Source: Halorientalis regularis
GTDB lineage: Archaea > Halobacteriota > Halobacteria > Halobacteriales > Haloarculaceae
DNA length: 64,000 nt
Assembly: GCF_023698535.1 (NCBI RefSeq)
Contig: NZ_JALJCL010000001.1
Coordinates: 124,001 to 188,000, forward strand
Reading direction: 5' to 3'
Under the pieces are notes generated by a model. It did not search any database, was not told the DNA's origin, and saw only the letters and a program-made list of their open reading frames with translations. Position numbers and translations under genes: made by a program. Shown piece after piece: positions 1 to 64,000 of the stretch. Position 1 is the first letter of the stretch. Every line of letters starts with the position of its first letter.

Positions 1-1260
1 GTCCAGCGACTGGACCATCGGTCGCGGGACGTTGATGGGTTCGTTCTCCAGCCGATTGATGACGGTCTGGACGGAGTCGGCGTGCATCGTCGAGAACGTG
101 GTGTGACCGGTGTTCATCGCCTGGAAGAGGGTGATCGCTTCCTCGCCCCGGACCTCGCCGACGATGATGTACTCGGGCCGGTGGCGCAGGGCCGAGCGCA
201 ACAGGTCGTACATCGTGATGTCGTCGTCGTCAAGGCGCTCGCGGGTCACCGACGAGAGCCAGTTGTCGTGGTACAGGGAGAGTTCACGCGTGTCCTCGAT
301 GGTCAGTACTTTCGCCCGCGGCGGGATGAACATGGAAACCGCGTTCATCGACGTGGTCTTTCCCGCCGCCGTCCCGCCCGCAAAGAGGAGCGAGCGATTG
401 TTCTCGATGCACAGCCAGAGAAAGGCGAGCATATCGAGGTTCGCGGTGCCGTACTCCAGCAGGTCGATGGGCGTGAACGGCTCGTCGGCGTACTTTCGGA
501 TGGTGAACGCCGAGCCGCGGGGCGTGACTTCCTCGCCCAGTGCCAGCTCGATCCGGGAGCCGTCCGGCAGGGTCGCCGAAACCACGGGGTCGGAGACGCT
601 GACGTGGCGGCCCGAGCGCTGGGCTAGCTGGATGACGAAGTTCGACAGTTCCTGGCTCTCGAAGGAGACGTTGGTCTCCACGTCGGTGTAGTCGTCGTGA
701 TAGACGAAGATGGGGAGATTCGGCCCGTCACAGGAGATGTCTTCGACGTGGGGATCGTGCATGATCGGGTCGATCTGCCCGTAGCCGTGGAACCGTCGGT
801 GCAGGTAGTAGAACAGCCGGTAGTACGATTCCAGCTCGATGTCGACGCCGTACTCCTCGAGGCGGTCCTGAAGTTCCTCACGGAGTGCCGCCTCGGGGTC
901 GTCGGCCACGTCCTCGCGGTACAACAGCGGTTCGCGGATGTCCTCGGCCAGCCGGTCGAGCAGGTCGGCCTCCAGTTCGTCCAGCTTGGGTTCGACGACG
1001 TGGTAGAGGTGTTTGTCGTCCTCGTGGTCGTAGTTGATCGAGACGAACGAGAAGGGGACGTTCAGCCAGTAGCGGTCGGTCTCCTCGTAGCCCGGCAGGC
1101 CCGAAAAGGAGATGAGCCGGTCGTGTTTGTCCGGGTCGTAGTTCTGGACCGGGAGCGTCGTCCCCCGGAGCAGGTCGGCGGTGTAGGAGAGCCAGCGGCG
1201 TACCTCCTCGACTCGTGACTCACCGACCTCGTCACCGGCACTCGCGTTCTGTCCTGCCAT
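1..1260 (-). CDS. Type II/IV secretion system (archaeal pilus) ATPase, 3' end beyond the window
   Basis: This is the hexameric ATPase that powers archaeal type IV pilus or related assembly at the cytoplasmic face of the membrane. The first 420 residues are present and the C-terminus lies outside the window. Visible motifs are a Walker A GGTAAGKTT near residue 293, an Asp-box-like TIEDTREL, a Walker B region IIVGEVRG and a His-box region GHTTFSTMHA. The start is ATG at 1260, giving MAGQNASAGD. Its membrane partner (TadC/PilC-like) would be expected just downstream, outside the window. The family assignment is firm; whether it serves adhesion pili or another filament cannot be told. Confidence 0.93.
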   Translation of the reverse strand, partial: MAGQNASAGDEVGESRVEEVRRWLSYTADLLRGTTLPVQNYDPDKHDRLISFSGLPGYEETDRYWLNVPFSFVSINYDHEDDKHLYHVVEPKLDELEADLLDRLAEDIREPLLYREDVADDPEAALREELQDRLEEYGVDIELESYYRLFYYLHRRFHGYGQIDPIMHDPHVEDISCDGPNLPIFVYHDDYTDVETNVSFESQELSNFVIQLAQRSGRHVSVSDPVVSATLPDGSRIELALGEEVTPRGSAFTIRKYADEPFTPIDLLEYGTANLDMLAFLWLCIENNRSLLFAGGTAAGKTTSMNAVSMFIPPRAKVLTIEDTRELSLYHDNWLSSVTRERLDDDDITMYDLLRSALRHRPEYIIVGEVRGEEAITLFQAMNTGHTTFSTMHADSVQTVINRLENEPINVPRPMVQSLD

Positions 1261-1381
1261 GGATCGACCTCGCCGCCCGGCGGATGCGTTACTGGCGCTT
1301 ACGGACCCACTTACTTAAATTCGCATCTCGTTTCCGTCCGTTTAATCGCGGAAACTGACAGGTCTGGAGCGGACACGCGTA

Positions 1382-2047
1382 TCACTTCTCGCCGATCTCG
1401 CCGGCATCAGCGGGCTCGGATTCCGCGTCGGCACCGGGGGTGTCGACGTCGGGGTCGCCGACACGTTCGACCCGGAGCAGAGTGTAGGCGAAGGCGAACT
1501 GAAAGACGACGCCGACGGGCAACAGGATGCCGGGGAAGGCGTCGGTCGCGAGGCCTGCGATGGGGAGTGCGCCGAACTGGAGGAGCCCGCTGGCAACGGT
1601 GTGGAGGACTGCGGCGACGAGCAGGAGGCCGCCCATGATACGAACGGGATCCCGCCGGGCCGTCCGGAAGCGATCCTCGAAGACGTACATCGCCAGGCTC
1701 AGCAGGACCGCGATGCCGACGACGGCGGCCCCGACGGTCCAGACGGCGAAGGGGAGCGGGCCAGGTGCGTCGCTGTAGTAGCCGATGGCCGCCCACGGCG
1801 GCATGATGAGCGGGTTCGGCCCCGGCACGTCGATGCCCAACAGGACCCGGAGCAACAGGAACGGGAAGTGAAACTCGATCAGCGATCCGCCCTGGATCTC
1901 GCCGATGGAGACGGAGATCGACCACGGAACGAGTGCGCTCAACCAGGCCGACACGACGGCGAGTTCCTCGGCGTACTCCGACTTCACCCAGACCATACCA
2001 GCCCTCCCGAACGCGTCCGTCAAAAATCCCCACGCCGCGGGGAACAT
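1382..2047 (-). CDS. Haloarchaeal multi-pass membrane protein of unknown function
   Basis: The 221-residue protein has about four or five hydrophobic segments, including a VPWSISVS segment near residue 40 and a last helix near residue 180. It ends in a short acidic tail with no motif. No catalytic signature is visible. The layout resembles the uncharacterised TIGR04206-type haloarchaeal membrane proteins, but that is a weak memory-based match. The start could instead be the ATG 17 codons downstream (MVWVKSEY). It is divergent from the small conserved gene that begins at 2113. Confidence 0.7.
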   Translation of the reverse strand: MFPAAWGFLTDAFGRAGMVWVKSEYAEELAVVSAWLSALVPWSISVSIGEIQGGSLIEFHFPFLLLRVLLGIDVPGPNPLIMPPWAAIGYYSDAPGPLPFAVWTVGAAVVGIAVLLSLAMYVFEDRFRTARRDPVRIMGGLLLVAAVLHTVASGLLQFGALPIAGLATDAFPGILLPVGVVFQFAFAYTLLRVERVGDPDVDTPGADAESEPADAGEIGEK

Positions 2048-2112
2048 CTTCGGGGTCGCCCCGAAACAGGCGTTACGTTCATTGGTTCGGACGACGTAGG
2101 TTGTGATACTGA

Positions 2113-2553
2113 ATGAGGCGCGATTACTTCACGCTCGAGTTGCACGACGTGGCGGACGATCCGGTCGAGCAACCGGTGGTACACATCGAGTACGACGGCC
2201 CGTCGGACGAACTCGAGACGCGCCTGACACCCGGGACCGACCTCGACCTGGCCTTTCGCTTCCAGACGCCTGTCGACGACCCCGACGCAGACGGCGTGCT
2301 CGCCATCACCGAACGACTGACCGGCGACTTCGTCCTCGAAGTCAACGCCGACGCCGACGACATCCTCGACCTCGTCGACGCCGCGAAGGCCTACGGCCAG
2401 GAGGAGAGCGACGCCCCCGGCTGTTACAGCCTCGAAATCGACGTTGCCGGCGGCGACCGCTACACCACCGACAAGCGGACGCTGCTGGTCTACGACGACG
2501 AGGGCGACCTCCGCCGAAACCACTCGCTGATCCCCTCCGGCGTCGAACTCTGA
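2113..2553 (+). CDS. Conserved haloarchaeal protein, DUF5793-like
   Basis: The 146-residue acidic soluble protein begins MRRDYFTLEL and has no membrane segment or signal. It looks like an uncharacterised beta-rich haloarchaeal family (probably DUF5793), recognised from the opening and the closing HSLIPSGVEL. There are no catalytic residues to point to and no function is proposed. It lies 60 bases upstream of the phosphohexomutase in the same orientation. Confidence 0.75.
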   Translation: MRRDYFTLELHDVADDPVEQPVVHIEYDGPSDELETRLTPGTDLDLAFRFQTPVDDPDADGVLAITERLTGDFVLEVNADADDILDLVDAAKAYGQEESDAPGCYSLEIDVAGGDRYTTDKRTLLVYDDEGDLRRNHSLIPSGVEL

Positions 2554-2613
2554 TCGGTCCGACCCACGGCCGGACCGCCTGCCTCTAAGTGCGTGTCGCC
2601 GCTCTCGGTAGCT

Positions 2614-3960
2614 ATGAAACTGTTCGGAACGGCCGGCGTCCGCGGCCCGGTCGGCCAGCGGGTGACCCCCGAATTGGCGCTGTCGGTCGGTCGCGCGGCG
2701 GCGGCCGACGGCGACGAGTTCGTCCTGGGACGCGACGGGCGGGAGACGAGTCAGGCGCTCGCGGCGGCGGTCGCGGCCGGCCTGGAGAGCGGCGGCGCGA
2801 CCGTCCGACGGATCGGCCAGGTCCCGACGCCGGCGCTCGCGTGCGCCTCGCAGGGCCGCCGTGGCGTGATGATCACTGCCAGCCACAACCCGCCGACGGA
2901 CAACGGGCTGAAACTGTTCGTCGATGGCCAGGAGTACAGTGACGACGCCGAGGCCCGGATCGAGGAGCGCGTTGCCGAGGGATCCGATCCGGTGGCCTGG
3001 CACGCCTGGGGTGGAGCGACGGACCTCGACGTACTGGAGCGCTACCGCGAGGCCGTCGCGACCTATGCCGAGGGATTCGGCGCGGTCCCCGAGGGGTTGA
3101 CGGTCGCCGTCGACTGCGGCAACGGGATGGCCAGTGTCGCGACGCCCCAGGTCCTCCGGGCGCTCGGGGCCGACGTGCGGGCCCTGAACGCGACCGTCGA
3201 CGGCCACTTCCCCGGCCGGGAGAGCAAGCCGACGCCGGAGAGCCTGGCCGACCTCCGGGCGTTCGTCGCCGACGGGGACGCCGACCTCGGGATCGGCCAC
3301 GACGGGGACGCCGACCGGATCGTCCTCGTCGACGAAGCGGGCGAGATCGTCCACGAGGACACCGTGCTGGCGATTCTGGCCGAGCGATACGTGCGCGAGA
3401 GCGCCGCGGGTGACCCGGTCGTCGTGACGACGCCCAACGCCTCGGCACGGATCGACGAGCGTGTCGAGGCCGCGGGCGGTCGCGTCGAGCGGACGGCACT
3501 CGGTATCCTCCACGAAGGACTGGCCACGGCCCGCACCGACGGCACCGGAGAGACCGAGGTCGTGTTCGCAGCCGAACCGTGGAAACACATGCACACCGGG
3601 TTCGGCGACTGGATCGACGGCGTGGTCAGCGCGGCCGTCCTCACGCGACTCGTCGCCGCGTCGGGACTGGATCGACTGACCGAACCGGTGACCGAACGAC
3701 CCTACCGGAAAGAGAACGTCCGGTGTCCCGAGGAGGCCAAAGCCGAGGCGATGGCCACCCTCGAAACACGGCTCCCCGAGCAGTTTCCGGAGGCCAGCGT
3801 CGAGACCGAGTACGGCGTTCGACTCGCGTTCCCGGACGCGTCGTGGCTACTCGTCCGACCGAGCGGGACGGAACCGTACATCAGAATCTACGCGGAGAGC
3901 GAGGACGTGGACGCACTGATTTCGGACGCGGTCGCGACCGTCGAACGCGCCGTGGACTAG
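2614..3960 (+). CDS. Phosphomannomutase/phosphoglucosamine mutase family protein
   Basis: The 448-residue alpha-D-phosphohexomutase interconverts hexose 1- and 6-phosphates (glucose, mannose or glucosamine), feeding cell-surface glycan and nucleotide-sugar synthesis. The phosphoserine loop ITASHNPP carries the acceptor at Ser90. The metal-binding loop GHDGDADR and the C-terminal phosphate-binding loop RPSGTEPYIRIY are intact. The ATG at 2614 gives the usual KLFGTAGVRG opening, so the GTG seven codons upstream is unlikely. The substrate cannot be fixed from sequence; in archaea this group includes GlmM-like enzymes. It overlaps the next gene tail-to-tail by four bases. Confidence 0.92.
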   Translation: MKLFGTAGVRGPVGQRVTPELALSVGRAAAADGDEFVLGRDGRETSQALAAAVAAGLESGGATVRRIGQVPTPALACASQGRRGVMITASHNPPTDNGLKLFVDGQEYSDDAEARIEERVAEGSDPVAWHAWGGATDLDVLERYREAVATYAEGFGAVPEGLTVAVDCGNGMASVATPQVLRALGADVRALNATVDGHFPGRESKPTPESLADLRAFVADGDADLGIGHDGDADRIVLVDEAGEIVHEDTVLAILAERYVRESAAGDPVVVTTPNASARIDERVEAAGGRVERTALGILHEGLATARTDGTGETEVVFAAEPWKHMHTGFGDWIDGVVSAAVLTRLVAASGLDRLTEPVTERPYRKENVRCPEEAKAEAMATLETRLPEQFPEASVETEYGVRLAFPDASWLLVRPSGTEPYIRIYAESEDVDALISDAVATVERAVD

Positions 3961-4754
3961 CGGCTGGCGTGGCTCTCGAACGTGGACCGCAGCTGGTCGG
4001 GATCGGGGCCCGACGAGAGGTCGAGCCGGTACACGTCGGTGAACCAGCCGCGTGGCCGGATCACCAGCGAGTCTTCGGCGACGGTGAACGAGTCCACGTC
4101 CTCCCAGCCGGTGAACGCACCGTCGACGGCCAGTCCGGCGTCGGTGACGACGACCGTCCGGTCGTCGGACCGGAGGACGGCCAGCGCGAGCGACACGACG
4201 ACGAGCAGTCCGAGGACCGCCGCGATGGACGCCTGCCCCGACAGCACCAGCACCCCGAGCAAGCCGGCGACGGCACCGAGCCCGACGGCCAGCGCGCCGT
4301 AGGTGATCCGGCGTTCCCGCTTGTCTGGACGGGTCCGGAAGCTGTAGAGGACGGTAGCGGCCTCGATCCGGGAGACTGTCACCGAGCGCGTGCCGAGTTC
4401 GACCAGCGCGACCGCCGGTCCGACGGCCAACACGCCGAGCGTCGCCGGTCGGCCCAGCAACGTCAGCGGGCTGATCCCGGGATTGTGTGCGAGGAGCGCG
4501 ATGAGCCACACGAGATAGCCCAGCGGCAGGACGACGGGCGGCACGGCCAGCGGCAGCGACGTGGCCAGCCGCTCCACGTCGAGACGATCACTCACCCAGT
4601 ACCCGAGTCCGCCGGCGACGAGGCCGGCGACTGCCAGGCTGATCCAGGGGTCGGGGAGGCCGGCTACCCCCGCCAGTGCCGCGGCGAACGGCCCCACGAC
4701 CAGCGTGCAATAGGTCCCCACCAGTGACCGATAGAGCGAACGCGTGTACCGCAT
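3957..4754 (-). CDS. Membrane protein with C-terminal PH-like domain
   Basis: The protein has 265 residues. The first 210 hold about six hydrophobic helices; the last 60 (RTVVVTDAGL onwards, with GWEDVDSF) look like a bacterial PH domain facing the cytoplasm. No enzyme motif is present. It is convergent with the phosphohexomutase and divergent from cytidine deaminase, so it is probably a single-gene transcription unit. On its own strand a TTTATGAG-like AT-rich element lies about 25 bases upstream of the start. Function unknown. Confidence 0.75.
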   Translation of the reverse strand: MRYTRSLYRSLVGTYCTLVVGPFAAALAGVAGLPDPWISLAVAGLVAGGLGYWVSDRLDVERLATSLPLAVPPVVLPLGYLVWLIALLAHNPGISPLTLLGRPATLGVLAVGPAVALVELGTRSVTVSRIEAATVLYSFRTRPDKRERRITYGALAVGLGAVAGLLGVLVLSGQASIAAVLGLLVVVSLALAVLRSDDRTVVVTDAGLAVDGAFTGWEDVDSFTVAEDSLVIRPRGWFTDVYRLDLSSGPDPDQLRSTFESHASR

Positions 4755-4850
4755 GCCCGTCCGTTGTCAGTAGTCCCTCATAAATCGTCCGTCAGTTCTC
4801 GCTGCGGAGTCGGGCTAGGTATTTGTCCGGCCGTCCCGTCGGGTCCGGCC

Positions 4851-5240
4851 ATGGAGGATCTGGTCAAGCGTGCGCGGGCCGCACGAGACGACGCACACGT
4901 TCCCTACTCGGAGTATCGGGTCGGAGCCGCACTCCGGACCGCGGACGGCACCGTCTTCACCGGGTGTAACATCGAGAACGCCAACTACAGTAACAGTCTC
5001 CACGCCGAGGAACTGGCCGTCGGGAAGGCGGTCGGAGCCGGCCACCGCGAGTTCGACCGCCTCGCGGTCTCGTCGAGCGAACGCGACGGCGTGACCCCCT
5101 GCGGGATGTGCCGGCAGACACTCGTAGAGTTCTGCGACGACGACCTCGTCGTGGTCTGTGACGAGGGTGACGCGACGCCCGAGTACCGGCTTGGCGACCT
5201 GTTGCCCGACGCGATCAGCGCCGAGACCCTGGGGAAGTAG
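4851..5240 (+). CDS. cdd: Cytidine deaminase
   Basis: The enzyme deaminates cytidine and deoxycytidine to uridine and deoxyuridine in pyrimidine salvage. The 129-residue size is typical of the homotetrameric form. Zinc ligands and the catalytic glutamate are visible as HAEE (Cys replaced by His) and PCGMCRQ; the substrate motif GCNIENANY is present. ATG 4851 (MEDLVKRA) gives the family N-terminus; a longer frame to 4764 has no family similarity. Uridine phosphorylase starts two bases after its stop, so the two form a salvage operon. Confidence 0.95.
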   Translation: MEDLVKRARAARDDAHVPYSEYRVGAALRTADGTVFTGCNIENANYSNSLHAEELAVGKAVGAGHREFDRLAVSSSERDGVTPCGMCRQTLVEFCDDDLVVVCDEGDATPEYRLGDLLPDAISAETLGK

Positions 5241-5242
5241 AG

Positions 5243-6058
5243 ATGGACAGCGAAGACCCCAACGACGCCGAGCAGTACCACCTCGAAGTCGGACCCGGCG
5301 ATGTCGCCGACAGCGTCTTGCTCCCCGGCAATCCCGAGCGCGTCCCGAAGGTGACCGACGCGTGGGACCACAGCGAGGAGGTGGCCCGTCACCGCGAGTA
5401 CCGGACCGCGACCGGTTCCTACGAAGGCACACCGATCTCGGTCACCTCGACGGGTATCGGCAGTCCCTCGGCGGCCATCGCGGTCGAAGAACTCGCTCGC
5501 GTGGGTGCGGACACGCTGATCCGCGTCGGATCCTGCGGTGCGATCCGGGAGGAGGCGGCCGTCGGCGACCTCGTGATCACCCGTGGCGCGGTCCGCCAGG
5601 AGGGGACCAGCGACGAGTACGTGCGCGAAGACTATCCAGCCGTCGCGGACCACGCCGTCGTCGCCGCCCTCGTCGCCGCCGCCGAGCGACTGGACTACGA
5701 CTACCACGTCGGCCTGACCTGCTCGACGGATTCGTTCTACGCGGGCCAGGGTCGGCCGGGTTTCGAGAACTTCGAGGCTCGCGGGAGTGAGGGGCTGGTC
5801 GAGGAGTTGCGCGCGGCGAACGTCCTGAACTTCGAGATGGAGGCCAGCGCCATCCTGACGCTGGCGAACGTCTACGGCCTCCGGGCGGGGGCGGTCTGTT
5901 CGGTCTACGCCAACCGCGTCACCGGCGAGTTCCGGACCGAGGGCGAGCGGCGCGCCGCCGAGACCGCGAGTCTCGCGACGCATCTGCTGGCGCAGATGGA
6001 CGAGCGCGTCGCCGAGTCGGCCGCGAGCGAGTGGCACGCCGGGCTGGGGATCGAGTGA
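5243..6058 (+). CDS. udp: Uridine phosphorylase (NP-I family)
   Basis: This nucleoside phosphorylase of 271 residues cleaves uridine with phosphate to uracil and ribose 1-phosphate. The phosphate-binding LLPGNPERV is near residue 27. STGIGSPSAAIAVEEL, GSCGA and the ribose/base site NFEMEAS are all in the expected order. Placed immediately after cytidine deaminase, it would complete the route from cytidine to uracil. A different nucleoside preference within the NP-I family is possible but the context supports uridine. Confidence 0.93.
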   Translation: MDSEDPNDAEQYHLEVGPGDVADSVLLPGNPERVPKVTDAWDHSEEVARHREYRTATGSYEGTPISVTSTGIGSPSAAIAVEELARVGADTLIRVGSCGAIREEAAVGDLVITRGAVRQEGTSDEYVREDYPAVADHAVVAALVAAAERLDYDYHVGLTCSTDSFYAGQGRPGFENFEARGSEGLVEELRAANVLNFEMEASAILTLANVYGLRAGAVCSVYANRVTGEFRTEGERRAAETASLATHLLAQMDERVAESAASEWHAGLGIE

Positions 6059-6059
6059 G

Positions 6060-6740
6060 CTACCACGACAACACGAGTCGGTCGTCGCTCGCGTGCCCGA
6101 CGACGACGAACGCGGCTTCACACATTCCGCCGAAGCAAAAGGCCAGCAGGTGCCCGAAGTGGGCGACCCAGGCCCCGTGGAGGGCGACGGCGACGACGAA
6201 CAACACCAGGAAGAAGGGGAGAAAGAGGCCGATCATGATGGCCACCAGCCACTCCATCGACGCGTTCTGCATGGCATCGCCGACGGTCCTGACGAGCAGG
6301 ACGCCGATAATGGCGAAGGCGATCCCGCTGGACCCGACCACGGGACCGGACCCGACGTGGTAGACGAAACTCGCCAGTGCGTCGGCCCCGACGACGACGG
6401 CGAGGACGTGCTTGTCGCTCGTCAACAACGTCAGGACGACTCCGAGGGGGACGAGCACCAGCATGTTCCCCCGATAGTGGTCGAGGCTCGCGTGGAAGAA
6501 CTGGTTCGAGAGGTGAAAGAGCGGATTGAACGGACTCGGCGACGGGCCAAACACCTCCTCGATCCGGACCCCGTTGGTCACGAGCACCCACCCGACGCCC
6601 GCGATCAGGAGGATCGTGAACGGGAACTTCCGTTTGAGCAGGGACAGGAACGGAATATCGGGGAGCCCCCCGGACAGATTCGGTCGACGTGGCACGAACA
6701 GCGCAGACTTCACGGACGGATGACAAAAAGGTAGCGTCAC
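6060..6740 (-). CDS. Rhomboid-like intramembrane serine protease
   Basis: The 226-residue membrane protein has about six helices. The catalytic serine motif GSSG is near residue 138 and the histidine lies in the last helix (AHFGHLLAF). The usual HxxxN loop is represented by HYRGNM, providing the oxyanion asparagine. The protein would cut transmembrane substrates within the membrane. The stretch before the first helix (residues 1-35) is long and basic. Its stop is next to that of uridine phosphorylase, and a small membrane protein lies 12 bases upstream of its start, so the two may be co-transcribed. Confidence 0.87.
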   Translation of the reverse strand: MTLPFCHPSVKSALFVPRRPNLSGGLPDIPFLSLLKRKFPFTILLIAGVGWVLVTNGVRIEEVFGPSPSPFNPLFHLSNQFFHASLDHYRGNMLVLVPLGVVLTLLTSDKHVLAVVVGADALASFVYHVGSGPVVGSSGIAFAIIGVLLVRTVGDAMQNASMEWLVAIMIGLFLPFFLVLFVVAVALHGAWVAHFGHLLAFCFGGMCEAAFVVVGHASDDRLVLSW

Positions 6741-6752
6741 CGGGGTGGTTGC

Positions 6753-6968
6753 TCAGGCCGCCTTCCGTTCGTAGTGCCAGCGAGCGAGGTGGACGAAGGC
6801 GAATCCGACGGCGAGTCCGGTTGCGGTCGGGAGGCCCCGGCGGACCGCTTCGAGGACGGTCGCCGTCGAATCGAAGACCAGGGGCTCCAGCGGGACGATG
6901 GTGGCCAGTGAGAGAAAGAAAACGAGCGGTGCGTTCCGGGTAGCCTCGCGAGGGGTCCACGATTCCAT
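6753..6968 (-). CDS. Small two-helix membrane protein
   Basis: The 71-residue protein begins MESWTPREAT, has two hydrophobic segments (around residues 14-31 and 48-60) and ends in WHYERKAA. It matches the common haloarchaeal pattern of tiny uncharacterised membrane proteins. It lies 12 bases upstream of the rhomboid-like gene on the same strand, so a shared transcript is plausible. No function can be proposed. Confidence 0.6.
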   Translation of the reverse strand: MESWTPREATRNAPLVFFLSLATIVPLEPLVFDSTATVLEAVRRGLPTATGLAVGFAFVHLARWHYERKAA

Positions 6969-7018
6969 GGGAGCGCGTCGTCTCCCGATCCGCTTAGTGA
7001 TTCTGGGTCAACAGGAGG

Positions 7019-8182
7019 TTACATGTCGGGCCAGGCCTTCATCGCGCGGCCCGGGCCGGTGACCGAGGAGATCCAGCGTGCGGCGATAGCTTTCTTCAGA
7101 TTGCGTGCGAGGAACCCGCTGAAAGTCTCCATCGGCATGAACATCACGTCGTGAGCGACGGCGTCCTCACCCACGGAGATGGCGGTCCCTTTGCTCTTGA
7201 ACGTCCAGTCGTCCAGCGGCTGGCCGCGCATGGCACGGGCCATGTTCTTGCCCACGTGGTCGGCGGCCTCCCAGGCGGCCTCGGCCGTCGGCGGCGCGGG
7301 GTTCTCGCCGGGCTGGTCGATGAGGGCACAGTCACCGATGGCGAAGACGCGTTCGTCCTCGGTCTGGAAGTTCATGCCCGTGTTGATGCGATGGTTGCGC
7401 TCGTCCTGTTCGAGGTCCACGTCGGTGACGGCGTCCTGGCCCGTGATGCCGCCGGTCCAGAGCAGAACGTCGTAGTCGAGTTCGGTCTCGTCGCCGATGT
7501 AGACCGTCTCCTCGTCGACTTCCCCGATGAACTCGCCGGTCATGATGTTCACGTCCAGCGCTTCCAGACGCTTCCGCAGGGCACCCTGCACTTCGGGGTC
7601 GTTGCCCGGGAAGATCTCGTCGAGGCCCTCGACGAGGTGGATGTCGATGGGCGCGCGGTGGTCGTCGCGGAACTCCGCGATCTCGCCGGCGCTCTGGATG
7701 CCCGACAGGCCGGCACCGCCGACGACGACCTGCGCGGGGTCGGACTGTGATGCCTCGCGGGCGGCCTCCTTCACGTCCTCGTGGATACCGAGCACGTCGT
7801 CGAGGCCCTTCAGCGTGTGGGCGTACTCTTCGAGCCCATCGATGCCGAAGAAGGCAGTCTGTGAGCCGAGTGCGACGAGCAGATAGTCGTAGTCGACCTC
7901 GGAGTCGTCGGCCAGCTCGACGGTGCGGTCGTCGGTGTGGATGTGGGCGACTTCGCCCTGGACGAAGCGCGTGCTGGGCGACTTGATGTCCTCGACGGGG
8001 ATGGTGATCTTCTCCTGAATGCTCGGGTCCCGGATACAGCGGTGGGATTCGTGGAGAACGAGGTGGTAGTCGACGTCGGAGATCCAGGTGATATCAGCGT
8101 CGCTACCAACTTCCGATTCGAGACTCTTGATCGCGCCTGCACCGGCGTATCCGGAGCCGAGCACGACGACGTCGTCAGTCAT
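7019..8182 (-). CDS. Type II NADH dehydrogenase / FAD-dependent pyridine nucleotide-disulfide oxidoreductase
   Basis: The 387-residue flavoprotein belongs to the NDH-2 group, which passes electrons from NADH to membrane quinone without pumping protons. The N-terminal FAD motif is VVLGSGYAGAG, the NAD motif VVVGGAGLSGIQ lies near residue 155, and the second FAD site is FAIGDCAL near residue 290. The C-terminal part (NLKKAIAARW) is amphipathic and suits membrane attachment. A TTTGTATC-like box about 28 bases upstream suggests a leaderless transcript. Sulfide:quinone reductases share the fold, but their extra cysteines are absent. Confidence 0.88.
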   Translation of the reverse strand: MTDDVVVLGSGYAGAGAIKSLESEVGSDADITWISDVDYHLVLHESHRCIRDPSIQEKITIPVEDIKSPSTRFVQGEVAHIHTDDRTVELADDSEVDYDYLLVALGSQTAFFGIDGLEEYAHTLKGLDDVLGIHEDVKEAAREASQSDPAQVVVGGAGLSGIQSAGEIAEFRDDHRAPIDIHLVEGLDEIFPGNDPEVQGALRKRLEALDVNIMTGEFIGEVDEETVYIGDETELDYDVLLWTGGITGQDAVTDVDLEQDERNHRINTGMNFQTEDERVFAIGDCALIDQPGENPAPPTAEAAWEAADHVGKNMARAMRGQPLDDWTFKSKGTAISVGEDAVAHDVMFMPMETFSGFLARNLKKAIAARWISSVTGPGRAMKAWPDM

Positions 8183-8380
8183 ACCCGCACCTCGGGAGTC
8201 ACCCGATACAAAGGCTTTGAAATCGCCGTCGCCATGTCGTCAGTTTTTATACGAGCGCCCGTTTCGATGACTGGGGTTTGACCGACTAGCGGCGACGACT
8301 GCCGAGGTTTCGACGGGCAGTCGGACAACTGGGTGTCCGAAAGATCGGAAAAGTAGCAACGGTTACTGGACGAGCGGAGA

Positions 8381-8914
8381 TCACTTCTCGACTTCGCCGA
8401 CGGGGGCCTTCATATCGTCGATAGTGAGAATGAGGATGTTGCTCGTGTCGTCTTTCCCTTCGATGGTGCCGATGATACGGAGCTTCGACAGCGGTGTCGG
8501 GCCGACGGTGATCGTGTCGCCCTCGTGGAACTCCGAGATCGATCCCTGGAGTTTGATTTCGGCCCGGCACTCCTCGGGGTGGTGGACACTGGTGAGGTCG
8601 ATCTCCTCGACGTTGGCGCTGGGGACCGCTTCGCCGTTGTGCTTGAGTGGCACGTCCGCCGCCTCGTCCATGTTCTGGACCTGGAGCGCCTCGTAGGCGT
8701 TGGAAGTCGGCTTGTAGCCACCTTTCGGCCCGGGTACACCCTCGACCAGCTGGAGGGCCTTGAGGCTCTGCATCTGGTTCCGTATGGTGCCGGGATTCCG
8801 GTCGACCTGTTCGGCGATATCTTCGCCTTTGACCGCGCTCTCGGACTGTCGGTGGAGATTGACCAGCTCCTGGAGGATGTTCTTCTGGCTCGGCGTGAGT
8901 TCGATTGATGACAT
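8381..8914 (-). CDS. Winged-helix transcriptional regulator with C-terminal small-domain extension
   Basis: The 177-residue protein starts MSSIELTPSQ. Residues 5-70 form a winged helix (GEDIAEQVDR, GTIRNQMQSL, GPKGGYKPT), of the type often labelled Rrf2-like in haloarchaea. The C-terminal 80 residues (AEIKLQGSIS, GDTITVGPTP) look like a small beta-barrel domain. The start at 8914 was preferred over upstream ATGs because the winged helix begins straight after it. It is divergent from the epimerase gene at 9072. Ligand and targets are unknown. Confidence 0.82.
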   Translation of the reverse strand: MSSIELTPSQKNILQELVNLHRQSESAVKGEDIAEQVDRNPGTIRNQMQSLKALQLVEGVPGPKGGYKPTSNAYEALQVQNMDEAADVPLKHNGEAVPSANVEEIDLTSVHHPEECRAEIKLQGSISEFHEGDTITVGPTPLSKLRIIGTIEGKDDTSNILILTIDDMKAPVGEVEK

Positions 8915-9071
8915 GCGGGGACGTTCGTTGTAGCTTTCCATAAACCCGGCGGATAAACGAGTGCTTGCGGACGTGTCCGGAAACATAGGTGTTACAGGTC
9001 CGCAGACGCCGATTCGCGTCACATGTTCCGGGAAACGACACACATTTGATGGCCGACTAAGATGTCCAGAT

Positions 9072-9989
9072 ATGCAGGACAAACGCGTAGTCGTCACGGG
9101 GGGTGCGGGGTTCATCGGCTCGAACCTCGCGAACCATCTGGCTACCGACAACGAGGTCATCGCGCTCGACGACGGCTATCTCGGAACGCCCGAGAACCTG
9201 GACGCAGGCGTCGAATTCGTCGATGCCAGCGTCCTCGACGACGATCTGCCCGTCGACGTGGACGTGGTCTTTCACCTCGCCGCGCTCTCCTCGCTCCAGA
9301 TGCACGAGGACGACCCACAGCGCGGTGCCCGCGTCAACGTCGAGGGGTTCGTCAACACCGTCGAACAGGCGCGGGGGGCGGGCTGTGAGACGGTCGTCTA
9401 CGCGACGACCTCCTCGATCTACGGTTCCCGAACCGAACCCTCGCCGGAGGACATGCCCGTGAGCGTCAACACCGGGTACGAGGCCTCCAAACTCGGCCGC
9501 GAGCGCTACGGGGAGTACTTCGCCAATTACCACGACATGAACGTCGCCGGCCTGCGATTCTTCTCGGTCTACCAGGGGTACGGCGGCGCGGAGGAACACA
9601 AAGGCGAGTACGCCAACGTCATCGCGCAGTTCGCCGACGATATGGCCAGCGGCGAGTCGCCGGTGCTGTACGGCGACGGGGAGCAAACCCGCGACTTCAC
9701 GCACGTCGACGACATCGTTCGGGGCATCGAACTGACCGCCGACCACGAACTCACCGGCATCTACAATCTCGGCACCGGCGAGGCGTACTCGTTCAACACC
9801 GTCGTCGAGATGCTCAACGACGAACTGGGGACCGACATCGACCCGGAGTACGTCGAGAACCCGATCCCCGAGGACGTGTACGTCCACGACACCTGCGCGG
9901 ACTACTCGAAGATCAACGACGCGACGGGCTGGGAACCCCAGATCTCCTTCGAGGAGGGTATCGCGCAGGTCTGTGCACAGTACCAGTAG
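9072..9989 (+). CDS. NAD-dependent epimerase/dehydratase (UDP-glucose 4-epimerase-like)
   Basis: The 305-residue extended short-chain dehydrogenase acts on nucleotide sugars for glycan synthesis. The NAD site GGAGFIGSNLA starts at residue 8. The catalytic residues are in TTSSIYG and the YEASK motif, and RDFTHVDDIVRG is the typical sugar-nucleotide loop. The start at 9072 (MQDKRVVVTG) gives the family N-terminus. Epimerase, dehydratase or decarboxylase activity cannot be separated from sequence alone. Confidence 0.9.
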   Translation: MQDKRVVVTGGAGFIGSNLANHLATDNEVIALDDGYLGTPENLDAGVEFVDASVLDDDLPVDVDVVFHLAALSSLQMHEDDPQRGARVNVEGFVNTVEQARGAGCETVVYATTSSIYGSRTEPSPEDMPVSVNTGYEASKLGRERYGEYFANYHDMNVAGLRFFSVYQGYGGAEEHKGEYANVIAQFADDMASGESPVLYGDGEQTRDFTHVDDIVRGIELTADHELTGIYNLGTGEAYSFNTVVEMLNDELGTDIDPEYVENPIPEDVYVHDTCADYSKINDATGWEPQISFEEGIAQVCAQYQ

Positions 9990-10019
9990 TTTTGTCGATC
10001 CGCGAGAGTGGTCGAGGTG

Positions 10020-10940
10020 ATGGATCGGAACGTGCGGATCATCGGCGTCCCGATGGACCTCGGGGCGGACCGACGTGGCGTCGACATGGGCCCCTCGGCC
10101 ATCCGCTACGCGGGCCTGGCCGAAGAGATCGAGGGCCTGGACGTGACCTGTACCGACTGGGGTGACGTACACGTCCCGCGACCCGAGGGGACCGACCCCG
10201 ATAGCGGGGCCCCGGCGTCGGGCGACGCGAAGTTCCTCGGCGAGACGGAGACTGTTTGTACTCGGCTCGCACACGAGGTCGACGACGCCGTGGCCGGTGG
10301 TGACTTCCCCCTGGTTCTGGGCGGTGACCACTCGATCGCCATCGGTACCGCGAGCGGTGTCTCGCGCGAGGCTGAGACGGGGTTCGTCTGGTTCGACGCC
10401 CACGGCGACTTCAACACACCGGCGACGACATCCAGTGGCAACGTCCACGGGATGAGCCTCGCCGCCGTCCTCGGGAAGGGCTCGTTCGCCGACACCGACT
10501 GGGCTCCCGCGCCGAACGTCTCCGAGGAGAACGTCGCGCTGGTCGGCCTCCGGAGCATCGACGAGGCCGAGCGGCCGAACATCCGCGACAGCGACGTGAC
10601 CGCCTACAGCATGACCGACATCGACGCCCGCGGCGTCACCGAGGTCGTCGGCGAAGCGCTCGACATCGCCACCGACGGCACCGACGGCGTCCACGTCAGC
10701 CTCGATCTGGACTGGCTCGACCCCACCGAAGCGCCCGGCGTGGGGACCCCCGAACGCGGCGGCGTCTCCTACCGCGAAGCCCACGCCGCCATGGAGATCA
10801 TCGCCGAACGCGCCGCCGAACCTGGCCGACTGGCGAGCATGGAACTCGTCGAGGTCAACCCCATCCTCGACCGGCACAACCGGACCGCCGAACTCGCCGT
10901 CGAACTCGCCACGAGCGCGCTCGGGAAGGTCATCCTGTAA
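10020..10940 (+). CDS. Arginase / ureohydrolase family protein
   Basis: The 306-residue Mn-dependent ureohydrolase opens with RIIGVPMDLGADRRGVD, as arginases of the RocF type do. Manganese ligands are visible in GGDHSIAIG, FDAHGDFN and SLDLDWLDP. A likely role is arginine to ornithine plus urea; agmatinase is the main alternative. The ATG at 10020 was chosen over a GTG four codons upstream. PAP2 phosphatase begins two bases after the stop, so they may share a transcript although the functions are not obviously linked. Confidence 0.88.
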   Translation: MDRNVRIIGVPMDLGADRRGVDMGPSAIRYAGLAEEIEGLDVTCTDWGDVHVPRPEGTDPDSGAPASGDAKFLGETETVCTRLAHEVDDAVAGGDFPLVLGGDHSIAIGTASGVSREAETGFVWFDAHGDFNTPATTSSGNVHGMSLAAVLGKGSFADTDWAPAPNVSEENVALVGLRSIDEAERPNIRDSDVTAYSMTDIDARGVTEVVGEALDIATDGTDGVHVSLDLDWLDPTEAPGVGTPERGGVSYREAHAAMEIIAERAAEPGRLASMELVEVNPILDRHNRTAELAVELATSALGKVIL

Positions 10941-10941
10941 C

Positions 10942-11844
10942 ATGCACGCCGGAATCGGGCGCGGCGTCGGCGTCACGGAGTTCCTGCACGGCGGGGCCGA
11001 CGTGGCCGCCATCGCGCTGTTCGCTCTCCTCACGCAACTCGGGGACGTGTGGTTCCTGTTCGCCCTCGGGAGCGCGCTCTACGTCGCCGGGACGGTCCTC
11101 CCCGGTTCGAGCGTCGACAGGCGGCGCGGGCTGTTCGTCCTCGCGCTCGTGTTCGCCTACGTCGCGCTGGTCGGCGCGGTCAAGGCCGTCTTCGGCCTCC
11201 CGCGACCGCCCGGTGCCGCCGACGCGCCCGCGGTGGCGTGGCTCCCGTCCGTGCTGGCCGCGGTCTTCGAGAGCGCAGCCACCGGCACCGGGCCGGGGTT
11301 CCCCAGCGGCCACGCGCTCGGGACGACGATGGTCTGGGGCGGGACGGCGCTGGTCCACGACGGCCTGTGCGACCGCGTGCGCTTCGGCGTCGCGGGGGTC
11401 GTCGTCGCGGTCGTCGCGACTTCGCGACTCGTCCTCGGGGTCCACTACACCGTGGACGTGCTCGCTGGAGTCGGTCTCGGTCTCGCGGTGCTGTGGGTCT
11501 GTTACCGGCTCGCGGCGGGGGGTGTCGCCCCCGGTCGCGTCCTCGCCGTCGCGGTCGCGGCGGGGGCCGCCGGGCTCGTCCTCGACGGCTCCGGCGAGAG
11601 CGTGGCCGCGGCCGGGGCGGCCGTCGGCGCGTGGCTCGCGTGGCGGGCCGTCGCCGACGCCACGCCGGACCGGTCCGCGACCCGCCGGGCGACCCTCGTC
11701 GGCGCGCTCGTCTTGATCCCGGTCGGCGGCCTGTTCGGCGCGCTGTACGTCCTCGGCCCGCCCGCGCCGATCGCGTTCGCCGGAGCCGCGGTCGCGGGCG
11801 GCGGCGTCGTCGCGGCCCCCGCGCTGGGCGATCGGCTGACCTGA
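10942..11844 (+). CDS. PAP2-family membrane phosphatase
   Basis: The 300-residue integral membrane phosphatase has the three PAP2 motifs: KAVFGLPRP near residue 80, PSGH near 121, and SRLVLGVHYTVD near 158 with the catalytic histidine. It probably removes phosphate from a lipid or isoprenoid pyrophosphate at the outer face of the membrane. About eight hydrophobic helices are visible, more than the six-helix core, with the extra ones at the C-terminus. The exact substrate is unknown. Confidence 0.88.
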   Translation: MHAGIGRGVGVTEFLHGGADVAAIALFALLTQLGDVWFLFALGSALYVAGTVLPGSSVDRRRGLFVLALVFAYVALVGAVKAVFGLPRPPGAADAPAVAWLPSVLAAVFESAATGTGPGFPSGHALGTTMVWGGTALVHDGLCDRVRFGVAGVVVAVVATSRLVLGVHYTVDVLAGVGLGLAVLWVCYRLAAGGVAPGRVLAVAVAAGAAGLVLDGSGESVAAAGAAVGAWLAWRAVADATPDRSATRRATLVGALVLIPVGGLFGALYVLGPPAPIAFAGAAVAGGGVVAAPALGDRLT

Positions 11845-11885
11845 GCCCGGGAAAACCACTTATCGACGGTGGCCGACCTGGACCC

Positions 11886-12677
11886 ATGGACTTCGACGGC
11901 AAGCGGCTGATCGACCTGAGCGTCGGCCTCGAACCGGGCGTCGACAGCGAGCCGTTCCCGCCCGAGATCGCGTACATGGACCACGAGGCGGGCGCGGACC
12001 GGCTCGCGGAGAACCTCCGCGAGCTGGGCCACGACGTCCACGGCGATGACTTCCCCGACGGACAGGGGCTCGCGTGGGAGGAGATCACGGCGATCCCCCA
12101 CGCCGGCACCCACCTCGACGCGCCGTGGCACTACGGCCCGGAGTGTGAGGGCGACCCCGCCAGGACCGTCGACGAGATCCCGCTGGAGTGGTGCTGTGGG
12201 AACGCCGTCGTCCTCGATTTCACCGATCTCGACGCGGGCGCGGAGATCACGCCCGAGATGATCGACGCGCGCCTCGACGACCTCGGCCACGACCTCTCGG
12301 CGGGCGAACTGGTCTTCGTCGAGACCGGCGCGGACGAGCTGTGGGGCGAGCCGGAGTACCTGACCGAGTTCCCCGGCATGGGCGCGGCGGCGACGAAACA
12401 CCTCGTCGAACAGGGCGTGAAAGTCATCGGGACCGACGCGTACGGCTTCGACAAGCCCTTCGACGAGATGGGGCGGCGCTACGTCGAAAGCGGCGACGAG
12501 GCCGAACTCTGGCCCGCGCACTTCGCCGGCCGGGAGGTCGAGTACTGCCAAATCGAGAAGATGGCGAACCTGGACGACCTCCCCCGCCGGACCGACGTGC
12601 CCGTCGTCACCTTCCCGGTGAAGATCGAGGACGCCAGCGCCGGGTGGGTGCGGCCCGTTGCGATGGTCGAGGCGTGA
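11886..12677 (+). CDS. Cyclase-family hydrolase (kynurenine formamidase-like)
   Basis: The 263-residue metal-dependent hydrolase carries the family signature HAGTHLDAPWH near residue 67. The second part of the metal site, an FVETG-type segment followed by GTDAYGFDKP, is present. Family members act as kynurenine formamidase, isatin hydrolase or polyketide cyclases. No tryptophan catabolism genes lie nearby, so the substrate is unassigned. The start at 11886 gives MDFDGKRLIDLSV, the usual beginning. A TATC-containing stretch about 25 bases upstream may be its promoter. Confidence 0.85.
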   Translation: MDFDGKRLIDLSVGLEPGVDSEPFPPEIAYMDHEAGADRLAENLRELGHDVHGDDFPDGQGLAWEEITAIPHAGTHLDAPWHYGPECEGDPARTVDEIPLEWCCGNAVVLDFTDLDAGAEITPEMIDARLDDLGHDLSAGELVFVETGADELWGEPEYLTEFPGMGAAATKHLVEQGVKVIGTDAYGFDKPFDEMGRRYVESGDEAELWPAHFAGREVEYCQIEKMANLDDLPRRTDVPVVTFPVKIEDASAGWVRPVAMVEA

Positions 12678-12689
12678 GTCGGCGAGGGG

Positions 12690-13286
12690 TCAGTCGTCCG
12701 CGGGCGCGACCGGTTCGCCGTGTTCGATGTCGGTGCCGAGCATGTCGAGGAACTCCGAGAGCCACTCGACGTGGTCGCTCCAGTCCTGCCCGGTGACGAG
12801 GTTCCGGTCCCGTGTCACCCCGTCGACCCACGAACAGCCCGCGGCTTCGACCTCGGCCCGGACGGCAGGATAGGTCGTCATCGCGTAGCCGTCCAGCACG
12901 TCCGCGGCGGCCAGGATCTGTGGCCCGTGACACAGCGCCGCGACGGGTTTGCCGGCCTCGAAGAAGTGCTGGACCGCCTCGATGACTTCCTCGTGTGTGC
13001 GCAGGTACTCGGGTGCCCGACCGCCGGGAACGACCAGCGCGTCGTAGTCGGCGGGGTCGATGGCGGCCATCGTCTCCGTCACCGCGAAGTCGTGCCCCCG
13101 GGCTTCCATGTAGGTCTGATCGCCACGGAAGTCGTGGATCGCCGTCTTGCACGTGTCGCCCGCTTCCTTGTCCGGACAGACCGCGTCGACCTCGTGGCCG
13201 ACCGCCTGGAGCGCCTGGAACGGCACCATCGTCTCGTAGTCTTCCCCGAAGTCGCCGACGATCATGAGGATCTGCTTGCCAGTCAT
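12690..13286 (-). CDS. DJ-1/PfpI family protein
   Basis: The 198-residue class I glutamine-amidotransferase-like protein has the nucleophile elbow ALCHGPQ (cysteine near residue 115). An upstream glutamate is in FGEDYE, as in DJ-1/PfpI proteins. Members are deglycases, chaperones or intracellular proteases, so the activity cannot be stated. The start at 13286 gives MTGKQILMIVGDF; the longer open frame is arginine-rich and unlike the family. It is convergent with the cyclase-family gene. Confidence 0.88.
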   Translation of the reverse strand: MTGKQILMIVGDFGEDYETMVPFQALQAVGHEVDAVCPDKEAGDTCKTAIHDFRGDQTYMEARGHDFAVTETMAAIDPADYDALVVPGGRAPEYLRTHEEVIEAVQHFFEAGKPVAALCHGPQILAAADVLDGYAMTTYPAVRAEVEAAGCSWVDGVTRDRNLVTGQDWSDHVEWLSEFLDMLGTDIEHGEPVAPADD

Positions 13287-13375
13287 AATGGATCCGTGTC
13301 CGGCTGGAACACGGGATGTGCTAACGGACGGCACAAGCATAAACCTAGCCGGCAGGGAGACGGTCGGGAACGGCC

Positions 13376-14161
13376 TCAGCCCAGCAGGTCGGGCACGTCG
13401 CCGATGGTCTCGAGGACGTGATCGGGCGTCACGTCGGCGTCGGCCACGTCGTCGCGGTCGGCGGCCCCGGTCAGCACGAGGGCGGTCGTCATCCCGGCGC
13501 GTTCGCCCATCGCGATGTCGGTGTCGAGGCGGTCGCCGACGAGCAGGCACTCGCCGGGCGAGACGCCGAGGGACTCCCTGACTGCGTCGATAGCTTCCGG
13601 GGAGGGCTTGCCCATCACGCGGTCCGGCTCGCGGTCGGCGACGGCCGCGACCGCGCCGATGATCGCACCCGAGCCCGGGACCGAGCGGCCGCCCGAGGCC
13701 GGGACGGTCCGGTCGGGGTCAGAGCCGACGAAGACCGTCGTCGGGTCGTCCAGCGCGCGGAGGCCGTCGGTCATGTCGTCGTAGTCGAATTCGCGGTCCC
13801 AGGAGGCGACGACCACGTCGGCGGCGGTCGGGTCGTCGATCAGGGAGACACCGGCGTCGGCCAACTGGTCGCGCAGGCCCGGCGATCCGATCAGGAAACA
13901 GTCGTCGCCGGCGTGTTCCGCGACGAGGTAGTCGGTCGTGACTGTCCCGGCCGAGAGGACCTCGTGTTCGTCGATTTCGACACCCATACCGGCGAGTCGG
14001 TCGACGTACTCGGCGCGGGTCTTGGTGGGGTTGTTCGAGCAACAGCACAGCGAGATATCGCGGGCCCGGACCGCGTCGACCGTCTCGGCCGCGCCGGGCA
14101 GGAGTTCGTTGCCACGGTAGACCGTCCCGTCGAGATCGAGCACCACGCCGCGATATGTCAT
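13376..14161 (-). CDS. HAD-IIA family hydrolase (NagD-like sugar phosphatase)
   Basis: The 261-residue HAD phosphatase has motif I DLDGTVYRG, motif II CSNNPTKT, motif III GKPSPEA and motif IV GDRLDTDI. The capping domain lies between motifs II and III, as in NagD and 4-nitrophenylphosphatase types. It probably dephosphorylates a small phosphorylated metabolite. It stands alone, facing the same way as PfpI but with a 90-base gap between them. Confidence 0.9.
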   Translation of the reverse strand: MTYRGVVLDLDGTVYRGNELLPGAAETVDAVRARDISLCCCSNNPTKTRAEYVDRLAGMGVEIDEHEVLSAGTVTTDYLVAEHAGDDCFLIGSPGLRDQLADAGVSLIDDPTAADVVVASWDREFDYDDMTDGLRALDDPTTVFVGSDPDRTVPASGGRSVPGSGAIIGAVAAVADREPDRVMGKPSPEAIDAVRESLGVSPGECLLVGDRLDTDIAMGERAGMTTALVLTGAADRDDVADADVTPDHVLETIGDVPDLLG

Positions 14162-14226
14162 CGTCCCAGTTCACGGACGGAATCGGCATAACGGTCGCGG
14201 TCCGGAGCGGGGCGTCGGCGGGCGGC

Positions 14227-15618
14227 TCAGGCCGGGTCGACGCCGGTCACGTCGAACCGCGCGCCGCCAGCCCCGCTCTCGCAGACGCCGACCGTCCAGC
14301 CGTGGGCGTCGGCGATCTGGTCGACGATGGCCAGGCCGAACCCGGTCCCATCCCCGGCCGTCGAGAAGCCCGTCTCGAACACCGTCTCGTAATCGTCTTT
14401 CGGGATGCCCGATCCGTCGTCGGCGACGTAGAAGGCGATGGACGCCTCGTCGTCGCTGGAGCCGTCCGCGAACGTACCAACCCGTACCGTGTCCGCACCA
14501 CCGTGGGTGGTGGCGTTGCGAAACAGGTTGCTCAGGAGTTCCTGCAGGCGCGCGTCGTCGGCCATGATCTCCGCGTCCGTCTCCACCACGAGGTCCGTGC
14601 CCTCCGCGTCGACGTACGGCCACACCTTCTTGGCGGCCGTCCCGATGGTCGTCGCCACGGGGTCGTCGACGGTGTCACCCTGCCGGGCCAGCGTCAGCAC
14701 GTCCTCGATGAGCCGCTCCATTCGGTCGTGCGAGCGCTGGATCGCGTCGAGTTCCTCCGGATTCTCGTCGAACTCCTCGGCCAGCAGTTTGGCGTTCATC
14801 GTCGCGATGTCGAGCGGGCCCTGGAGGTCGTGTGAGACCATACTCGCGAAGCGGTCGAGCCGCTCGTTCTTCCGCTTGAGTTCTTGGGCCCGCTCGGTCC
14901 GCTCGGTCACGTCGCGAGCGATCAACTGGAAGGTGTCCCGTTCGGTCCGGATGTCCACCGGGACGACGATGTTGTGGAAGTGCCGGCCGTCGATCTCGCT
15001 CTCGAAGGTCCGAGACTCGCCGGTTTCGAGTACCGCCTGCCCGGCCGCGAGCCACGACTCGCCCGTCTCGGGGAACTGCTCGGTGAGGGCGGCCCCCCGG
15101 AGCGAGTCACGGCCGACACCCGCGAGAGCCGCCATGGCGGGGTTGGCGGCGACGATCTCCCCGTCTTGTTCGACCTGTGCGACCACGTCGGGGGTGTTGT
15201 CGACGAGCAGTTCGTAGCGCTGCTGGGTCCGCTGCTGGTCGACGGCGCTCGTGATCCGGTTGGCCAGCTGCTGGTACTGCTGGTCCTCGACGACTTCGAG
15301 TTTGAGGATGTAGTCGTCGACGCCCGCGGAGATGGCCTCGCTGGCGATCTCCTCGGTTCCGCGACCGGTCAGCAGGATGAACGGTATGTCCCCATGTTCG
15401 GCCCCGACCATCTCCATCAGCTCCAGACCGTTCGGGCCGGGCATCTCGTAGTCGCTGACGATGCAGTCGATCTCGGCGTCGGCCAGCACGTCCATCGCCT
15501 CGTCGGCACCGGTCGCCCGGTGGGACTCCATGCCGTGCTCCTCCGAGAGAGTCTCGGCGGTCATCTCGGCGAAGAACTCGCTGTCGTCGACGACCAGCAC
15601 ACGAATATCGTCAGTCAT
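14227..15618 (-). CDS. Response-regulator receiver / PAS / histidine kinase fusion
   Basis: The 463-residue soluble signalling kinase has a receiver domain at about residues 5-120 with phosphoacceptor Asp56 in VSDYEMPG. A PAS domain follows at about 133-245, then a HisKA segment with His263 in MVSHDLQGPLD, and a HATPase domain with LLSNLFRNA and DDGSGIP. No membrane segment is present, so it senses internally or through partners. The receiver-first order is common in haloarchaea. Start ATG 15618 (MTDDIRVLVV) sits just before the receiver fold. No dedicated output regulator is adjacent. Confidence 0.9.
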   Translation of the reverse strand: MTDDIRVLVVDDSEFFAEMTAETLSEEHGMESHRATGADEAMDVLADAEIDCIVSDYEMPGPNGLELMEMVGAEHGDIPFILLTGRGTEEIASEAISAGVDDYILKLEVVEDQQYQQLANRITSAVDQQRTQQRYELLVDNTPDVVAQVEQDGEIVAANPAMAALAGVGRDSLRGAALTEQFPETGESWLAAGQAVLETGESRTFESEIDGRHFHNIVVPVDIRTERDTFQLIARDVTERTERAQELKRKNERLDRFASMVSHDLQGPLDIATMNAKLLAEEFDENPEELDAIQRSHDRMERLIEDVLTLARQGDTVDDPVATTIGTAAKKVWPYVDAEGTDLVVETDAEIMADDARLQELLSNLFRNATTHGGADTVRVGTFADGSSDDEASIAFYVADDGSGIPKDDYETVFETGFSTAGDGTGFGLAIVDQIADAHGWTVGVCESGAGGARFDVTGVDPA

Positions 15619-15729
15619 GGCTCGGCTCCTCCGTGAGAAGACGACACACATAGCGCGAGACGACGGACAGACTGGCCATACGTACTACTCACAACAAATT
15701 CGTCCACTGTCAAATATCCTCGGGCGATT

Positions 15730-17139
15730 TTAGCCCCGAAGCCGCCGCTCCCACCGCGGTCCGGCCCGTCGCTGGAGAGCGATGCCGACGACGGCGGCGA
15801 CCGCCGCGAGCGCGACCGCGGCGACGGTCGCCCCCGGCCCGAACGCGGGTTCGACCAGCGCCGCCACCAGCAAGGGCATGGCGACCACCGACAGCGCCGC
15901 CCCGAAGGCCAGGAACCGGGGCGTGTCGAACAGGAGTTCCGTCGGCGAGAGTCCAGCGACGAACGCCGTCACGCCGAAGACGTACACCGACAGCAGTGGG
16001 AGGACGACGAGGCCCGGGACCAGCGCCACCGGGTCGTACCAGACCGCCGCGATGGCGAGGGAGACGAGGCCAGTCGGCACCGAGAGCAGGAGATACGCCC
16101 GTCGTTTCGCGGCGAAGACGGTCGCGACCGACACCGGATACCGCAGGTACTCGTCGGCGCTGTCGAACTGCGTCACCCAGCTGTAGGTGGTGAACGACCC
16201 CAGACCGAGCAGGGTGCCGAACGCCACCCCGGGCGCGGGCTGGAGCCCCGTGGCGGCCGTGATCTGTTTCAGGAGCAGGGCCGTCACGGCGAACAGGACA
16301 CCCATCGAGAACAGGACCTTCCAGACGGAGCCACTGGAGCGGCTCACCTCCAGCAGGGCCCGCGTCGTCAGGCCGTCGTCGTCCCGGAGCCACGACTCGA
16401 GGGTCGTAAACCGCTCGCTGGCCGTTCGATAGGCCCCGCTATCGGCCGGGCGGAACAGGACGGGACCCAGGACGCCGAAGACCGCGACGGGGGCGAACCC
16501 GCGGACCGCCGCCAGCGCCGAGGGGGCCCGGTAGAGCGCGTACGGCGTGTACGCCAGCGCGTCGATGCCCGGCCAGAGAACGGCGGCGACCACGAGCGCG
16601 ACCGGGACGACGACCAGCCAGCGGCTCCGGGTCGCCGCGCCCGCCAGCGTCAGCGAGAGCGTCACGCCCAGCGCGAACGCCCCCATCAGCGTCAGCCACA
16701 GCAGGGCGATCCGATCCGGGGCGTTACCCGCGTCGAGCGCCGTCGGCACCGCCGCGATGCCAATAGGAGCGATGAAGAAGCCGGTGTAGTAGACCAGGTC
16801 CTTCCAGAGGAAGACGGCGAGCAGGCGATTCCACGACACCGGGAGCGTTCGGGCCGAGAACACGAGCAGCGTCACGTCGCCCAGCGCGTCACGTAGTGCG
16901 TCCCGCCCCACGAGACCGATGGTCCCGACCTGGAGGCCGAAGAAAAAGAGCAGGCCGTGCAGGCCGGCGACGATCGCGCCGAAGTCCGTGCCCGTATAGG
17001 AGAGCAACGCGAATCCGCCGGCCGAGAGGACGGCGACGGCCACGGGGAAGGCGGCGAACCGCCGGCCGCCAAAGAGGTGTTCGTGGAGTCGCCACTCCTC
17101 GCGAAGCATCCGCCGGAACAGGTCGGTCGTGAGCGACAT
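15730..17139 (-). CDS. ABC transporter permease
   Basis: The 469-residue protein has about ten hydrophobic helices arranged in two halves, each opened by a longer cytoplasmic stretch. It is the membrane partner of the ATP-binding protein encoded two bases upstream. No substrate-binding protein is near, so export or membrane remodelling is more likely than import. The substrate is unknown. Confidence 0.82.
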   Translation of the reverse strand: MSLTTDLFRRMLREEWRLHEHLFGGRRFAAFPVAVAVLSAGGFALLSYTGTDFGAIVAGLHGLLFFFGLQVGTIGLVGRDALRDALGDVTLLVFSARTLPVSWNRLLAVFLWKDLVYYTGFFIAPIGIAAVPTALDAGNAPDRIALLWLTLMGAFALGVTLSLTLAGAATRSRWLVVVPVALVVAAVLWPGIDALAYTPYALYRAPSALAAVRGFAPVAVFGVLGPVLFRPADSGAYRTASERFTTLESWLRDDDGLTTRALLEVSRSSGSVWKVLFSMGVLFAVTALLLKQITAATGLQPAPGVAFGTLLGLGSFTTYSWVTQFDSADEYLRYPVSVATVFAAKRRAYLLLSVPTGLVSLAIAAVWYDPVALVPGLVVLPLLSVYVFGVTAFVAGLSPTELLFDTPRFLAFGAALSVVAMPLLVAALVEPAFGPGATVAAVALAAVAAVVGIALQRRAGPRWERRLRG

Positions 17140-17141
17140 CG

Positions 17142-17879
17142 TCAGTGCTGGGCCGGCCCGGCCGGCGTGTCGGCGTCGTTCACTTCCGTCCGGAACACGT
17201 CGAGCAGGCGCTCGCCCTCGCCCAGTTCGCGGGGGTCACGCTCGGCCACGAGGCGGCCGTCGCTGACGATGGCGACCCGCGTACAGAGTTCTTCGGCCAC
17301 CTCGATGAAATGCGTCGAGAGAAAGACCGTATTCCCGCGCTCGACGTACTCCCGGAAGTGGCCCTTGATCTGTTCTTGCATCAGCGGATCGAGGTTGACC
17401 AGTGGCTCGTCGATGAACACGAGGTCGGGTTCGTGGACGAACGCGGCCGCGAGCATGACCCGCTGGCGTTCCCCCTCCGAGAGGTCAGTCGAGAGCGTGT
17501 CGAGCAGGCCGGCGAACTCGAAGCGCTCGGCCCACTCGTCGATGCGAGCGGTCACGTCGTCGAGGTCCCGGACGCTCCCGACGAACTCCAGATACTCCCG
17601 GGGCGTCAGAAAGCTCGGCGGGTCCTCGCGTTCGGGGAGGATGCCGACCGACCCCCGGACTGCGAGTGGATCCGTCACCGGATCGTGACCCAGAACCGAG
17701 GCCGTGCCCGAGGTGGGTTCCAGTTGCCCGGTCAGGATCTCGATGGTGGTAGTCTTTCCCGAGCCGTTCGGACCCAGCAGGGCGAACAGTTCGCCGTCGG
17801 GGACGGTCAGTGAGAGGTCGACCAGCGCCGACACGTCGCCGTAGCGCTTGGTCAACTCCTCCGTCTCGATGGCGGTCAT
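17142..17879 (-). CDS. ABC transporter ATP-binding protein
   Basis: The 245-residue ABC ATPase has Walker A GPNGSGKTT, signature LSEGERQRV (an E replaces the second G of LSGGQ), Walker B LVFIDEP and a switch histidine in LSTHF. It pairs with the permease that follows after two bases. ATG 17879 (MTAIETEELTKRY) gives the normal N-terminus; the ATG 23 codons upstream only adds unrelated sequence. The subfamily is that of CcmA-like drug/lipid exporters. Confidence 0.9.
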   Translation of the reverse strand: MTAIETEELTKRYGDVSALVDLSLTVPDGELFALLGPNGSGKTTTIEILTGQLEPTSGTASVLGHDPVTDPLAVRGSVGILPEREDPPSFLTPREYLEFVGSVRDLDDVTARIDEWAERFEFAGLLDTLSTDLSEGERQRVMLAAAFVHEPDLVFIDEPLVNLDPLMQEQIKGHFREYVERGNTVFLSTHFIEVAEELCTRVAIVSDGRLVAERDPRELGEGERLLDVFRTEVNDADTPAGPAQH

Positions 17880-18028
17880 CCCCCGAGTGGTGTCGGGCCA
17901 GTGAGAAAAGGATTGCCGGGGCTTTAGCCACTGATCTTCAATTCCCACACATCCGACGCTAAAGGGTTAGGCCGGTAGTGGGCACACCAGTTCCACAGAG
18001 TGGACCACGCGGTCCACGGGGGATCAGC

Positions 18029-18826
18029 ATGACTGACATCGACACCGATTTCGAGACGATTCGCATCGAGACGCCCGGGAACTACGTCGGCCACCTCGTG
18101 CTGGACCGGCCCGAGGACATGAACACCGTCAGCGCGACGATGCTCGAGGAACTGGACGAGGCCGTCGACGTACTCGAAGACCACGAGGGGGTCCGGGCCA
18201 TCTATATCACCGGCGAGGGGGAGAAGGCGTTCTCCGCGGGCGCGGACGTGTCCTCTAACGGCGCGATGGACAACCGCGAGGGCGTCGAACACTCCCGGTA
18301 CGGCCAGCGCGTGTTCGGCAAGTTCCGCGAGAGCGACCTGCCCGTGATCGCTGGCATCGATGGCTACGCCCTCGGCGGCGGCCTCGAACTCTCGATGTGT
18401 GCCGACCTCCGGGTCGCCAGCGAGTCCTCGGAGATGGGGCTGCCCGAGCACAACCTCGGCCTCCTGCCCGGATGGGGCGGCACCCAGCGCCTCCAGCGAC
18501 TCATCGGCGAGAGCGCCGCCAAGTACGTCGTCTTCACCGCCGAGCGCATCCCCGCCGAGCGCATGCACGAGCTCGGTTTCGTCCACGAGGTCTACGACGA
18601 CGACGAGTTCGAGGAGCAGGGGCTCGAATTCGCCGCGAACGTCGCCGGCGGCCCGCCCATCGCCCAGAAGTACACCAAACGCGCCATGCGTGAGGGGTGG
18701 GACAACATGGAGGCCGGCCTCGAACTGGAGGCCAGCGCGTTCGGTCACCTGCTCGACACCGAGGACCTGAGCGAAGGGATCACCGCCTTCGTAACCGATC
18801 AGGAACCCGAGTTCGAAGGCAAGTAA
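18029..18826 (+). CDS. Enoyl-CoA hydratase/isomerase family protein
   Basis: The 265-residue crotonase-fold enzyme probably adds water to enoyl-CoA in fatty-acid or amino-acid breakdown. The oxyanion-hole segments AFSAGADVS and GYALGGGLEL are visible. The glutamate pair typical of true hydratases can be placed at GLPEHNLGLLPGWGGTQRL. It would act with the acyl-CoA dehydrogenase (59711-60853) and thiolase (52854-54023) elsewhere in the window. Other crotonase activities cannot be excluded. Confidence 0.88.
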   Translation: MTDIDTDFETIRIETPGNYVGHLVLDRPEDMNTVSATMLEELDEAVDVLEDHEGVRAIYITGEGEKAFSAGADVSSNGAMDNREGVEHSRYGQRVFGKFRESDLPVIAGIDGYALGGGLELSMCADLRVASESSEMGLPEHNLGLLPGWGGTQRLQRLIGESAAKYVVFTAERIPAERMHELGFVHEVYDDDEFEEQGLEFAANVAGGPPIAQKYTKRAMREGWDNMEAGLELEASAFGHLLDTEDLSEGITAFVTDQEPEFEGK

Positions 18827-18845
18827 CGGGCGCGCCGCTCGGTCA

Positions 18846-19085
18846 CTAGTCCGAGTCGGTGAATACCATCTCCGCGATTTCGTGGCGCGTGTTCTCGTCG
18901 TCGTCGCCCTCGTACTTGTACAGTTTCCCGTCGTCCTCGTCGGCGGTCGCCCGGTGAGAGCCGTCACAGAACGGGTAGTCGCCCGACAACCCGCACATGC
19001 AGATCGCGATGTCGCCTTTTTCTCCGATGTCGTCCTCGTCGACGATCTTCGGGCCGGTGGCCTCGTGGGTAATCTCTCGTGGCAC
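18846..19085 (-). CDS. CDGSH iron-sulfur domain protein
   Basis: The 79-residue protein carries a mitoNEET-type 2Fe-2S motif: Cys29, Cys31, Cys40 and His44 in CMCGLSGDYPFCDGSH. A GTG start at 19085 (VPREITHEATG) matches the short family N-terminus. The ATG at 19193 would add 36 residues that overlap the next gene and look like no known domain, so it was rejected. Roles of archaeal CDGSH proteins are unclear; electron or cluster transfer is likely. It is convergent with the enoyl-CoA hydratase gene. Confidence 0.88.
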   Translation of the reverse strand: MPREITHEATGPKIVDEDDIGEKGDIAICMCGLSGDYPFCDGSHRATADEDDGKLYKYEGDDDENTRHEIAEMVFTDSD

Positions 19086-19185
19086 ACGTTGACATGGGCA
19101 CAGGAGTGCAAAAAGGCGGCGGGTGACTCGACTCCATTCGGGGTCAGAAAGCGTAAGGGGAGGCTGTTCGTTGGGACCGATAGCG

Positions 19186-20817
19186 ATGGACACGTGGCAG
19201 CGTCGGACGGGATACTATCTCCTCGCACTCGGTGGGATCATGCTGGGTTACGCGCTGGTCTATCACTGGGCGATGGCGACCTTCGAGGGGATCGACCGCA
19301 CTTTTCTGCGCTCGCTTCAGATCGTCGTCGAGACGTTCACGACGACCGGATTCGGCTCGGACGCCTCGTCGTGGGACACCTGGCAGACGAACCTGCTCGT
19401 CATCGTCATGGACCTGACCGGCGTGGTCCTGATATTTCTGGCCTTGCCAGTGCTGTTGTTCCCGCTGTTCGAGGAGACGATCTCCACGACGCCGCCGACG
19501 GAAGCCGAGGGCGTCGAGGATCACGTCGTCATCTGTGCGTACTCTCCGCGGATCGACATGCTCATCGACGAACTGGACGTGTACGAGGTGCCGTACGTCG
19601 TCCTCGAACCGGACCGTGACCGTGCCGCGGAGCTGGTCGAGGAGGGCATCGAGGTCGTCCACGGCGATCCGGAGTCGATGGAGACGCTCGAAGCGGTGAA
19701 TCTGGAATCAGCGCGGGCGCTGGTCGCGGACGTGGACGACTCGACCAACGCCAGTATCGTTCTGACGGCCAAAGCCGCCGCGCCCGACGTGCGGTGTATC
19801 ACCTTCGTCGAGGACCCCGACATCGCGACGTATCACCGGTATGCCGGGGCCGATCAGGTGTACTCGCCCAGACGACTCATCGGCGAGAGCCTCGCGAGCA
19901 AGGTGACCACCGGCATCACCGCCGAGGTGGGCGACGCCGTCGAGATCGGCGAGGACTTCGAGATCGTCGAACTGCCGGTGATGGCCGGCAGTGAACTGGT
20001 CGGCGAGACCATCGCCGAGAGCGGCATCCGTGAGCGCACCGGCGCGAACGTCATCGGCGCGTGGTTCCGCGGCGAGTTCGTCAGTCCACCCTCGCTCGAC
20101 GCACGGCTCGACGAGCAGACGATCCTGCTGGTCGCCGGGCACGAGCGCCAGCTCGAACCGCTCAAGGAGATGACGCTCTCGGACAAGCGCCGCCGCCGCC
20201 GGGGTCACGTCGTCATCTGTGGCCACGGCGAGGTCGGGTCGACCGTCAAAGAGCGCGTCACGGCCGAGGGGGTGCCCTGTACGACCGTCGACAAAGAAGA
20301 CTACGAGGGTGTCGACATCGTCGGTGACGTGACCGAGAAGGAGGTCCTCCGGGAAGCCGGCGTCGACGAGGCGAGTACGGTCATCCTCGCGCTGTCCTCG
20401 GACACCATGACGATCTTCGCGGCGCTGGTGGTCCGCCAGCTCAACCCCGAGGTCGAGATCATCGCCCGCGCCGACCAGACCGAAAGCGTCCGCAAACTCT
20501 ACCAGGCCGGTGCGGACTACGTCCTCGCGCTGGCGACCGTCAGCGGCCGGATGCTCGCCTCGACGATCTTCGAGGAAGACATCATCTCCTACGATAAACA
20601 GGTCGAAGTGGTCCGGTTCGACGCGGGGAAACTCGTCGGCGAGACCCTCGCCGGGGCCGACATCCGCGCCGAGACCGGCTGTACCGTGATCGCCGTCGAA
20701 CGCAACGGTGCCGTCATCACCGACCTCGCGCCCGAATTCGAGATCCAGGACGGGGACGACGTGATCGTCGCCGGCCCCGACGAGAACATCACCGAGTTCG
20801 CCGCCCGCTACGACTAG
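19186..20817 (+). CDS. Potassium channel-like protein with two RCK (TrkA) units
   Basis: The 543-residue protein has two helices (about residues 9-31 and 68-96) around a pore loop TTTGFGS at residues 52-58. This is followed by two regulator-of-K-conductance units. The first nucleotide fold begins HVVICAYSPRID near 113 and lacks the GxGxxG glycines. The second begins HVVICGHGEVGS near 340 with the motif intact. TrkA-C segments with GSELVGETI and GKLVGETLAG follow each. It likely controls K+ flux, central to a salt-in lifestyle. Start ATG 19186 directly precedes the first helix. Confidence 0.85.
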   Translation: MDTWQRRTGYYLLALGGIMLGYALVYHWAMATFEGIDRTFLRSLQIVVETFTTTGFGSDASSWDTWQTNLLVIVMDLTGVVLIFLALPVLLFPLFEETISTTPPTEAEGVEDHVVICAYSPRIDMLIDELDVYEVPYVVLEPDRDRAAELVEEGIEVVHGDPESMETLEAVNLESARALVADVDDSTNASIVLTAKAAAPDVRCITFVEDPDIATYHRYAGADQVYSPRRLIGESLASKVTTGITAEVGDAVEIGEDFEIVELPVMAGSELVGETIAESGIRERTGANVIGAWFRGEFVSPPSLDARLDEQTILLVAGHERQLEPLKEMTLSDKRRRRRGHVVICGHGEVGSTVKERVTAEGVPCTTVDKEDYEGVDIVGDVTEKEVLREAGVDEASTVILALSSDTMTIFAALVVRQLNPEVEIIARADQTESVRKLYQAGADYVLALATVSGRMLASTIFEEDIISYDKQVEVVRFDAGKLVGETLAGADIRAETGCTVIAVERNGAVITDLAPEFEIQDGDDVIVAGPDENITEFAARYD

Positions 20818-21653
20818 ACCTCGCCGAGCCAGTCCGGTTCCTCGACCGTCGTGGACCCGATATCGGAGAAGACCGCGCTGGCCTCGTAGCCGAACGAGAG
20901 GCCCCGGTCGGACCCGGAGGTCGCGCTGAAGGAGGCCTCGTGGATGATGCCCTCGGAGTCGACGAACACCGTTCCCTCGACCTGCGTGTCGCTCCCGATG
21001 TTCAGTTTCGCGTCGGGCGTCGAAACCACGGTTTCGAGGTCGTAACGGACGAGTTCGGTCCCATTGCGGGTGACCACATCGGTCGCGTTGTACTCGCCGG
21101 AACCCAAGATGGTCCGCAACAGTGCTCGGCCGGTGAAGCTGTCGGGCGCGGTGTCCGCAAACGGCGCGTCGACCGCCGTCGAGACGGCGCCGTACTCGAC
21201 GCCGGCGGCCCCCTCGACCCGGTACGCCGCCGTTCCGTCCGTGACGTACGACGTGAAGGTATCACCGGAGCCGCCGCCGACGATCCGCGTCAGCGTCTCG
21301 TTACTGCTCGCTTCGTGTGCGATCGTGTACTCGATGCCCGCGCTGGCGGAGCTTTCACTGCCGCCGGCCGAGAACCCCTTGGTCCCCGAGAGGGTGACGC
21401 TCGACCCAGAGAGCGCGGCCTCGTGTTCGTCGAGCAGAGTCGTGACGTTCTCGATGCCGGACGGCGTGGCTCCGGCCGGGTAGGCGAAGGAAGTCACCGT
21501 CGCAGTCGTCGCGTCGAGCGCCGCCTCGTTCGCGTCCGCCGAATCTGTCCCTGCGTCCGTGGTCGTTCCCTCCCCACCGGAGGGACCCCCCGTACAGCCC
21601 GCGAGGGCGACGACGAGAGTCAGCGCCAGCGTCACGAGAACTCGTTTTCGCAT
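20814..21653 (-). CDS. Haloarchaeal lipoprotein of unknown function
   Basis: The 279-residue secreted protein has a short basic start, a hydrophobic signal and a lipobox ALAGC with the lipid-attachment Cys at about residue 19. A threonine/aspartate-rich linker follows. The rest is beta-rich and contains repeated YAV/EGAAGVEYGA-type stretches but no catalytic motif. The pattern resembles uncharacterised haloarchaeal lipoproteins (possibly DUF7537). Its stop overlaps that of the channel gene by four bases, tail to tail. Confidence 0.78.
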   Translation of the reverse strand: MRKRVLVTLALTLVVALAGCTGGPSGGEGTTTDAGTDSADANEAALDATTATVTSFAYPAGATPSGIENVTTLLDEHEAALSGSSVTLSGTKGFSAGGSESSASAGIEYTIAHEASSNETLTRIVGGGSGDTFTSYVTDGTAAYRVEGAAGVEYGAVSTAVDAPFADTAPDSFTGRALLRTILGSGEYNATDVVTRNGTELVRYDLETVVSTPDAKLNIGSDTQVEGTVFVDSEGIIHEASFSATSGSDRGLSFGYEASAVFSDIGSTTVEEPDWLGEV

Positions 21654-21728
21654 ATCACCCTATCGGCAATCGTCTTTTGTAAACGTATCGCTCACATTAT
21701 CTTTGGCGATGGCGACCTGAAAGGAGTG

Positions 21729-22340
21729 TCAGGACGCGTGTCCGAGCCGTCGTCGGACCCACAGCGCCGTCGCGACGGTCCAGCCGGCCAGTGCCGCCGC
21801 GCCGACGACCTCCGGCAGGGCCAGCCCCGGCCGGCTGAACTCCCCGGTCGAAATCCACACGGCCCACGCACCGGTGTTCAAAACCCCGAGTCCAACCGTC
21901 ACACCGCCGCGAGTCCGGTCACCGGCCAGGAAGTTCCCGGCTCCATACACCCACAGCGCGAGCGACAGGAGGACGTAGAAGGAGACGGCGACGAAAAAGT
22001 GAGCGTCCTGCGGGAGCGGGAACACGCCGATCAGCGCCATCGAGAGCGAGGTGAGCCCGAACAGCCCGATGCCCGCGAGCTCGACGAGATTGCGCGCGGC
22101 CAGGAACATGGCGTATCCGAATCCGAGGGCGACGACCCCGCCCGAGATGAGGCCCCCGTTGAACAGGAGTCGGGTGAGGTCCGTCGCGACGGGTCCGGTC
22201 GGCCCGCCCAGGTCGGAGAGTGCGTTGCCGGTCCACGCGAACGACGGCGAGACGACGGTCGCGAGTAGGACGCCGACGAACGACAGGACCGGAGCGACGA
22301 GTCCGGCCCCCACGCTCGCCCGCTCGACAGTGTCGGTCAT
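21729..22340 (-). CDS. DUF998-type membrane protein
   Basis: The 203-residue protein has six predicted helices and the opening typical of DUF998 proteins: a first helix, then WTGNALSDLG, then FNGGLISGG. ATG 22340 (MTDTVERASV) places the first helix near residue 12; the ATG ten codons upstream is less likely. The function of the family is not established. Confidence 0.82.
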   Translation of the reverse strand: MTDTVERASVGAGLVAPVLSFVGVLLATVVSPSFAWTGNALSDLGGPTGPVATDLTRLLFNGGLISGGVVALGFGYAMFLAARNLVELAGIGLFGLTSLSMALIGVFPLPQDAHFFVAVSFYVLLSLALWVYGAGNFLAGDRTRGGVTVGLGVLNTGAWAVWISTGEFSRPGLALPEVVGAAALAGWTVATALWVRRRLGHAS

Positions 22341-22438
22341 AGACCTGGTGTCCGGACGCCGACTAATCAACGGTTCGGTCTCCGGAGCGGCCGTTCGGTG
22401 GCGCTACCGGTCGTGTACCCCTCGCTCACGATGACGCG

Positions 22439-22450
22439 CCTTTTTTTTAC
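22439..22450 (+). promoter_or_regulatory. Probable TATA element of the TlpA-like gene
   Basis: An unbroken T run followed by AC lies 22-33 bases before the ATG at 22472 in an otherwise GC-rich region. The distance suits an archaeal TATA box for a leaderless or nearly leaderless transcript. No binding site was demonstrated. Confidence 0.45.
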
Positions 22451-22471
22451 GCCCGGCCCCGAGGTCCGGGT

Positions 22472-23011
22472 ATGCGCGGGTACGACCGTCGGACGTTCCT
22501 GACCGCCACCGGGGCCGCAGTGACGGCACTGAGTGGGTGTACCCAGTTGCCCGGGTCGCGCGATGGGCCGGGCGCGAGCGGTGATGGCGACGCCGGCACC
22601 GGAGACGGCGCGCAAACGCTCGACACCCTCGACGTTGGTGGCTCCCCCGGCGAGACGATGGCGGTCGTACCCGACGGGACCGTGACCCTGCTCGATTTCT
22701 TCGCGACGTACTGCGCCCCCTGCAAGCCACAGATGGCGGAGTTGCGCGAGGTCCGGTCGGCGTTCCCGGACGTGCACATGCTGTCGATCACCTGGGAACG
22801 GGATGCGGCCACGGTCCGGTCGTTCTGGCGGGAGTACGACGGGACCTGGCCCGTCGCGATGGACCCCGAGGTCGAGACGGGACCGGTCTACGACGTGCGG
22901 GCACTGCCGACGATGCTGGTCGTCGACGCCGACGGGGCCGAGACCTGGCGGCACAAGGGGCTCGCGGCGGCGGCGACCATCGAGACGGAACTGGAGGCGG
23001 CCCGGCAGTGA
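22472..23011 (+). CDS. TlpA/ResA-like thioredoxin lipoprotein
   Basis: The 179-residue extracytoplasmic thiol-disulfide protein has a Tat-like signal (DRRTFLTATG) with lipobox ALSGC, then a linker. A thioredoxin fold follows with active site CAPCK near residue 78 and a cis-proline region ALPTMLVVD. It would keep cysteines reduced outside the membrane, for example in cytochrome c or copper-site assembly. The CcdA-like gene overlaps its stop by four bases, and the two should work together: CcdA carries electrons across the membrane to TlpA. Confidence 0.9.
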   Translation: MRGYDRRTFLTATGAAVTALSGCTQLPGSRDGPGASGDGDAGTGDGAQTLDTLDVGGSPGETMAVVPDGTVTLLDFFATYCAPCKPQMAELREVRSAFPDVHMLSITWERDAATVRSFWREYDGTWPVAMDPEVETGPVYDVRALPTMLVVDADGAETWRHKGLAAAATIETELEAARQ

Positions 23012-23721
23012 CGGACCTCGGGGTGGCCCGGCTGACCTACGCGTTCACACTGGGGACGGGCACCTTCTTCGCACCCTGTGCGTTCCCCCTCCTGCCCGGG
23101 TACGTCGCCTACTACCTCGGGACGTCCGAGGACGGTGGATCGACGGGGTCGGTGCCGCGCCGCCTCGGTCGCGCGGTCGGCGTGGGCCTGCTGGTGAGCC
23201 TCGGGTTCGCGCTGGTGTACGGCGCGCTCGCGCTCTTGCTCGCCGCGGTCGGGCCACGCATCGTCGAGAACATCGCGGCGCTGGAACTGATCGTCGGCCT
23301 CGCGCTGATCGCCGTCGGCGGCATGATGGCGACCGGGCGGTTCCGGGCGACGACGCTCCACGTCCCCTTGCCCGAACGTCGGCGCTCGGCGGCGGGCTAC
23401 GTCCTGTTCGGTGTGGTCTACGCCGCGGCGGCCGCAGGGTGTACCGCCCCGCTCTTTCTCGGTGTGGCCTTCGCCGCGGTGACGACCGGCCCCGTCACGA
23501 CGGTGGCGACGCTGGGCGCGTACGCCGCCGGCATGAGCGTCCTGATGATCAGCGTCACGACTGCGACCGCGTTTGGCCGGGACGCCGTCCTGAAACGGCT
23601 GTCCGCGGCGACCGGCCGGATCTCGCAGGTCGCAGGTCTCGTCGTCGTGCTGGCCGGGCTGGTACAGCTGTACTACTTCCTCGTGGTCTTCGACGGACTG
23701 TCGACGCTCGGGCTCGCCTGA
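23008..23721 (+). CDS. ccdA: CcdA/DsbD-type membrane thiol-redox protein
   Basis: The 237-residue protein has six helices and one conserved cysteine in each half: FFAPCAFPLLPGY near residue 17 and AAAGCTAPLF near 148. These pass reducing equivalents from cytoplasmic thioredoxin to the outside. The start is GTG, overlapping the TGA of the TlpA-like gene (GTGA), so translation is coupled. Likely partner: the TlpA-like lipoprotein just upstream. Confidence 0.9.
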   Translation: MTDLGVARLTYAFTLGTGTFFAPCAFPLLPGYVAYYLGTSEDGGSTGSVPRRLGRAVGVGLLVSLGFALVYGALALLLAAVGPRIVENIAALELIVGLALIAVGGMMATGRFRATTLHVPLPERRRSAAGYVLFGVVYAAAAAGCTAPLFLGVAFAAVTTGPVTTVATLGAYAAGMSVLMISVTTATAFGRDAVLKRLSAATGRISQVAGLVVVLAGLVQLYYFLVVFDGLSTLGLA

Positions 23722-23737
23722 GAGAAACCGGACCGGT

Positions 23738-23875
23738 TCAGTGCTGGTCGCTCTCGGCGTCGAACAGCCCCGTGATCGGGACCTCGTTGTCGGTCGCGAA
23801 CGTCAGCGGTGCGCCGCCTGTCTCGTCACCGGTGGTCGTGGGTCGAGTCGTCGGGGTCGGTGTGCGTGTACTCAT
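23738..23875 (-). CDS. Possible small peptide, unknown function
   Basis: A 45-codon frame starts MSTRTPTPTT and ends in an acidic DAESDQH. It has a Thr/Pro-rich start and no hydrophobic segment. It sits alone between ccdA and the cdc48 gene, convergent with ccdA. A longer frame to 23989 exists. Nothing in it is recognised; it is listed because the space holds no other gene and the composition resembles haloarchaeal small proteins. Confidence 0.3.
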   Translation of the reverse strand: MSTRTPTPTTRPTTTGDETGGAPLTFATDNEVPITGLFDAESDQH

Positions 23876-24058
23876 GGTGAACGTCTGCGAACCGCGTGAT
23901 CTGGAAGCGATACCGATACGGCTCAGGAAAGAAGCGAACAGCGCCCGCGTACTATCGGTATCATCGTGACACGTAGGCGTAGTCCGCAATCTGTAATAAA
24001 TGTTCCTGCTAGACCCACGGGGCGGGAATCGTGGGGCCGAACACGGGCCGCCGCGGCG

Positions 24059-26203
24059 TCAGTCGCGTCGATCCAGTTCCGCCAGCGCCGACTCGAAGTG
24101 ATCGGTCCCGATCACCACCTCGTCGGCGCGGGCGGTCGCCTCCGCAGGACCGTGTTCGCGGGCGAACGTGCGGATGGCTCGCATCGAGGCGTCCCGGACC
24201 AGTGCGTCGAGTTCCGCTCCGGAGAGCCCCTCGGTCTCGGCGGCCAGATCCCCCAGAGACACGTCGCCGGCGATGGGTTTCTCCCGGGTGTGGACGGCGA
24301 GAATCTCCCGGCGAGCGTCGGCGTCTGGATCGGGGACCTCGATGTGTTCCTCCAGCCGACCAGGGCGAAGCAGGGCGGGATCGAGCGCGTCTCGGCGGTT
24401 CGTCGCCGCCAGCACCACGAGGTTCGGGTTCTCGGCCAGCCCGTCGAGTTCCGTCAGGAGTTGCGAGACGACTCGCTCGGTCGCCTCACCGGTCTCGCCC
24501 CGTCTGCCGGCGATAGCGTCGATCTCGTCGAAGAAGACGATGGAGGGGGCGGCCTGCCGGGCCCGCTCGAAGACCTCCCGAACGGCCTTCTCCGATTCGC
24601 CGACGTACTTGTCGAGCAGCTCCGGGCCGGCGACGTGGATGAAGTTCACGTCGCTCTCCCCGGCCAGCGCCCGCGCGAGCAGGGTCTTGCCGGTCCCGGG
24701 CGGGCCGTGCAGCAGGACGCCCGATGGCGGATCGGTCTTCGTGGCCTCGAACAGTTCCGTGTAAGAAAGCGGCCACTCGACGGCCTCGGTGAGCCGGTCT
24801 TTGGCCTCGGCCAGCCCGCCGACGTCGTCGAAGGAGACGCCTGGCGACTCGGCGACGTACTCCCGCATCGCGGAGGGATCGACCGCCGCCAGCGCCGCCT
24901 CGAAGTCCTCGCGGGCGACGACCGGTTCCTCGCGGGTGCGCCGGAGCGCGGACATCGCGGCCTCGGTGACGAGCGACTGGAGGTCCGCGCCGACGAACCC
25001 GTGCGTCCGGGCGGAGAGCCAGTCGAGGTCCACGTCGTCGTCCAGCGGCATCCCGCGCGTGTGGACCGCCAGGATCTCGTGGCGGCCCGTCTCGTCGGGG
25101 ACGCCGATCTCGATCTCGCGGTCGAACCGGCCGCCACGCCGGAGCGCTGGATCGATGCTGTCGACGCGGTTGGTCGCCCCGATGACGACCACACGACCCC
25201 GATCTTCCAGCCCGTCGAGGAGGGTGAGCAGTTGCGCGACCACGCGATTCTCCATGTCGGCGTCCTCGTCGCGCTGGCCGGCGATGGAGTCGATCTCGTC
25301 GATAAAGAGGATCGCCGGTGCGTTGGCCTCGGCCTCCTCGAAGGCCTCCCGGAGGCGCTCCTCGCTCTCGCCCTTGTACTTCGAGACGACCTCCGGACCC
25401 GAGATGGTCTGAAAGTGGGCGTCGACCTCGTTGGCGACGGCGCGGGCGATCAGCGTCTTCCCGGTGCCAGGGGGGCCATACAGCAGGACCCCTTTCGGCG
25501 GGTCGATGCCGAGCCGCCGGAACAGGTCCGGCTCCGAGAGCGGGAGTTCGATCATCTCCCGCACCATGTCGAGCTCGTCGTCGAGGCCGCCGATATCCTC
25601 GTATGTCGAGCCGAGATCTTCCGCCTGTTCGCCGGCCCCGGCGGCCGCGTCGGCGTCGGGGTCGGGCGCGTCGTCCGGAACTGCGTCGCCGTCGGTGGCA
25701 CCGTCGCTCAGGTCGAGATCGATGCCGGGCAGGACGGTGACCTCGGTGTCTTCGACGACTCGCACGGGGCCGTCGGGATCGGTCAATGAGACGACCACGA
25801 CGCCGAGGCCGTCGACGTGGACGCGCTCGCCCTCCCGGATCGGGCGGTCGAGCAGGGCGTCCGCGACGAGCGCGTCGGTGTCCCCGTCCTCGGGCAGTGA
25901 CTCGGTGGGCCGGACAGAGACGATGCTGGCTTCCGCGACGGACGTGGTCGCGACAGTGACGGTGTCACCGACGTTCACGCCGGCGTTGGCTCGCGTGTCG
26001 GCGTCGATGCGCACCACGTCGTCGCCGTCGTCGGTCGGCCAGACCTTCGCGACGGTCTCGCGCTCGCCGCGGACGACGACCGGATCGCCGCTGAGGACGC
26101 CCAGCTGCTGGCGCGCGGGTTCGGGGAGGCGGGCCACGCCCCGGCCGGCGTCGCGTTTGTCCGCGCCGGCGACGGTCAACTCGACGCCGTGCTCGTCACT
26201 CAT
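24059..26203 (-). CDS. Cdc48/VAT-type AAA ATPase
   Basis: The 714-residue double-ring AAA unfoldase has an N-terminal domain (about 1-190) ending in an Asp/Ala-rich linker. D1 follows with Walker [12 protein letters not shown], Walker [11 protein letters not shown] and arginine-finger region [11 protein letters not shown]2 has [21 protein letters not shown] and [10 protein letters not shown]. It unfolds proteins, often for the proteasome. ATG 26203 ([11 protein letters not shown]) gives the standard N-terminus. The linker's extra length and acidity are usual for haloarchaeal versions. Confidence 0.93.
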
Positions 26204-26248
26204 GCGCGGCCGTAGTCGCCCCACCGTCAAGAGGTTTCCCCGGAGAAA

Positions 26249-26257
26249 CGCATATAC
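26249..26257 (+). promoter_or_regulatory. Probable TATA element of the zinc-finger peptide gene
   Basis: The AT-rich GCATATACC-type box is centred about 28 bases before the ATG at 26281, the spacing expected for a leaderless haloarchaeal transcript. It lies in the divergent space shared with the cdc48 gene. Confidence 0.5.
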
Positions 26258-26280
26258 CGCCGGGCGTCCCACGCACACAC

Positions 26281-26415
26281 ATGGTCGTGCAAACTCAGCG
26301 CGACGAGGTTACCTGGTACAAATGTGAGGCCTGCGGCCTCATGTTCGACGCCAAAGACGACGCGCGCCAGCACGAATCCGACTGCGACGGCGAAGATCCG
26401 TCGTACATCCAGTGA
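26281..26415 (+). CDS. Small zinc-finger protein, DUF7128-like
   Basis: A 44-residue peptide begins [10 protein letters not shown] and contains CEACGLMFD followed by a QHESDC segment. This is a C2HC-type zinc knuckle of the kind in the haloarchaeal DUF7128 family. The end DPSYIQ also fits. It has a TATA-like box at leaderless spacing and is divergent from the cdc48 gene. Function unknown; such micro-proteins may bind nucleic acid or protein. Confidence 0.82.
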
Positions 26416-26494
26416 TCGCCGGGGGACACCAGGTGCTTTCTCCGACGTTCGCGGGACGCAAGCCGTTTGTCCGTCCACCGCCAATCGGCCCGTA

Positions 26495-28450
26495 GTGACC
26501 GACAGCGACGAGTCCGACGGCACCGACACGACGGACGAGGAGACGCATCCCGACGGTGACCGACCGGCCAGCGACACCACGCTCGACGCCGAGACGTTCG
26601 CCGACGTGGTCCAGGAGATCGGGCGGCCCGTCGTCACCGCAAGCCACGTCGCGCAGGCGCTGGACTGGACCCAAGACGAGGCCAGCACCGCCCTCGACGC
26701 GCTGGCAGAGGAGCGTGCGGTCGACCGACTCGACGTGTCGGCCGACCCCGTAGTCTGGTACCCGACCGACTGGTCGCGGCTGGTCGAGCGCGAGCGCGTG
26801 ATACTCTTCCCGGGTCGCCGCGAGATCGTCGTCGACCACCCGACGCAGTTCACGCGGGCGCAACTCTCGCAGTTCGCCCACCTCGTCGACACCACCCATC
26901 GCGGCGGGTACCTGTACGAACTCCGCCGGGAGGACATCTGGGGCGCGCCCTACGAAGAGTTCGACGACCTGCTCGGCACCGTCAGGGACGTACTACCCGA
27001 ACGGTCGCCCGACCTGGAGGAGTGGATCGAAGACCAGTGGAAACGCGCCCACCGGTTCACCCTCCGGACCCACGAGGACGGCTACGTCGTCCTCGAAGCC
27101 GCCACGGACGCGCTGATGGGCAACGTCGCCCGCGAGAAACTCGACGAGGGACAGCTCCGGGCAGCCATCTCCGACACGGAGAGCTGGGTCGCCGAGGAAG
27201 CGGTCGCCGAGGTCAAGCGGACCCTCTACGAGGCGGGCTATCCGGTGCAGGACGAACGGGATCTGGACACCGGCGAAGCGCTCGACCTCGATCTGGACCT
27301 CGATCTCCGGGACTACCAGCACGAGTGGGTGAGCGAGTTCATGGAGTCCAAATCCGGCGTGCTGGTGGGGCCGCCCGGCGCGGGCAAGACCGTCGCGGCG
27401 CTGGGCATCCTGGCCCGCGTCGGCGGCGAGTCGCTGATCCTCGTCCCGAGCCGCGAACTCGCCAGCCAGTGGCACGAGGAGATCCTCGCGCGGACGACGC
27501 TGACCGAGGAGCAGGTCGGCGAGTACCACGGCGGCGAGAAGACCATCGCGCCAGTGACCATCGCCACCTACCAGACCGCAGGGATGGATCGGCACCGACA
27601 GCTGTTCGACAGCCGCGAGTGGGGGCTGGTGATCTACGACGAGGTCCACCACATTCCAGCCGCCGTCGCGCGACGGAGTGTGGACCTCCAGACCAAGCAC
27701 CGCCTCGGACTCTCCTCCTCACCCGTCCGCGAGGACGACAAGGAGGAGGAGATCTACACGCTGATCGGCCCGCCCATCGGAACGGACTGGGACGCGCTGT
27801 TCGAGGCCGGCTTCGTCGCCGAACCGGAGGTCGAGATCCGGTACGTCCCCTGGGTCGACGAGGACGCGCGCAACCAGTACGTCAGTTCCGACGGCCACGA
27901 GCGCCGACAGCTGGCGGCGTCGAACCCGGCGAAGGTGGCGGAAACGCGCTACATTCTCTCCCGCCATCCCGAGAAGAAAGCGCTCGTCTTCTGTGACTAC
28001 CTCGATCAGGGGCGGGAGCTGTCGGCCGCCCTCGACGTGCCCTTCGTCAGCGGCGAGATGCCACACAGCCAGCGCGAGCGGTTCCTCGACGAGTTCCGGC
28101 GGAGCGACCGCGACACGCTGATCGTCTCCCGGGTCGGCGACGAGGGGATCGACCTCCCCGACGCCGAGCTGGCAGTCGTCGCCTCCGGGCTGGGCGGCTC
28201 CCGCCGGCAGGGTGCCCAGCGTGCCGGACGGACCATGCGCCCGGAAGGCAAATCGCTGGTCTACGTGCTGGCCACGCGCGGGAGCCGCGAGGAGGACTTC
28301 GCGCAACGCCGGATGCGCCACCTCTCGTCGAAGGGCGTCCGCGTCTCCGAAGCCGAAGCGGAGGCGGTCACCGACGACGACGGCGACGCGGCCGATGGAG
28401 ACACGACTGATGGCGACGCGGCCGGCGACGGCGAGGACAGCAGTCGCTGA
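26495..28450 (+). CDS. XPB/Rad25-type DEAD/DEAH helicase
   Basis: The 651-residue superfamily 2 helicase has a winged-helix-like N-terminal part (ASHVAQALDW). The motor follows: Walker A GPPGAGKTVAA near residue 292, DEVH box IYDEVHHIP near 378, motif III LGLSSSPVR, and C-terminal motifs RVGDEGIDLP and GAQRAGRTMR. Archaeal XPB acts in nucleotide excision repair or transcription. The start is taken as GTG 26495 (VTDSDESDGTD), giving an acidic N-terminus; the frame upstream has basic, non-haloarchaeal composition. The acidic C-terminal tail is a salt adaptation. Confidence 0.88.
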   Translation: MTDSDESDGTDTTDEETHPDGDRPASDTTLDAETFADVVQEIGRPVVTASHVAQALDWTQDEASTALDALAEERAVDRLDVSADPVVWYPTDWSRLVERERVILFPGRREIVVDHPTQFTRAQLSQFAHLVDTTHRGGYLYELRREDIWGAPYEEFDDLLGTVRDVLPERSPDLEEWIEDQWKRAHRFTLRTHEDGYVVLEAATDALMGNVAREKLDEGQLRAAISDTESWVAEEAVAEVKRTLYEAGYPVQDERDLDTGEALDLDLDLDLRDYQHEWVSEFMESKSGVLVGPPGAGKTVAALGILARVGGESLILVPSRELASQWHEEILARTTLTEEQVGEYHGGEKTIAPVTIATYQTAGMDRHRQLFDSREWGLVIYDEVHHIPAAVARRSVDLQTKHRLGLSSSPVREDDKEEEIYTLIGPPIGTDWDALFEAGFVAEPEVEIRYVPWVDEDARNQYVSSDGHERRQLAASNPAKVAETRYILSRHPEKKALVFCDYLDQGRELSAALDVPFVSGEMPHSQRERFLDEFRRSDRDTLIVSRVGDEGIDLPDAELAVVASGLGGSRRQGAQRAGRTMRPEGKSLVYVLATRGSREEDFAQRRMRHLSSKGVRVSEAEAEAVTDDDGDAADGDTTDGDAAGDGEDSSR

Positions 28451-28480
28451 TCGGTCGAGGCGGCACGAAGGGAGAATCGG

Positions 28481-28714
28481 TTACTGCGTCGGGCGGATCG
28501 GCGGGTTGACGAACAGCGCGTCCAGCAGCGCGAGCGCGCTGACCGCCGACGCGCCGACGAGCGTCGTCCGGAACGGCACCGACAGCAGGTGGCCGAGGAC
28601 GACACTCAGTATGAACACCACCGGAATGAACGCGAGTACGAGATCGTACCGCGACAGCGAGTCGAACGTCTGGAATCCGATACGATCCGAGCGAGCGTTG
28701 TCACTCCGGGGCAT
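28481..28714 (-). CDS. Small two-helix membrane protein
   Basis: The 77-residue protein (MPRSDNARSD) has two hydrophobic helices, about residues 25-47 and 52-68, and ends NPPIRPTQ. It is convergent with the helicase gene and is of the common anonymous haloarchaeal type. An ATG three codons upstream is an equal choice. No function suggested. Confidence 0.6.
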   Translation of the reverse strand: MPRSDNARSDRIGFQTFDSLSRYDLVLAFIPVVFILSVVLGHLLSVPFRTTLVGASAVSALALLDALFVNPPIRPTQ

Positions 28715-29036
28715 GCGTGTCACCCCCTTCAGTCGTACCTACCACACAATCCCACTAAAATCTTACTCCGATACAGTTCAGTGAACACACTTCGAACGGC
28801 AGTAGCGGTTCGGAAAATTATTCAAAAATAATATCGGGTACGTATTCGTCCCACCGGCTCGATTGCGTCGTGGCACCGTCGACGCGCTGAACCGGTCGTT
28901 CACGCGTAGTTCCGATGGGCGCCCCCACGACGAGTCCGCGGGCCTGACGGTCGTGGTCACCATGGCCAACGGCGTGACCGTGCGTTGAGTCGGCGGGTTC
29001 CACAAGGCACAGGGCGTCGCGGCCGTAACGCCGGGT
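28715..29036. other. Intergenic region with an AT-rich centre, no recognised gene
   Basis: The 322 bases between two divergent small genes hold an AT-rich core (about 28740-28850, including a run of AAATTATTCAAAAATAAT). GC-rich sequence with only very short open frames on the + strand follows. A minus-strand open frame spans 28818-29252, but its left half matches nothing recognised and its right half is the complement of the 29037 gene. Promoters for both neighbours should lie here. Confidence 0.5.
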
Positions 29037-29240
29037 ATGGACGAATCCGGAAGCAGGCCCGTGGAGGGCCAGCGAGTGCGCACCACACTCGACGGTGCGG
29101 ACGTGCGAGGGACCGTCGAGTCGGTGACGTACACGCCGAAGAAGGGGAACCTGATCGCGAAAGTGAGGCTCGACGAGCCGGGGCCGGACGGGCAATCGGC
29201 ACTGGCTGTCGCCGTCGAAGACCTCGCCGAACTCGACTAG
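29037..29240 (+). CDS. Small basic/acidic mixed protein, unknown
   Basis: The 67-residue frame MDESGSRPVE has a beta-rich look: GQRVRTTLDG, RGTVESVTYT, NLIAKVRLDEPG. This is consistent with a small SH3-like or OB-like barrel and no signal. The stop overlaps the stop of the MutS-like gene tail-to-tail by four bases. It is not a family I can name. Confidence 0.5.
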   Translation: MDESGSRPVEGQRVRTTLDGADVRGTVESVTYTPKKGNLIAKVRLDEPGPDGQSALAVAVEDLAELD

Positions 29241-30993
29241 TTCTGTGACCACTTGGCGTCGGCCAGCGTCCGCTGGACCGCTTCCTGCCCGACCGCGGTG
29301 GCCAGCGTCTCGAACCCGGCGCGTTCCTTGCGGTCGTCGGCGTTGGCGACGAGTCGCGAGACGATGAACTCCGGCGTGGACTTCCCCACAGTGCCGAACC
29401 TCGGCTGGTAGTCCACCGAGAGGTCCAGGTCGGGGGTCAGCCCCTCGGCGAAGATGCCGTCGGTCCGGGCCTCGTCGGGGAGGGGTTCGAGGTCGTCGGC
29501 GAGGTGGGTGACGAACACGCCCAGCGCGTCCTCATCGACGGTCAGCGTCACCAGCCCGTGCAAGAGGTCGGCGGCGCTTCCCGGTTCGGTGATGGCCTCG
29601 AACTCGTCGACGAGCATCAGCGTCCGACCCTCGTCGGTGAGCGGCGGCACGACGGTCTGGAGCGTCGACTCCAGCACGCCCGCGTTGAAACTGGCGTGGC
29701 GGCGGTGGAACACGATCACGTCCACGATACCGACCTCGGCGGCCTCGGCCGGAACCGGCAATCCCATCTGAGCGAGCAGTTGTACCTGACAGAGCGTCTC
29801 CAGCAGGGTCGTCTTCCCCCCGCTGTTGGCTCCTGTGAGGACGGCCACGCGGTCGCCGGCCGGTGGCGCGGAGGCAGACGAAACGTCCAGGTCGTGGTCG
29901 CCGACGGCGTAGTCGACGGGCTGGACGGTCACGTCGGCCGCCTGCAGGTCGAGATTCCGCGCGCCACGGACGGCGACGGTCTCGCGGTCCTCGACGAAGG
30001 CCGGCCGGGTGAGGTCGTAGGCATCGGCGAAGCGAGCCAGCGAGACGTACAGCGCCGCGTCGTCGACGGCGGCGACGGCGGCGTCGATATCCTCGCGGGC
30101 GTCTTCGATGGCACCCTCCAGCTCGGCGACGATCTCGGCCTCGCGTTCCTCGACCGTGGTCCGACGGTCGTCGGCCAGGTTCCGGAGGCTCTCGCCGACG
30201 AAGCCGGCCGCGTCGGTGGCGTCGCCCGGCATCGCCTCCCTGATCGCGGCCGCTGGGACGGCGGTCTCGTCGGTGACGTGACGGCGGAACGCTTCGCGGA
30301 ACTCGTCGGCCCGCGGGCGCTCCCCTGGACAGCCTCCACGACCGCGCTCTGGTTGGCGGCGAGTTCGTCGACGGCGGCGTACTGGTCGCGCAACTCGTCG
30401 AGGCGGTCGTCGACACCCCGGTCGACGCTGCCGTCACCCAGTGCGGCCAGCGCGTCGGCGGCGTCGGCCAGCGCGTCGCGGTCCAGGTCGGCCACGCGGT
30501 CGAAGACGCCGCCGCTGACGCCCAGGTCGAGCAGTTCCACCGCGGTCTCGACCGCCGAGCGGTCGCCACCGCTGACGCTGTCGTGGGCCTGGAAGGCCTC
30601 GACGACGGCCTCCCGGTCGCCTTCGGAGAGCGCGGTCCAGGCGTCGACGGCCGCGAGGACGGTATCGAGGCGCTCCGTCATCGCCTCGCGGTCGCGCAGG
30701 GGTGTCAACACGCGGATGCGGTCCTCGGCGTGGCGCGTGACGGCGAACTGGCTGGCCAGGTCGAGGAGCGACTTGTACACGTCCCGCGTGTCGCGGGTCG
30801 CGAGGACAGCCATCCCCTCGCCGCCGTTGGCGCGCCGGAGAATCCGGGTGGCCCGCCCCCGGCCGAGTCCAGCGTCCATCAGCGCACGGCTGTCGGCGCT
30901 CTCGATGGCCTCGATGGCCGCCGCTTCGCCGATACTGTCGGCAAGCACCGCCTTCGTCTTGGGCCCGACGCCCCAGTACTCCTCCAGTCGCAT
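29237..30993 (-). pseudogene. MutS-related ATPase with N-terminal HhH region, interrupted by a one-base frameshift
   Basis: Two frames together encode one protein of about 585 residues. The 5' frame (from ATG 30993, MRLEEYWGVG) holds helix-hairpin-helix-like repeats (GVGPKTKAVL, GLGRGRATRI) and a helical core. The 3' frame holds the MutS-type ATPase with Walker A TGANSGGKTTLL and Walker B LMLVDEFEAI. They join at the G run complementary to 30322-30325: adding one G restores continuous reading (VQG then ERPRADEF). Such archaeal MutS2/MutS5-like proteins bind DNA structures. Real mutation and sequencing error are both possible. Confidence 0.85.
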
Positions 30994-31038
30994 ACCCCCG
31001 GCCAGACACGGCGCGGTCTTAGTGGTTCGGAAACCCGG

Positions 31039-31518
31039 CTACTCCAGCAGTTTCCGTGTCTGCCCATGACGGTACCGGAACATCGGTTCCATCCCGACGA
31101 CCGCCAGCGGTGAGATAGCCCGGCCGAGTTGGCCCAGCGGAAGTTCGTACTCGACGCTGTCGAAGACGAGGGTCCCGTCGCCGTCGGCGAAGAACTTGTG
31201 TGTATGTTCCCACTCGGCGAAGGGACCACCGTCCATCGTGTCGCGGAACATCGCCGACCCGTCGCGTTCCTCGCGTTCGGCGATGACCGAGGTCCACTCT
31301 TGCCGGGGACCGACGCCGAAGGGGCGAACCGACGACTCGATCCGCGACCCGGTCTCGAGTATTCCCGGATCGGGGTCGCCGTCGGGCCCGGTGACCGACT
31401 CGACCTCCAGGTTCATCCAGCCGGGCGTCAACGCTTCCAGACCCGTCACCCGGGAGTGAAAGTCCCACACCTCGTCGAACGGCGCATCGACCCGGACTGT
31501 TCGCTGGTACTGAGACAC
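31039..31518 (-). CDS. SRPBCC (START/Bet v1-like) protein
   Basis: The 159-residue protein begins (V)SQYQRTVRVDAPFDEVWDFH, the standard opening of haloarchaeal SRPBCC ligand-binding proteins. Later segments include LEALTPGWMN and WEHTHKFF. The GTG at 31518 is preferred; an ATG at 31584 would add 22 residues not typical of the family. It probably binds a hydrophobic small molecule; no partner gene is evident. Confidence 0.82.
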   Translation of the reverse strand: MSQYQRTVRVDAPFDEVWDFHSRVTGLEALTPGWMNLEVESVTGPDGDPDPGILETGSRIESSVRPFGVGPRQEWTSVIAEREERDGSAMFRDTMDGGPFAEWEHTHKFFADGDGTLVFDSVEYELPLGQLGRAISPLAVVGMEPMFRYRHGQTRKLLE

Positions 31519-31675
31519 GAACGCGTTAGGGCCAGCACGGGTAAAACTCCGGCGTTCGAGGAGATCACCGGTGCATCGAACCACGGCTACCGAAGACTGG
31601 TCGAAAAGTCGACCACTCCGCCCGAACCCTGAGAGCCGGCACTATCCGACGCTCGCTGCCTATCCCGAGTGCCGC

Positions 31676-31684
31676 AATTTTAAC
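31676..31684 (+). promoter_or_regulatory. Probable TATA element of the Tat lipoprotein gene
   Basis: AATTTTAAC lies 25-33 bases before the ATG at 31709, with a second AT-rich stretch just after it. Spacing suits a leaderless transcript. Confidence 0.45.
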
Positions 31685-31708
31685 TGTAAGACATATTTTG
31701 TGTCCGAC

Positions 31709-32689
31709 ATGGATCGACGACAGTTCGTCAGGGCTGCTGGCACGGCGGGGACACTGGCGACGACGTCGCTGGCAGGGTGTCTCGGCGGCGTTTTGAACGG
31801 TGTCACCGGTGGCGGGGGGAGCGTCAGCGAGGGTGAACCCGCAGCGTACAACGCGTGGATCGGGGCCAGTACGACGGACGGGGGCGGTGGCATAGACGTG
31901 TCCTCGGCCAGCGGGTCGATACTCAGACGAGACTGGGGGTCGGCCCAGGAGAACCAGCGCATCCAGGACGATGCGCTCGCGATGTCCGTCACGGAGTGGG
32001 CCGTTCCCATCGGCTGGCTCTCCCAGGCCCTGAATCCCGAGGGAATCGCCAAACCGACCGCCGACGGGTCGAACACGGACCGCTTCACCCTCGTCAACGG
32101 GACGCGCGTGTTCGAGGGAGACTACGACCCGGCCGAAATCCGACAGATACAGGAGCGAAACGCGAACCAGAGCGAGACCTACGAGGGATACACGCTGTAC
32201 ATCGACGGCGAATCGACGACAGCAGTCTCGGCGGAGGCCGTGCTGTACGTGAGCGACGGGGCGGCCGGCGTCGACGACGCGACAGCGCGAATCGAGGCGA
32301 CAATCGACGCCGCCACGGACGAGCGTACCCGGTTCGCCGCCGAATACGAGGCGTACGACGAACTCCAGTCCGCACTCCCGGTCCGGGGGTACAGTGGTGT
32401 CGAATTCGACCCGGATGGTGGCGTCCTCGAGGGCGACTCCGAGCGCGAGTTCACGACGTTGCAGGATACCGACCTGGATCCGGACGTACTCGGGTTCGCC
32501 GGCAGTGCGAGCATCGACGAAGACGACATGACCGCATCGGTCGCCCTGCGTTATCCCAGCTCTGACGCGGTCGACGACCGCGAGACCATCGAGTCCGAGC
32601 TGGGACAGGAAGCCGACAAGCGAGCCATCGAGATCGACGGTCCACTCGTAATCGCTGAGGGAGAGTACCGGGATCTCTCGGAGGACTAG
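31709..32689 (+). CDS. Tat-exported lipoprotein of unknown function (DUF6517-like)
   Basis: The 326-residue protein starts [12 protein letters not shown]: a twin-arginine signal with lipobox SLAGC (Cys about residue 26), so it is folded before export and lipid-anchored outside. The mature part is acidic and built of several alternating alpha-beta stretches. It resembles the haloarchaeal DUF6517 lipoproteins; no catalytic motif is seen. Its stop overlaps that of glutamate dehydrogenase tail-to-tail. Confidence 0.8.
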
Positions 32690-33945
32690 GGGAAGACGCC
32701 CGCCTCGTCGGCGGCGTCGGCGACGCGTTCGATGGCGGTGACGTAGGCCGCAGTCCGGTAGTTAGGAACGTCGGTTTCTTCGTAGGTATCGGTAAGGGTG
32801 TCGAAAGCCTCGGTGATGACCCGTTCGAGTTCCTCGTTGACGCGCTGTTCGGTCCAGTAGAACCGCTGGCGGTTCTGCACCCACTCGAAGTACGAGACCG
32901 TGACACCGCCCGCGTTGGCGAGGATGTCGGGGAACACCGCCACGTCGCGGTCTGTCAACACGTCGTCGGCGTCGGGCGTCAGCGGTCCGTTCGCGGCCTC
33001 GACGATCACGTCGGCACTGACCCGCTGGGCGATCTCCTGGTCGATGGCGTTTTCCAGCGCGGCGGGGATCAACAGGTCCACGTCCATCGTCAGCAGTTCC
33101 TCGTTGGTCAGTTCCTCGCTGGCACTGGGGTAGCCGGAGAGCCGGCCAGTCTCTCCTTTGTGGTCCTTGGCGTCGGCCACGTCGAGGCCGTCGGGCTGAT
33201 GGATCGCACCACTGGAGTCGGAGACGGCGACGACGTTCGCGCCGAGTTCCTCGTCGATCAGCCGGGCGGCGACCGACCCGGCGTTGCCGAAGCCCTGCAC
33301 GGCGACGGTCGCTTCCGAGGCCGACTTCCCGAGGTACTCGAACACCTCCCGAGCGGTGAGCATCACCGAGCGACCGGTCGCCTCGACCCGGCCAGCGCTT
33401 CCCCCGCTGGTCGGGGCCTTCCCCGTCACCGTCCCCGGTGCCGTGGTGTTTTCGAGGGTCTCGTAAGTGTCTTTGATCCAGTTCATCTCCCGCTGGCCAG
33501 TGTTCACGTCCGGGGCGGGAATATCCTGATCCGGGCCGATCAGCGGCCGGAGTTCGTTGGCGTAGGACCGTGTGACTCGTTCCAGTTCCGACAGCGAGTA
33601 CTCGCGCGGGTCGATCACGATACCGCCTTTCCCGCCGCCGTAGGGGATGTCGACGGTCGCACACTTGTACACCATCCACCCGGAGAGCGCCTTGACCTCG
33701 TCACGGCTGACGTTTGGATGGTACCGGATACCCCCCTTGTAGGGGCCACGGTCGCCGTTGAACTGCGACCGAAAAGCGGTGAACACCTCGATAGACCCGT
33801 CGTCCATCTCGACCGAGAGGGTGGTCTCGAGGACGCGCTCGGGCCGTTTCAGCCGTTCGAGCGCGTCGGAACCCACGTCGACGTAGGCGGCCGCGTCGTC
33901 GATCTGCTCCTGCAGACTCTCGAACGGGTTTACGTCGCCAGACAT
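32686..33945 (-). CDS. Glutamate dehydrogenase (Glu/Leu/Phe/Val family)
   Basis: The 419-residue hexameric-type enzyme interconverts glutamate and 2-oxoglutarate plus ammonia. Substrate lysines are visible: Lys70 in [10 protein letters not shown], Lys94 in MVYKCA, and catalytic Lys106 in PYGGGKGG. The nucleotide fold starts at AVQGFGNAG near residue 218. It links nitrogen assimilation to the TCA cycle and supplies or removes glutamate, the entry compound of the methylaspartate cycle. An AT-rich promoter lies 65 bases upstream. Confidence 0.93.
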
Positions 33946-34008
33946 GCCAGATCCCTCGACCGTTTCGATAGTAAACGTTGCGGTGTTATTATCATGTGGA
34001 AGAATTAA

Positions 34009-34020
34009 TATTATATAAGG
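34009..34020 (-). promoter_or_regulatory. Probable TATA element upstream of glutamate dehydrogenase
   Basis: A TATTATATAAGG run on the + strand (CCTTATATAATA on the gene's strand) lies about 65-75 bases before ATG 33945, in a short AT-rich gap next to the end of the CitE-like gene. This implies a leader of about 40 bases. It is the strongest TATA-like match seen in the window. Confidence 0.5.
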
Positions 34021-34024
34021 TACG

Positions 34025-34876
34025 CTACCGCTTCCCCGCTGCGCGGGCGCGCTCGAGTATCTGTTCGGCCTGGGCGATCAGGGGCGCGTCGATCATCTCG
34101 TCGTCGACGCGGAACACGCCCCGGCCCTCGGCATCGGCCTCGTCTCTGGCTGCCAGCACGCGCTCGGCCCAGTCGATGCGCTCCTCGCTCGGGGTGAACG
34201 CATCGTTGATGATCGGCACCTGTGCGGGGTGGATCGCCATCTTCCCGTCGAATCCCAGCTGGACCGTGAACTCGGCGGCCGATTCCAGCCCTTCGGCATC
34301 GTCAACGTCGACGTGGATTGTATCGAGTGCGTCGATCCCGGCGGCCGCGGCAGCGAGGACGATCTGCTCGCGGGCGTGGAGCACTTCGACCCCCTCTTCG
34401 GTTCGCGTCGCGCCGATGTCGGCGGCGAGGTCCTCCGCCCCGATGGCGACGGCCTCCACGCGGTCGGCCGCAGCGATCTCCTGGGCGTGGAGGACGCCCG
34501 CCGCCGACTCGATCAGCGCGATTACGGGGACGTCGACGCCGTGTTCGTCGAGCAGGTCGACGACGCGTTCGAGACCCGCCGCGTCGCCGACTTTCGGCAC
34601 CATCACGGCGTCGACGGCCGTCGAATCGGCCAGCGCAGTGGTAACGTCGGCGTCGACCACTGTCCCCGGCGGATTGACGCGAACCCAGACCGAACAGTCG
34701 GGGTCGAACTCCGGATCGGTGAGAACCTCGTGGATAGCCTCCCGGGCCGTGGGTTTCTGGCTGGGTGCGACCGCGTCTTCTAGGTCGAGCACGACGGCGT
34801 CGGCCCCGGAACCGGGCGCTTTCCGCATGAGGTCCGGCTGGTCACCGGGGGAGAACAGGACGCTTCTGCGAGCCAT
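34025..34876 (-). CDS. HpcH/HpaI-type CoA-ester lyase (CitE-like)
   Basis: The 283-residue TIM-barrel lyase resembles citrate lyase beta subunit and malyl-CoA/citramalyl-CoA lyases. Visible are [10 protein letters not shown] at the start, [11 protein letters not shown] (CoA/metal site), ALIESAAGV with the metal-binding glutamate, and [10 protein letters not shown]. In haloarchaea, relatives split beta-methylmalyl-CoA and malyl-CoA in the methylaspartate cycle. It is divergent from a MaoC hydratase with 91 bases between, supporting a joint pathway. ATG 34876 ([11 protein letters not shown]) is the family start. Confidence 0.85.
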
Positions 34877-34967
34877 ATCCGGGCGTGTGTGCCCAGCCGT
34901 AAGTCCGTTCCCCACGCCGAATCGACCCGGCGTCACCGTTATTGGCTCCGGGGACGACGAGGCGGCC

Positions 34968-35423
34968 ATGACTGGTCTGTATTACGAAGACTTCGAGGTC
35001 GGGGAGACGATCCGCCACGAGAAACGCCGGACGATCTCCGAGAGCGACAACCAGCGGTTCTGTGACATGACGATGAATCAGCAACCGCTCCACCTCGATT
35101 CGGCGTTCGCCGCCGAGACGGACTTCGGCGAGCGGATCGTCAACGGCCTCCTGACGATGAGCCTCGCCGTCGGCCTGACGATCCCCGACACGACCGACGG
35201 GACCATCGTCGCGAACCTGTCGTACGACAACGTGGAACATCCGGCCCCGGTCTACCACGGCGACACGATCCGGGCCCAGTCGACTGTCACGGACAAACGC
35301 GAGACCAGCGACGGCGACCGTGGGGTCGTGACGATGCACGTCGAGGCGTTCGTCGTCGGCGAAGAGGAGCGACTGGTCTGTGAGTTCGACCGGACGGCGC
35401 TCTCGCTGAAGCGACCTGACTGA
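34968..35423 (+). CDS. MaoC-like (R)-specific enoyl-CoA hydratase
   Basis: The 151-residue hot-dog-fold protein contains the hydratase region FCDMTMNQQPLHLD (Asp/His pair) and IVNGLLTMSLAVG. It hydrates an unsaturated acyl-CoA. Divergence from the CitE-like lyase suggests mesaconyl-CoA or a similar branched substrate, but this is inference. The start ATG 34968 gives MTGLYYEDFEVGE, the standard opening; a long upstream frame is antisense to the lyase gene and was rejected. Confidence 0.87.
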   Translation: MTGLYYEDFEVGETIRHEKRRTISESDNQRFCDMTMNQQPLHLDSAFAAETDFGERIVNGLLTMSLAVGLTIPDTTDGTIVANLSYDNVEHPAPVYHGDTIRAQSTVTDKRETSDGDRGVVTMHVEAFVVGEEERLVCEFDRTALSLKRPD

Positions 35424-35528
35424 CCGCGGCGGCAGGCGCGCCCCTCTCACAGCGGGGTCTGGAGTCGAACTGGCGGGAATCAACGAGTGTAACGACCGAT
35501 TACGAGAGGGAGAAGTCCACCAAAAGTT

Positions 35529-35537
35529 GATTTACTA
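35529..35537 (+). promoter_or_regulatory. Probable TATA element of the CAP-domain gene
   Basis: GATTTACTA lies 23-31 bases before the ATG at 35560. Spacing fits a leaderless transcript. Confidence 0.4.
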
Positions 35538-35559
35538 GGTCGGTAATGGGACACATAGT

Positions 35560-36297
35560 ATGGTGAACAAGGCGGCGTTGTCGGTGCTTGGCGTCATCGT
35601 TCTCGTCTCGATGGGCGTGGGTGTCCTCATCGGGATGCAGATCGGTGGTGGCGGTGCCGGTACGACGGGCATGTCGACCCCGACACCGGGCGAGGGCACG
35701 GCACAGGGCCCGGGCGACGGTGAATCGAACCCTCGAGCGCAGACCACGATTCCCGGCGGAGAGATAGAGACCGTCCAGCCACCTGAAGAGGAGCAGACGA
35801 TTCCCGCCAGACGATTCGAGAGACGGGAGATCAACACGGAGATCAAACGGTTGATCAACCAGCGCCGGACGAACCGGGACCTGTCGGACCTGATCACCGA
35901 CGGGCAGGTCACGGACAAGCTCGACACAATGGCACGCAACCACAGCGTGGCGATGGCTGACGAAGGGCGCGTCAGCCACGCTATCGACGGAATATTTAGT
36001 AAGGAACGGTACAAACGTGCCGGACTCTATTCGTCCTGTCAGTTCAATTCTAATCCCGGGACGTACGTCGTCAACGCGGATGGTAACCAACTCGAAGTGA
36101 TCGGGCACGTCGTCGCCGGCCGAACCCACGATGGGGAGTTCCTGGCGACCGAGAAGGAAGTCGCACGAGCGATTGTCGACGCCTGGTTCTCGGGGATCAC
36201 TCGGAACCGCCTGCTCTACGAGAACGCCAATCAGATCGGCATCGGTGTCGAAGTCACCCAGAGCGGAGACGTCTACGTGACTGGGAACCTCTGCTAG
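35560..36297 (+). CDS. CAP (SCP/PR1-like) domain protein with N-terminal membrane anchor
   Basis: The 245-residue protein has an N-terminal hydrophobic helix (about residues 5-27) followed by a Gly/Thr/Pro-rich linker. A CAP domain from about residue 90 follows: NQRRTNRDL, MARNHSVAMADEG, SHAIDG, and a final segment GIGVEVTQSGDVYVTGNLC. It should sit on the outer face of the membrane. Only two cysteines are visible (SSCQF and terminal C), possibly a disulfide. The role of archaeal CAP proteins is unknown. Confidence 0.84.
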   Translation: MVNKAALSVLGVIVLVSMGVGVLIGMQIGGGGAGTTGMSTPTPGEGTAQGPGDGESNPRAQTTIPGGEIETVQPPEEEQTIPARRFERREINTEIKRLINQRRTNRDLSDLITDGQVTDKLDTMARNHSVAMADEGRVSHAIDGIFSKERYKRAGLYSSCQFNSNPGTYVVNADGNQLEVIGHVVAGRTHDGEFLATEKEVARAIVDAWFSGITRNRLLYENANQIGIGVEVTQSGDVYVTGNLC

Positions 36298-36400
36298 CTC
36301 CGCAACCGATCTCTTTCGGTCCCGTCTTCTCGTCCCGAGTCATCGGCAAGACTTGCGATAGCGTTATATGTTACCGACACACATACTACGAGCGAGAACG

Positions 36401-36670
36401 ATGTCCGGACCGAACTGGATGCGATCGGCGGACGAGCGGATTCTCCGGCAGCTACAGGAAGGGCGGCCGGACTATCTCGCGCTGGTCGCAAACCGTCTCG
36501 GGATGCATCTGCGCTACGTCGAACGTCGGTGTGCCGTCCTCGTCGAGCATGGCCTGGTGGAACCGGTCAGTGGCGAAGTCGTCTACCGGACGACGGAGCG
36601 TGGCGAGCGATTCCTGGCCGGAGAGGCGGACCTAGAGACGGACACGGCTGATGCGGCGACGAGCGACTAG
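36401..36670 (+). CDS. PhiH1 repressor-like winged-helix protein
   Basis: The 89-residue protein (MSGPNWMRSADERIL) has a winged helix: ILRQLQEGRPDYLALVANRL, then the recognition helix RYVERRCAVLVEHGLV, then a wing with VYRTTERGERFL. It matches the small PhiH1-type regulators frequent in haloarchaea. ATG 36401 is preferred over 36368. A GTTATATG box lies about 35 bases upstream. It neighbours the TnpB element downstream; whether it regulates the element is unknown. Confidence 0.83.
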   Translation: MSGPNWMRSADERILRQLQEGRPDYLALVANRLGMHLRYVERRCAVLVEHGLVEPVSGEVVYRTTERGERFLAGEADLETDTADAATSD

Positions 36671-36717
36671 TCGATCATCGGCCACTGCGAGCCTGATTGT
36701 CGCGACGAATCGAGTCG

Positions 36718-36861
36718 TTGAATGTTACCCCGCGCACGGTGGCGCGGGGAATCCTGCTCTCACGAGGGCAGGCTTCCTGTTTCGATGACGTGACTTGCAG
36801 ACACAGACTCAAACTGAGTCGTGTCCGTAGCGGTCACAGTCTCTACAGGCGTTGATTCGGG
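36718..36861 (-). ncRNA. Possible omega-RNA (reRNA) region downstream of tnpB
   Basis: In TnpB systems the guide RNA scaffold spans the 3' part of tnpB and the right end, with the guide taken from the flanking DNA. Here 144 bases between the tnpB stop and the right end include two stem-loops and no gene. The predicted guide would start right after the end, reading CGACTCGATTCGTCGCGA on the minus strand. This is inference from family knowledge; no RNA evidence is available. Confidence 0.4.
36728..36749. repeat. Right-end subterminal hairpin of the first TnpB element
   Basis: CCCCGCGC, loop ACGGTG, then GCGCGGGG: a perfect 8-base stem. An imperfect stem-loop (CCTGCTCT/AGGGCAGG, loop CACG) follows at 36753-36772. 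These structures are the TnpA-recognition and omega-RNA type features expected at this end. Confidence 0.8.
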
Positions 36862-38001
36862 TCATCCCAGCCCTAACTCAGCAAAGCCGCGTTGCAGGAC
36901 GTTTATCGCCGCATTCGCGTCCCTGTCCGTCTCGAACCCACAACTCGGACAGGAGTGTTCCCGCACCCAGATGGGTTTCGCGGTTTCCACACCACACCGG
37001 GCGCACTCTTTCGTTGTTCCCGCAGGTTCAACCTGTACGACGTGCGTGCCGTACAGGTCGGCCTTGTAGTCGAGCAAGTTGATGAACTGCCGCCACGCCG
37101 CGTCCTGCTTGTTGCGAGCGTTGCCGTCGCCCCGAAGCATCCCTGTTACATCGAGATCTTCCACGAACACGGCGTCGTACTCCGTGACGAGCCACGTCGT
37201 AAGTTTGTGCTGATAGTCCAGCACTTTGCGGCGAATCCGGCGCTTCACTTTGGCGACCTTCTGGCGTTGTCTCTCGTAGTTCCGACTCCCGTGGTCTTTC
37301 CGCGAGAGTCTGCGTTGTTCGCGGCGCAGACGGTCGTAGTCGTCTTCGAGGTCGAGCCAATCCACGGTTTTGCCGTCGCTGGTGTGGATGTAGTTGCGGA
37401 TACCGAGGTCGATCCCGACGCTGTTACTCGCGTCCAGTGAGTCCACGTCGGGTTTCTCGGGTAGGTTGTCGTCGTCGGTTTCGAGGGCGACAGAGACGAA
37501 CCACTCGCCGGTCGTCTCCTTTTTGAACGTGACTTCGTTGATGGTGGTGTTGTCGGGAATCGGTCGAGAGTATCGGATTTTCACCCACCCAATCTTGCTG
37601 AAGCGGACGTATGCGTACTTGTCGTGGCCCCTCTTTTCATCGAGGTCGAAACCAGACTGATTGTACGTCACGCTTCGGTACTCGGTGGGTGCTTGCCGTT
37701 TAAGCTGACCAACGTTGTACCCGCTTTCTTTGAGTTCGCTCAGAACGCTGAGGGTATGGTGGAAACGAGCAACGGTGGCTTGGGCGGCTTTTGAGTGCAG
37801 TTCGCTGAACACTGGCCACCGTTGTTTCCACGCGGGGAGTTTGTTGTTCTGGTCGTACTCACTCGGCTTGTCGTTCTCTGGACTGTTCTCGTAGTCCCAG
37901 CGGACGTGGTTGTAGAGTTGGCGATGAACGTCGAGATGGTGGTCCAGCCTGTCCGCTACCTCTTGTGTCGGATAGGCGCGGTAGTGGTGACTGTATTCTA
38001 T
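36862..38001 (-). pseudogene. tnpB: TnpB RNA-guided nuclease gene, start codon apparently mutated to ATA
   Basis: Reading the frame from 38001 gives the complete family N-terminus (EYSHHYRAYPTQEV) and 379 codons. The first codon is ATA instead of ATG, and no ATG, GTG or TTG precedes codon 64 (GTG at 37812). The catalytic core is intact: GIDLGIRNY, VFVEDLDV and DRDANAAINV, plus a zinc ribbon CARCGVET/CPSCGFET. A product starting at the internal GTG would lack part of the N-terminal wedge domain. Either translation is abolished or ATA is used weakly. Confidence 0.8.
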
Positions 38002-38062
38002 CGCTGTCTGCTGATTTGTATTTGTCTACTTAATGGTTGGTTTTGCGGGTTGTCGGCTTCAT

Positions 38063-38084
38063 CCCCGACCACGGTGGGTCGGGG
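38063..38084. repeat. Left-end subterminal hairpin of the first TnpB element
   Basis: CCCCGACC, loop ACGGTG, then GGTCGGGG: a perfect 8-base stem sharing its loop with the right-end hairpin. It lies between the tnpB 5' end and the coxB stop. Confidence 0.8.
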
Positions 38085-38120
38085 TATTCGCCTCGCTTAC
38101 CAGTATAAACAGCGGCGCTG

Positions 38121-39119
38121 TTAGCCCTGTGCGCTGAACCAGGTCTGTGCCAGCCAGGAGTCGTAGTTCGACTGTGATCGGACTTCGACGGTCCCGAGCA
38201 TTCCGGAGTGGCCGACACCACAGTATTCGGCGCAGTAGAGCTGGTACTCGCCCGTCTTCGTGGGCCTGGTGACGATGGAGTTCGACTGGCCGGGCAGTGC
38301 GTCCTGTTTCAGCCCCAGGTCGGGGACGTGGAACGCGTGCAGCCAGTCACGCGAGGTGATGTTCAGTCGGATGTTCTGGCCTTTCGGCATGACCAGCGTG
38401 TTCGTACTCTTGACGGTGGCATCGGTGATGCTCGCGCCCTCGATGGCTGCCCCGCTGACGCTCACATCGGTGAAGCGCACCTGCTCACCGGTCTCGTACT
38501 GGGAGGGGTTGCCAGCGCCTGCGGTCACGGTCCCGTTGACCAGCGAGGCGCTATCGAGCGCGCCGTCCCCGGCGCTGGAGACGGATCCACCCGATATCAC
38601 GATCCCCTCGTCGGTGACGTTCTCGACGGTCGCGCCCTCGATCGAGACGTTCGTCATCGACACGTCGGTGGCGCTCGCGCCGTCGACGCTGACGTTGCGG
38701 TAGACGAAGTTCCAGTTGTACTTCTGGCCGTACACTTCGATCTCTTCGGCCGCTTCGCCGGGGATCTCGGCCTGTGACTCCGCGGCGACGTAGGGGTTCC
38801 CGAGCACCTGATAGGAGGCGACGCCGACGAAAAGCAGAATCACGGCCGTCGCGACGGTCCAGGTAATCTCCAGACGACGGTTCTCCTGGGTCGGTTTGGC
38901 TTCGTCCGTCTTGCTGTATTTCCAGACGGTGTAGATCAGGATCCCCTCGACGAGGATGGTGATCGGGACCGCCACGTAGATCAGGTTGCTGTTCAGTCCC
39001 CGGATCGCTCCTTCGGTAGTCGACGCGTACCCTGACTGGGCGGCCGCGGGTTCGACCGCCATCAGCAGTAACGTGGCACCGTAAAGCGCCATCGCCCCGA
39101 CGCGCTTGCGGTTTATCAT
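38121..39119 (-). CDS. coxB: Cytochrome c oxidase subunit II with an inserted repeat-like segment
   Basis: The 332-residue subunit carries the CuA centre that receives electrons. It has a signal-like N-terminus cut after VEPAAAQ, two transmembrane helices (about 47-66 and 88-107), and CuA ligands His261, Cys296, Glu298, Cys300, His304 and Met307. Between WNFVYRN (residue 142) and TNTLVMPKGQ (240) lies an insertion of nearly 100 residues rich in short repeats of the V-x-G-A-x-V kind. ATG 39119 has a TATA-like box 27 bases upstream. The oxidase subunit I gene is not in view. Confidence 0.92.
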   Translation of the reverse strand: MINRKRVGAMALYGATLLLMAVEPAAAQSGYASTTEGAIRGLNSNLIYVAVPITILVEGILIYTVWKYSKTDEAKPTQENRRLEITWTVATAVILLFVGVASYQVLGNPYVAAESQAEIPGEAAEEIEVYGQKYNWNFVYRNVSVDGASATDVSMTNVSIEGATVENVTDEGIVISGGSVSSAGDGALDSASLVNGTVTAGAGNPSQYETGEQVRFTDVSVSGAAIEGASITDATVKSTNTLVMPKGQNIRLNITSRDWLHAFHVPDLGLKQDALPGQSNSIVTRPTKTGEYQLYCAEYCGVGHSGMLGTVEVRSQSNYDSWLAQTWFSAQG

Positions 39120-39140
39120 TACGCGGGGCTTAGGAATTGG

Positions 39141-39150
39141 CGCATAAATA
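39141..39150 (-). promoter_or_regulatory. Probable TATA element of coxB
   Basis: TATTTATGCG on the gene's strand is centred 27 bases from ATG 39119, typical for a leaderless haloarchaeal message. It lies in the divergent space with the CtaA-CtaB gene. Confidence 0.5.
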
Positions 39151-39263
39151 GCTGCTGTCTTCGCGCGAGTCCGGTCCCCCTGCGACGGTTTCTCGCGGTG
39201 TCTGGAGTCGCCTGACTGACCGAAAGCGCGGGTCATAAGTACGCCCACTCCAATGATCTAGTA

Positions 39264-40697
39264 GTGAGAGGTACAGCCGTGATCGAACGCTATTCTCGTC
39301 CCCGTTTCGCGACGCTGCTGGCCGGATCGGCAGTCGGTGTGTACCTGCTCGTCGTCGCCGGCGCGACGGCGGCCATCGCGGACGCCGCGAGCGCCTGCTC
39401 GGCGTGGCCGGTCTGTTCGAGCCCGCCGTCGCTCGCCGAACCCGAACTGCTCGTCGCCTGGGGACATCGCCTGGCCGCGGCACTCGTCGGCGGGCTGGTG
39501 CTCGCCACCGCAGTGATCGGCCTGCGGCGGTCGACCGTCTCGCGTCGCGTGAAGGCCGCGCTCGCGTTCGCGCTCGTCCTCTTTCCGGTGCAGGTGGCAC
39601 TGGGCGCACAGGTCGCGACGACCGGTGCCGCGAATCCGTTCCCGGCCGCCCACCTGCTCACCGGAATGGGCATCTTCGCCGGGTTGACGCTCGCACTCGC
39701 GTGGGACCTCGAACCCCGCGACACCGACGCGTCGGCGGCCGATCCCGACCCGGAGCCGACGCCGGCTGCGGACCCGGCGACCGAACCCGGGGACCAGCCA
39801 CCACTTCCGGATAGTTCGTTCGCGCGTGCAATCCACGTCGTCGAGGCGTACTTCCGGCTGATGAAGCCACGCCTGATGTGGCTGCTCTGTCTCGTGGCGT
39901 CGGCCGGGATGGCGCTGGCCGCCGGTGCCGCCGGGACGGACCTGACGGTCCGAACCATCGTGTTGACGCTGGGCGGCGGCGTCCTCGCGATTGGGGCGAG
40001 CGGAACGTTCAACCACGTCCTCGAACGCGACCGGGACAAGAAGATGGACCGGACCAGCGACCGGCCGGTGGCGACCCACCAATTGCCGGTCGGAAACGCC
40101 GTCGCGTTCGGCCTGGCGCTGGCGGCCGCTTCCGTCGCCGTCTTCCTGCAGGTGAACCTGCTCGCGGCCGCGCTGGGCCTATCGGCCATCCTGTTCTACA
40201 GCGTGATCTACACGCTCGTCCTCAAACCCAACACCGTCCAGAACACGGTCATCGGCGGGGCGGCCGGGGCCCTGCCGGCCCTGATCGGCTCGGCCGCCGT
40301 GACGGGGACCATCGGTCTGCCGGGGCTGATGCTGGCCGGTGTCATCTTCGTCTGGACGCCGGCGCACTTCTACAACCTCGCGCTCGCGTACAAGGACGAC
40401 TACGAGCGCGGCGGCTTCCCGATGATGCCGGTCGTCCGCGGCGAGGCCACCACCCGCAAACACATCCTGCTGTGGCTGGGGACGACGCTACTGGCCGCGG
40501 CGGGGCTGGCGGCCCTGACGAACCTCGGCTGGGTGTACGCCGTCACGACCACCGCGCTCGGCGCGGTGTTCCTGTGGGCGGTCGTCCGCCTCCACCGCGA
40601 ACGGGACGAGTCAGCGGCGTTCCGCGCGTTCCACGCCTCGAACGCATACCTCGGTACGCTCCTGCTCGCAATCGTCGTCGACGCACTCGTCGTATGA
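39264..40697 (+). CDS. ctaB: CtaA-like/CtaB fusion: heme O synthase (protoheme IX farnesyltransferase)
   Basis: The 477-residue protein has an N-terminal half (about 1-150) with four helices resembling one half of heme A synthase, with histidines in WGHRLAA and AAHLLTGMG. After a Pro/Asp-rich linker comes the prenyltransferase with NHVLERDRDKKMDRTSDRP and YKDDYERGGFPMMP. It makes heme O for oxidase from protoheme and farnesyl diphosphate. The start is GTG 39264, or GTG 39279 (VIERYSRP). The next gene overlaps by four bases. Confidence 0.9.
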   Translation: MRGTAVIERYSRPRFATLLAGSAVGVYLLVVAGATAAIADAASACSAWPVCSSPPSLAEPELLVAWGHRLAAALVGGLVLATAVIGLRRSTVSRRVKAALAFALVLFPVQVALGAQVATTGAANPFPAAHLLTGMGIFAGLTLALAWDLEPRDTDASAADPDPEPTPAADPATEPGDQPPLPDSSFARAIHVVEAYFRLMKPRLMWLLCLVASAGMALAAGAAGTDLTVRTIVLTLGGGVLAIGASGTFNHVLERDRDKKMDRTSDRPVATHQLPVGNAVAFGLALAAASVAVFLQVNLLAAALGLSAILFYSVIYTLVLKPNTVQNTVIGGAAGALPALIGSAAVTGTIGLPGLMLAGVIFVWTPAHFYNLALAYKDDYERGGFPMMPVVRGEATTRKHILLWLGTTLLAAAGLAALTNLGWVYAVTTTALGAVFLWAVVRLHRERDESAAFRAFHASNAYLGTLLLAIVVDALVV

Positions 40698-41380
40698 CCA
40701 CCGACGCTACGATCACCGACCGACTCGCGGGGCTGAGACCGACCCGGGAGGACCTGCTGATCGCACTGCTGGTCGTCAACTCCGAAATCCTCCTGCTGGG
40801 CGTCTACTGGCTCGTCAGCCCGAGCGAGTTGACGAGCATCTGGGCGGTCCGCTACTGGCTCTACCCGTTCGTCTGGATCAACGTCGGACTGTGGGCCATC
40901 TTCCGGACGACGCCAGCGCCGGCTCCCAGCCGTGACCGCTGGCTCGCCGGCATCGTCGCTGTCGGCTACTTCGTCGTCCTGGCGTACTTCGGTGGGATCG
41001 TCGGCCCCGCCAGTAGCATGGCCGGGCGGAGCCTCCGGGTTACGGTGCTGGCACTACCACCGGGCTGGGCCCCGACGCTCATCTACAACGGGACCTACCT
41101 CTCCGCGGCGCTGTTTCCGTTCAAAGTCGTCGGCTACGTCGCGCTGGCCTATCTCGTGTACGCGACGGTGCTGGACGCCGCGGGGTCGGCGGTGACGGGC
41201 CTGCTCGGACTGCTCTCCTGTGTGAGCTGTAGCTGGCCGATTCTCGCCTCGCTCGCGGCGGGCCTCCTCGGAAGCGGGAGCGCCCTCGCCGGCGCGGTGT
41301 ACGCCCAGTCCTACGGGCTCTCGACGCTCGTGTTCGTGGTGACGGTTGGCCTGCTGTACTGGCGGCCGTTCGGACGGTGA
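40694..41380 (+). CDS. Haloarchaeal membrane protein in the oxidase-assembly operon (DUF7546-like)
   Basis: The 228-residue protein MTTDATITDR has about six helices and a distinctive CVSC motif in LLSCVSCSWP near residue 178. It looks like the DUF7546 family seen beside ctaB in haloarchaea. The four-base ATGA overlap with ctaB implies coupled translation. The two cysteines near a membrane surface could bind copper or do thiol exchange; this is inference. Confidence 0.78.
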   Translation: MTTDATITDRLAGLRPTREDLLIALLVVNSEILLLGVYWLVSPSELTSIWAVRYWLYPFVWINVGLWAIFRTTPAPAPSRDRWLAGIVAVGYFVVLAYFGGIVGPASSMAGRSLRVTVLALPPGWAPTLIYNGTYLSAALFPFKVVGYVALAYLVYATVLDAAGSAVTGLLGLLSCVSCSWPILASLAAGLLGSGSALAGAVYAQSYGLSTLVFVVTVGLLYWRPFGR

Positions 41381-41418
41381 TGGACGGGTTTTTCCGCATC
41401 ACTCGCCACCTTCGTGGT

Positions 41419-41649
41419 ATGCCAGAAGTCGAAATCGAGTACTGCGTCCCCTGTGGCTTCCTCGACCGCGCCGAGAACGTCCAGCACGTCCTGCTGACGA
41501 CCTTCGGCGAGCGACTGGACGCGGTGACGCTCCGAACCGGCGCGAACGGTGTATTTCGCGTGACCGTCGACGGCGAGCGGGTCTACGACAAGCAAGAGGA
41601 CGCCTTCGACGTGGACGAGATCGTCCGGCGGGTTCGCGAACACGTCTGA
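41419..41649 (+). CDS. Rdx (SelT/SelW/SelH-like) thioredoxin-fold protein
   Basis: The 76-residue protein (MPEVEIEYCVPCGF) has the CxxC redox motif at residues 9-12 and the small Rdx fold ending EDAFDVDEIVRRV. In this cysteine-containing form it is the counterpart of selenoprotein W. It is 38 bases downstream of the membrane protein with a CxxC motif and 48 upstream of the ABC ATPase, so it likely belongs to one transcript. A redox role in oxidase assembly is plausible. Confidence 0.85.
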   Translation: MPEVEIEYCVPCGFLDRAENVQHVLLTTFGERLDAVTLRTGANGVFRVTVDGERVYDKQEDAFDVDEIVRRVREHV

Positions 41650-41697
41650 CAGCACCGAACCGACGGGCTTAGGGCGGTACCGGACCGCCATCCGACA

Positions 41698-42678
41698 ATG
41701 ACAGCAGCCGTCGTCGCCGAGGACGTTCGTCGGGTCTACGGCGACACGACCGCACTCGAGGGGGTTTCGCTCACCGTGGACGAAGGGGACGTGTTCGCGT
41801 TGATCGGGCCCAACGGCGCGGGAAAGACCACACTCGTCCGGGCGTTGCTCGGCACGACCGACGCCGAGGGCGACGTGACGGTGTTCGGAACGGACCCCAG
41901 AGCGGTCGAGCGGGCGCGGCTGGGATCGCTCCCGCAGTCGTTCGAGCCGCCCGCGCGGCTGACCGCCCGTGAATTGCTCGACTACTACGGCGGACTCTAC
42001 GACGAGGCCCGGCCGGTCTCGGACGTGCTGGACGACGTTGGCCTGCGCGACGACGCCGACACCTGGTACGAGAACCTCTCGGGCGGCCAGCAGCGCCGGG
42101 TCTGTGTCGGGACCGCGCTGGTCAACGACCCCGATCTGCTCGTGCTCGACGAACCGACGACGGGCATCGACCCCGCGGGCCGGCGGGCGCTCTGGCGACT
42201 CATCGAAGACCTCGCCGCGGGCGGGACGACTGTCTTCCTGACGACCCACTACATGGCCGAGGCCGAGCGGCTGGCCGACGAAGTGGGCCTGCTGGCCGAC
42301 GGGAAACTGGTCGCCCGGGACTCGCCCACGGCGTTGATCGCCGACCACGGTGGGGAGAGCCGGCTGGCGATCGACACCGACGCCGACCCCGCGATCACCG
42401 CCGACCTGGACTACCCCGCGGAACTCGCGGACGGCAAATTGACCGTCTACGACGTGCCGCCGGAGGAGATCGGCGCGGTCGTCGCCGCCCTCGATTCGGC
42501 CGGCGCGACCTGCGACTCGATCAACTGGACCGAACCCGACCTCGAAGACGTGTATCTCGATCTGACGGGGCAGGCGGTCACGGCGAGCGGCGAGACGGTC
42601 AGCCGCGGGGAGACGCCGCTGGCAGACGGCGGGCGGCAGGACGGTGACGGCAGTGAGACTGGCGGTGATCGGCCATGA
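41698..42678 (+). CDS. ABC transporter ATP-binding protein (ABC-2 exporter)
   Basis: The 326-residue ABC ATPase has Walker A GPNGAGKTT, signature LSGGQQRRV, Walker B LLVLDEPTTG and H-loop LTTHYMAE. A C-terminal extension of about 100 residues resembles the DrrA/CcmA group and ends in an acidic Gly-rich tail. It overlaps the permease start by four bases. Position after ctaB and the Rdx gene suggests transport for oxidase maturation, but the substrate is unknown. Confidence 0.9.
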   Translation: MTAAVVAEDVRRVYGDTTALEGVSLTVDEGDVFALIGPNGAGKTTLVRALLGTTDAEGDVTVFGTDPRAVERARLGSLPQSFEPPARLTARELLDYYGGLYDEARPVSDVLDDVGLRDDADTWYENLSGGQQRRVCVGTALVNDPDLLVLDEPTTGIDPAGRRALWRLIEDLAAGGTTVFLTTHYMAEAERLADEVGLLADGKLVARDSPTALIADHGGESRLAIDTDADPAITADLDYPAELADGKLTVYDVPPEEIGAVVAALDSAGATCDSINWTEPDLEDVYLDLTGQAVTASGETVSRGETPLADGGRQDGDGSETGGDRP

Positions 42679-43448
42679 CGGCAGTCGGCCGGATCGGTGC
42701 AGCCACCGTCGCGGCCGGGAAGTCGTTCCTGCGCCGGCGGACGGCCGTGTTCTTCACTTTCTTTTTTCCGGTCATAATCATCCTGATCTTCGGGGCGCTG
42801 GTCCAGACCGGCGGCGGTGGGACGGGGCTGTTCACCGAACCGGCGGCGTACTACGTGCCCGGCTATCTGGCCGTTGTCGTCCTGTTCACCCCGCTCTCGC
42901 GGGTGGGGAGCGAGGTCGCGCGTCACCGCGAGGGCAACCAGTTCGAGAAACTGGCGACGACGCCGCTCTCGCGGTCGGAGTGGCTGCTCGCCCAGACGCT
43001 GGTCAACGTCGTCGTCATCGGCCTCGCGGGACTGCTCTTGCTCGGCCTGATCGTCGTCGTCACCGGCGCGGACATCTCGTTCTCACCACTCCTGATCCCG
43101 TTCGTCTTCCTCGGCGTCGCGCTGTTCTGTGGCGGGGGTGCGCTGATCGGCAGTTTCGCCGGCTCACAGGACGGCGTCATCGCCGCGAGCAACGGCATCG
43201 CACTCCCCTTGCTCTTTCTCTCGGAGACGTTCGTCCCGCCGTCGATGCTCCCCGAGTGGTTCCGGCCCGCCATCCTACTGTCACCATTGACCTACTTCTC
43301 GCGTGGCGTGCGGGCGGCGACCTACGGTCCCGGGATCGAACCGCTGGCCGGGTTGCCGACGGGGTGGCCGTTCTACCTGGGCGTGCTGGCCGGGCTGACG
43401 CTGGTCTTTTTCGCCGGCGGTGCCGCGGCACTCCCGCGGACGGATTGA
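42675..43448 (+). CDS. ABC-2 type transporter permease
   Basis: The 257-residue protein has six helices. It starts MTAVGRIGAATVA, then has a short re-entrant-type stretch FLRRRTAVFF, and the sequence LSPLTYFSRGVRAA near the end is typical of ABC-2 permeases. It is translated from an ATG overlapping the ATPase stop (ATGA). The pair forms a complete exporter. Confidence 0.88.
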   Translation: MTAVGRIGAATVAAGKSFLRRRTAVFFTFFFPVIIILIFGALVQTGGGGTGLFTEPAAYYVPGYLAVVVLFTPLSRVGSEVARHREGNQFEKLATTPLSRSEWLLAQTLVNVVVIGLAGLLLLGLIVVVTGADISFSPLLIPFVFLGVALFCGGGALIGSFAGSQDGVIAASNGIALPLLFLSETFVPPSMLPEWFRPAILLSPLTYFSRGVRAATYGPGIEPLAGLPTGWPFYLGVLAGLTLVFFAGGAAALPRTD

Positions 43449-43470
43449 GACGGTCCGGCCGGCCAGCGAT

Positions 43471-43824
43471 TCACATGTCCGCGTTTTTCGCGACCTCGAA
43501 CACGTCTGCGATCGGGGCTGTCTCGTCCCAGTCGTACGAGACGACGACGGCCTCGTGACGGGTGGACGGGAACTGGAAGACGACGATATCCTCGAAGAAG
43601 TACATCTCACCGTGGTACTCGCCGCCGTCGATGGTCTGGCGGAGGTTACTGGCCGAGATTCGGTTTCCCATGTGCTCGCGGTACGTCGCCTCGAAATCCG
43701 ACTCGGAATACGTGTCTGCCACGTCGTCCCTGACGTACAACAGATCCCACGAGACTTCCGAGAGTGCGAAGACGAGACGTAGGTTCGCGTCCACATCCTG
43801 AAACGCCCGAACGAGTTCGTCCAT
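43471..43824 (-). CDS. Small haloarchaeal protein, DUF7522-like
   Basis: The 117-residue soluble protein (MDELVRAFQD) has the pattern LLYVRDDVADTYSESDF, then HGEMYFFEDIVVFQFP and VVSYD. This matches what I recall of the DUF7522 haloarchaeal family. An ATG four codons upstream (43836) is also possible. Function unknown; convergent with the ABC permease gene. Confidence 0.7.
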   Translation of the reverse strand: MDELVRAFQDVDANLRLVFALSEVSWDLLYVRDDVADTYSESDFEATYREHMGNRISASNLRQTIDGGEYHGEMYFFEDIVVFQFPSTRHEAVVVSYDWDETAPIADVFEVAKNADM

Positions 43825-43880
43825 GCTATAGAACATTGACGGACAGATACATCAAATTGTCTCCAGATTCGGCCCCGGAA

Positions 43881-44567
43881 TCACTCGCGGTCGAAGATCG
43901 GACGGGCAGCCGAGGAGGGCCGCGTGGAGAGCAGCAACAGGAGCAGACCGGCGCTGTGGCCCCGTGGCGTCCAGCCGTAGACGTGGTTCAGGAGGATGTA
44001 GGTCACGATGCCGAGCGCGAGCGAGAGGCCCCACGCGGCGACGGCGACCCGGCCGACCCTGGCGTGTATCGTATCCCGCAACTCGGCGGGCGAGTGCGTC
44101 AACCCGAGGACGACCGCGTGGAGGACGACTGGCACGGCCAGCGCCGACAGCAGGATGTGGATCGCGAGCATGACGATGTAGGCGATCCAGACCGCGCCCT
44201 GGGCGTCGATGGCCTTCTCGAATCCACCGCCGACTTTCAGGAGGTAGAGGACGAGGAAGAACATGATGAGGGTGAAGGCCGTCAGCATCGCCGCGCGGTG
44301 TTTCCGGACCTGGTCGTTCCGGATGAAGTAGACGCCGGCGACGATGGCGGTGAGTGCGAGCGTGTTCACGACGGCGATGGCATCACCCAGGAAGATGACC
44401 GTCCCCCGACTGAACTCCGGGAGCGGGAGGAAACCGCCGAACGCGCCGATCACGAGGGCGTATCCGATGATCGAGAGGATCGTCGTGACGGCGCGCGGGT
44501 GCGCCTTCGGCCAGCGCTGGAGGTCGTCTGCGACTGCCATATCCGGTCGTGAGGACGCCTCGGGCAT
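43881..44567 (-). CDS. DUF420 membrane protein
   Basis: The 228-residue protein has about six helices. It shows the DUF420 features FLGDAIAVVNTLALTAIV, RNDQVRKHRAAML and a histidine-bearing helix LAIHILLSALAVPVV. DUF420 proteins are often encoded near haem-copper oxidases, and here coxB and ctaB are within 6 kb. The start at 44567 or at the ATG nine codons on (MAVADDLQRW) cannot be decided. Confidence 0.85.
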   Translation of the reverse strand: MPEASSRPDMAVADDLQRWPKAHPRAVTTILSIIGYALVIGAFGGFLPLPEFSRGTVIFLGDAIAVVNTLALTAIVAGVYFIRNDQVRKHRAAMLTAFTLIMFFLVLYLLKVGGGFEKAIDAQGAVWIAYIVMLAIHILLSALAVPVVLHAVVLGLTHSPAELRDTIHARVGRVAVAAWGLSLALGIVTYILLNHVYGWTPRGHSAGLLLLLLSTRPSSAARPIFDRE

Positions 44568-44585
44568 CAGTCCGTCGGAACCCGC

Positions 44586-45056
44586 TCACTCGCCGGTCGA
44601 GCGCAGGCCCGAGACGGTCAGTTTCCCGCCGCCGACGAGAAGCGGTGCGCCGATCAGGATGCCGACGGCGTACCCGCCGAGGCTGACGATCCGCTCGCCG
44701 AGTGGCTGACGCTCCAGAAACGCCCGATCAGGGTCGTCTAAATCGACGAACATCGTGACGGTCTCGCCGGATTCGTACCCCGATATCCGATCCCGGGCTT
44801 TCGCTTCGGTGTACGGTGGGTAGGTGGACCCGGGGTAGAAGTTGTCGCTCCGGTATGTCTCGCCGTCGATCTCGTACTCGTAGACGACGACTGGCCGGTA
44901 CTCCTCGTCGTCGTCGAACTCCTCGATCCCGGTTTCGACCACGGTCGCCTGCACTCTGTCGTGCCCCGACGCCCCGGTGACGGCCGGGACGATTCCGCCC
45001 ACGCTGGCCGCCAGCATGGCGAACCCCAGAATCGCCAGTGCGATGCCACCCTTCAC
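44586..45056 (-). CDS. DUF3592 membrane protein
   Basis: The 156-residue protein has a helix at each end (about 5-25 and 122-145). Between them is a beta-rich outer domain, VQATVVETGIEEF, YEYEIDGETYRSDNFYPG, typical of DUF3592. It lies 18 bases upstream of the DUF420 gene and the two may be co-transcribed. Function unknown. Confidence 0.84.
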   Translation of the reverse strand: MKGGIALAILGFAMLAASVGGIVPAVTGASGHDRVQATVVETGIEEFDDDEEYRPVVVYEYEIDGETYRSDNFYPGSTYPPYTEAKARDRISGYESGETVTMFVDLDDPDRAFLERQPLGERIVSLGGYAVGILIGAPLLVGGGKLTVSGLRSTGE

Positions 45057-45176
45057 CGGACCCCCTCAGACATGTCAGTTCGAAATGCATTTCGACACAT
45101 CAGTATTCCGTTCGCGACCGACGTGGACCGTTCCGTAACGGCAAGAGTGAAAGTGACCAACGTGTTACGAGGTGGC

Positions 45177-45596
45177 ATGAGCGAAGCGCAGGAACAGCGG
45201 ACGATCCGGTGTCTCGTCGGAAAGGTCGGGCTGGACGGTCACGACCGGGGCGCTCACGTCATCGCGCGGGCGTTCCGCGACGCCGGCTTCGAGGTTATCT
45301 ACTCGGGCCTGCACAAAGCCCCAGACGAAATCGTTCAGGCGACGGTCCAGGAGGACGTGGACGTGCTGGGCCTCTCGATTCTCTCGGGCGCGCACAGCAC
45401 ACTCATCCCGAAGATAATGGATGGACTCGAGGAGTACGGGGCGAAAGAGGACACGCTGATCCTCGTCGGCGGGATCATCCCCGAGGAGGACCGCGACGAA
45501 CTGCTCGATCTCGGTGTCGCGCACATCTTCGGCCCCGGAGCGTCCATGGACGAGATCGTCGAGTTCGTCCAGGAGAACGTGCCCGAGCGACGATGA
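45177..45596 (+). CDS. Methylmalonyl-CoA mutase, B12-binding subunit
   Basis: The 139-residue cobalamin-binding domain has the DxHxxG motif in KVGLDGHDRGAHV, followed by IYSGLHKAP, LSILSGAHS and LVGGIIPEED. It works with a separate large catalytic subunit, not in this window, to convert methylmalonyl-CoA to succinyl-CoA. The start ATG 45177 gives MSEAQEQRTIR. A 27-codon frame overlaps its stop (ATGA) and leads to the meaB GTPase gene. Confidence 0.93.
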   Translation: MSEAQEQRTIRCLVGKVGLDGHDRGAHVIARAFRDAGFEVIYSGLHKAPDEIVQATVQEDVDVLGLSILSGAHSTLIPKIMDGLEEYGAKEDTLILVGGIIPEEDRDELLDLGVAHIFGPGASMDEIVEFVQENVPERR

Positions 45597-45676
45597 GTTC
45601 CGTCAGACGTTCCGAGCCATGGGCACGGACTGCGACTGACGACGTCACGGTCGATCCACGGGGTGGTCTCCCGTGA
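45593..45676 (+). CDS. Putative 27-residue micro-ORF bridging the mutase subunit and meaB
   Basis: The frame starts with an ATG that overlaps the upstream TGA (ATGA). It encodes MSSVRRSEPWARTATDDV and nine more residues, then ends in a TGA that overlaps the GTG start of meaB (GTGA). Both joints are of the type used for translational coupling. The peptide itself matches nothing known; its value may be only to carry ribosomes across the gap. Chance cannot be excluded. Confidence 0.4.
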   Translation: MSSVRRSEPWARTATDDVTVDPRGGLP

Positions 45677-46719
45677 CTTCGCTCGTCGACAACTTACTCG
45701 ACGGCGACCACCGTGCGCTGGCCCGCACGATCACCAAGATCGAGGACCGCGCGCCGGGCTACCGCGATCTGGTCTCGCAACTCCACGAGCACACCGGCCA
45801 CGCCGACGTGATCGGCATCACCGGCAGTCCCGGCGCGGGCAAGTCGACACTGGTCGACAAGATGGCCGAGGAGTACCGCAACCGCGGGCTCACCGTTGGC
45901 GTGATCGCCATCGACCCGTCCTCGCCCTTCACCGGCGGCGCGGTGCTGGGCGACCGCATCCGGATGGCCTCGAATACGGGCGACATGGACGTGTTCTTCC
46001 GCTCGATGTCTGCCCGGGGGACGCTGGGCGGACTCTCGACGGCCACCACGGACGCGGTCAAGGCGCTGGACGCTTTCGGGAAGGACAAGATCATCATCGA
46101 GACCGTCGGGGCCGGGCAGAACGAGATCGACATCGTCCGGACGGCCGACACCGTCGCCGTGCTGGTCCCGCCGGCCAGCGGCGACGACGTGCAGATGCTC
46201 AAGGCCGGCATCCTCGAAATAGCCGACCTGTTCGTCGTCAACAAGGCCGATCTGGACGGGGCCAACAGGACGGTCCAGGAACTCCGGGAGATGATCGAGA
46301 TGCGCCGGGACGAACTCGCCGTCGCCACGGGCCACCACGGAACGGTCGAGAAGACTCGCGACGAGGACGCGACGGGTGACGCGACCGACGAGGACGGACC
46401 CTCCTGGTCGCCGTCCATCGTCGAGACGGTGGCCAAGCGCGGCGACGGCCTGGACGAACTCCTCTCGGTGCTGGACGACCACCGCGAGTACCTGGTCGAG
46501 TCGGGCCAACTGGAGGTCAAGGCCCGGAACCGGTACGCCGCGGAGATCAGGCGGCTCCTGCGGGAAGACACCGCCGACCTCCTGGCCGAGGAGATCGAGG
46601 AACGCGGTGGGCTCGATCAGTTCGTCGACCGCGTCCTCGACCGCGAGACCGACCCCTACGCGGTCGCCGACGAACTCCTGGAGCCTATCGAGGAGTGCGT
46701 GGAAGAAAAGAGAGAGTGA
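45673..46719 (+). CDS. meaB: MeaB/ArgK-type GTPase, methylmalonyl-CoA mutase chaperone
   Basis: The 348-residue G protein loads and protects B12 in the mutase. It has Walker A ITGSPGAGKSTL near residue 53, the Asp switch IAIDPSSPFTGG, G3-like IIIETVGAGQNE and the NKAD guanine motif near 191. An acidic insertion (about residues 220-245, GTVEKTRDEDATGDATDEDG) lies after NKAD. The start is GTG 45673 after the micro-ORF. Genetic context with the mutase B12 subunit confirms the role. Confidence 0.92.
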   Translation: MTSLVDNLLDGDHRALARTITKIEDRAPGYRDLVSQLHEHTGHADVIGITGSPGAGKSTLVDKMAEEYRNRGLTVGVIAIDPSSPFTGGAVLGDRIRMASNTGDMDVFFRSMSARGTLGGLSTATTDAVKALDAFGKDKIIIETVGAGQNEIDIVRTADTVAVLVPPASGDDVQMLKAGILEIADLFVVNKADLDGANRTVQELREMIEMRRDELAVATGHHGTVEKTRDEDATGDATDEDGPSWSPSIVETVAKRGDGLDELLSVLDDHREYLVESGQLEVKARNRYAAEIRRLLREDTADLLAEEIEERGGLDQFVDRVLDRETDPYAVADELLEPIEECVEEKRE

Positions 46720-46854
46720 CCGTATTCTCACACTCCGGGAACCGTCGGCGGACTTTAGTCCCACCTACTTGTAACGATGTAACAAGACCATCCCGGCCAC
46801 CGGACAGCGTATTCGGCAACGATATGGCTGTCCGTCGGGGTCAGGTGATACCAC

Positions 46855-47475
46855 ATGTGTGATAAGCACGCACACTCCAAGCGTTCGAACCGGCACGATC
46901 TGTGCCGCCGACGGACGGTCCTCGGCAGCCTGGGTGCGGTCGGTGTGGCCGCGCTCGCGGGCTGCTCGGAGCAACAGAACTCGGGGAACGGGACGGCGGA
47001 CGTGCCCGCGGCGGTGACCTTGACGGAGGGTGACACCTGCGACGTGTGTGGCATGAACATCGTGAACCACCCGGGACCGTCGGCGGAGGTCTTCTACCCC
47101 GACCACCAGCCGTCTGGCCACGAGAACCCCGCGCGGTTCGACAGCACCTGGGAGGCGTTCCAGTACGACTTCGAGCGGGATGACCGGGGCTGGGAGCGGT
47201 CGGTGATGTACGTCACCGACTACTCGGCGGTGGAGTACGATCTGTTCGAGTTCAGGGACACCACTGGCATCTCGACACACCCGAAGGCGTCGGCGTTCGC
47301 GCCGGCCAGCGACGTGACCTTCGTCGCCAACTCCGAGGTCGTCGGCGCGATGGGCAGGGACCTGATCGGATTCGGTGACGGGGGTGACGCCTCGTCGTTC
47401 CGGGACGAGCATGGCGGGAAGCTCGTCACGGTCGACGAGGTGACCCCACAGCTGATCGCGCAACTCGGCCGATAA
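46855..47475 (+). CDS. nosL: NosL-like copper-binding lipoprotein
   Basis: The 206-residue Tat lipoprotein (RRRTVLGSLG, lipobox LAGC) has the Cu(I)-binding motif CDVCGMNI near residue 62. A NosL fold follows with a VTFVANSEVVGAMG stretch. NosL delivers copper for N2O reductase CuZ assembly. The gene starts ATG 46855 (MCDKHAHSKRS), with two cysteines before and within the signal. NosD starts in the stop codon (TAATG). Confidence 0.88.
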   Translation: MCDKHAHSKRSNRHDLCRRRTVLGSLGAVGVAALAGCSEQQNSGNGTADVPAAVTLTEGDTCDVCGMNIVNHPGPSAEVFYPDHQPSGHENPARFDSTWEAFQYDFERDDRGWERSVMYVTDYSAVEYDLFEFRDTTGISTHPKASAFAPASDVTFVANSEVVGAMGRDLIGFGDGGDASSFRDEHGGKLVTVDEVTPQLIAQLGR

Positions 47476-49370
47476 TGGACGTCAAGTACGTCCTCGCCGG
47501 ACTCGCGTTCGTCGTCCTCCTGACGGCGACGGGGTTCACGGTCGATCCCCACGGCGAGCGCGAGGTCGAGCCGGTATCGTTCGACTCGACGCTCACCATG
47601 GGGATGACCGGCGTGGACATCGAGGAAGCCGAGGAGCGAAACCTCTCGATCCCGAAGGCCGAGGTGTTCTTCTCCCAGTACGAGTACGTCGTCGGCTACT
47701 ACGGCATCGAAGCCGTCGCGACCCACCTCCGCGGCCCCCGGACGACCGAACAGTTCGGCGAACCGGTCGGCGTCCTCGTGACCGATTACGCCGGGACCGA
47801 CCCAGCACTGAACGAGAACGGCTTTCTAATCGAACGGAACAGCCTCGGCGGGGGCTGGGTGTCGGCCCGCGAAGCGTCGTTCGTCGTCGACAGCCCCGCC
47901 AAAACTCCGGGCGGACCCACGGTCGTCCCGTTCGGCGAGCGATCGGCCGCAGAGTCGTTCGCCGACCGGTACGGCGGGCGGGTCGTCGACTGGGCGGCGA
48001 TCCAGTCCGGGAGCGCCGACCGAACCCCGCCGGAGACCCGGATGGAGCGGATCACGACGAACCGGAGCCAGTGGGCCGACCGGCAGGTGACGGCGACCGC
48101 TCGACTCCGGGACCGTCCCGTGTCGGTCGTCGTGGGCGAGGACGCGCCGACGCTGGCCGCGGCCATCGACCGCGCCCCCGCTAACACGACCGTCCGGCTC
48201 CCGCCAGGCACCTACGAGGGCAACGTCACGGTCGACAAACCCCTGACGCTGGTCGGTGCGGGGCCGGAGACACACGTTCGAGGCGACCGCGATGGGACCG
48301 TACTCTCGGTCACGGCCGAGCAGGTGGCCGTCACCGACCTGCGGATCAGCGACGTCGGGTCGACCGGCGCGCGGTCGTTCGGCGATACGTCGGGCGGCGA
48401 CTGGGACCAGTTCGTCCGCCTGGCCTACGGCCGCGGCGACTCGGCGATTCGGTTCGTCAACGGCACCGGCTCGCTCGTGGCGAACGTCCGCATCGAGACG
48501 CGCGCCAACGGCGTCCTCGTGCGCGGCGGGCGGGGACTCGTCGTCCGTGACTCTCGCATCGAGGGCCCGCCGGAGTGGGAGGACGGCTTCATGGGCGTGC
48601 TGGCGATGTTCGACCCCGTCGTGGTCCAGAACGTCACGTTCGAGGGCGGCCGCGACGGCGTCTACACCCACCGGGCGAACGGTATCGTGGTCCGAGACTC
48701 CCGGATGACCGGCCTCCGGTTCGGCGTCCACGAGATGTACACGTCGGGCGCGCTGATCCGGAACAACACGGTCCGCCGGGCCTCGACCGGCGTGATCGTG
48801 ATGACTCGGCCGCGGGGGAACGTCCTCCGAGGCAACGACGTGCGGGCGAGTGAGGCGGGGCTGATCGTCGCCGGGAGCGCCTCCTTCGTCGCCGAGAACG
48901 TCGTCGCAAACAACGAGGTCGGACTCGGCATGGCGGCCGCGCGGTCCTACGTCGCCCACAACGTCGTCGTCGACAACGGAATCGGCATCAGGGCGGACCT
49001 CCTCCTGCCCTCGCTGACGGTCACCGAGAACGACGTGGTGGGCAACGACCAGCAGGCCGAGGCCGACATGGGCCCGGTCCGGATCTGGACGGCCGACGGC
49101 CGCGGAAACTACTGGGGACGGCTCCCGGGCACCGACGCCGACGGTGACGGAACGCTGGACGAATCCTACCGGCCCACCGGACCCGTCGACGCCGCGCTCC
49201 TCACGGCCGAAGGGAGTCTCGCCCTCCGGGAGTCACCCGCGGTAACGCTGTTGCGGTCCGTCCGGGACCGTCTGCCGGGGCTCCGATCCAGCGGCGTCGT
49301 CGACACTGCACCGCTGACCGAACCGACGCGACCGGACGCGCTCGCGCGAGTGAACGGGAGCCAACCATGA
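47475..49370 (+). CDS. nosD: NosD-like maturation protein with an N-terminal NosL-like region
   Basis: The 631-residue extracytoplasmic protein has a signal helix (about 5-21). A first part (about 30-175) contains VVDSPAKTPGGPTVVPFG and FADRYGGRVVDWAAI, resembling the C-terminal half of NosL without the CxxCGM motif. From about residue 220 comes the NosD right-handed parallel beta-helix (LPPGTYEGNVTVDKPLTLVG then many repeats such as NGVLVRGGRGLVVRDSRIEG). It acts with NosF and NosY in copper-centre assembly. Translation is coupled to nosL. Confidence 0.88.
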   Translation: MDVKYVLAGLAFVVLLTATGFTVDPHGEREVEPVSFDSTLTMGMTGVDIEEAEERNLSIPKAEVFFSQYEYVVGYYGIEAVATHLRGPRTTEQFGEPVGVLVTDYAGTDPALNENGFLIERNSLGGGWVSAREASFVVDSPAKTPGGPTVVPFGERSAAESFADRYGGRVVDWAAIQSGSADRTPPETRMERITTNRSQWADRQVTATARLRDRPVSVVVGEDAPTLAAAIDRAPANTTVRLPPGTYEGNVTVDKPLTLVGAGPETHVRGDRDGTVLSVTAEQVAVTDLRISDVGSTGARSFGDTSGGDWDQFVRLAYGRGDSAIRFVNGTGSLVANVRIETRANGVLVRGGRGLVVRDSRIEGPPEWEDGFMGVLAMFDPVVVQNVTFEGGRDGVYTHRANGIVVRDSRMTGLRFGVHEMYTSGALIRNNTVRRASTGVIVMTRPRGNVLRGNDVRASEAGLIVAGSASFVAENVVANNEVGLGMAAARSYVAHNVVVDNGIGIRADLLLPSLTVTENDVVGNDQQAEADMGPVRIWTADGRGNYWGRLPGTDADGDGTLDESYRPTGPVDAALLTAEGSLALRESPAVTLLRSVRDRLPGLRSSGVVDTAPLTEPTRPDALARVNGSQP

Positions 49371-50218
49371 CCGACGAATCAGCCGACACCACGACCGACG
49401 GGACAGCCCAGACGGCGACAACCGACGACGGGGCGAACGACACCAGAGCGACGGAGACGGCCGACACAGCGGCGCCGGGAGAGACGGACGCCGCCGATCC
49501 GGCGCTCGTCGTCGAGGATCTGACGGTGGCCTTCGGGGACCTGATCGCGGTCGACGACGTGTCGTTCGCCGTCGCACCGGACACCGTGACCTGCCTCGTC
49601 GGCCCGAACGGGAGCGGCAAGACCACGTTGATCCGCGCAATCGCGGACCTGGTGGGGACCGATCACGGCTCCGTCGAGCGCCCCGAGAGCGCGACCCGGC
49701 CGGTCGGCTACCTGCCGCAGGCACCGGCGTTCCGGCCGCAGTTCACGGTCGCCGAGACCCTGCAGTTCTACGCCGACCTCACCGGCGAGGCGGTCGACGT
49801 GGACGCGACCGTCGAGCGCGTGGGACTGGGCGGCGTCCCCGACCGGCGAGTCGACGCGCTCTCCGGCGGGATGACGCGATTACTCGGCATCGCGCAGGCG
49901 ACGGTCGGTGACCCGCCGCTGGTCCTGCTCGACGAACCGTCGAGCGGGCTCGACCCGATGATGACCCGGCACGTCTCGGACGTGATCACCGACCTCGCCG
50001 CGGGCGCAGCGGTACTGGTGACGAGCCACGACCTCTCGGCCGTCGAGCGAATCGCCGATCAGGTCCTCGTACTGGATCGGGGCCGGATCGTCGCGGCCGA
50101 CAGCCCGGCGGGGCTGATGGCGTCGACGGACACCGACGACCTGGCGTCGGCCATGAGCGAACTGGTCGCCATCGAGTCCGGCCAGGTCGCGACCCGCGGC
50201 GAGGGGGTGGACGGATGA
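49367..50218 (+). CDS. nosF: NosF-like ABC ATP-binding protein
   Basis: The 283-residue ABC ATPase has an unusually long Thr/Asp/Glu-rich start (about 40 residues, no motifs), then Walker A GPNGSGKTT, signature LSGGMTRLL, Walker B LVLLDEP and TSHDLSAV. It energises NosDFY. The start overlaps the nosD stop (ATGA). The N-terminal acidic lead could also be skipped by a later start, but no better in-frame start is evident. Confidence 0.9.
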   Translation: MTDESADTTTDGTAQTATTDDGANDTRATETADTAAPGETDAADPALVVEDLTVAFGDLIAVDDVSFAVAPDTVTCLVGPNGSGKTTLIRAIADLVGTDHGSVERPESATRPVGYLPQAPAFRPQFTVAETLQFYADLTGEAVDVDATVERVGLGGVPDRRVDALSGGMTRLLGIAQATVGDPPLVLLDEPSSGLDPMMTRHVSDVITDLAAGAAVLVTSHDLSAVERIADQVLVLDRGRIVAADSPAGLMASTDTDDLASAMSELVAIESGQVATRGEGVDG

Positions 50219-51024
50219 GTCGCGCCCGAACCGCGCTGGTCGTCGCCCAGCGGGAGTTCACCACGCTCCTCCGGACGCCGACGATCCTCGTCCTCGCGCT
50301 CGGGTTCGTGGTCGTCGTCGCCGGGTTCGTCGTCGCCGCGGGGACCGGGGGCTACCTCCCGTTGATCCTCGATCTCGTCGCGCCGATGGAGATTCTGGTA
50401 CCCCTGCTCGCGTTCGCCTTCGGCTATCGGGCGATCCAGTCGGACGCGGATCGGGGGGAGCTGGAGACGATCCAGACCTACCCGGTGAGACGTCTCTCGT
50501 TCGTCGGTGGCGTCTTCCTCGGGCGACTGGCCGGGCTCTTGCCCGTCGTGCTGGTCTCGCTGGGGCTGTCGGCCGCCGCAGTCGTGTTCGCGCCTGGCGA
50601 CGCCGTCTCCGTCGTCGTCAGGCACGGCACCGTCGACGCGCCCGTCCTCTTCCTGCGGTTCGCGACGCTCACCGTCCTGTTCACGGCGGTCGCGTTGGCC
50701 GTGGCGGTGGCCGTCTCGGCGGCCGCCCGGTCGGCCCGCGAGGCGCTGGCGATCGCCGTCGTCCTCGTGATCGCGCTCGTGCTGGGGTTCGACGCCACGA
50801 TCGTCGCGGCGCTGTCGGGCGGGCTGATCGGCCCCGACGCGCTCGGGACGCTGACGGCGCTCAGCCCGAACAGCGCCTACCGCGGGCTCGTCTACACGCT
50901 CGCTGTCGGGGACGTGTATACCCGGAGCGCGCCGACACCATCGCTGGTCGCGGGCGTGGCCGGGTTGACCCTCTGGTTCGTCGGCGCGCTGGTTGTGGCC
51001 GTCGTCCGTGTCTGGCGCGGGTAA
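50215..51024 (+). CDS. nosY: NosY-like ABC permease
   Basis: The 269-residue protein has six helices and the NosY/ABC-2 features AFAFGYRAIQSDADRGELETIQTYPV and LGRLAGLLPVV. It partners NosF; its ATG overlaps the nosF stop. nosZ, the N2O reductase itself, is not adjacent: the next gene is an alpha/beta hydrolase. Confidence 0.88.
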   Translation: MSRARTALVVAQREFTTLLRTPTILVLALGFVVVVAGFVVAAGTGGYLPLILDLVAPMEILVPLLAFAFGYRAIQSDADRGELETIQTYPVRRLSFVGGVFLGRLAGLLPVVLVSLGLSAAAVVFAPGDAVSVVVRHGTVDAPVLFLRFATLTVLFTAVALAVAVAVSAAARSAREALAIAVVLVIALVLGFDATIVAALSGGLIGPDALGTLTALSPNSAYRGLVYTLAVGDVYTRSAPTPSLVAGVAGLTLWFVGALVVAVVRVWRG

Positions 51025-51084
51025 CTCGGCGTGATCGCCACCTGCCCCATCACGTATAAACGCCTGTCGCCCCTTGATTCCCGT

Positions 51085-52074
51085 ATGAAGCTCCGCAACG
51101 TCGCACTGGGGGCGCTGGGTACCGCCGGACTGATCGGCGCGGCCAATCGACTGCTCGGCCGGCGCGCGGACGACCTCGACTCGCCGCTGGACGGCGAGAC
51201 CGGGACGTACCGCTGGCGCGGGTTCGACGTGGCCTACGCCGAAGCCGGCGACCCCGATGACCCCGACATCTGCCTGTTCCACGGGATCAACGCCTCCGGC
51301 TCCAGCCACGAGTTCCGCGGTATCTTCGACGCCCTCGCGGAAGAGTACCACGTGATCGCACCCGACCTCCCCGGCTTCGGGCGCTCGGATCGCCCCCCGC
51401 TGCTGTACTCCGGATCGCTGTACACCACGTTCGTCGGGGACTTCCTCGACGACATGACCGAGGACGCGACCGTGATCGCCACCTCGCTGGCCGGCGCGTA
51501 CACCGCCGTCGCGGCCGCGGACGCCGACATCGAGGAGCTGATCCTTGTCTGCCCGGACGCGACCACCTTCGAGGGGCAGCGACCGCTGGTCCGGTCGCTC
51601 GTCCGCACGCCGCTGCTCGGGACCGCACTCTACAACATCGCGACCTGCAAGCCCGCGATCCGCTACTTCAACGCCGATCACGGCTACCACGACGAGGCCA
51701 ACGTCACCGACGAACTGGTCGACTACCAGTGGGCGACGGCCCACCAGCCCGGCGCGCGCTTCGCCCCCGCCTCCTTCTTCGGCGGCTTCCTCGACCTCGA
51801 CGCCGACCTCGGGGACGTGCTGGCCGACCTCGACGTGCCCGTGACGCTCGTGTGGGGCCGCCAGGCCACCGTCTCACCGCTCGACGACGGCGAGACACTC
51901 GCGAAGCGTGCGAACGCCCGCCTGCTCGTGTTCGACGAGTCCGACGTGCAACCACACGTCGAACACGCCGATCAGTTCGTCCGCCGGGTCGTCCGCGACG
52001 AGGAGCCCGGCGGTGCGACCAGCATCGAGATCGAAGTGCCCGGCGAGGGCGACCCCGTCGAGACAGAGGAGTAG
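51085..52074 (+). CDS. Alpha/beta hydrolase
   Basis: The 329-residue protein opens with a short hydrophobic helix (about 5-20). An alpha/beta hydrolase core follows: [12 protein letters not shown] (oxyanion region), nucleophile in ATSLAGAY, and a late histidine in QPHVEH. The anchor suggests membrane attachment. No catalytic neighbours are found, so substrate is unknown. The ATG at 51085 has a TATAA element about 27 bases upstream. Confidence 0.84.
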
Positions 52075-52075
52075 C

Positions 52076-52474
52076 ATGCGGACCGGTCCCCGTGCCGTCC
52101 TCGCCGCGGTCGTCGGTCTCCTGGCGGGCGGCGGTGGCTACTGGCTCGCGGGCGACGCCCTCGTGGCCGTCCACGTGCTGGTCGTCTACGCGATCCTGAC
52201 GTGGCTGTTCGTCGGGCACCGCACCGCGATCCCGAAAGGCGAGTCGTGGGCGACGAACCGCTGGAACGGGCTGTTCGTGGTAATTCTCACGCTGGGGACG
52301 ATGCCGTATATTAACAATCGGCTCGGCGTGACGGTGCGAGAAGGCGCGGCCCTGGCGATTCTGGCGTACGGGATCGCCGCCGCCTCGTTCTTGGTCGGCG
52401 TCGTGATGGTCCGGTCGGCGGTCGCGGAGGGTGAGTCGGACGCCCAGTCCGCGGGTGCCGGGGAACCCAGTTAG
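52076..52474 (+). CDS. Small multi-helix membrane protein
   Basis: The 132-residue protein (MRTGPRAVLAA) has four hydrophobic helices and a short polar C-terminal tail. It starts one base after the hydrolase stop codon and its end overlaps the OB-fold gene's stop by four bases. Not recognised; likely co-transcribed with the hydrolase. Confidence 0.62.
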   Translation: MRTGPRAVLAAVVGLLAGGGGYWLAGDALVAVHVLVVYAILTWLFVGHRTAIPKGESWATNRWNGLFVVILTLGTMPYINNRLGVTVREGAALAILAYGIAAASFLVGVVMVRSAVAEGESDAQSAGAGEPS

Positions 52475-52857
52475 CGCGGCTCGAAGACGAGCAGCCGCTC
52501 CTCGCGCGTGACGGTCTCGCCGACGCCGATGCCGACGACCTGCCCGGTCTCGACGTCCTCGGGGTCGACACCCCGGACCTGGCCGGTGATCGACACCGGA
52601 CCGAAGTCGACGACGGCAGTGACGTACGGGGCGTCCTCCTCGAACTGCGGCGTCGGGACGGTGACGACCGTGTAGGTGCTGATCTCGCCGGAGTCGGGAA
52701 GCGGTTCCTCCGAGAGGTCCTGCGAGCCACACTGCGGGCAGGCGAGTCGCGGCGGGAGCGAGCCGTGGCCGTTCGCACACTCGACGTAGAAGCCCTCGCC
52801 GTCGGCGATGGCGTCGAGCAGGTCGTCGAAGCCCTCGTCGCGCGGTTCGTCACTCAT
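52471..52857 (-). CDS. Zn-ribbon OB-fold acyl-CoA-associated protein (DUF35 type)
   Basis: The 128-residue protein has a rubredoxin-like zinc ribbon (CANGHGSLPPRLACPQCGS) followed by an OB fold (ISTYTVVTVP, APYVTAVVDF). Such DUF35 proteins pair with thiolase-like enzymes and channel acyl-CoA, as in archaeal HMG-CoA synthesis. The ATG overlaps the thiolase stop (ATGA), so the two form an operon. Confidence 0.9.
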   Translation of the reverse strand: MSDEPRDEGFDDLLDAIADGEGFYVECANGHGSLPPRLACPQCGSQDLSEEPLPDSGEISTYTVVTVPTPQFEEDAPYVTAVVDFGPVSITGQVRGVDPEDVETGQVVGIGVGETVTREERLLVFEPR

Positions 52858-54023
52858 TGCTCTACCTCCTGAAGCACGTGGACGGTCGCACTCGCAACGG
52901 TGCCACCCGCGTTGTGGGCGAGGGCGGTCGTCGCACCCTCGACGTCCTCGGCACGGGGGTGACGTTCCTCCAGCAGTTTCGTGATGGAGATGAGCTGGGC
53001 GACGCCCGTCGCGCCGACGGGATGGCCCTTGGCCTTCAGCCCGCCGGAGAGATTGACCGGGAGGTCACCCTCGCGGGTAGTTTCGCCCCGGCTCGCGGCC
53101 CCGATGGCCTCGCCGGGTTCGTACAGCCCCAGTCCCTCCAGTGCGAGCACTTCGGCGATGGTGAAACAGTCGTGGACCTCCAGGAAATCGACGGAATCGG
53201 GACCGATTCCGGCGTCGTCGTAGGCCTCGTCGGCGGCGTCCTCGGTCGCCGGTGTACGCGCGAAGTACTGGCGGTCGTGCAGGGCCATCTTGTCGCCGCC
53301 CTGTCCGGTGCCGGTGACCGCGACGCTGGTATCCAGATCGTGGTCGGCGGCGTACTCCTCGCTGACCAGCACGGCGGCGGTCGCGCCGTCGGTGATCGGA
53401 CAGGAGTCGTACAGTCCGAGCGGGTCGGCGATGGTCGGCGCGTCCAGCGCGTCCTCGGCCGTGATCGCCTGTTGCATCTGGGCGTACTCGTTGGGGAGCG
53501 CGTGTTCGTGGTTCTTGACGGCGATCTCGGCGAGGTCTTCCGTCGACCCGCCGTACTCCTCGAAGTAAGCGCGTGCCATCAGCGCGTACGCGCCGGGGAA
53601 GGTCATGCCGGCGCGGATCTCGTAGAGGTCGTCGGCGGCGATAGAGAGCGCGTCGGTCGCGGCGGCCGTCCCGATGTTGGTCATTCGCTCGGAGCCACCG
53701 ACCAGCACCACGTCGGCCTCGCCCGACCGGAGGCGGAACACGGCGTCCCGGATCGCCGCCCCGCTGGACGCGCAGGCGGACTCGTAGCGCGTCGCCGGCA
53801 CGTCGAGTCCGACGGCTTCGGCCATCAGCGGTGCTTGGTGGCCCTGGTGTTCGGCCAGTTCGCCCATGAAGTTGCCGTAGAAGAGCGCCTCGACGTCGTC
53901 GGGGTCGATCCCGGCGTCGTCGAGCGCGGCCAGCCCCGCCTCGGCGAACATCGCACGCCCTGTCCGCTCGGGGTGCTTGCCGAAGTGGGTGAGGCCGACG
54001 CCGGCTACGCGTGGGTCAGACAT
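52854..54023 (-). CDS. Thiolase-family acyl-CoA acetyltransferase (SCP-x-like)
   Basis: The 389-residue thiolase has the nucleophile Cys84 in ESACASSGAA. A later HDCFTIAE segment lies near residue 285 and NAGGTVASAT near 375. It probably cleaves or condenses acyl-CoA with the DUF35 partner encoded downstream. Catalytic residues match the SCP-x/archaeal acetoacetyl-CoA thiolase group rather than classical thiolase I, but the substrate is not settled. Confidence 0.9.
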   Translation of the reverse strand: MSDPRVAGVGLTHFGKHPERTGRAMFAEAGLAALDDAGIDPDDVEALFYGNFMGELAEHQGHQAPLMAEAVGLDVPATRYESACASSGAAIRDAVFRLRSGEADVVLVGGSERMTNIGTAAATDALSIAADDLYEIRAGMTFPGAYALMARAYFEEYGGSTEDLAEIAVKNHEHALPNEYAQMQQAITAEDALDAPTIADPLGLYDSCPITDGATAAVLVSEEYAADHDLDTSVAVTGTGQGGDKMALHDRQYFARTPATEDAADEAYDDAGIGPDSVDFLEVHDCFTIAEVLALEGLGLYEPGEAIGAASRGETTREGDLPVNLSGGLKAKGHPVGATGVAQLISITKLLEERHPRAEDVEGATTALAHNAGGTVASATVHVLQEVEQ

Positions 54024-54135
54024 CACAACGGCTTACGAGTCGTTCAGCATTTAGGCTTGCCGGTGTGGCCAGTTTTCGCACACGACCGCCGACAGGAAGG
54101 GGCCGAGAGACGGGATGGAAGTGGAGAGGAACCGA

Positions 54136-54354
54136 TCAGTCGAACAGCCCCCCGAACAGGCCGTCGTCCGGGTCAGTGACTTTCTTGCCGGTCCCGAGGG
54201 CGGCCTCTGGCACGTCGGCGACCTGCGTGACCATCGGGAACTCCCCGGTCGGGATCGTCGCGACCTCATCGGCAGTCTCGTACTCGATCACCGAGATCTT
54301 CGCCTCGTTTTTCACCGAGACGAAGGCGTGGTCGCCGTCAGGGGCGTTCGACAC
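54136..54354 (-). pseudogene. 5'-truncated fragment of a beta-propeller (YncE-like) protein
   Basis: The remaining 3' part encodes about 72 residues: SIVSNAPDGDHAFVSVKNEA, then ISVIEYETADEVATIPTGEF, the repeat type of YncE-like seven-bladed propellers, and a tail ending GLFGGLFD. Just before it the frame runs into the left end of the second TnpB element (HPPLKGWA derives from the hairpin). The gene's start and most blades are gone. Confidence 0.72.
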
Positions 54355-54368
54355 GATGCTAGCGGAAG

Positions 54369-54388
54369 CCCACCCCTTCAGGGGTGGG
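54369..54388. repeat. Left-end hairpin of the second TnpB element
   Basis: CCCACCCC, loop TTCA, GGGGTGGG: a perfect 8-base stem. Confidence 0.8.
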
Positions 54389-54453
54389 TGCAAGCGATAG
54401 GCACAGGGCAACAGTCCACCGTCTCGATGCCCGGGCCGTGATTCCCACGCCGA

Positions 54454-54684
54454 CTACCCCTCGTCAACCGGCCACCAGACGACGGCCTGTGCGCCGACCT
54501 TCCATCGCTCCACATCTCCACGCTCTTCCAACTCCTGCAACCGCCGCAACACCGTCCGCTTCCCACAATCCAGCTCCTCAGCCAACACCCGAGCGGTCGC
54601 CACCGGCCGCTCCACCCCATCAAACGCCGCCAACACCCCCTCACACGTCACTTCGCGCGGCCGCCCCATACCATCCTCAGCCAT
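54454..54684 (-). CDS. Winged-helix protein carried by the TnpB element
   Basis: The 76-residue protein (MAEDGMGRPREV) contains helix-turn-helix motifs TARVLAEELDCGKRTVLRRLQEL and a wing ending VVWWPVDEG. Similar small HTH proteins travel with haloarchaeal IS elements. It is divergent from tnpB with about 85 bases between, so it could repress tnpB. ATG 54684 was preferred over ATG 54717 because the latter adds only MFTVTGRVRGG. Confidence 0.72.
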   Translation of the reverse strand: MAEDGMGRPREVTCEGVLAAFDGVERPVATARVLAEELDCGKRTVLRRLQELEERGDVERWKVGAQAVVWWPVDEG

Positions 54685-54769
54685 ACCTCCACGTACTCGT
54701 CCCGTCACTGTAAACACCAGCCCTTCCGCAGCCCTTATGCTTCAGACGTACATACGACATAACACGACG

Positions 54770-56240
54770 ATGGCGGCCCAAACCGAGGAAGAACGCACGC
54801 GCACCAACACCTTCCGACTCGCCCCCGATAGCGAGTGGAAGAAGGTGTGCCTGATCGAACTCCTCGACTCGGCGGCCGCCCTCGTCAACATCGTCACCTA
54901 CCACCGCCGCCAAGCATACTTCAACCCCGACAAGACGCGGGACGACGTCTGGAACGCCATCACCAAAACCGAGATCCGCAACCGCTTCCGACCCACGATT
55001 GGTCGTGCCATCACCGACAAGCTGCTCGACAAGTGCGACGAAACATGGGACGCGTTCTTCACGCAACTCGACGACTACTATGATGGCAACCGGGAGGACA
55101 AGCCCAGTCCGCCCGGTTACTGGAAGGAGGACGACCAGCGGGTGTTGCAAACCGTCGTCCGCAACGACGCCTACACGGTGGAGTGGGGTGAGCGGTCGCG
55201 GATCGAACTCGCTCTTGGAAGTGAGCTAAAGGAGAAGTACGGCATTCCGTTGAATCAGCGTCTCCGCGTCCCCATCCGCGGCAACCCGCAGTACGAGGGG
55301 CACGGTGGTCGGTTGGAACTCGAGTACGACCGCAGCACCGAATCGTTCACGGCACACCAACCAGTCACCTTCCTGCACGATACAACACGGGTCTCGGACT
55401 CCAGCGACGAGGAGTGCGTGGCCGCCGTGGACGTCGGTGCCAACAACTTCGTCGCCGTCACCACAACCAACGGCCACCAACGGGTGTTCCACGCTCGCCC
55501 CCTCTTCGACCGCTTCCACCACATCACGGAACGCATCGCGGACTTGCAATCCCAACTCCCCGACGATGAACACTCGAGTCGGTTGATCGAGAAGCTGTAC
55601 GACCGGCGTCGGCGGCAACGCGACCACGCCCAAGACGCACTCGTCCGCCACCTCGCCCGCCTCTTCGAGGAGCGGGGTGTTGGAGAGGTGTACGTCGGCA
55701 AACTGGATGATGTGCGCGAGGAACATTGGAGCGCGACGGTGAACGAGAAGACGGACTTGTTCTGGGCGCACGGCCGCTTCCGCCAGCGGATGCACGACGT
55801 CCTTGACGGTGAGTGTGGGATCAATGTTGAGGAGGAGTCGGAAGCCGGCACGTCGTCGCGGTGCCCGCGGTGTGGTGAGGAGGAACGTGTTGGACGGAAC
55901 GGGGACGTGTTCCAGTGCGGTGGATGTGGGTTTGAGGGGCATAGCGATGTGGTGGGAAGCGAGAACTTCCTCCACGGGGTGGTGGATGGCGATGTTGAGT
56001 TCGACACCGAAAGGCCGATGGCTCGGCCTGCGGACTCCGGGCAGAACGGCCCCGAGTGGGGACACCGAGGGGTGCCCCGCCTCGAGTGGGACGACCACGA
56101 GTGGCGACGCTGTGATCGTTCGACCAAAGAGGAGCCCGCAAACCGGAGTACCCGTCAGGGGAATCTTGCCTTCGGGGTGTCCCGCTCACCGGAATTACCC
56201 ACGGAGGAATCCCACCCGTTCACGGGTGGGAGGAAGTCAA
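54770..56240 (+). CDS. tnpB: TnpB-like RNA-guided nuclease, open at the element's right end
   Basis: The protein starts MAAQTEEERT. The RuvC core is recognised from AVDVGANNFVAV (first Asp, about residue 219), a HWSATVNEKT segment, zinc ribbon CPRCGEEE/CGGCGFEG, and HSDVVGSENF (third Asp). The expected second acidic site lies in VGKLDDVREE, where Lys occupies the position of the usual Asp. The frame has no stop inside the element and continues to 56764 through the flank. The C-terminal extension (RPADSGQNGPEW onwards) is not a known domain. Confidence 0.75.
56211..56230. repeat. Right-end hairpin of the second TnpB element
   Basis: CCCACCCG, loop TTCA, CGGGTGGG: a perfect 8-base stem with the same loop as the left end. 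Confidence 0.8.
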
Positions 56241-56469
56241 GATCGACTGGCTGGGCGACTACGAGCCCGGCCACGACGGGCCACTGGCACAGCTCACCGA
56301 CCGCCAGCGTGAGGCGCTGGAGACGGCCTACGAACTCGGCTTCTACCAGTCGCCACGGGCGACCAGTTACGAGGAGATCGCGGCGGAACTGGACTGCGTG
56401 CCCAGCGCCGCCAACGACCTCCTCCGACGGGCCGAGGCGGCGCTGGTCGCCACCGTCCTCGACGGCTGA
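56239..56469 (+). pseudogene. 5'-truncated C-terminus of an HTH_10 (Bat-like) regulator
   Basis: About 76 codons remain, reading KIDWLGDYEPGHDG then LTDRQREALETAYELGFYQ. A second helix pair, TSYEEIAAELDCVPSAANDL, completes the HTH_10 DNA-binding domain of haloarchaeal Bat-type regulators. There is no start codon, and upstream the frame enters the right end of the TnpB element. The sensory N-terminal part is missing. Confidence 0.75.
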
Positions 56470-56470
56470 G

Positions 56471-56752
56471 TCACATTCCCATGTCGGCCGCGGCGTCGGG
56501 CACGGGCAGAATCGAGGGCGCGACCCCGAGCAACTCCGCGGCGTGGTCGAGCGCCATGTCGAACCCGTAGTACCGTTCCAGTTCGTCGCCATCGGCCGTC
56601 GGCCGCACCTTCAGCATCGCGTACCCCTCGACGTTCTGGGCGACGGCGGCCGTCGCGCCGTCGCGGTCGAACGCGAGAACGCGCTCGGTGTCGGTCTCGT
56701 AGTAGCGTGCGGTGATCCCATCGGCCGTCACCTCGCTCTCTGCGTCTGGCAT
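56471..56752 (-). CDS. Small conserved haloarchaeal protein, DUF7111-like
   Basis: The 93-residue acidic soluble protein (MPDAESEVTA) includes ARYYETDTERVLAFDRDG, AQNVEGYAMLKVRP and ends VPDAAADMGM. This matches a haloarchaeal family I recall as DUF7111. It shares no obvious function with its neighbours and is convergent with the truncated HTH_10 gene, with one base between stops. Confidence 0.72.
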   Translation of the reverse strand: MPDAESEVTADGITARYYETDTERVLAFDRDGATAAVAQNVEGYAMLKVRPTADGDELERYYGFDMALDHAAELLGVAPSILPVPDAAADMGM

Positions 56753-56875
56753 TACCCCCGCTAGAGCCGTGGGACAGTCGAAGCTGTCGGTTGCGACGCG
56801 TACTCACCGGTCACCGAACGACCTGCGGTGTCGGCCCAGACGGGGCCGGACGGAAGGCGCGTCGACGAGTGGTCG

Positions 56876-57202
56876 TCACAGGACCCGGATCCGGTACCGC
56901 TCGGCGGCGGCTTCGTCGGTGACGCGACCCGTCTCGATAGCGGTGTCGAGCAGTTCCGCGACGAACGGTTTCGGTACCTCGACACCGATGAAATCGTCCC
57001 CGTCGCGGCCCGTGGTCAGGCGTGCCATCGTCCGGTCGGTGCCGTCGTCGTTATAGATGCTGCCGACGCGGTCGTCCGCGCGAAAGAACCGGAGCGTCAC
57101 GTCGGTCGGTTCGACCGTGTCGAAGTTCACCTCGAACACTCTGTCGTCACCCTCGATTCGTGCGAGCACCAGACCGTCCTGCTCCGTCACGATTGTCTCC
57201 AT
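56876..57202 (-). CDS. Small conserved haloarchaeal protein, unknown
   Basis: The 108-residue soluble protein (METIVTEQDGL) has alternating strands and helices: ARIEGDDRVFEVNFD, DVTLRFFRADDRVGSIYND, then two helices FVAELLDTAIETG and DEAAAERYRIRVL. ATG 57202 was chosen; the upstream frame is Cys/Arg-rich and unlikely. It is divergent from the PadR-like gene. No function proposed. Confidence 0.62.
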   Translation of the reverse strand: METIVTEQDGLVLARIEGDDRVFEVNFDTVEPTDVTLRFFRADDRVGSIYNDDGTDRTMARLTTGRDGDDFIGVEVPKPFVAELLDTAIETGRVTDEAAAERYRIRVL

Positions 57203-57390
57203 ATCCGGGGTACGGGCTGGAAGGATATAACACCGGGAGCAGTTGCCACAGACCACCCCGGTCGCCCGCCGCTTCCGGGCTAGACACCGCCGATTGCCGG
57301 CCGTAAGCGTCGGGTGGGCCATCGTCCACCGTGGGACCGGCGGTGTGGCGTCCCGAAATTCACAAGCCGCTGGCCGACTCCCCTCCCGAT

Positions 57391-57669
57391 ATGCGCTGGT
57401 TCCAGAGCGGTACCCGGCGGGACATCTGTATCCTCCTCGGCGGGGCCGAGGACGGCGAGTTGCCCGCCCAGAAGCTCAAGACCCGACTCGAACGCCACTA
57501 CGACGACCGCATCGAACCCCAGCAGTTCTACGGTTCCATCGAGGACCTCGAACGCAAGGGGTTCGTCGAGTCCCGGACGGACGGGCTGAGTGACGTGTAC
57601 GCCCTGACCGGCGGTGGCGAACGGAGACTCCGGGACCACTACGAGTGGATGCGCGACCGACTCGAATAG
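57391..57669 (+). CDS. PadR-like winged-helix regulator
   Basis: The 92-residue protein (MRWFQSGTRRDI) has a winged-helix core: CILLGGAEDGELPAQKLKT, the recognition helix GSIEDLERKGFVE, and a wing DVYALTGGGERRL, typical of PadR. ATG 57391 gives the family start; the frame before it does not match. It is convergent with the first paralog gene, with one base between stops. Confidence 0.84.
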   Translation: MRWFQSGTRRDICILLGGAEDGELPAQKLKTRLERHYDDRIEPQQFYGSIEDLERKGFVESRTDGLSDVYALTGGGERRLRDHYEWMRDRLE

Positions 57670-57670
57670 C

Positions 57671-58006
57671 TCACTGCTCGCGGGCCATCGCCGACGGGTC
57701 GCGGGGAAGTCGGGTCCGCTCGACGGTCCCGGCGGTCATCACCCAGCGATAGACGTGTGTCTCCGAGTAGACGACGAGTTCCGTCCTGACGGGCGTAGTG
57801 TCGAACGCCTCGTCGGGAAGGTGATCCAGTGCGTCGAACCGCTCCCGGGTGACCGCGGGATTCGACGGCGACCCTTCGGTCCGACGGCGGAAGGCGGCGA
57901 CGAACTGTTCGCCAGACAGCGCCGAGGCCACCCGGTCACGGATCGTCGACTCCGACGTGGTGTCGGGACCTACTGCCTCGGTCGTCGCGGTGGCAGGTTC
58001 CTGCAT
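57671..58006 (-). CDS. Small haloarchaeal protein, paralog A
   Basis: The 111-residue acidic protein (MQEPATATTEA) is soluble and unrecognised. Its last 60 residues align with the gene at 58857-59183: ALDHLPDEAFDTT against ELPDRAFDGW, VVYSETHVYRW against YVYTETHVYHW, and TRLPRDPSA against ERVPRDPES. A promoter-like CTTAAAAC lies about 58 bases upstream, as in the paralog. Function unknown. Confidence 0.7.
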   Translation of the reverse strand: MQEPATATTEAVGPDTTSESTIRDRVASALSGEQFVAAFRRRTEGSPSNPAVTRERFDALDHLPDEAFDTTPVRTELVVYSETHVYRWVMTAGTVERTRLPRDPSAMAREQ

Positions 58007-58059
58007 CGTTGTCAGGGGTTGGCACTGCACGGTCCCAAACTGTCGGCTTCGATATGCCA

Positions 58060-58068
58060 CGTTTTAAG
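58060..58068 (-). promoter_or_regulatory. Promoter-like element upstream of paralog A
   Basis: On the gene strand, ACTTAAAACGTGG is located 54-64 bases before the start at 58006. A nearly identical ACTTAAACCACGG is at the same distance before paralog B. Shared motif and spacing imply a common promoter or activator site. Confidence 0.45.
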
Positions 58069-58087
58069 TCAGGTATCCCCTCGACCC

Positions 58088-58753
58088 TCAGACCCGGCGT
58101 TCCGGCGGTTCGTCGACGGAGAGTGCCCCGTCGATCAGCGCGGCGACGGCGCGGCGGACGCGCTGTGAGACCGCCGAGTCGGAGACGCCCAGTTCCGCGG
58201 CGAGTTCCGCCTGGCTGGTCGACCGTGGCACGTCGAAGTACCCCTCGCGAGCGGCGGTCAACAGCGTCTCCCGTTGCTGGTCGGTCAGACCGTGGTCGTC
58301 GCTCCGCGTGGGCTCGGTTCGGTAGAGGCGTTCGAGACGGTACTCGATCCCGCTGTCGATACAGAATTCGCGAAAGTCGGCCAGCGCGTCGCGGTCGGGG
58401 ACCTGGAGTTTGACGAACCAGACGCCGCCGGTGCTGTGCATCTCTAGCACCATCCCACCGAGTTCGGTGACCATCGGCGTCACCGCGATCACGTCCTCGG
58501 TCAGCCCGAGCCGGTACATCCGCACGCCGTCCTGTTCGGCCAGGACGGTCGGCTCCGCGACGGTGTAGTCGTCGTCGAGCGCGTCGTCGAAGGCGTCGAA
58601 GTCCGGGCCCTCGACCAGGACGAAAAAGCGCCGCCGCTCGGGATCCATCGCTGGCTGAAACTGAATGCGGACCTGTGCCGACGGATTCGCCTCGATGGTG
58701 GGCGTCAGCACGAGGGTCGGTGAGGAGAGCGCGAGCTCGGCGATAACGAACAC
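58088..58753 (-). CDS. HTH_10 (Bat-like) transcriptional regulator
   Basis: The 221-residue regulator has an N-terminal sensory/beta-rich part (ALSSPTLVLTPTIEA, MDPERRRFFVLVEGPDF) and a C-terminal HTH_10 domain. The latter comprises LTDQQRETLLTAAREGYFD, then TSQAELAAELGVSDSAVSQRVRRA. GTG 58753 is taken as start (VFVIAELALSS); TTG 58762 is possible. It is flanked by two paralogous small genes on the same strand, so its target may be their similar promoters. Ligand unknown. Confidence 0.85.
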   Translation of the reverse strand: MFVIAELALSSPTLVLTPTIEANPSAQVRIQFQPAMDPERRRFFVLVEGPDFDAFDDALDDDYTVAEPTVLAEQDGVRMYRLGLTEDVIAVTPMVTELGGMVLEMHSTGGVWFVKLQVPDRDALADFREFCIDSGIEYRLERLYRTEPTRSDDHGLTDQQRETLLTAAREGYFDVPRSTSQAELAAELGVSDSAVSQRVRRAVAALIDGALSVDEPPERRV

Positions 58754-58856
58754 TACACGCAATAGCAGGTTCGAACGTTTGACCGTTGCGGCTCCGGATC
58801 GTCGGGTCACTCGGGTCCGCCGGCTGCAGTCGGCCGTTCGAAGCCGAAACGTGCAG

Positions 58857-59183
58857 TCACTCCCCGTCCGGAAGCGACTCGGGGTCGCGGGGCACCCGTT
58901 CGGGCCCCTGGGCGAACCCGCCAGCGACCCAGTGGTAGACGTGGGTCTCGGTGTAGACGTACAGTTCGTCCCAGCCGTCGAAGGCCCGGTCGGGCAGTTC
59001 GGCCACCGTCTCGTAGCGGTGCCACTGCTCCTCGGGTGCGTCGAGCGTGCCGACGTTCTCGCGGTAGGCGATCTGTTCCGGCGCTGTGTCCACTGCGTCC
59101 CCAACCACGTCGCGCACTGTCGGTTCACCGTCGGACGCCACTGGCTCCCGCCCGTCGGCGACGTTGTCAGCTGCTGCCGTCAT
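58857..59183 (-). CDS. Small haloarchaeal protein, paralog B
   Basis: The 108-residue acidic protein (MTAAADNVADG) is similar over its C-terminal half to the gene at 57671-58006: TVAELPDRAFDGW, YVYTETHVYHW and GPERVPRDPESLP. The N-terminal half is variable. It precedes the HTH_10 regulator on the same strand, with 103 bases between. Function unknown. Confidence 0.7.
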   Translation of the reverse strand: MTAAADNVADGREPVASDGEPTVRDVVGDAVDTAPEQIAYRENVGTLDAPEEQWHRYETVAELPDRAFDGWDELYVYTETHVYHWVAGGFAQGPERVPRDPESLPDGE

Positions 59184-59240
59184 GTGTATCCATCACAAGT
59201 GACTCGATAGCACAAAGCCTGTGCCTTCGATTATCCGTGG

Positions 59241-59248
59241 TTTAAGTG
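59241..59248 (-). promoter_or_regulatory. Promoter-like element upstream of paralog B
   Basis: ACTTAAACCACGG on the gene strand lies 58-64 bases before the ATG at 59183, closely matching the element upstream of paralog A. The TTTAA core could be the TATA box of a transcript with a short leader. Confidence 0.45.
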
Positions 59249-59358
59249 GGGGCGAGAGATTTCACTGGCAGCGGGACTGGCTGGTCACGTCCGAGCTCCG
59301 GGGAGTCATAGAACGGTTGTTACACCAGGATTTCAGCATTCAGTCGCTCGGGTGATTC

Positions 59359-59574
59359 CTACAGAGCCGAAGTCCGCTGATACCGAAGATACGCTCCGCT
59401 GACGATACAGGTCGTGGCGATGAGCAACAGTCCACCGCTGATGAGGTCCTCGAGCGTGCCTGAAACTCCGGGGTTTTCGACGATGTCGAACGCTCGCTGA
59501 AACACGATCAATTGAAATACTAATAGCAGGCTTCCCCCGGATACCAACAGCCGACTCTTCGAGATCTCGCTCAT
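59359..59574 (-). CDS. Small two-helix membrane protein
   Basis: The 71-residue protein (MSEISKSRLL) has two helices, about residues 8-27 and 44-62, and ends RYQRTSAL. Unlike the neighbouring genes it uses several AT-ending codons (ATT, AAT, AGT), which may indicate transferred or fast-evolving DNA. Not recognised. Confidence 0.55.
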   Translation of the reverse strand: MSEISKSRLLVSGGSLLLVFQLIVFQRAFDIVENPGVSGTLEDLISGGLLLIATTCIVSGAYLRYQRTSAL

Positions 59575-59710
59575 GCGTCGGCTAACGTCCGTCCGTTATA
59601 ATAGGTTACACCCGAGCTCTCCGGTTCGGAAACAGGTGAAAAGGTGTGTTCCGTCTGCGCCAGATACGAGGGAGTCATCCGACCGAGTTCGGAAAAGAGA
59701 GGGCGGTCGG

Positions 59711-60853
59711 TTACTCCAGAATCTCCTGGCCGATAGTGTTGCGCAGGACTTCGCTGGTGCCCTCGTAGATCTCGTTGAGTTTGGCGTCGCGGTAGAACCG
59801 CTCCATCGGGAAGTCCTTGGTGTAGCCGTAGCCACCGTGGATCTGGATGCCCTCGTTGGCGACCTCGCGTGAGACCTCCGAGGCGTAGAGCTTGGCCTGG
59901 GCGGCCTCCTTGATGAACTTCTCGCCGCGGATCTTCTTGTCGGCGGCGTCGTGCATCAGCAGTCGGGCCGCGCGGGTCTTGGTGTCCATGTCGGCGAGTT
60001 TGTGCTGGATGGCCTGGAAGTCGCCGATGGCCTGGCCGAACTGCTCGCGGTCGCCGGCGTACTCGGCGGCCTCGTCGAGGGCAGCCTGTGCGATCCCGAC
60101 CGAGCGCGCGGCGATGGTGATGCGCCCGCCGTTGAGCGTCTTCAGTGCGTGGACGAAGCCCGCCCCCTCCTCTTGCAGGAGGCGATCCTCGGGAATTCGC
60201 ATGTCGTCGAAGCGCAGTTCGGCGGTGGGACAGCCCTTGTCGCCGAGTTTGTCCTCCGTGCCCTCGACGATGAAGCCGTCGTCTTCCTCGGGGCGGACGA
60301 TAAAGGAGGAAATCCCCTTGTTGCCGGCGTCGGGGTCGGTCTTGGCGAACACCGTGACCGTATCGGCGACCGAGCCGTTGGAGATCCAGAGCTTGTTGCC
60401 GTTGACGACGTACTCGTCGCCGTCTTTCTCGGCGGTCGTCTCCATGGCCGGCACGTCCGAGCCAGCACCGGGTTCAGAGAGAGCAAAGGCACCGACGTCG
60501 TGACCCTCGGCCAGCGGTGTCAGGTACTCCTCTTTTTGTGCCTCGTCCCCGAACTCGTAGATCATGTTGCCCGCCAGCGAGATGTGGGCGGCGACGATGG
60601 TGCCCAGTCCGCCCGAGCCCCGTGAGATTTCCTCCAGCGCCATGGGGTAGGCGTGGTAGTCGAGGCCGGCCCCGCCATACTCCTCGGGGAAGGGCATACC
60701 CATCAGCCCGAGTTCGGCGAGTTCGTCCACCAGATCCCAGGGGAACTCGTCTTCCTTGTCGATCTCTGCGGCTCGCGGCACGACCTCCTCGTCCACGAAG
60801 TCCGAGACCATCTCCTTGATCTGGCGCTGTTCCTGCGTGAGACTCAGATCCAT
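59711..60853 (-). CDS. Acyl-CoA dehydrogenase
   Basis: The 380-residue flavoenzyme makes trans-2-enoyl-CoA, passing electrons to ETF. It has the family motifs ALSEPGAGSD (FAD-binding), GNKLWISNG, and the C-terminal IHGGYGYTKDFPMERFYRDAK with catalytic glutamate in NEIYEGTSEVLRN. It acts before the enoyl-CoA hydratase and thiolase seen elsewhere in the window. The chain-length preference is not evident. Confidence 0.93.
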   Translation of the reverse strand: MDLSLTQEQRQIKEMVSDFVDEEVVPRAAEIDKEDEFPWDLVDELAELGLMGMPFPEEYGGAGLDYHAYPMALEEISRGSGGLGTIVAAHISLAGNMIYEFGDEAQKEEYLTPLAEGHDVGAFALSEPGAGSDVPAMETTAEKDGDEYVVNGNKLWISNGSVADTVTVFAKTDPDAGNKGISSFIVRPEEDDGFIVEGTEDKLGDKGCPTAELRFDDMRIPEDRLLQEEGAGFVHALKTLNGGRITIAARSVGIAQAALDEAAEYAGDREQFGQAIGDFQAIQHKLADMDTKTRAARLLMHDAADKKIRGEKFIKEAAQAKLYASEVSREVANEGIQIHGGYGYTKDFPMERFYRDAKLNEIYEGTSEVLRNTIGQEILE

Positions 60854-60899
60854 ACCGAAACCCTAGGCCAGTCAATCCTTTACTTTTCCCATCTTCCGT

Positions 60900-61805
60900 T
60901 CAGTTCCGAAGCGTCCGGTCGAAGAAGGCCTGCTGACGCGCGACGACCCGCTCGAACGCCGGTGGTTTGTAGGGCCCGAAATGACCGAGGTCGTAGCGCA
61001 CTCGCTCTACGTCGTTCAGTTCGTCGACCAGCGTGTCCACCGAGTCCGAGGGGATGATCGAGTCCTCCGTGGCCTCGGCGACGAACGCCGGACAGTCCAC
61101 GTCGCTTGCCGAGGTCACGGGCCGGTACAGGCCGACGGTGGCGAGAATCCGTGCGGCACACTCGTTGTCCCACTCTTCGACCCTGCCGCCGGGGATCAGG
61201 GACAGATAGCCCGGTTTCGCGTCGGGTGTGTTGAGAACGCCGAACTCGTCGGGTTCGGCCGCGATGGGCACGTAGTGGGGGTCCCGAAACGTGACCATTC
61301 GGCCGAGGTCGCGGGCTATCGCCGTCACGGCCCCTGCCACGTACTCCAGCCCACCCGTCCGGACGAGATGGAGCGCGTTGCGGAGGCCGTCGGTAAACGG
61401 GACCTGGGAGACGATGGCGTCGACGTCGCCGTCCCTGGCCGCCGCTTCGATCACGTGGCCGCCGCTGAACGAGGTGCCCCACAGGGCGAGACGATCAGCG
61501 TCGACCACGGCGAGCGACCGAGCGTGGTCGATCGCCGCCAGGTAGTCCGCGACGTGGCGCGGGCCGGAGACGATGTGGGGCGGGTCGCCGTCGCTGTCAC
61601 CGAAGCCACGGTAGTCGAAGAGCAAGACGGCGTAGCCAGCCTCGGCGAACGCCTCGGCGAACGCGGGCAGGCGTGCCTCGCGTTCCCCGCCGAATCCGTG
61701 CGCCATCACGATGACGGGCGGGTTCTCGACTGCTGGTTCGTAGAGCCACGCTGCACAGCGAGTGCCGTCGCTTTCGAAGTCGGCGTCTCGTCGCTCGAAA
61801 TCCAT
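60900..61805 (-). CDS. Alpha/beta hydrolase (dienelactone hydrolase-like)
   Basis: The 301-residue enzyme has an oxyanion region HGFGGEREAR and the nucleophile elbow GTSFSGGH (Ser near residue 113). An acidic residue in ATEDSIIP and a catalytic histidine in LGHFGPYKPP are visible. The family covers esterases, peptidases and dienelactone hydrolases; the substrate cannot be given. It is separated from the acyl-CoA dehydrogenase by 46 bases. Confidence 0.84.
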   Translation of the reverse strand: MDFERRDADFESDGTRCAAWLYEPAVENPPVIVMAHGFGGEREARLPAFAEAFAEAGYAVLLFDYRGFGDSDGDPPHIVSGPRHVADYLAAIDHARSLAVVDADRLALWGTSFSGGHVIEAAARDGDVDAIVSQVPFTDGLRNALHLVRTGGLEYVAGAVTAIARDLGRMVTFRDPHYVPIAAEPDEFGVLNTPDAKPGYLSLIPGGRVEEWDNECAARILATVGLYRPVTSASDVDCPAFVAEATEDSIIPSDSVDTLVDELNDVERVRYDLGHFGPYKPPAFERVVARQQAFFDRTLRN

Positions 61806-61876
61806 ACCTGATCATTTCCGCGAAAGGGGCGTAGCTTTTCGGCCGCGATTGGGAGGCCTATTATTACGGGCGCTCG

Positions 61877-62989
61877 TCAGTCCCGACAGGTCGCCACGCG
61901 CTCGCGGGGGAAGCGAAGAGTGACGGTAGTCCCCGGCGTCGGTGGGTCGGCGCTGAAGACCGTGACGGGTGAGTCGATCCCGTCCACGGCGACGGTCACG
62001 CGACTGGTAGCGTCTTCCCGGGTGACGCGCTCGACGGTCCCCGTGAGGTCCGGATCGTTCGCCCCCAGTTCCACGGCCTCCGGTCTGACGGTGAGGTGGG
62101 TCGCGTCGCGGTCGCCGTCGAGCAGTCGGTCCGCCCGGTCGCCAAGCGCCGAAAGCGGGACGACGTTGCTCCCCGTGAATCGGGCCACGAGGGGGGAGGC
62201 GGGCCGCTCGAACACGTCCTCGGGCGTGCCGGTCTGGACCACCTGCCCGTCGTTCATCACGACGATCCGGTCGGCCAGCGCCCGCGCCGTCGTCCGGTCG
62301 TGGGTGACGTAGATCGACGTCACGTCCGCCAGCACGTCCTGCAGATCGTCCCGGAGGGCCTGGCGGGTCGGCACGTCCAGCGACGAGAGCGGTTCGTCCA
62401 GCAACAGGACTGCGGGGTCGACCGCTAGCGCGCGCGCGAGCGCCACGCGCTGGGCCTCACCGCCCGAGAGCGTCGGCGGGTAGCGCTCGGCCAGGTCCGC
62501 GACGCCCAGGTCCGCGAGCAGGCGCAGTCCGGGCGGTTCCGGGGCTGGACCCGTGCCGCCACGGAGGCGTCGCCACAGTTTCGAGACCGTCGAGCGTGGT
62601 CGACTGATGGCCGACCCGAATCGCCCGAGAGCCGACCGAAATCGGTCGGCGAGCGATGCGACCCAGCCGTCGTCGGTCCACTCGTATCGCGTCCCGAACC
62701 CTACGTTCTCGCTGACGGTCATGTGCGGAAAGAGCGCGTAGTCCTGGAAGACGAACGCGAAGTCCCGGCCCTCCGGCGGGCGGTCCGAGAGGACGAGTTC
62801 GTCGTTATCGACGGTGCCCTCGTGGTCGTGAAAGCCCGCGACGGTCTCCAGCAGGAGGGTCTTGCCGCTCCCGCTCGGGCCGAGGATGACGACCGTCTCG
62901 CCGTCCCGCACCGAGAAGTCCGCGGCGACGTGGAATGCGTCGGCCCCGTCGGCCGAGAACGTCGCCTCGACGTCGACTTCGAGGGTCAT
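61877..62989 (-). CDS. ABC ATP-binding protein of an oxyanion-type importer, with an insertion in the helical subdomain
   Basis: The 370-residue ATPase has Walker A GPSGSGKTLL near residue 37, Q-loop FVFQDYALFP, signature LSGGEAQRV, Walker B LLLDEP and a TOBE-like C-terminal part (HLTVRPEAVELG). It pairs with the adjacent permease, whose type suggests molybdate, tungstate or sulfate uptake. An extra arginine-rich stretch of about 50 residues (102-153) lies between Q-loop and signature. ATG 62989 overlaps the permease stop. Confidence 0.88.
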   Translation of the reverse strand: MTLEVDVEATFSADGADAFHVAADFSVRDGETVVILGPSGSGKTLLLETVAGFHDHEGTVDNDELVLSDRPPEGRDFAFVFQDYALFPHMTVSENVGFGTRYEWTDDGWVASLADRFRSALGRFGSAISRPRSTVSKLWRRLRGGTGPAPEPPGLRLLADLGVADLAERYPPTLSGGEAQRVALARALAVDPAVLLLDEPLSSLDVPTRQALRDDLQDVLADVTSIYVTHDRTTARALADRIVVMNDGQVVQTGTPEDVFERPASPLVARFTGSNVVPLSALGDRADRLLDGDRDATHLTVRPEAVELGANDPDLTGTVERVTREDATSRVTVAVDGIDSPVTVFSADPPTPGTTVTLRFPRERVATCRD

Positions 62990-63963
62990 GCCACACCCTG
63001 CGTCGTCGTCGCGTCGGTCGTGAGCCAGCGCACCAGCAGGAAGATCGCGGCGGAGACCGCGAGCAACAGGGCCGCGACCGCGCCGCTCTCGTCGAGGCCG
63101 CCCTGCAGGTAGGTGTTGTAGACGAACACGGGCGCGTGCTGGGCGATCACCCGCTCGCCTGCCGGCGGATAGAAGAACTCGACGCTGTAGGCGACGACCG
63201 CGACCGCCCCGAATTCCGAAACCGACCGCGCCCACGCGAGGACACCCCCGGTGACCATCCCTCGGACCGCGAGCGGCCCGGTCACCCGGCGGAAGGCTTG
63301 CCACGGGCTCGCACCGTGGACGCGTGCGGCGTACTCCAGCCGGTCGTCCACCGACTCGAACGCTTCGCGGGCCGCGTTGACCGCGTAGGGGGCACTGACG
63401 AACGTGAGCGCCAGCACCATCCCGGGAAGCGTCCCCAGCACGGAGAGTCCCGGGAGGGCCCCACCCTGGCCGAACCCGAAGAGGATAATGATGCCCGCGA
63501 CGCTGTGGGGCACGACGAGCGGGAGGTCCACCAGACTCTCGACCAGCGGTTGCCCAGTGAAGCCCCGCGAAAGATGGTAGGCCAGCGGGACGCCGAGCGC
63601 CAGGCTCGCGACGGCGGCGAGCAGCGGCGCGTAGACACCCAGGTACAGCACGCGGTGGACGCCCGGGTCCAGAGCTTTCTCGGCGATCAGCGAGGGGGAC
63701 TGGCGGGCGGCGAAGAGGAGCAGTGGGAGCCCGAGCGCGACCAGCAGGACGCTCCCGAGGGTCGCCATCGCGACGCCGAACAGGCCGCGCCGGGATGCAA
63801 ACCCGAGGCCAGCGGCGCTCAGGACGACGAAGACGGCGTAGAGGGTGGGCCGGCCCAGCGAGTAGGCGGCGGCAAAGGCCACGAGCTGGACGGCAACGAC
63901 CGCCAGGGCGACCGAGCCGCGGCCGAGGGCGTGCAACGGGAGCGGCGGCGTTCGTGTTGCCAT
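62986..63963 (-). CDS. ABC importer permease (molybdate/tungstate/sulfate type)
   Basis: The 325-residue membrane protein has about eight helices and the EAA coupling loop EYAARVHGASPWQAFRRV. The segment ARSVSEFGAVAVVAY is characteristic of the molybdate/tungstate/sulfate group, though thiamine-type permeases share it. It overlaps the ATPase start and begins right after the end of another gene. The substrate is not certain. Confidence 0.86.
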   Translation of the reverse strand: MATRTPPLPLHALGRGSVALAVVAVQLVAFAAAYSLGRPTLYAVFVVLSAAGLGFASRRGLFGVAMATLGSVLLVALGLPLLLFAARQSPSLIAEKALDPGVHRVLYLGVYAPLLAAVASLALGVPLAYHLSRGFTGQPLVESLVDLPLVVPHSVAGIIILFGFGQGGALPGLSVLGTLPGMVLALTFVSAPYAVNAAREAFESVDDRLEYAARVHGASPWQAFRRVTGPLAVRGMVTGGVLAWARSVSEFGAVAVVAYSVEFFYPPAGERVIAQHAPVFVYNTYLQGGLDESGAVAALLLAVSAAIFLLVRWLTTDATTTQGVA

Positions 63964-64000
63964 CTAGTTGGGGGTGCCGGTGGGAGCGTAGTGAGCCTTC
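63964..64000 (-). CDS. Extreme C-terminus of a probable ABC substrate-binding protein
   Basis: Twelve codons ending KAHYAPTGTPN and a TAG stop lie directly upstream of the permease ATG (TAGATG). The gene runs off the window. By position in a three-gene importer cluster it should encode the binding protein; the sequence seen is too short to confirm this. Confidence 0.4.
   Translation of the reverse strand, partial: KAHYAPTGTPN

What the first reader, a model, noticed from the sequence alone, without database searches (positions are those of the whole stretch)
54136..56469. TnpB element sits between two outward-facing genes that both lost their 5' ends
Left of the element is the 3' part of a propeller gene on the minus strand; right of it is the 3' part of an HTH_10 regulator on the plus strand. 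Both lack a start, and both frames run into the element. A simple insertion would break only one gene; losing two divergent 5' ends implies a deletion beside the element or recombination between two copies.
Basis: partly seen in the sequence, partly recalled or inferred. Interest (0 to 1): 0.6.

Follow-up and report, generated by a model that had tools for sequence, protein, structure and literature searches.

The report
Transposon flanked by a one-sided deletion
In a salt-loving archaeon a small TnpB-type mobile element landed in a regulator gene, and a 1.8-kb deletion starting exactly at its left edge then removed the front halves of that gene and of the divergent gene next to it, which probably also locked the element in place.

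Summary
A complete IS1341-type (TnpB-only) element, 54353-56240, lies between a 72-aa C-terminal remnant of a beta-propeller gene (minus strand) and a 75-aa C-terminal remnant of an HVO_0513_N/HTH_10 regulator (plus strand). Halorientalis persicus, H. pallida and one unnamed congener carry the intact divergent pair without an element. About 1,780 bp of ancestral DNA is missing, and close copies of the lost parts are nowhere else in the genome. The junctions give the history. The right flank (GATCGACTGG...) follows CTGAC in the intact H. pallida regulator, a canonical target. At 30 other left ends of this element type the target is T[G/A]AC; the window's left flank is CGAC, the only exception. 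So the element inserted into the regulator, and a leftward deletion then fused its left end to the propeller gene (3-5 nt microhomology). Recombination between two copies is disfavoured. A more distant congener (G007) lost the same two 5' ends through a different deletion and has no element, so double truncation alone does not prove an element-linked event. Ordinary in kind (haloarchaeal repeat-mediated or IS-adjacent deletion). The striking points: the deletion ends flush with the left end and probably destroys the excision site/TAM.

The parts
54136..54352 (-). 3' remnant of a beta-propeller gene (C-terminal 72 aa of about 432; lost residues 1-360); stop at 54136
   Evidence: match 93% aa to residues 361-432 of the intact H. 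persicus protein; intact gene L023:10040-11338
54349..54352 (+). CGAC, the non-canonical left flank (propeller sequence GTTCGAC) where TGAC or TAAC stands at all other copies
   Evidence: 31 distinct left ends: 27 TGAC, 3 TAAC, 1 CGAC = this one
54353..56240 (+). IS200/IS605-superfamily, IS1341-type (TnpB-only) element, 1,888 bp; only full-length copy in this genome
   Evidence: ends defined against the G010 copy (L065, 1,881 bp, TTGAC|ACGCAGC...GTCAA) and terminal-only copies
54369..54388 (+). left-end subterminal hairpin CCCACCCCTTCAGGGGTGGG
   Evidence: sequence; conserved in other left ends
54454..54717 (-). small winged-helix protein gene (87 aa as listed) at the left end, divergent from tnpB, where tnpA would normally sit
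   Evidence: weak HTH matches below curated cut-offs; 61-69% aa identity in three other full elements
54770..56240 (+). tnpB reading frame; RuvC-II glutamate position is Gly (VYVGKLDDV); no stop codon before the right end, frame open to 56764
   Evidence: Pfam, PDB alignment, comparison with the G010 copy, the ORF listing
56211..56240 (+). right-end hairpin CCCACCCGTTCACGGGTGGG and terminal AGGAAGTCAA (end of the predicted omega-RNA scaffold)
   Evidence: sequence and alignment of right ends; no Rfam family above its gathering score
56241..56469 (+). 3' remnant of an HVO_0513_N/HTH_10 regulator (C-terminal 75 aa of about 218, the DNA-binding domain); its first ~16-20 nt are the expected TnpB guide
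   Evidence: HTH_10 PF04967 E=6.6e-16; H. pallida intact site CTGAC|GATCGACTGGCTGGGCGACTACGA

Best explanation
The ancestor carried an intact divergent pair (propeller gene leftward, HTH_10 regulator rightward), as H. persicus and H. pallida still do. Step 1 (strongly supported): a TnpB-only IS1341-type element inserted into the regulator gene at CTGAC|GATCGACTGG, breaking only that gene. Step 2 (strongly supported as an event): about 1.78 kb to its left was deleted (regulator 5' part, shared promoter region, propeller 5' part), joining propeller sequence GTTCGAC directly to the first base of the left end. Mechanism of step 2 (inferred): a break or nick at the TnpA cleavage point of the left end, made in trans by one of the genome's Y1 transposases or arising at the fork near the hairpin, with loss of the left flank and end-joining at GAC(AC) microhomology. 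Consequence (inferred): the left TGAC, needed for TnpA excision and as the TnpB TAM, is gone, so the element is probably fixed in place while its guide still matches intact regulator alleles. Both remnants are probably non-functional.
For: Intact pair without element in three congeners. No close second copy of the lost propeller or regulator parts in G000, so deletion rather than inversion or translocation. Right flank identical for 24 nt to the intact H. pallida regulator, where it is preceded by the canonical CTGAC. 30 of 30 other left ends follow T[GA]AC; only the window has CGAC, and three copies of the same wHTH-tnpB element type checked elsewhere follow TTGAC, TTAAC and ATGAC. Junction microhomology of 3 nt (7% of random breakpoint pairs) to 5 nt (0.9%) if the ancestor had GACAC as in G007. 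Five Y1 (TnpA) genes elsewhere in G000. Short-repeat deletions are documented as frequent in haloarchaea (PMC3119063).
Against: No allele was found that has the element in the regulator with the left flank still present, so the order of events rests on the junction logic. Microhomology alone does not explain why the deletion stops within a few bases of the left end. A cut by TnpA at CGAC would itself be non-canonical. The ancestral G000 propeller base at the junction is unknown (GAGAC in H. persicus and G002, GACAC in G007).
Confidence: 0.77

Rival explanations
1. Two directly repeated copies of the element, one in the propeller gene and one in the regulator, recombined and lost the DNA between them.
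For: Would explain why both ends of the element are flush with gene sequence; the right junction is canonical.
Against: Needs an insertion at CGAC, seen at 0 of 30 other left ends. The genome has no second full-length copy. No relative has an element in the propeller gene.
Confidence: 0.1
2. One concerted event: the element was captured into, or inserted during repair of, a break that had already lost about 1.78 kb (a deletion-coupled insertion).
For: Deletion-coupled insertions are common in Haloquadratum (64 cases, PMC3119063), and insertion of IS copies at deletions without target duplication is reported in bacteria (PMC11708052).
Against: The right junction is an exact canonical TnpA target with an intact right end, expected from ordinary transposition but not from break capture.
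Confidence: 0.1
3. The deletion came first, is shared with G007, and the element inserted later into the fused remnants.
For: G007 has both genes truncated at the same locus without an element.
Against: Breakpoints are not nested: G007 keeps about 155 bp more propeller and about 20 bp less regulator. H. persicus and H. pallida, closer to G000 than G007 is, are intact.
Confidence: 0.02

Closest known systems
Repeat-mediated (microhomology) deletions in haloarchaea, Haloquadratum walsbyi (Dyall-Smith et al. 2011, PMC3119063)
   Same: Deletion with a short direct repeat (4-20 bp there) at the junction, also affecting IS605-type elements
   Different: There the IS605-linked cases remove the element core; here the flank is removed and the element is intact, with 3-5 nt of repeat
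Deletion-coupled insertions in Haloquadratum (PMC3119063)
   Same: Unrelated DNA of similar size replaces ancestral DNA at exact positions
   Different: Here the inserted DNA is a defined transposon and one junction is its canonical target
IS-adjacent deletions (for example IS903 and IS150 in E. coli, PMC11708052)
   Same: Insertion first, then a deletion starting at the element's end
   Different: Those are DDE-type elements with target duplications; this is an IS200/IS605-type element with ssDNA transposition and no target duplication
IS200/IS605 IS1341-type elements and PATEs of haloarchaea (PMC3119063); ISDra2 (PMC8612924)
   Same: Subterminal hairpins, fixed target oligonucleotide at the left, TnpB, terminal-only derivatives of about 50 bp
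   Different: Left target sequence lost; a winged-helix gene sits at the left end; RuvC-II glutamate position substituted

Membership tests
IS1341-type (TnpB-only) IS200/IS605 element | tnpB with OrfB/RuvC and TNB zinc-finger domains | tested here: met
   PF01385 and PF07282 above cut-off
IS1341-type (TnpB-only) IS200/IS605 element | Subterminal palindromes near both ends | tested here: met
   Hairpins at 54369-54388 and 56211-56230; same in other copies
IS1341-type (TnpB-only) IS200/IS605 element | Fixed short target sequence immediately 5' of the left end (property of the site, outside the element) | tested here: not met
   CGAC instead of T[GA]AC at this copy only. All 30 other sites of the type meet it, and the right flank is canonical; the loss is a later change of the flank by the deletion, so the element itself is still filed here
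IS1341-type (TnpB-only) IS200/IS605 element | No tnpA inside the element | tested here: met
   ORFs in the element are tnpB and an HTH protein only; Y1 genes lie elsewhere in the genome
IS-adjacent or repeat-mediated deletion | Ancestral allele with both flanks contiguous and undeleted | tested here: met
   H. persicus, H. pallida, G002
IS-adjacent or repeat-mediated deletion | Short repeat at the junction | tested here: inconclusive
   GAC certain, GACAC possible; 3 nt occurs in 7% of random breakpoint pairs
IS-adjacent or repeat-mediated deletion | Element present before the deletion | tested here: inconclusive
   No intermediate allele found among the held genomes of the genus; inferred from the canonical right junction

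The most novel reading that the evidence does not exclude
A single-strand (Y1 TnpA) transposase acting in trans catalyses one-sided adjacent deletions that begin exactly at the left end of an IS200/IS605-type element and end at a target-like tetranucleotide. Such a deletion erases the excision site and TAM and turns a mobile element into a fixed one whose guide RNA still targets the undeleted allele of the gene.
Probability: 0.2. Interest if true: 0.55.

Novelty: new member of a known kind. Interest (0 to 1): 0.33.

Why it matters
It is a clean example of how a TnpB-only element can cost its host more than one gene, with ancestral alleles available for direct comparison. Because the deletion removes the left target motif, it gives a natural test of whether IS200/IS605-type elements and TnpB guide RNAs need that motif to stay mobile or to home. 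The independent deletion in G007 warns against blaming every double truncation on the mobile element beside it.

Tried and rejected
Inversion or translocation of the lost 5' parts: no close second copy in G000; the best regulator hit is a 38% paralogue. Deletion shared with G007: breakpoints not nested and tree against it. Functional chimeric genes: the regulator remnant has no usable start, and the propeller remnant has only a TTG 91-aa read-in from the element. Dating by decay: dN/dS in the G000 remnants (0.12-0.17 against H. persicus) is within or near the range of intact pairs, and the fragments are too short to resolve it. Rfam: only a sub-threshold HgcC hit. Literature searches found no report of IS200/IS605 adjacent deletions, but the library is partial.

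Full report
What is there. The window is G000:C11:124001-188000 of a 4.03-Mb haloarchaeal genome whose congeners include Halorientalis persicus and H. pallida. Between a thiolase gene (52854-54026, minus) and a small conserved gene (56471-56752, minus) lie a propeller remnant, a TnpB element and an HTH_10 remnant. The remnant frames correspond to residues 361-432 of a 432-aa propeller protein and 144-218 of a 218-aa HVO_0513_N/HTH_10 regulator.

Ancestral state. In H. persicus (L023) and G002 (L024) the same neighbours enclose an intact divergent propeller/regulator pair with no element; H. pallida (L089) also has it. From the propeller junction to the regulator junction 1,780 bp are missing by the H. 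persicus frame and about 1,791 bp by G002; 1,888 bp of element stand in their place. No close copy of the lost propeller or regulator segments was found elsewhere in G000. This is loss, not inversion.

Element ends. Comparison with the G010 copy (L065: TTGAC|ACGCAGCGAGCGG...GGGAGGATGTCAA|TCCG, 1,881 bp) and with terminal-only copies of about 50 bp such as L056, L059 and L040 sets the element at 54353-56240. I scanned the family for the left-end motif ACGNNNNNAGCGGAAGCCCAC without any condition on the flank and read the preceding bases of 31 distinct sites: 27 TGAC, 3 TAAC and a single CGAC, which is the window copy. Copies of the same wHTH-tnpB element type in G010, G157 and G042 (the last a remnant) are preceded by TTGAC, TTAAC and ATGAC.

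Reading the junctions. The right flank GATCGACTGGCTGGGCGACTACGA is identical to the intact H. pallida regulator, where it is preceded by CTGAC. The right junction is therefore an ordinary insertion site in the regulator. The left flank GGGGCGTTCGAC is propeller sequence and is not an accepted target. The simplest history is insertion into the regulator, then deletion of everything from the propeller GTTCGAC to the element's left end. The two sides share GAC, and GACAC if the ancestor had the G007 codon; random breakpoint pairs in this locus give 3 or more shared bases in 7% and 5 or more in 0.9% of cases. One caution: in H. pallida the propeller reads GCGTTGACA at this place, so a TGAC can arise there by a serine-to-valine codon change; but G000 keeps the TTCGA of the other three species, so it does not look like a site that was ever TGAC in this lineage.

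Independent loss in G007. G007 (L006/L022) has the same two genes truncated and fused directly (...GGGTATTTGTCCTCCGAGTCCGGCCACAACGG...), with no element. It keeps about 155 bp more propeller and about 20 bp less regulator than G000, so neither junction can descend from the other by further loss alone. A tree of flanking genes puts G000 with H. persicus (96% split, five taxa) and G007 on a long separate branch. Two independent losses are the parsimonious reading, and the element is not a necessary cause of such a double truncation. The pair seems dispensable: no orthologous propeller was found in G001, G003 or G006.

Mechanism. Shown: the deletion begins within a few bases of the left end, on the left side only, and spares the element. 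Inferred: the left-end cleavage point is where the chromosome broke. TnpA must come from elsewhere; G000 has five Y1 genes, one with an internal stop. Joining could be microhomology-based, as in the frequent repeat-mediated deletions of Haloquadratum (PMC3119063), or a one-sided TnpA strand transfer to the target-like CGAC. The data do not separate these. Homologous recombination between two copies is less likely because it needs an insertion at CGAC.

Consequence (inference). In ISDra2 the left target motif is required for excision and doubles as the TnpB TAM (PMC8612924). If that holds here, the element can no longer leave or re-home at this locus, yet its guide matches intact regulator alleles such as that of H. 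pallida. Whether this TnpB cuts is open: the RuvC-II glutamate position is Gly in this copy and three relatives.

Verdict. Ordinary in kind, with one interesting feature, the flush left end with a lost target motif.

Noticed in passing
54454-54717 (-): A small winged-helix gene occupies the tnpA position of the element and is conserved (61-69% aa) in three other full-length copies (G010, G157 twice); possibly a regulator of the element.
   Followed up: partly
54770-56240 (+): The TnpB RuvC-II glutamate position is Gly (VYVGKLDDV / VYVGELDDV) in all four copies, with a conserved NEK motif downstream that might supply a relocated glutamate.
   Followed up: partly
56140-56764 (+): The tnpB frame of this copy has no stop before the right end and runs on into the flank to 56764, whereas the G010 copy has a stop; the stop appears to have been lost.
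   Followed up: partly
L006:1330-1520 (G007:C15): A species of the same genus lost the same two divergent 5' ends by a different deletion, apparently with microhomology CCGGC and no element; recurrent loss of this gene pair.
   Followed up: yes
G000:C10:21981, G000:C2:70974, L040: Terminal-only copies of about 50 bp (PATE-like) with the same ends and TGAC target, so this element type can be mobilised in trans.
   Followed up: no
G000:C42:200930-201437 and G000:C11:284687-285194: Two elements of about 500 bp with the same kind of left end and a related right end, apparently too short to encode TnpB.
   Followed up: no
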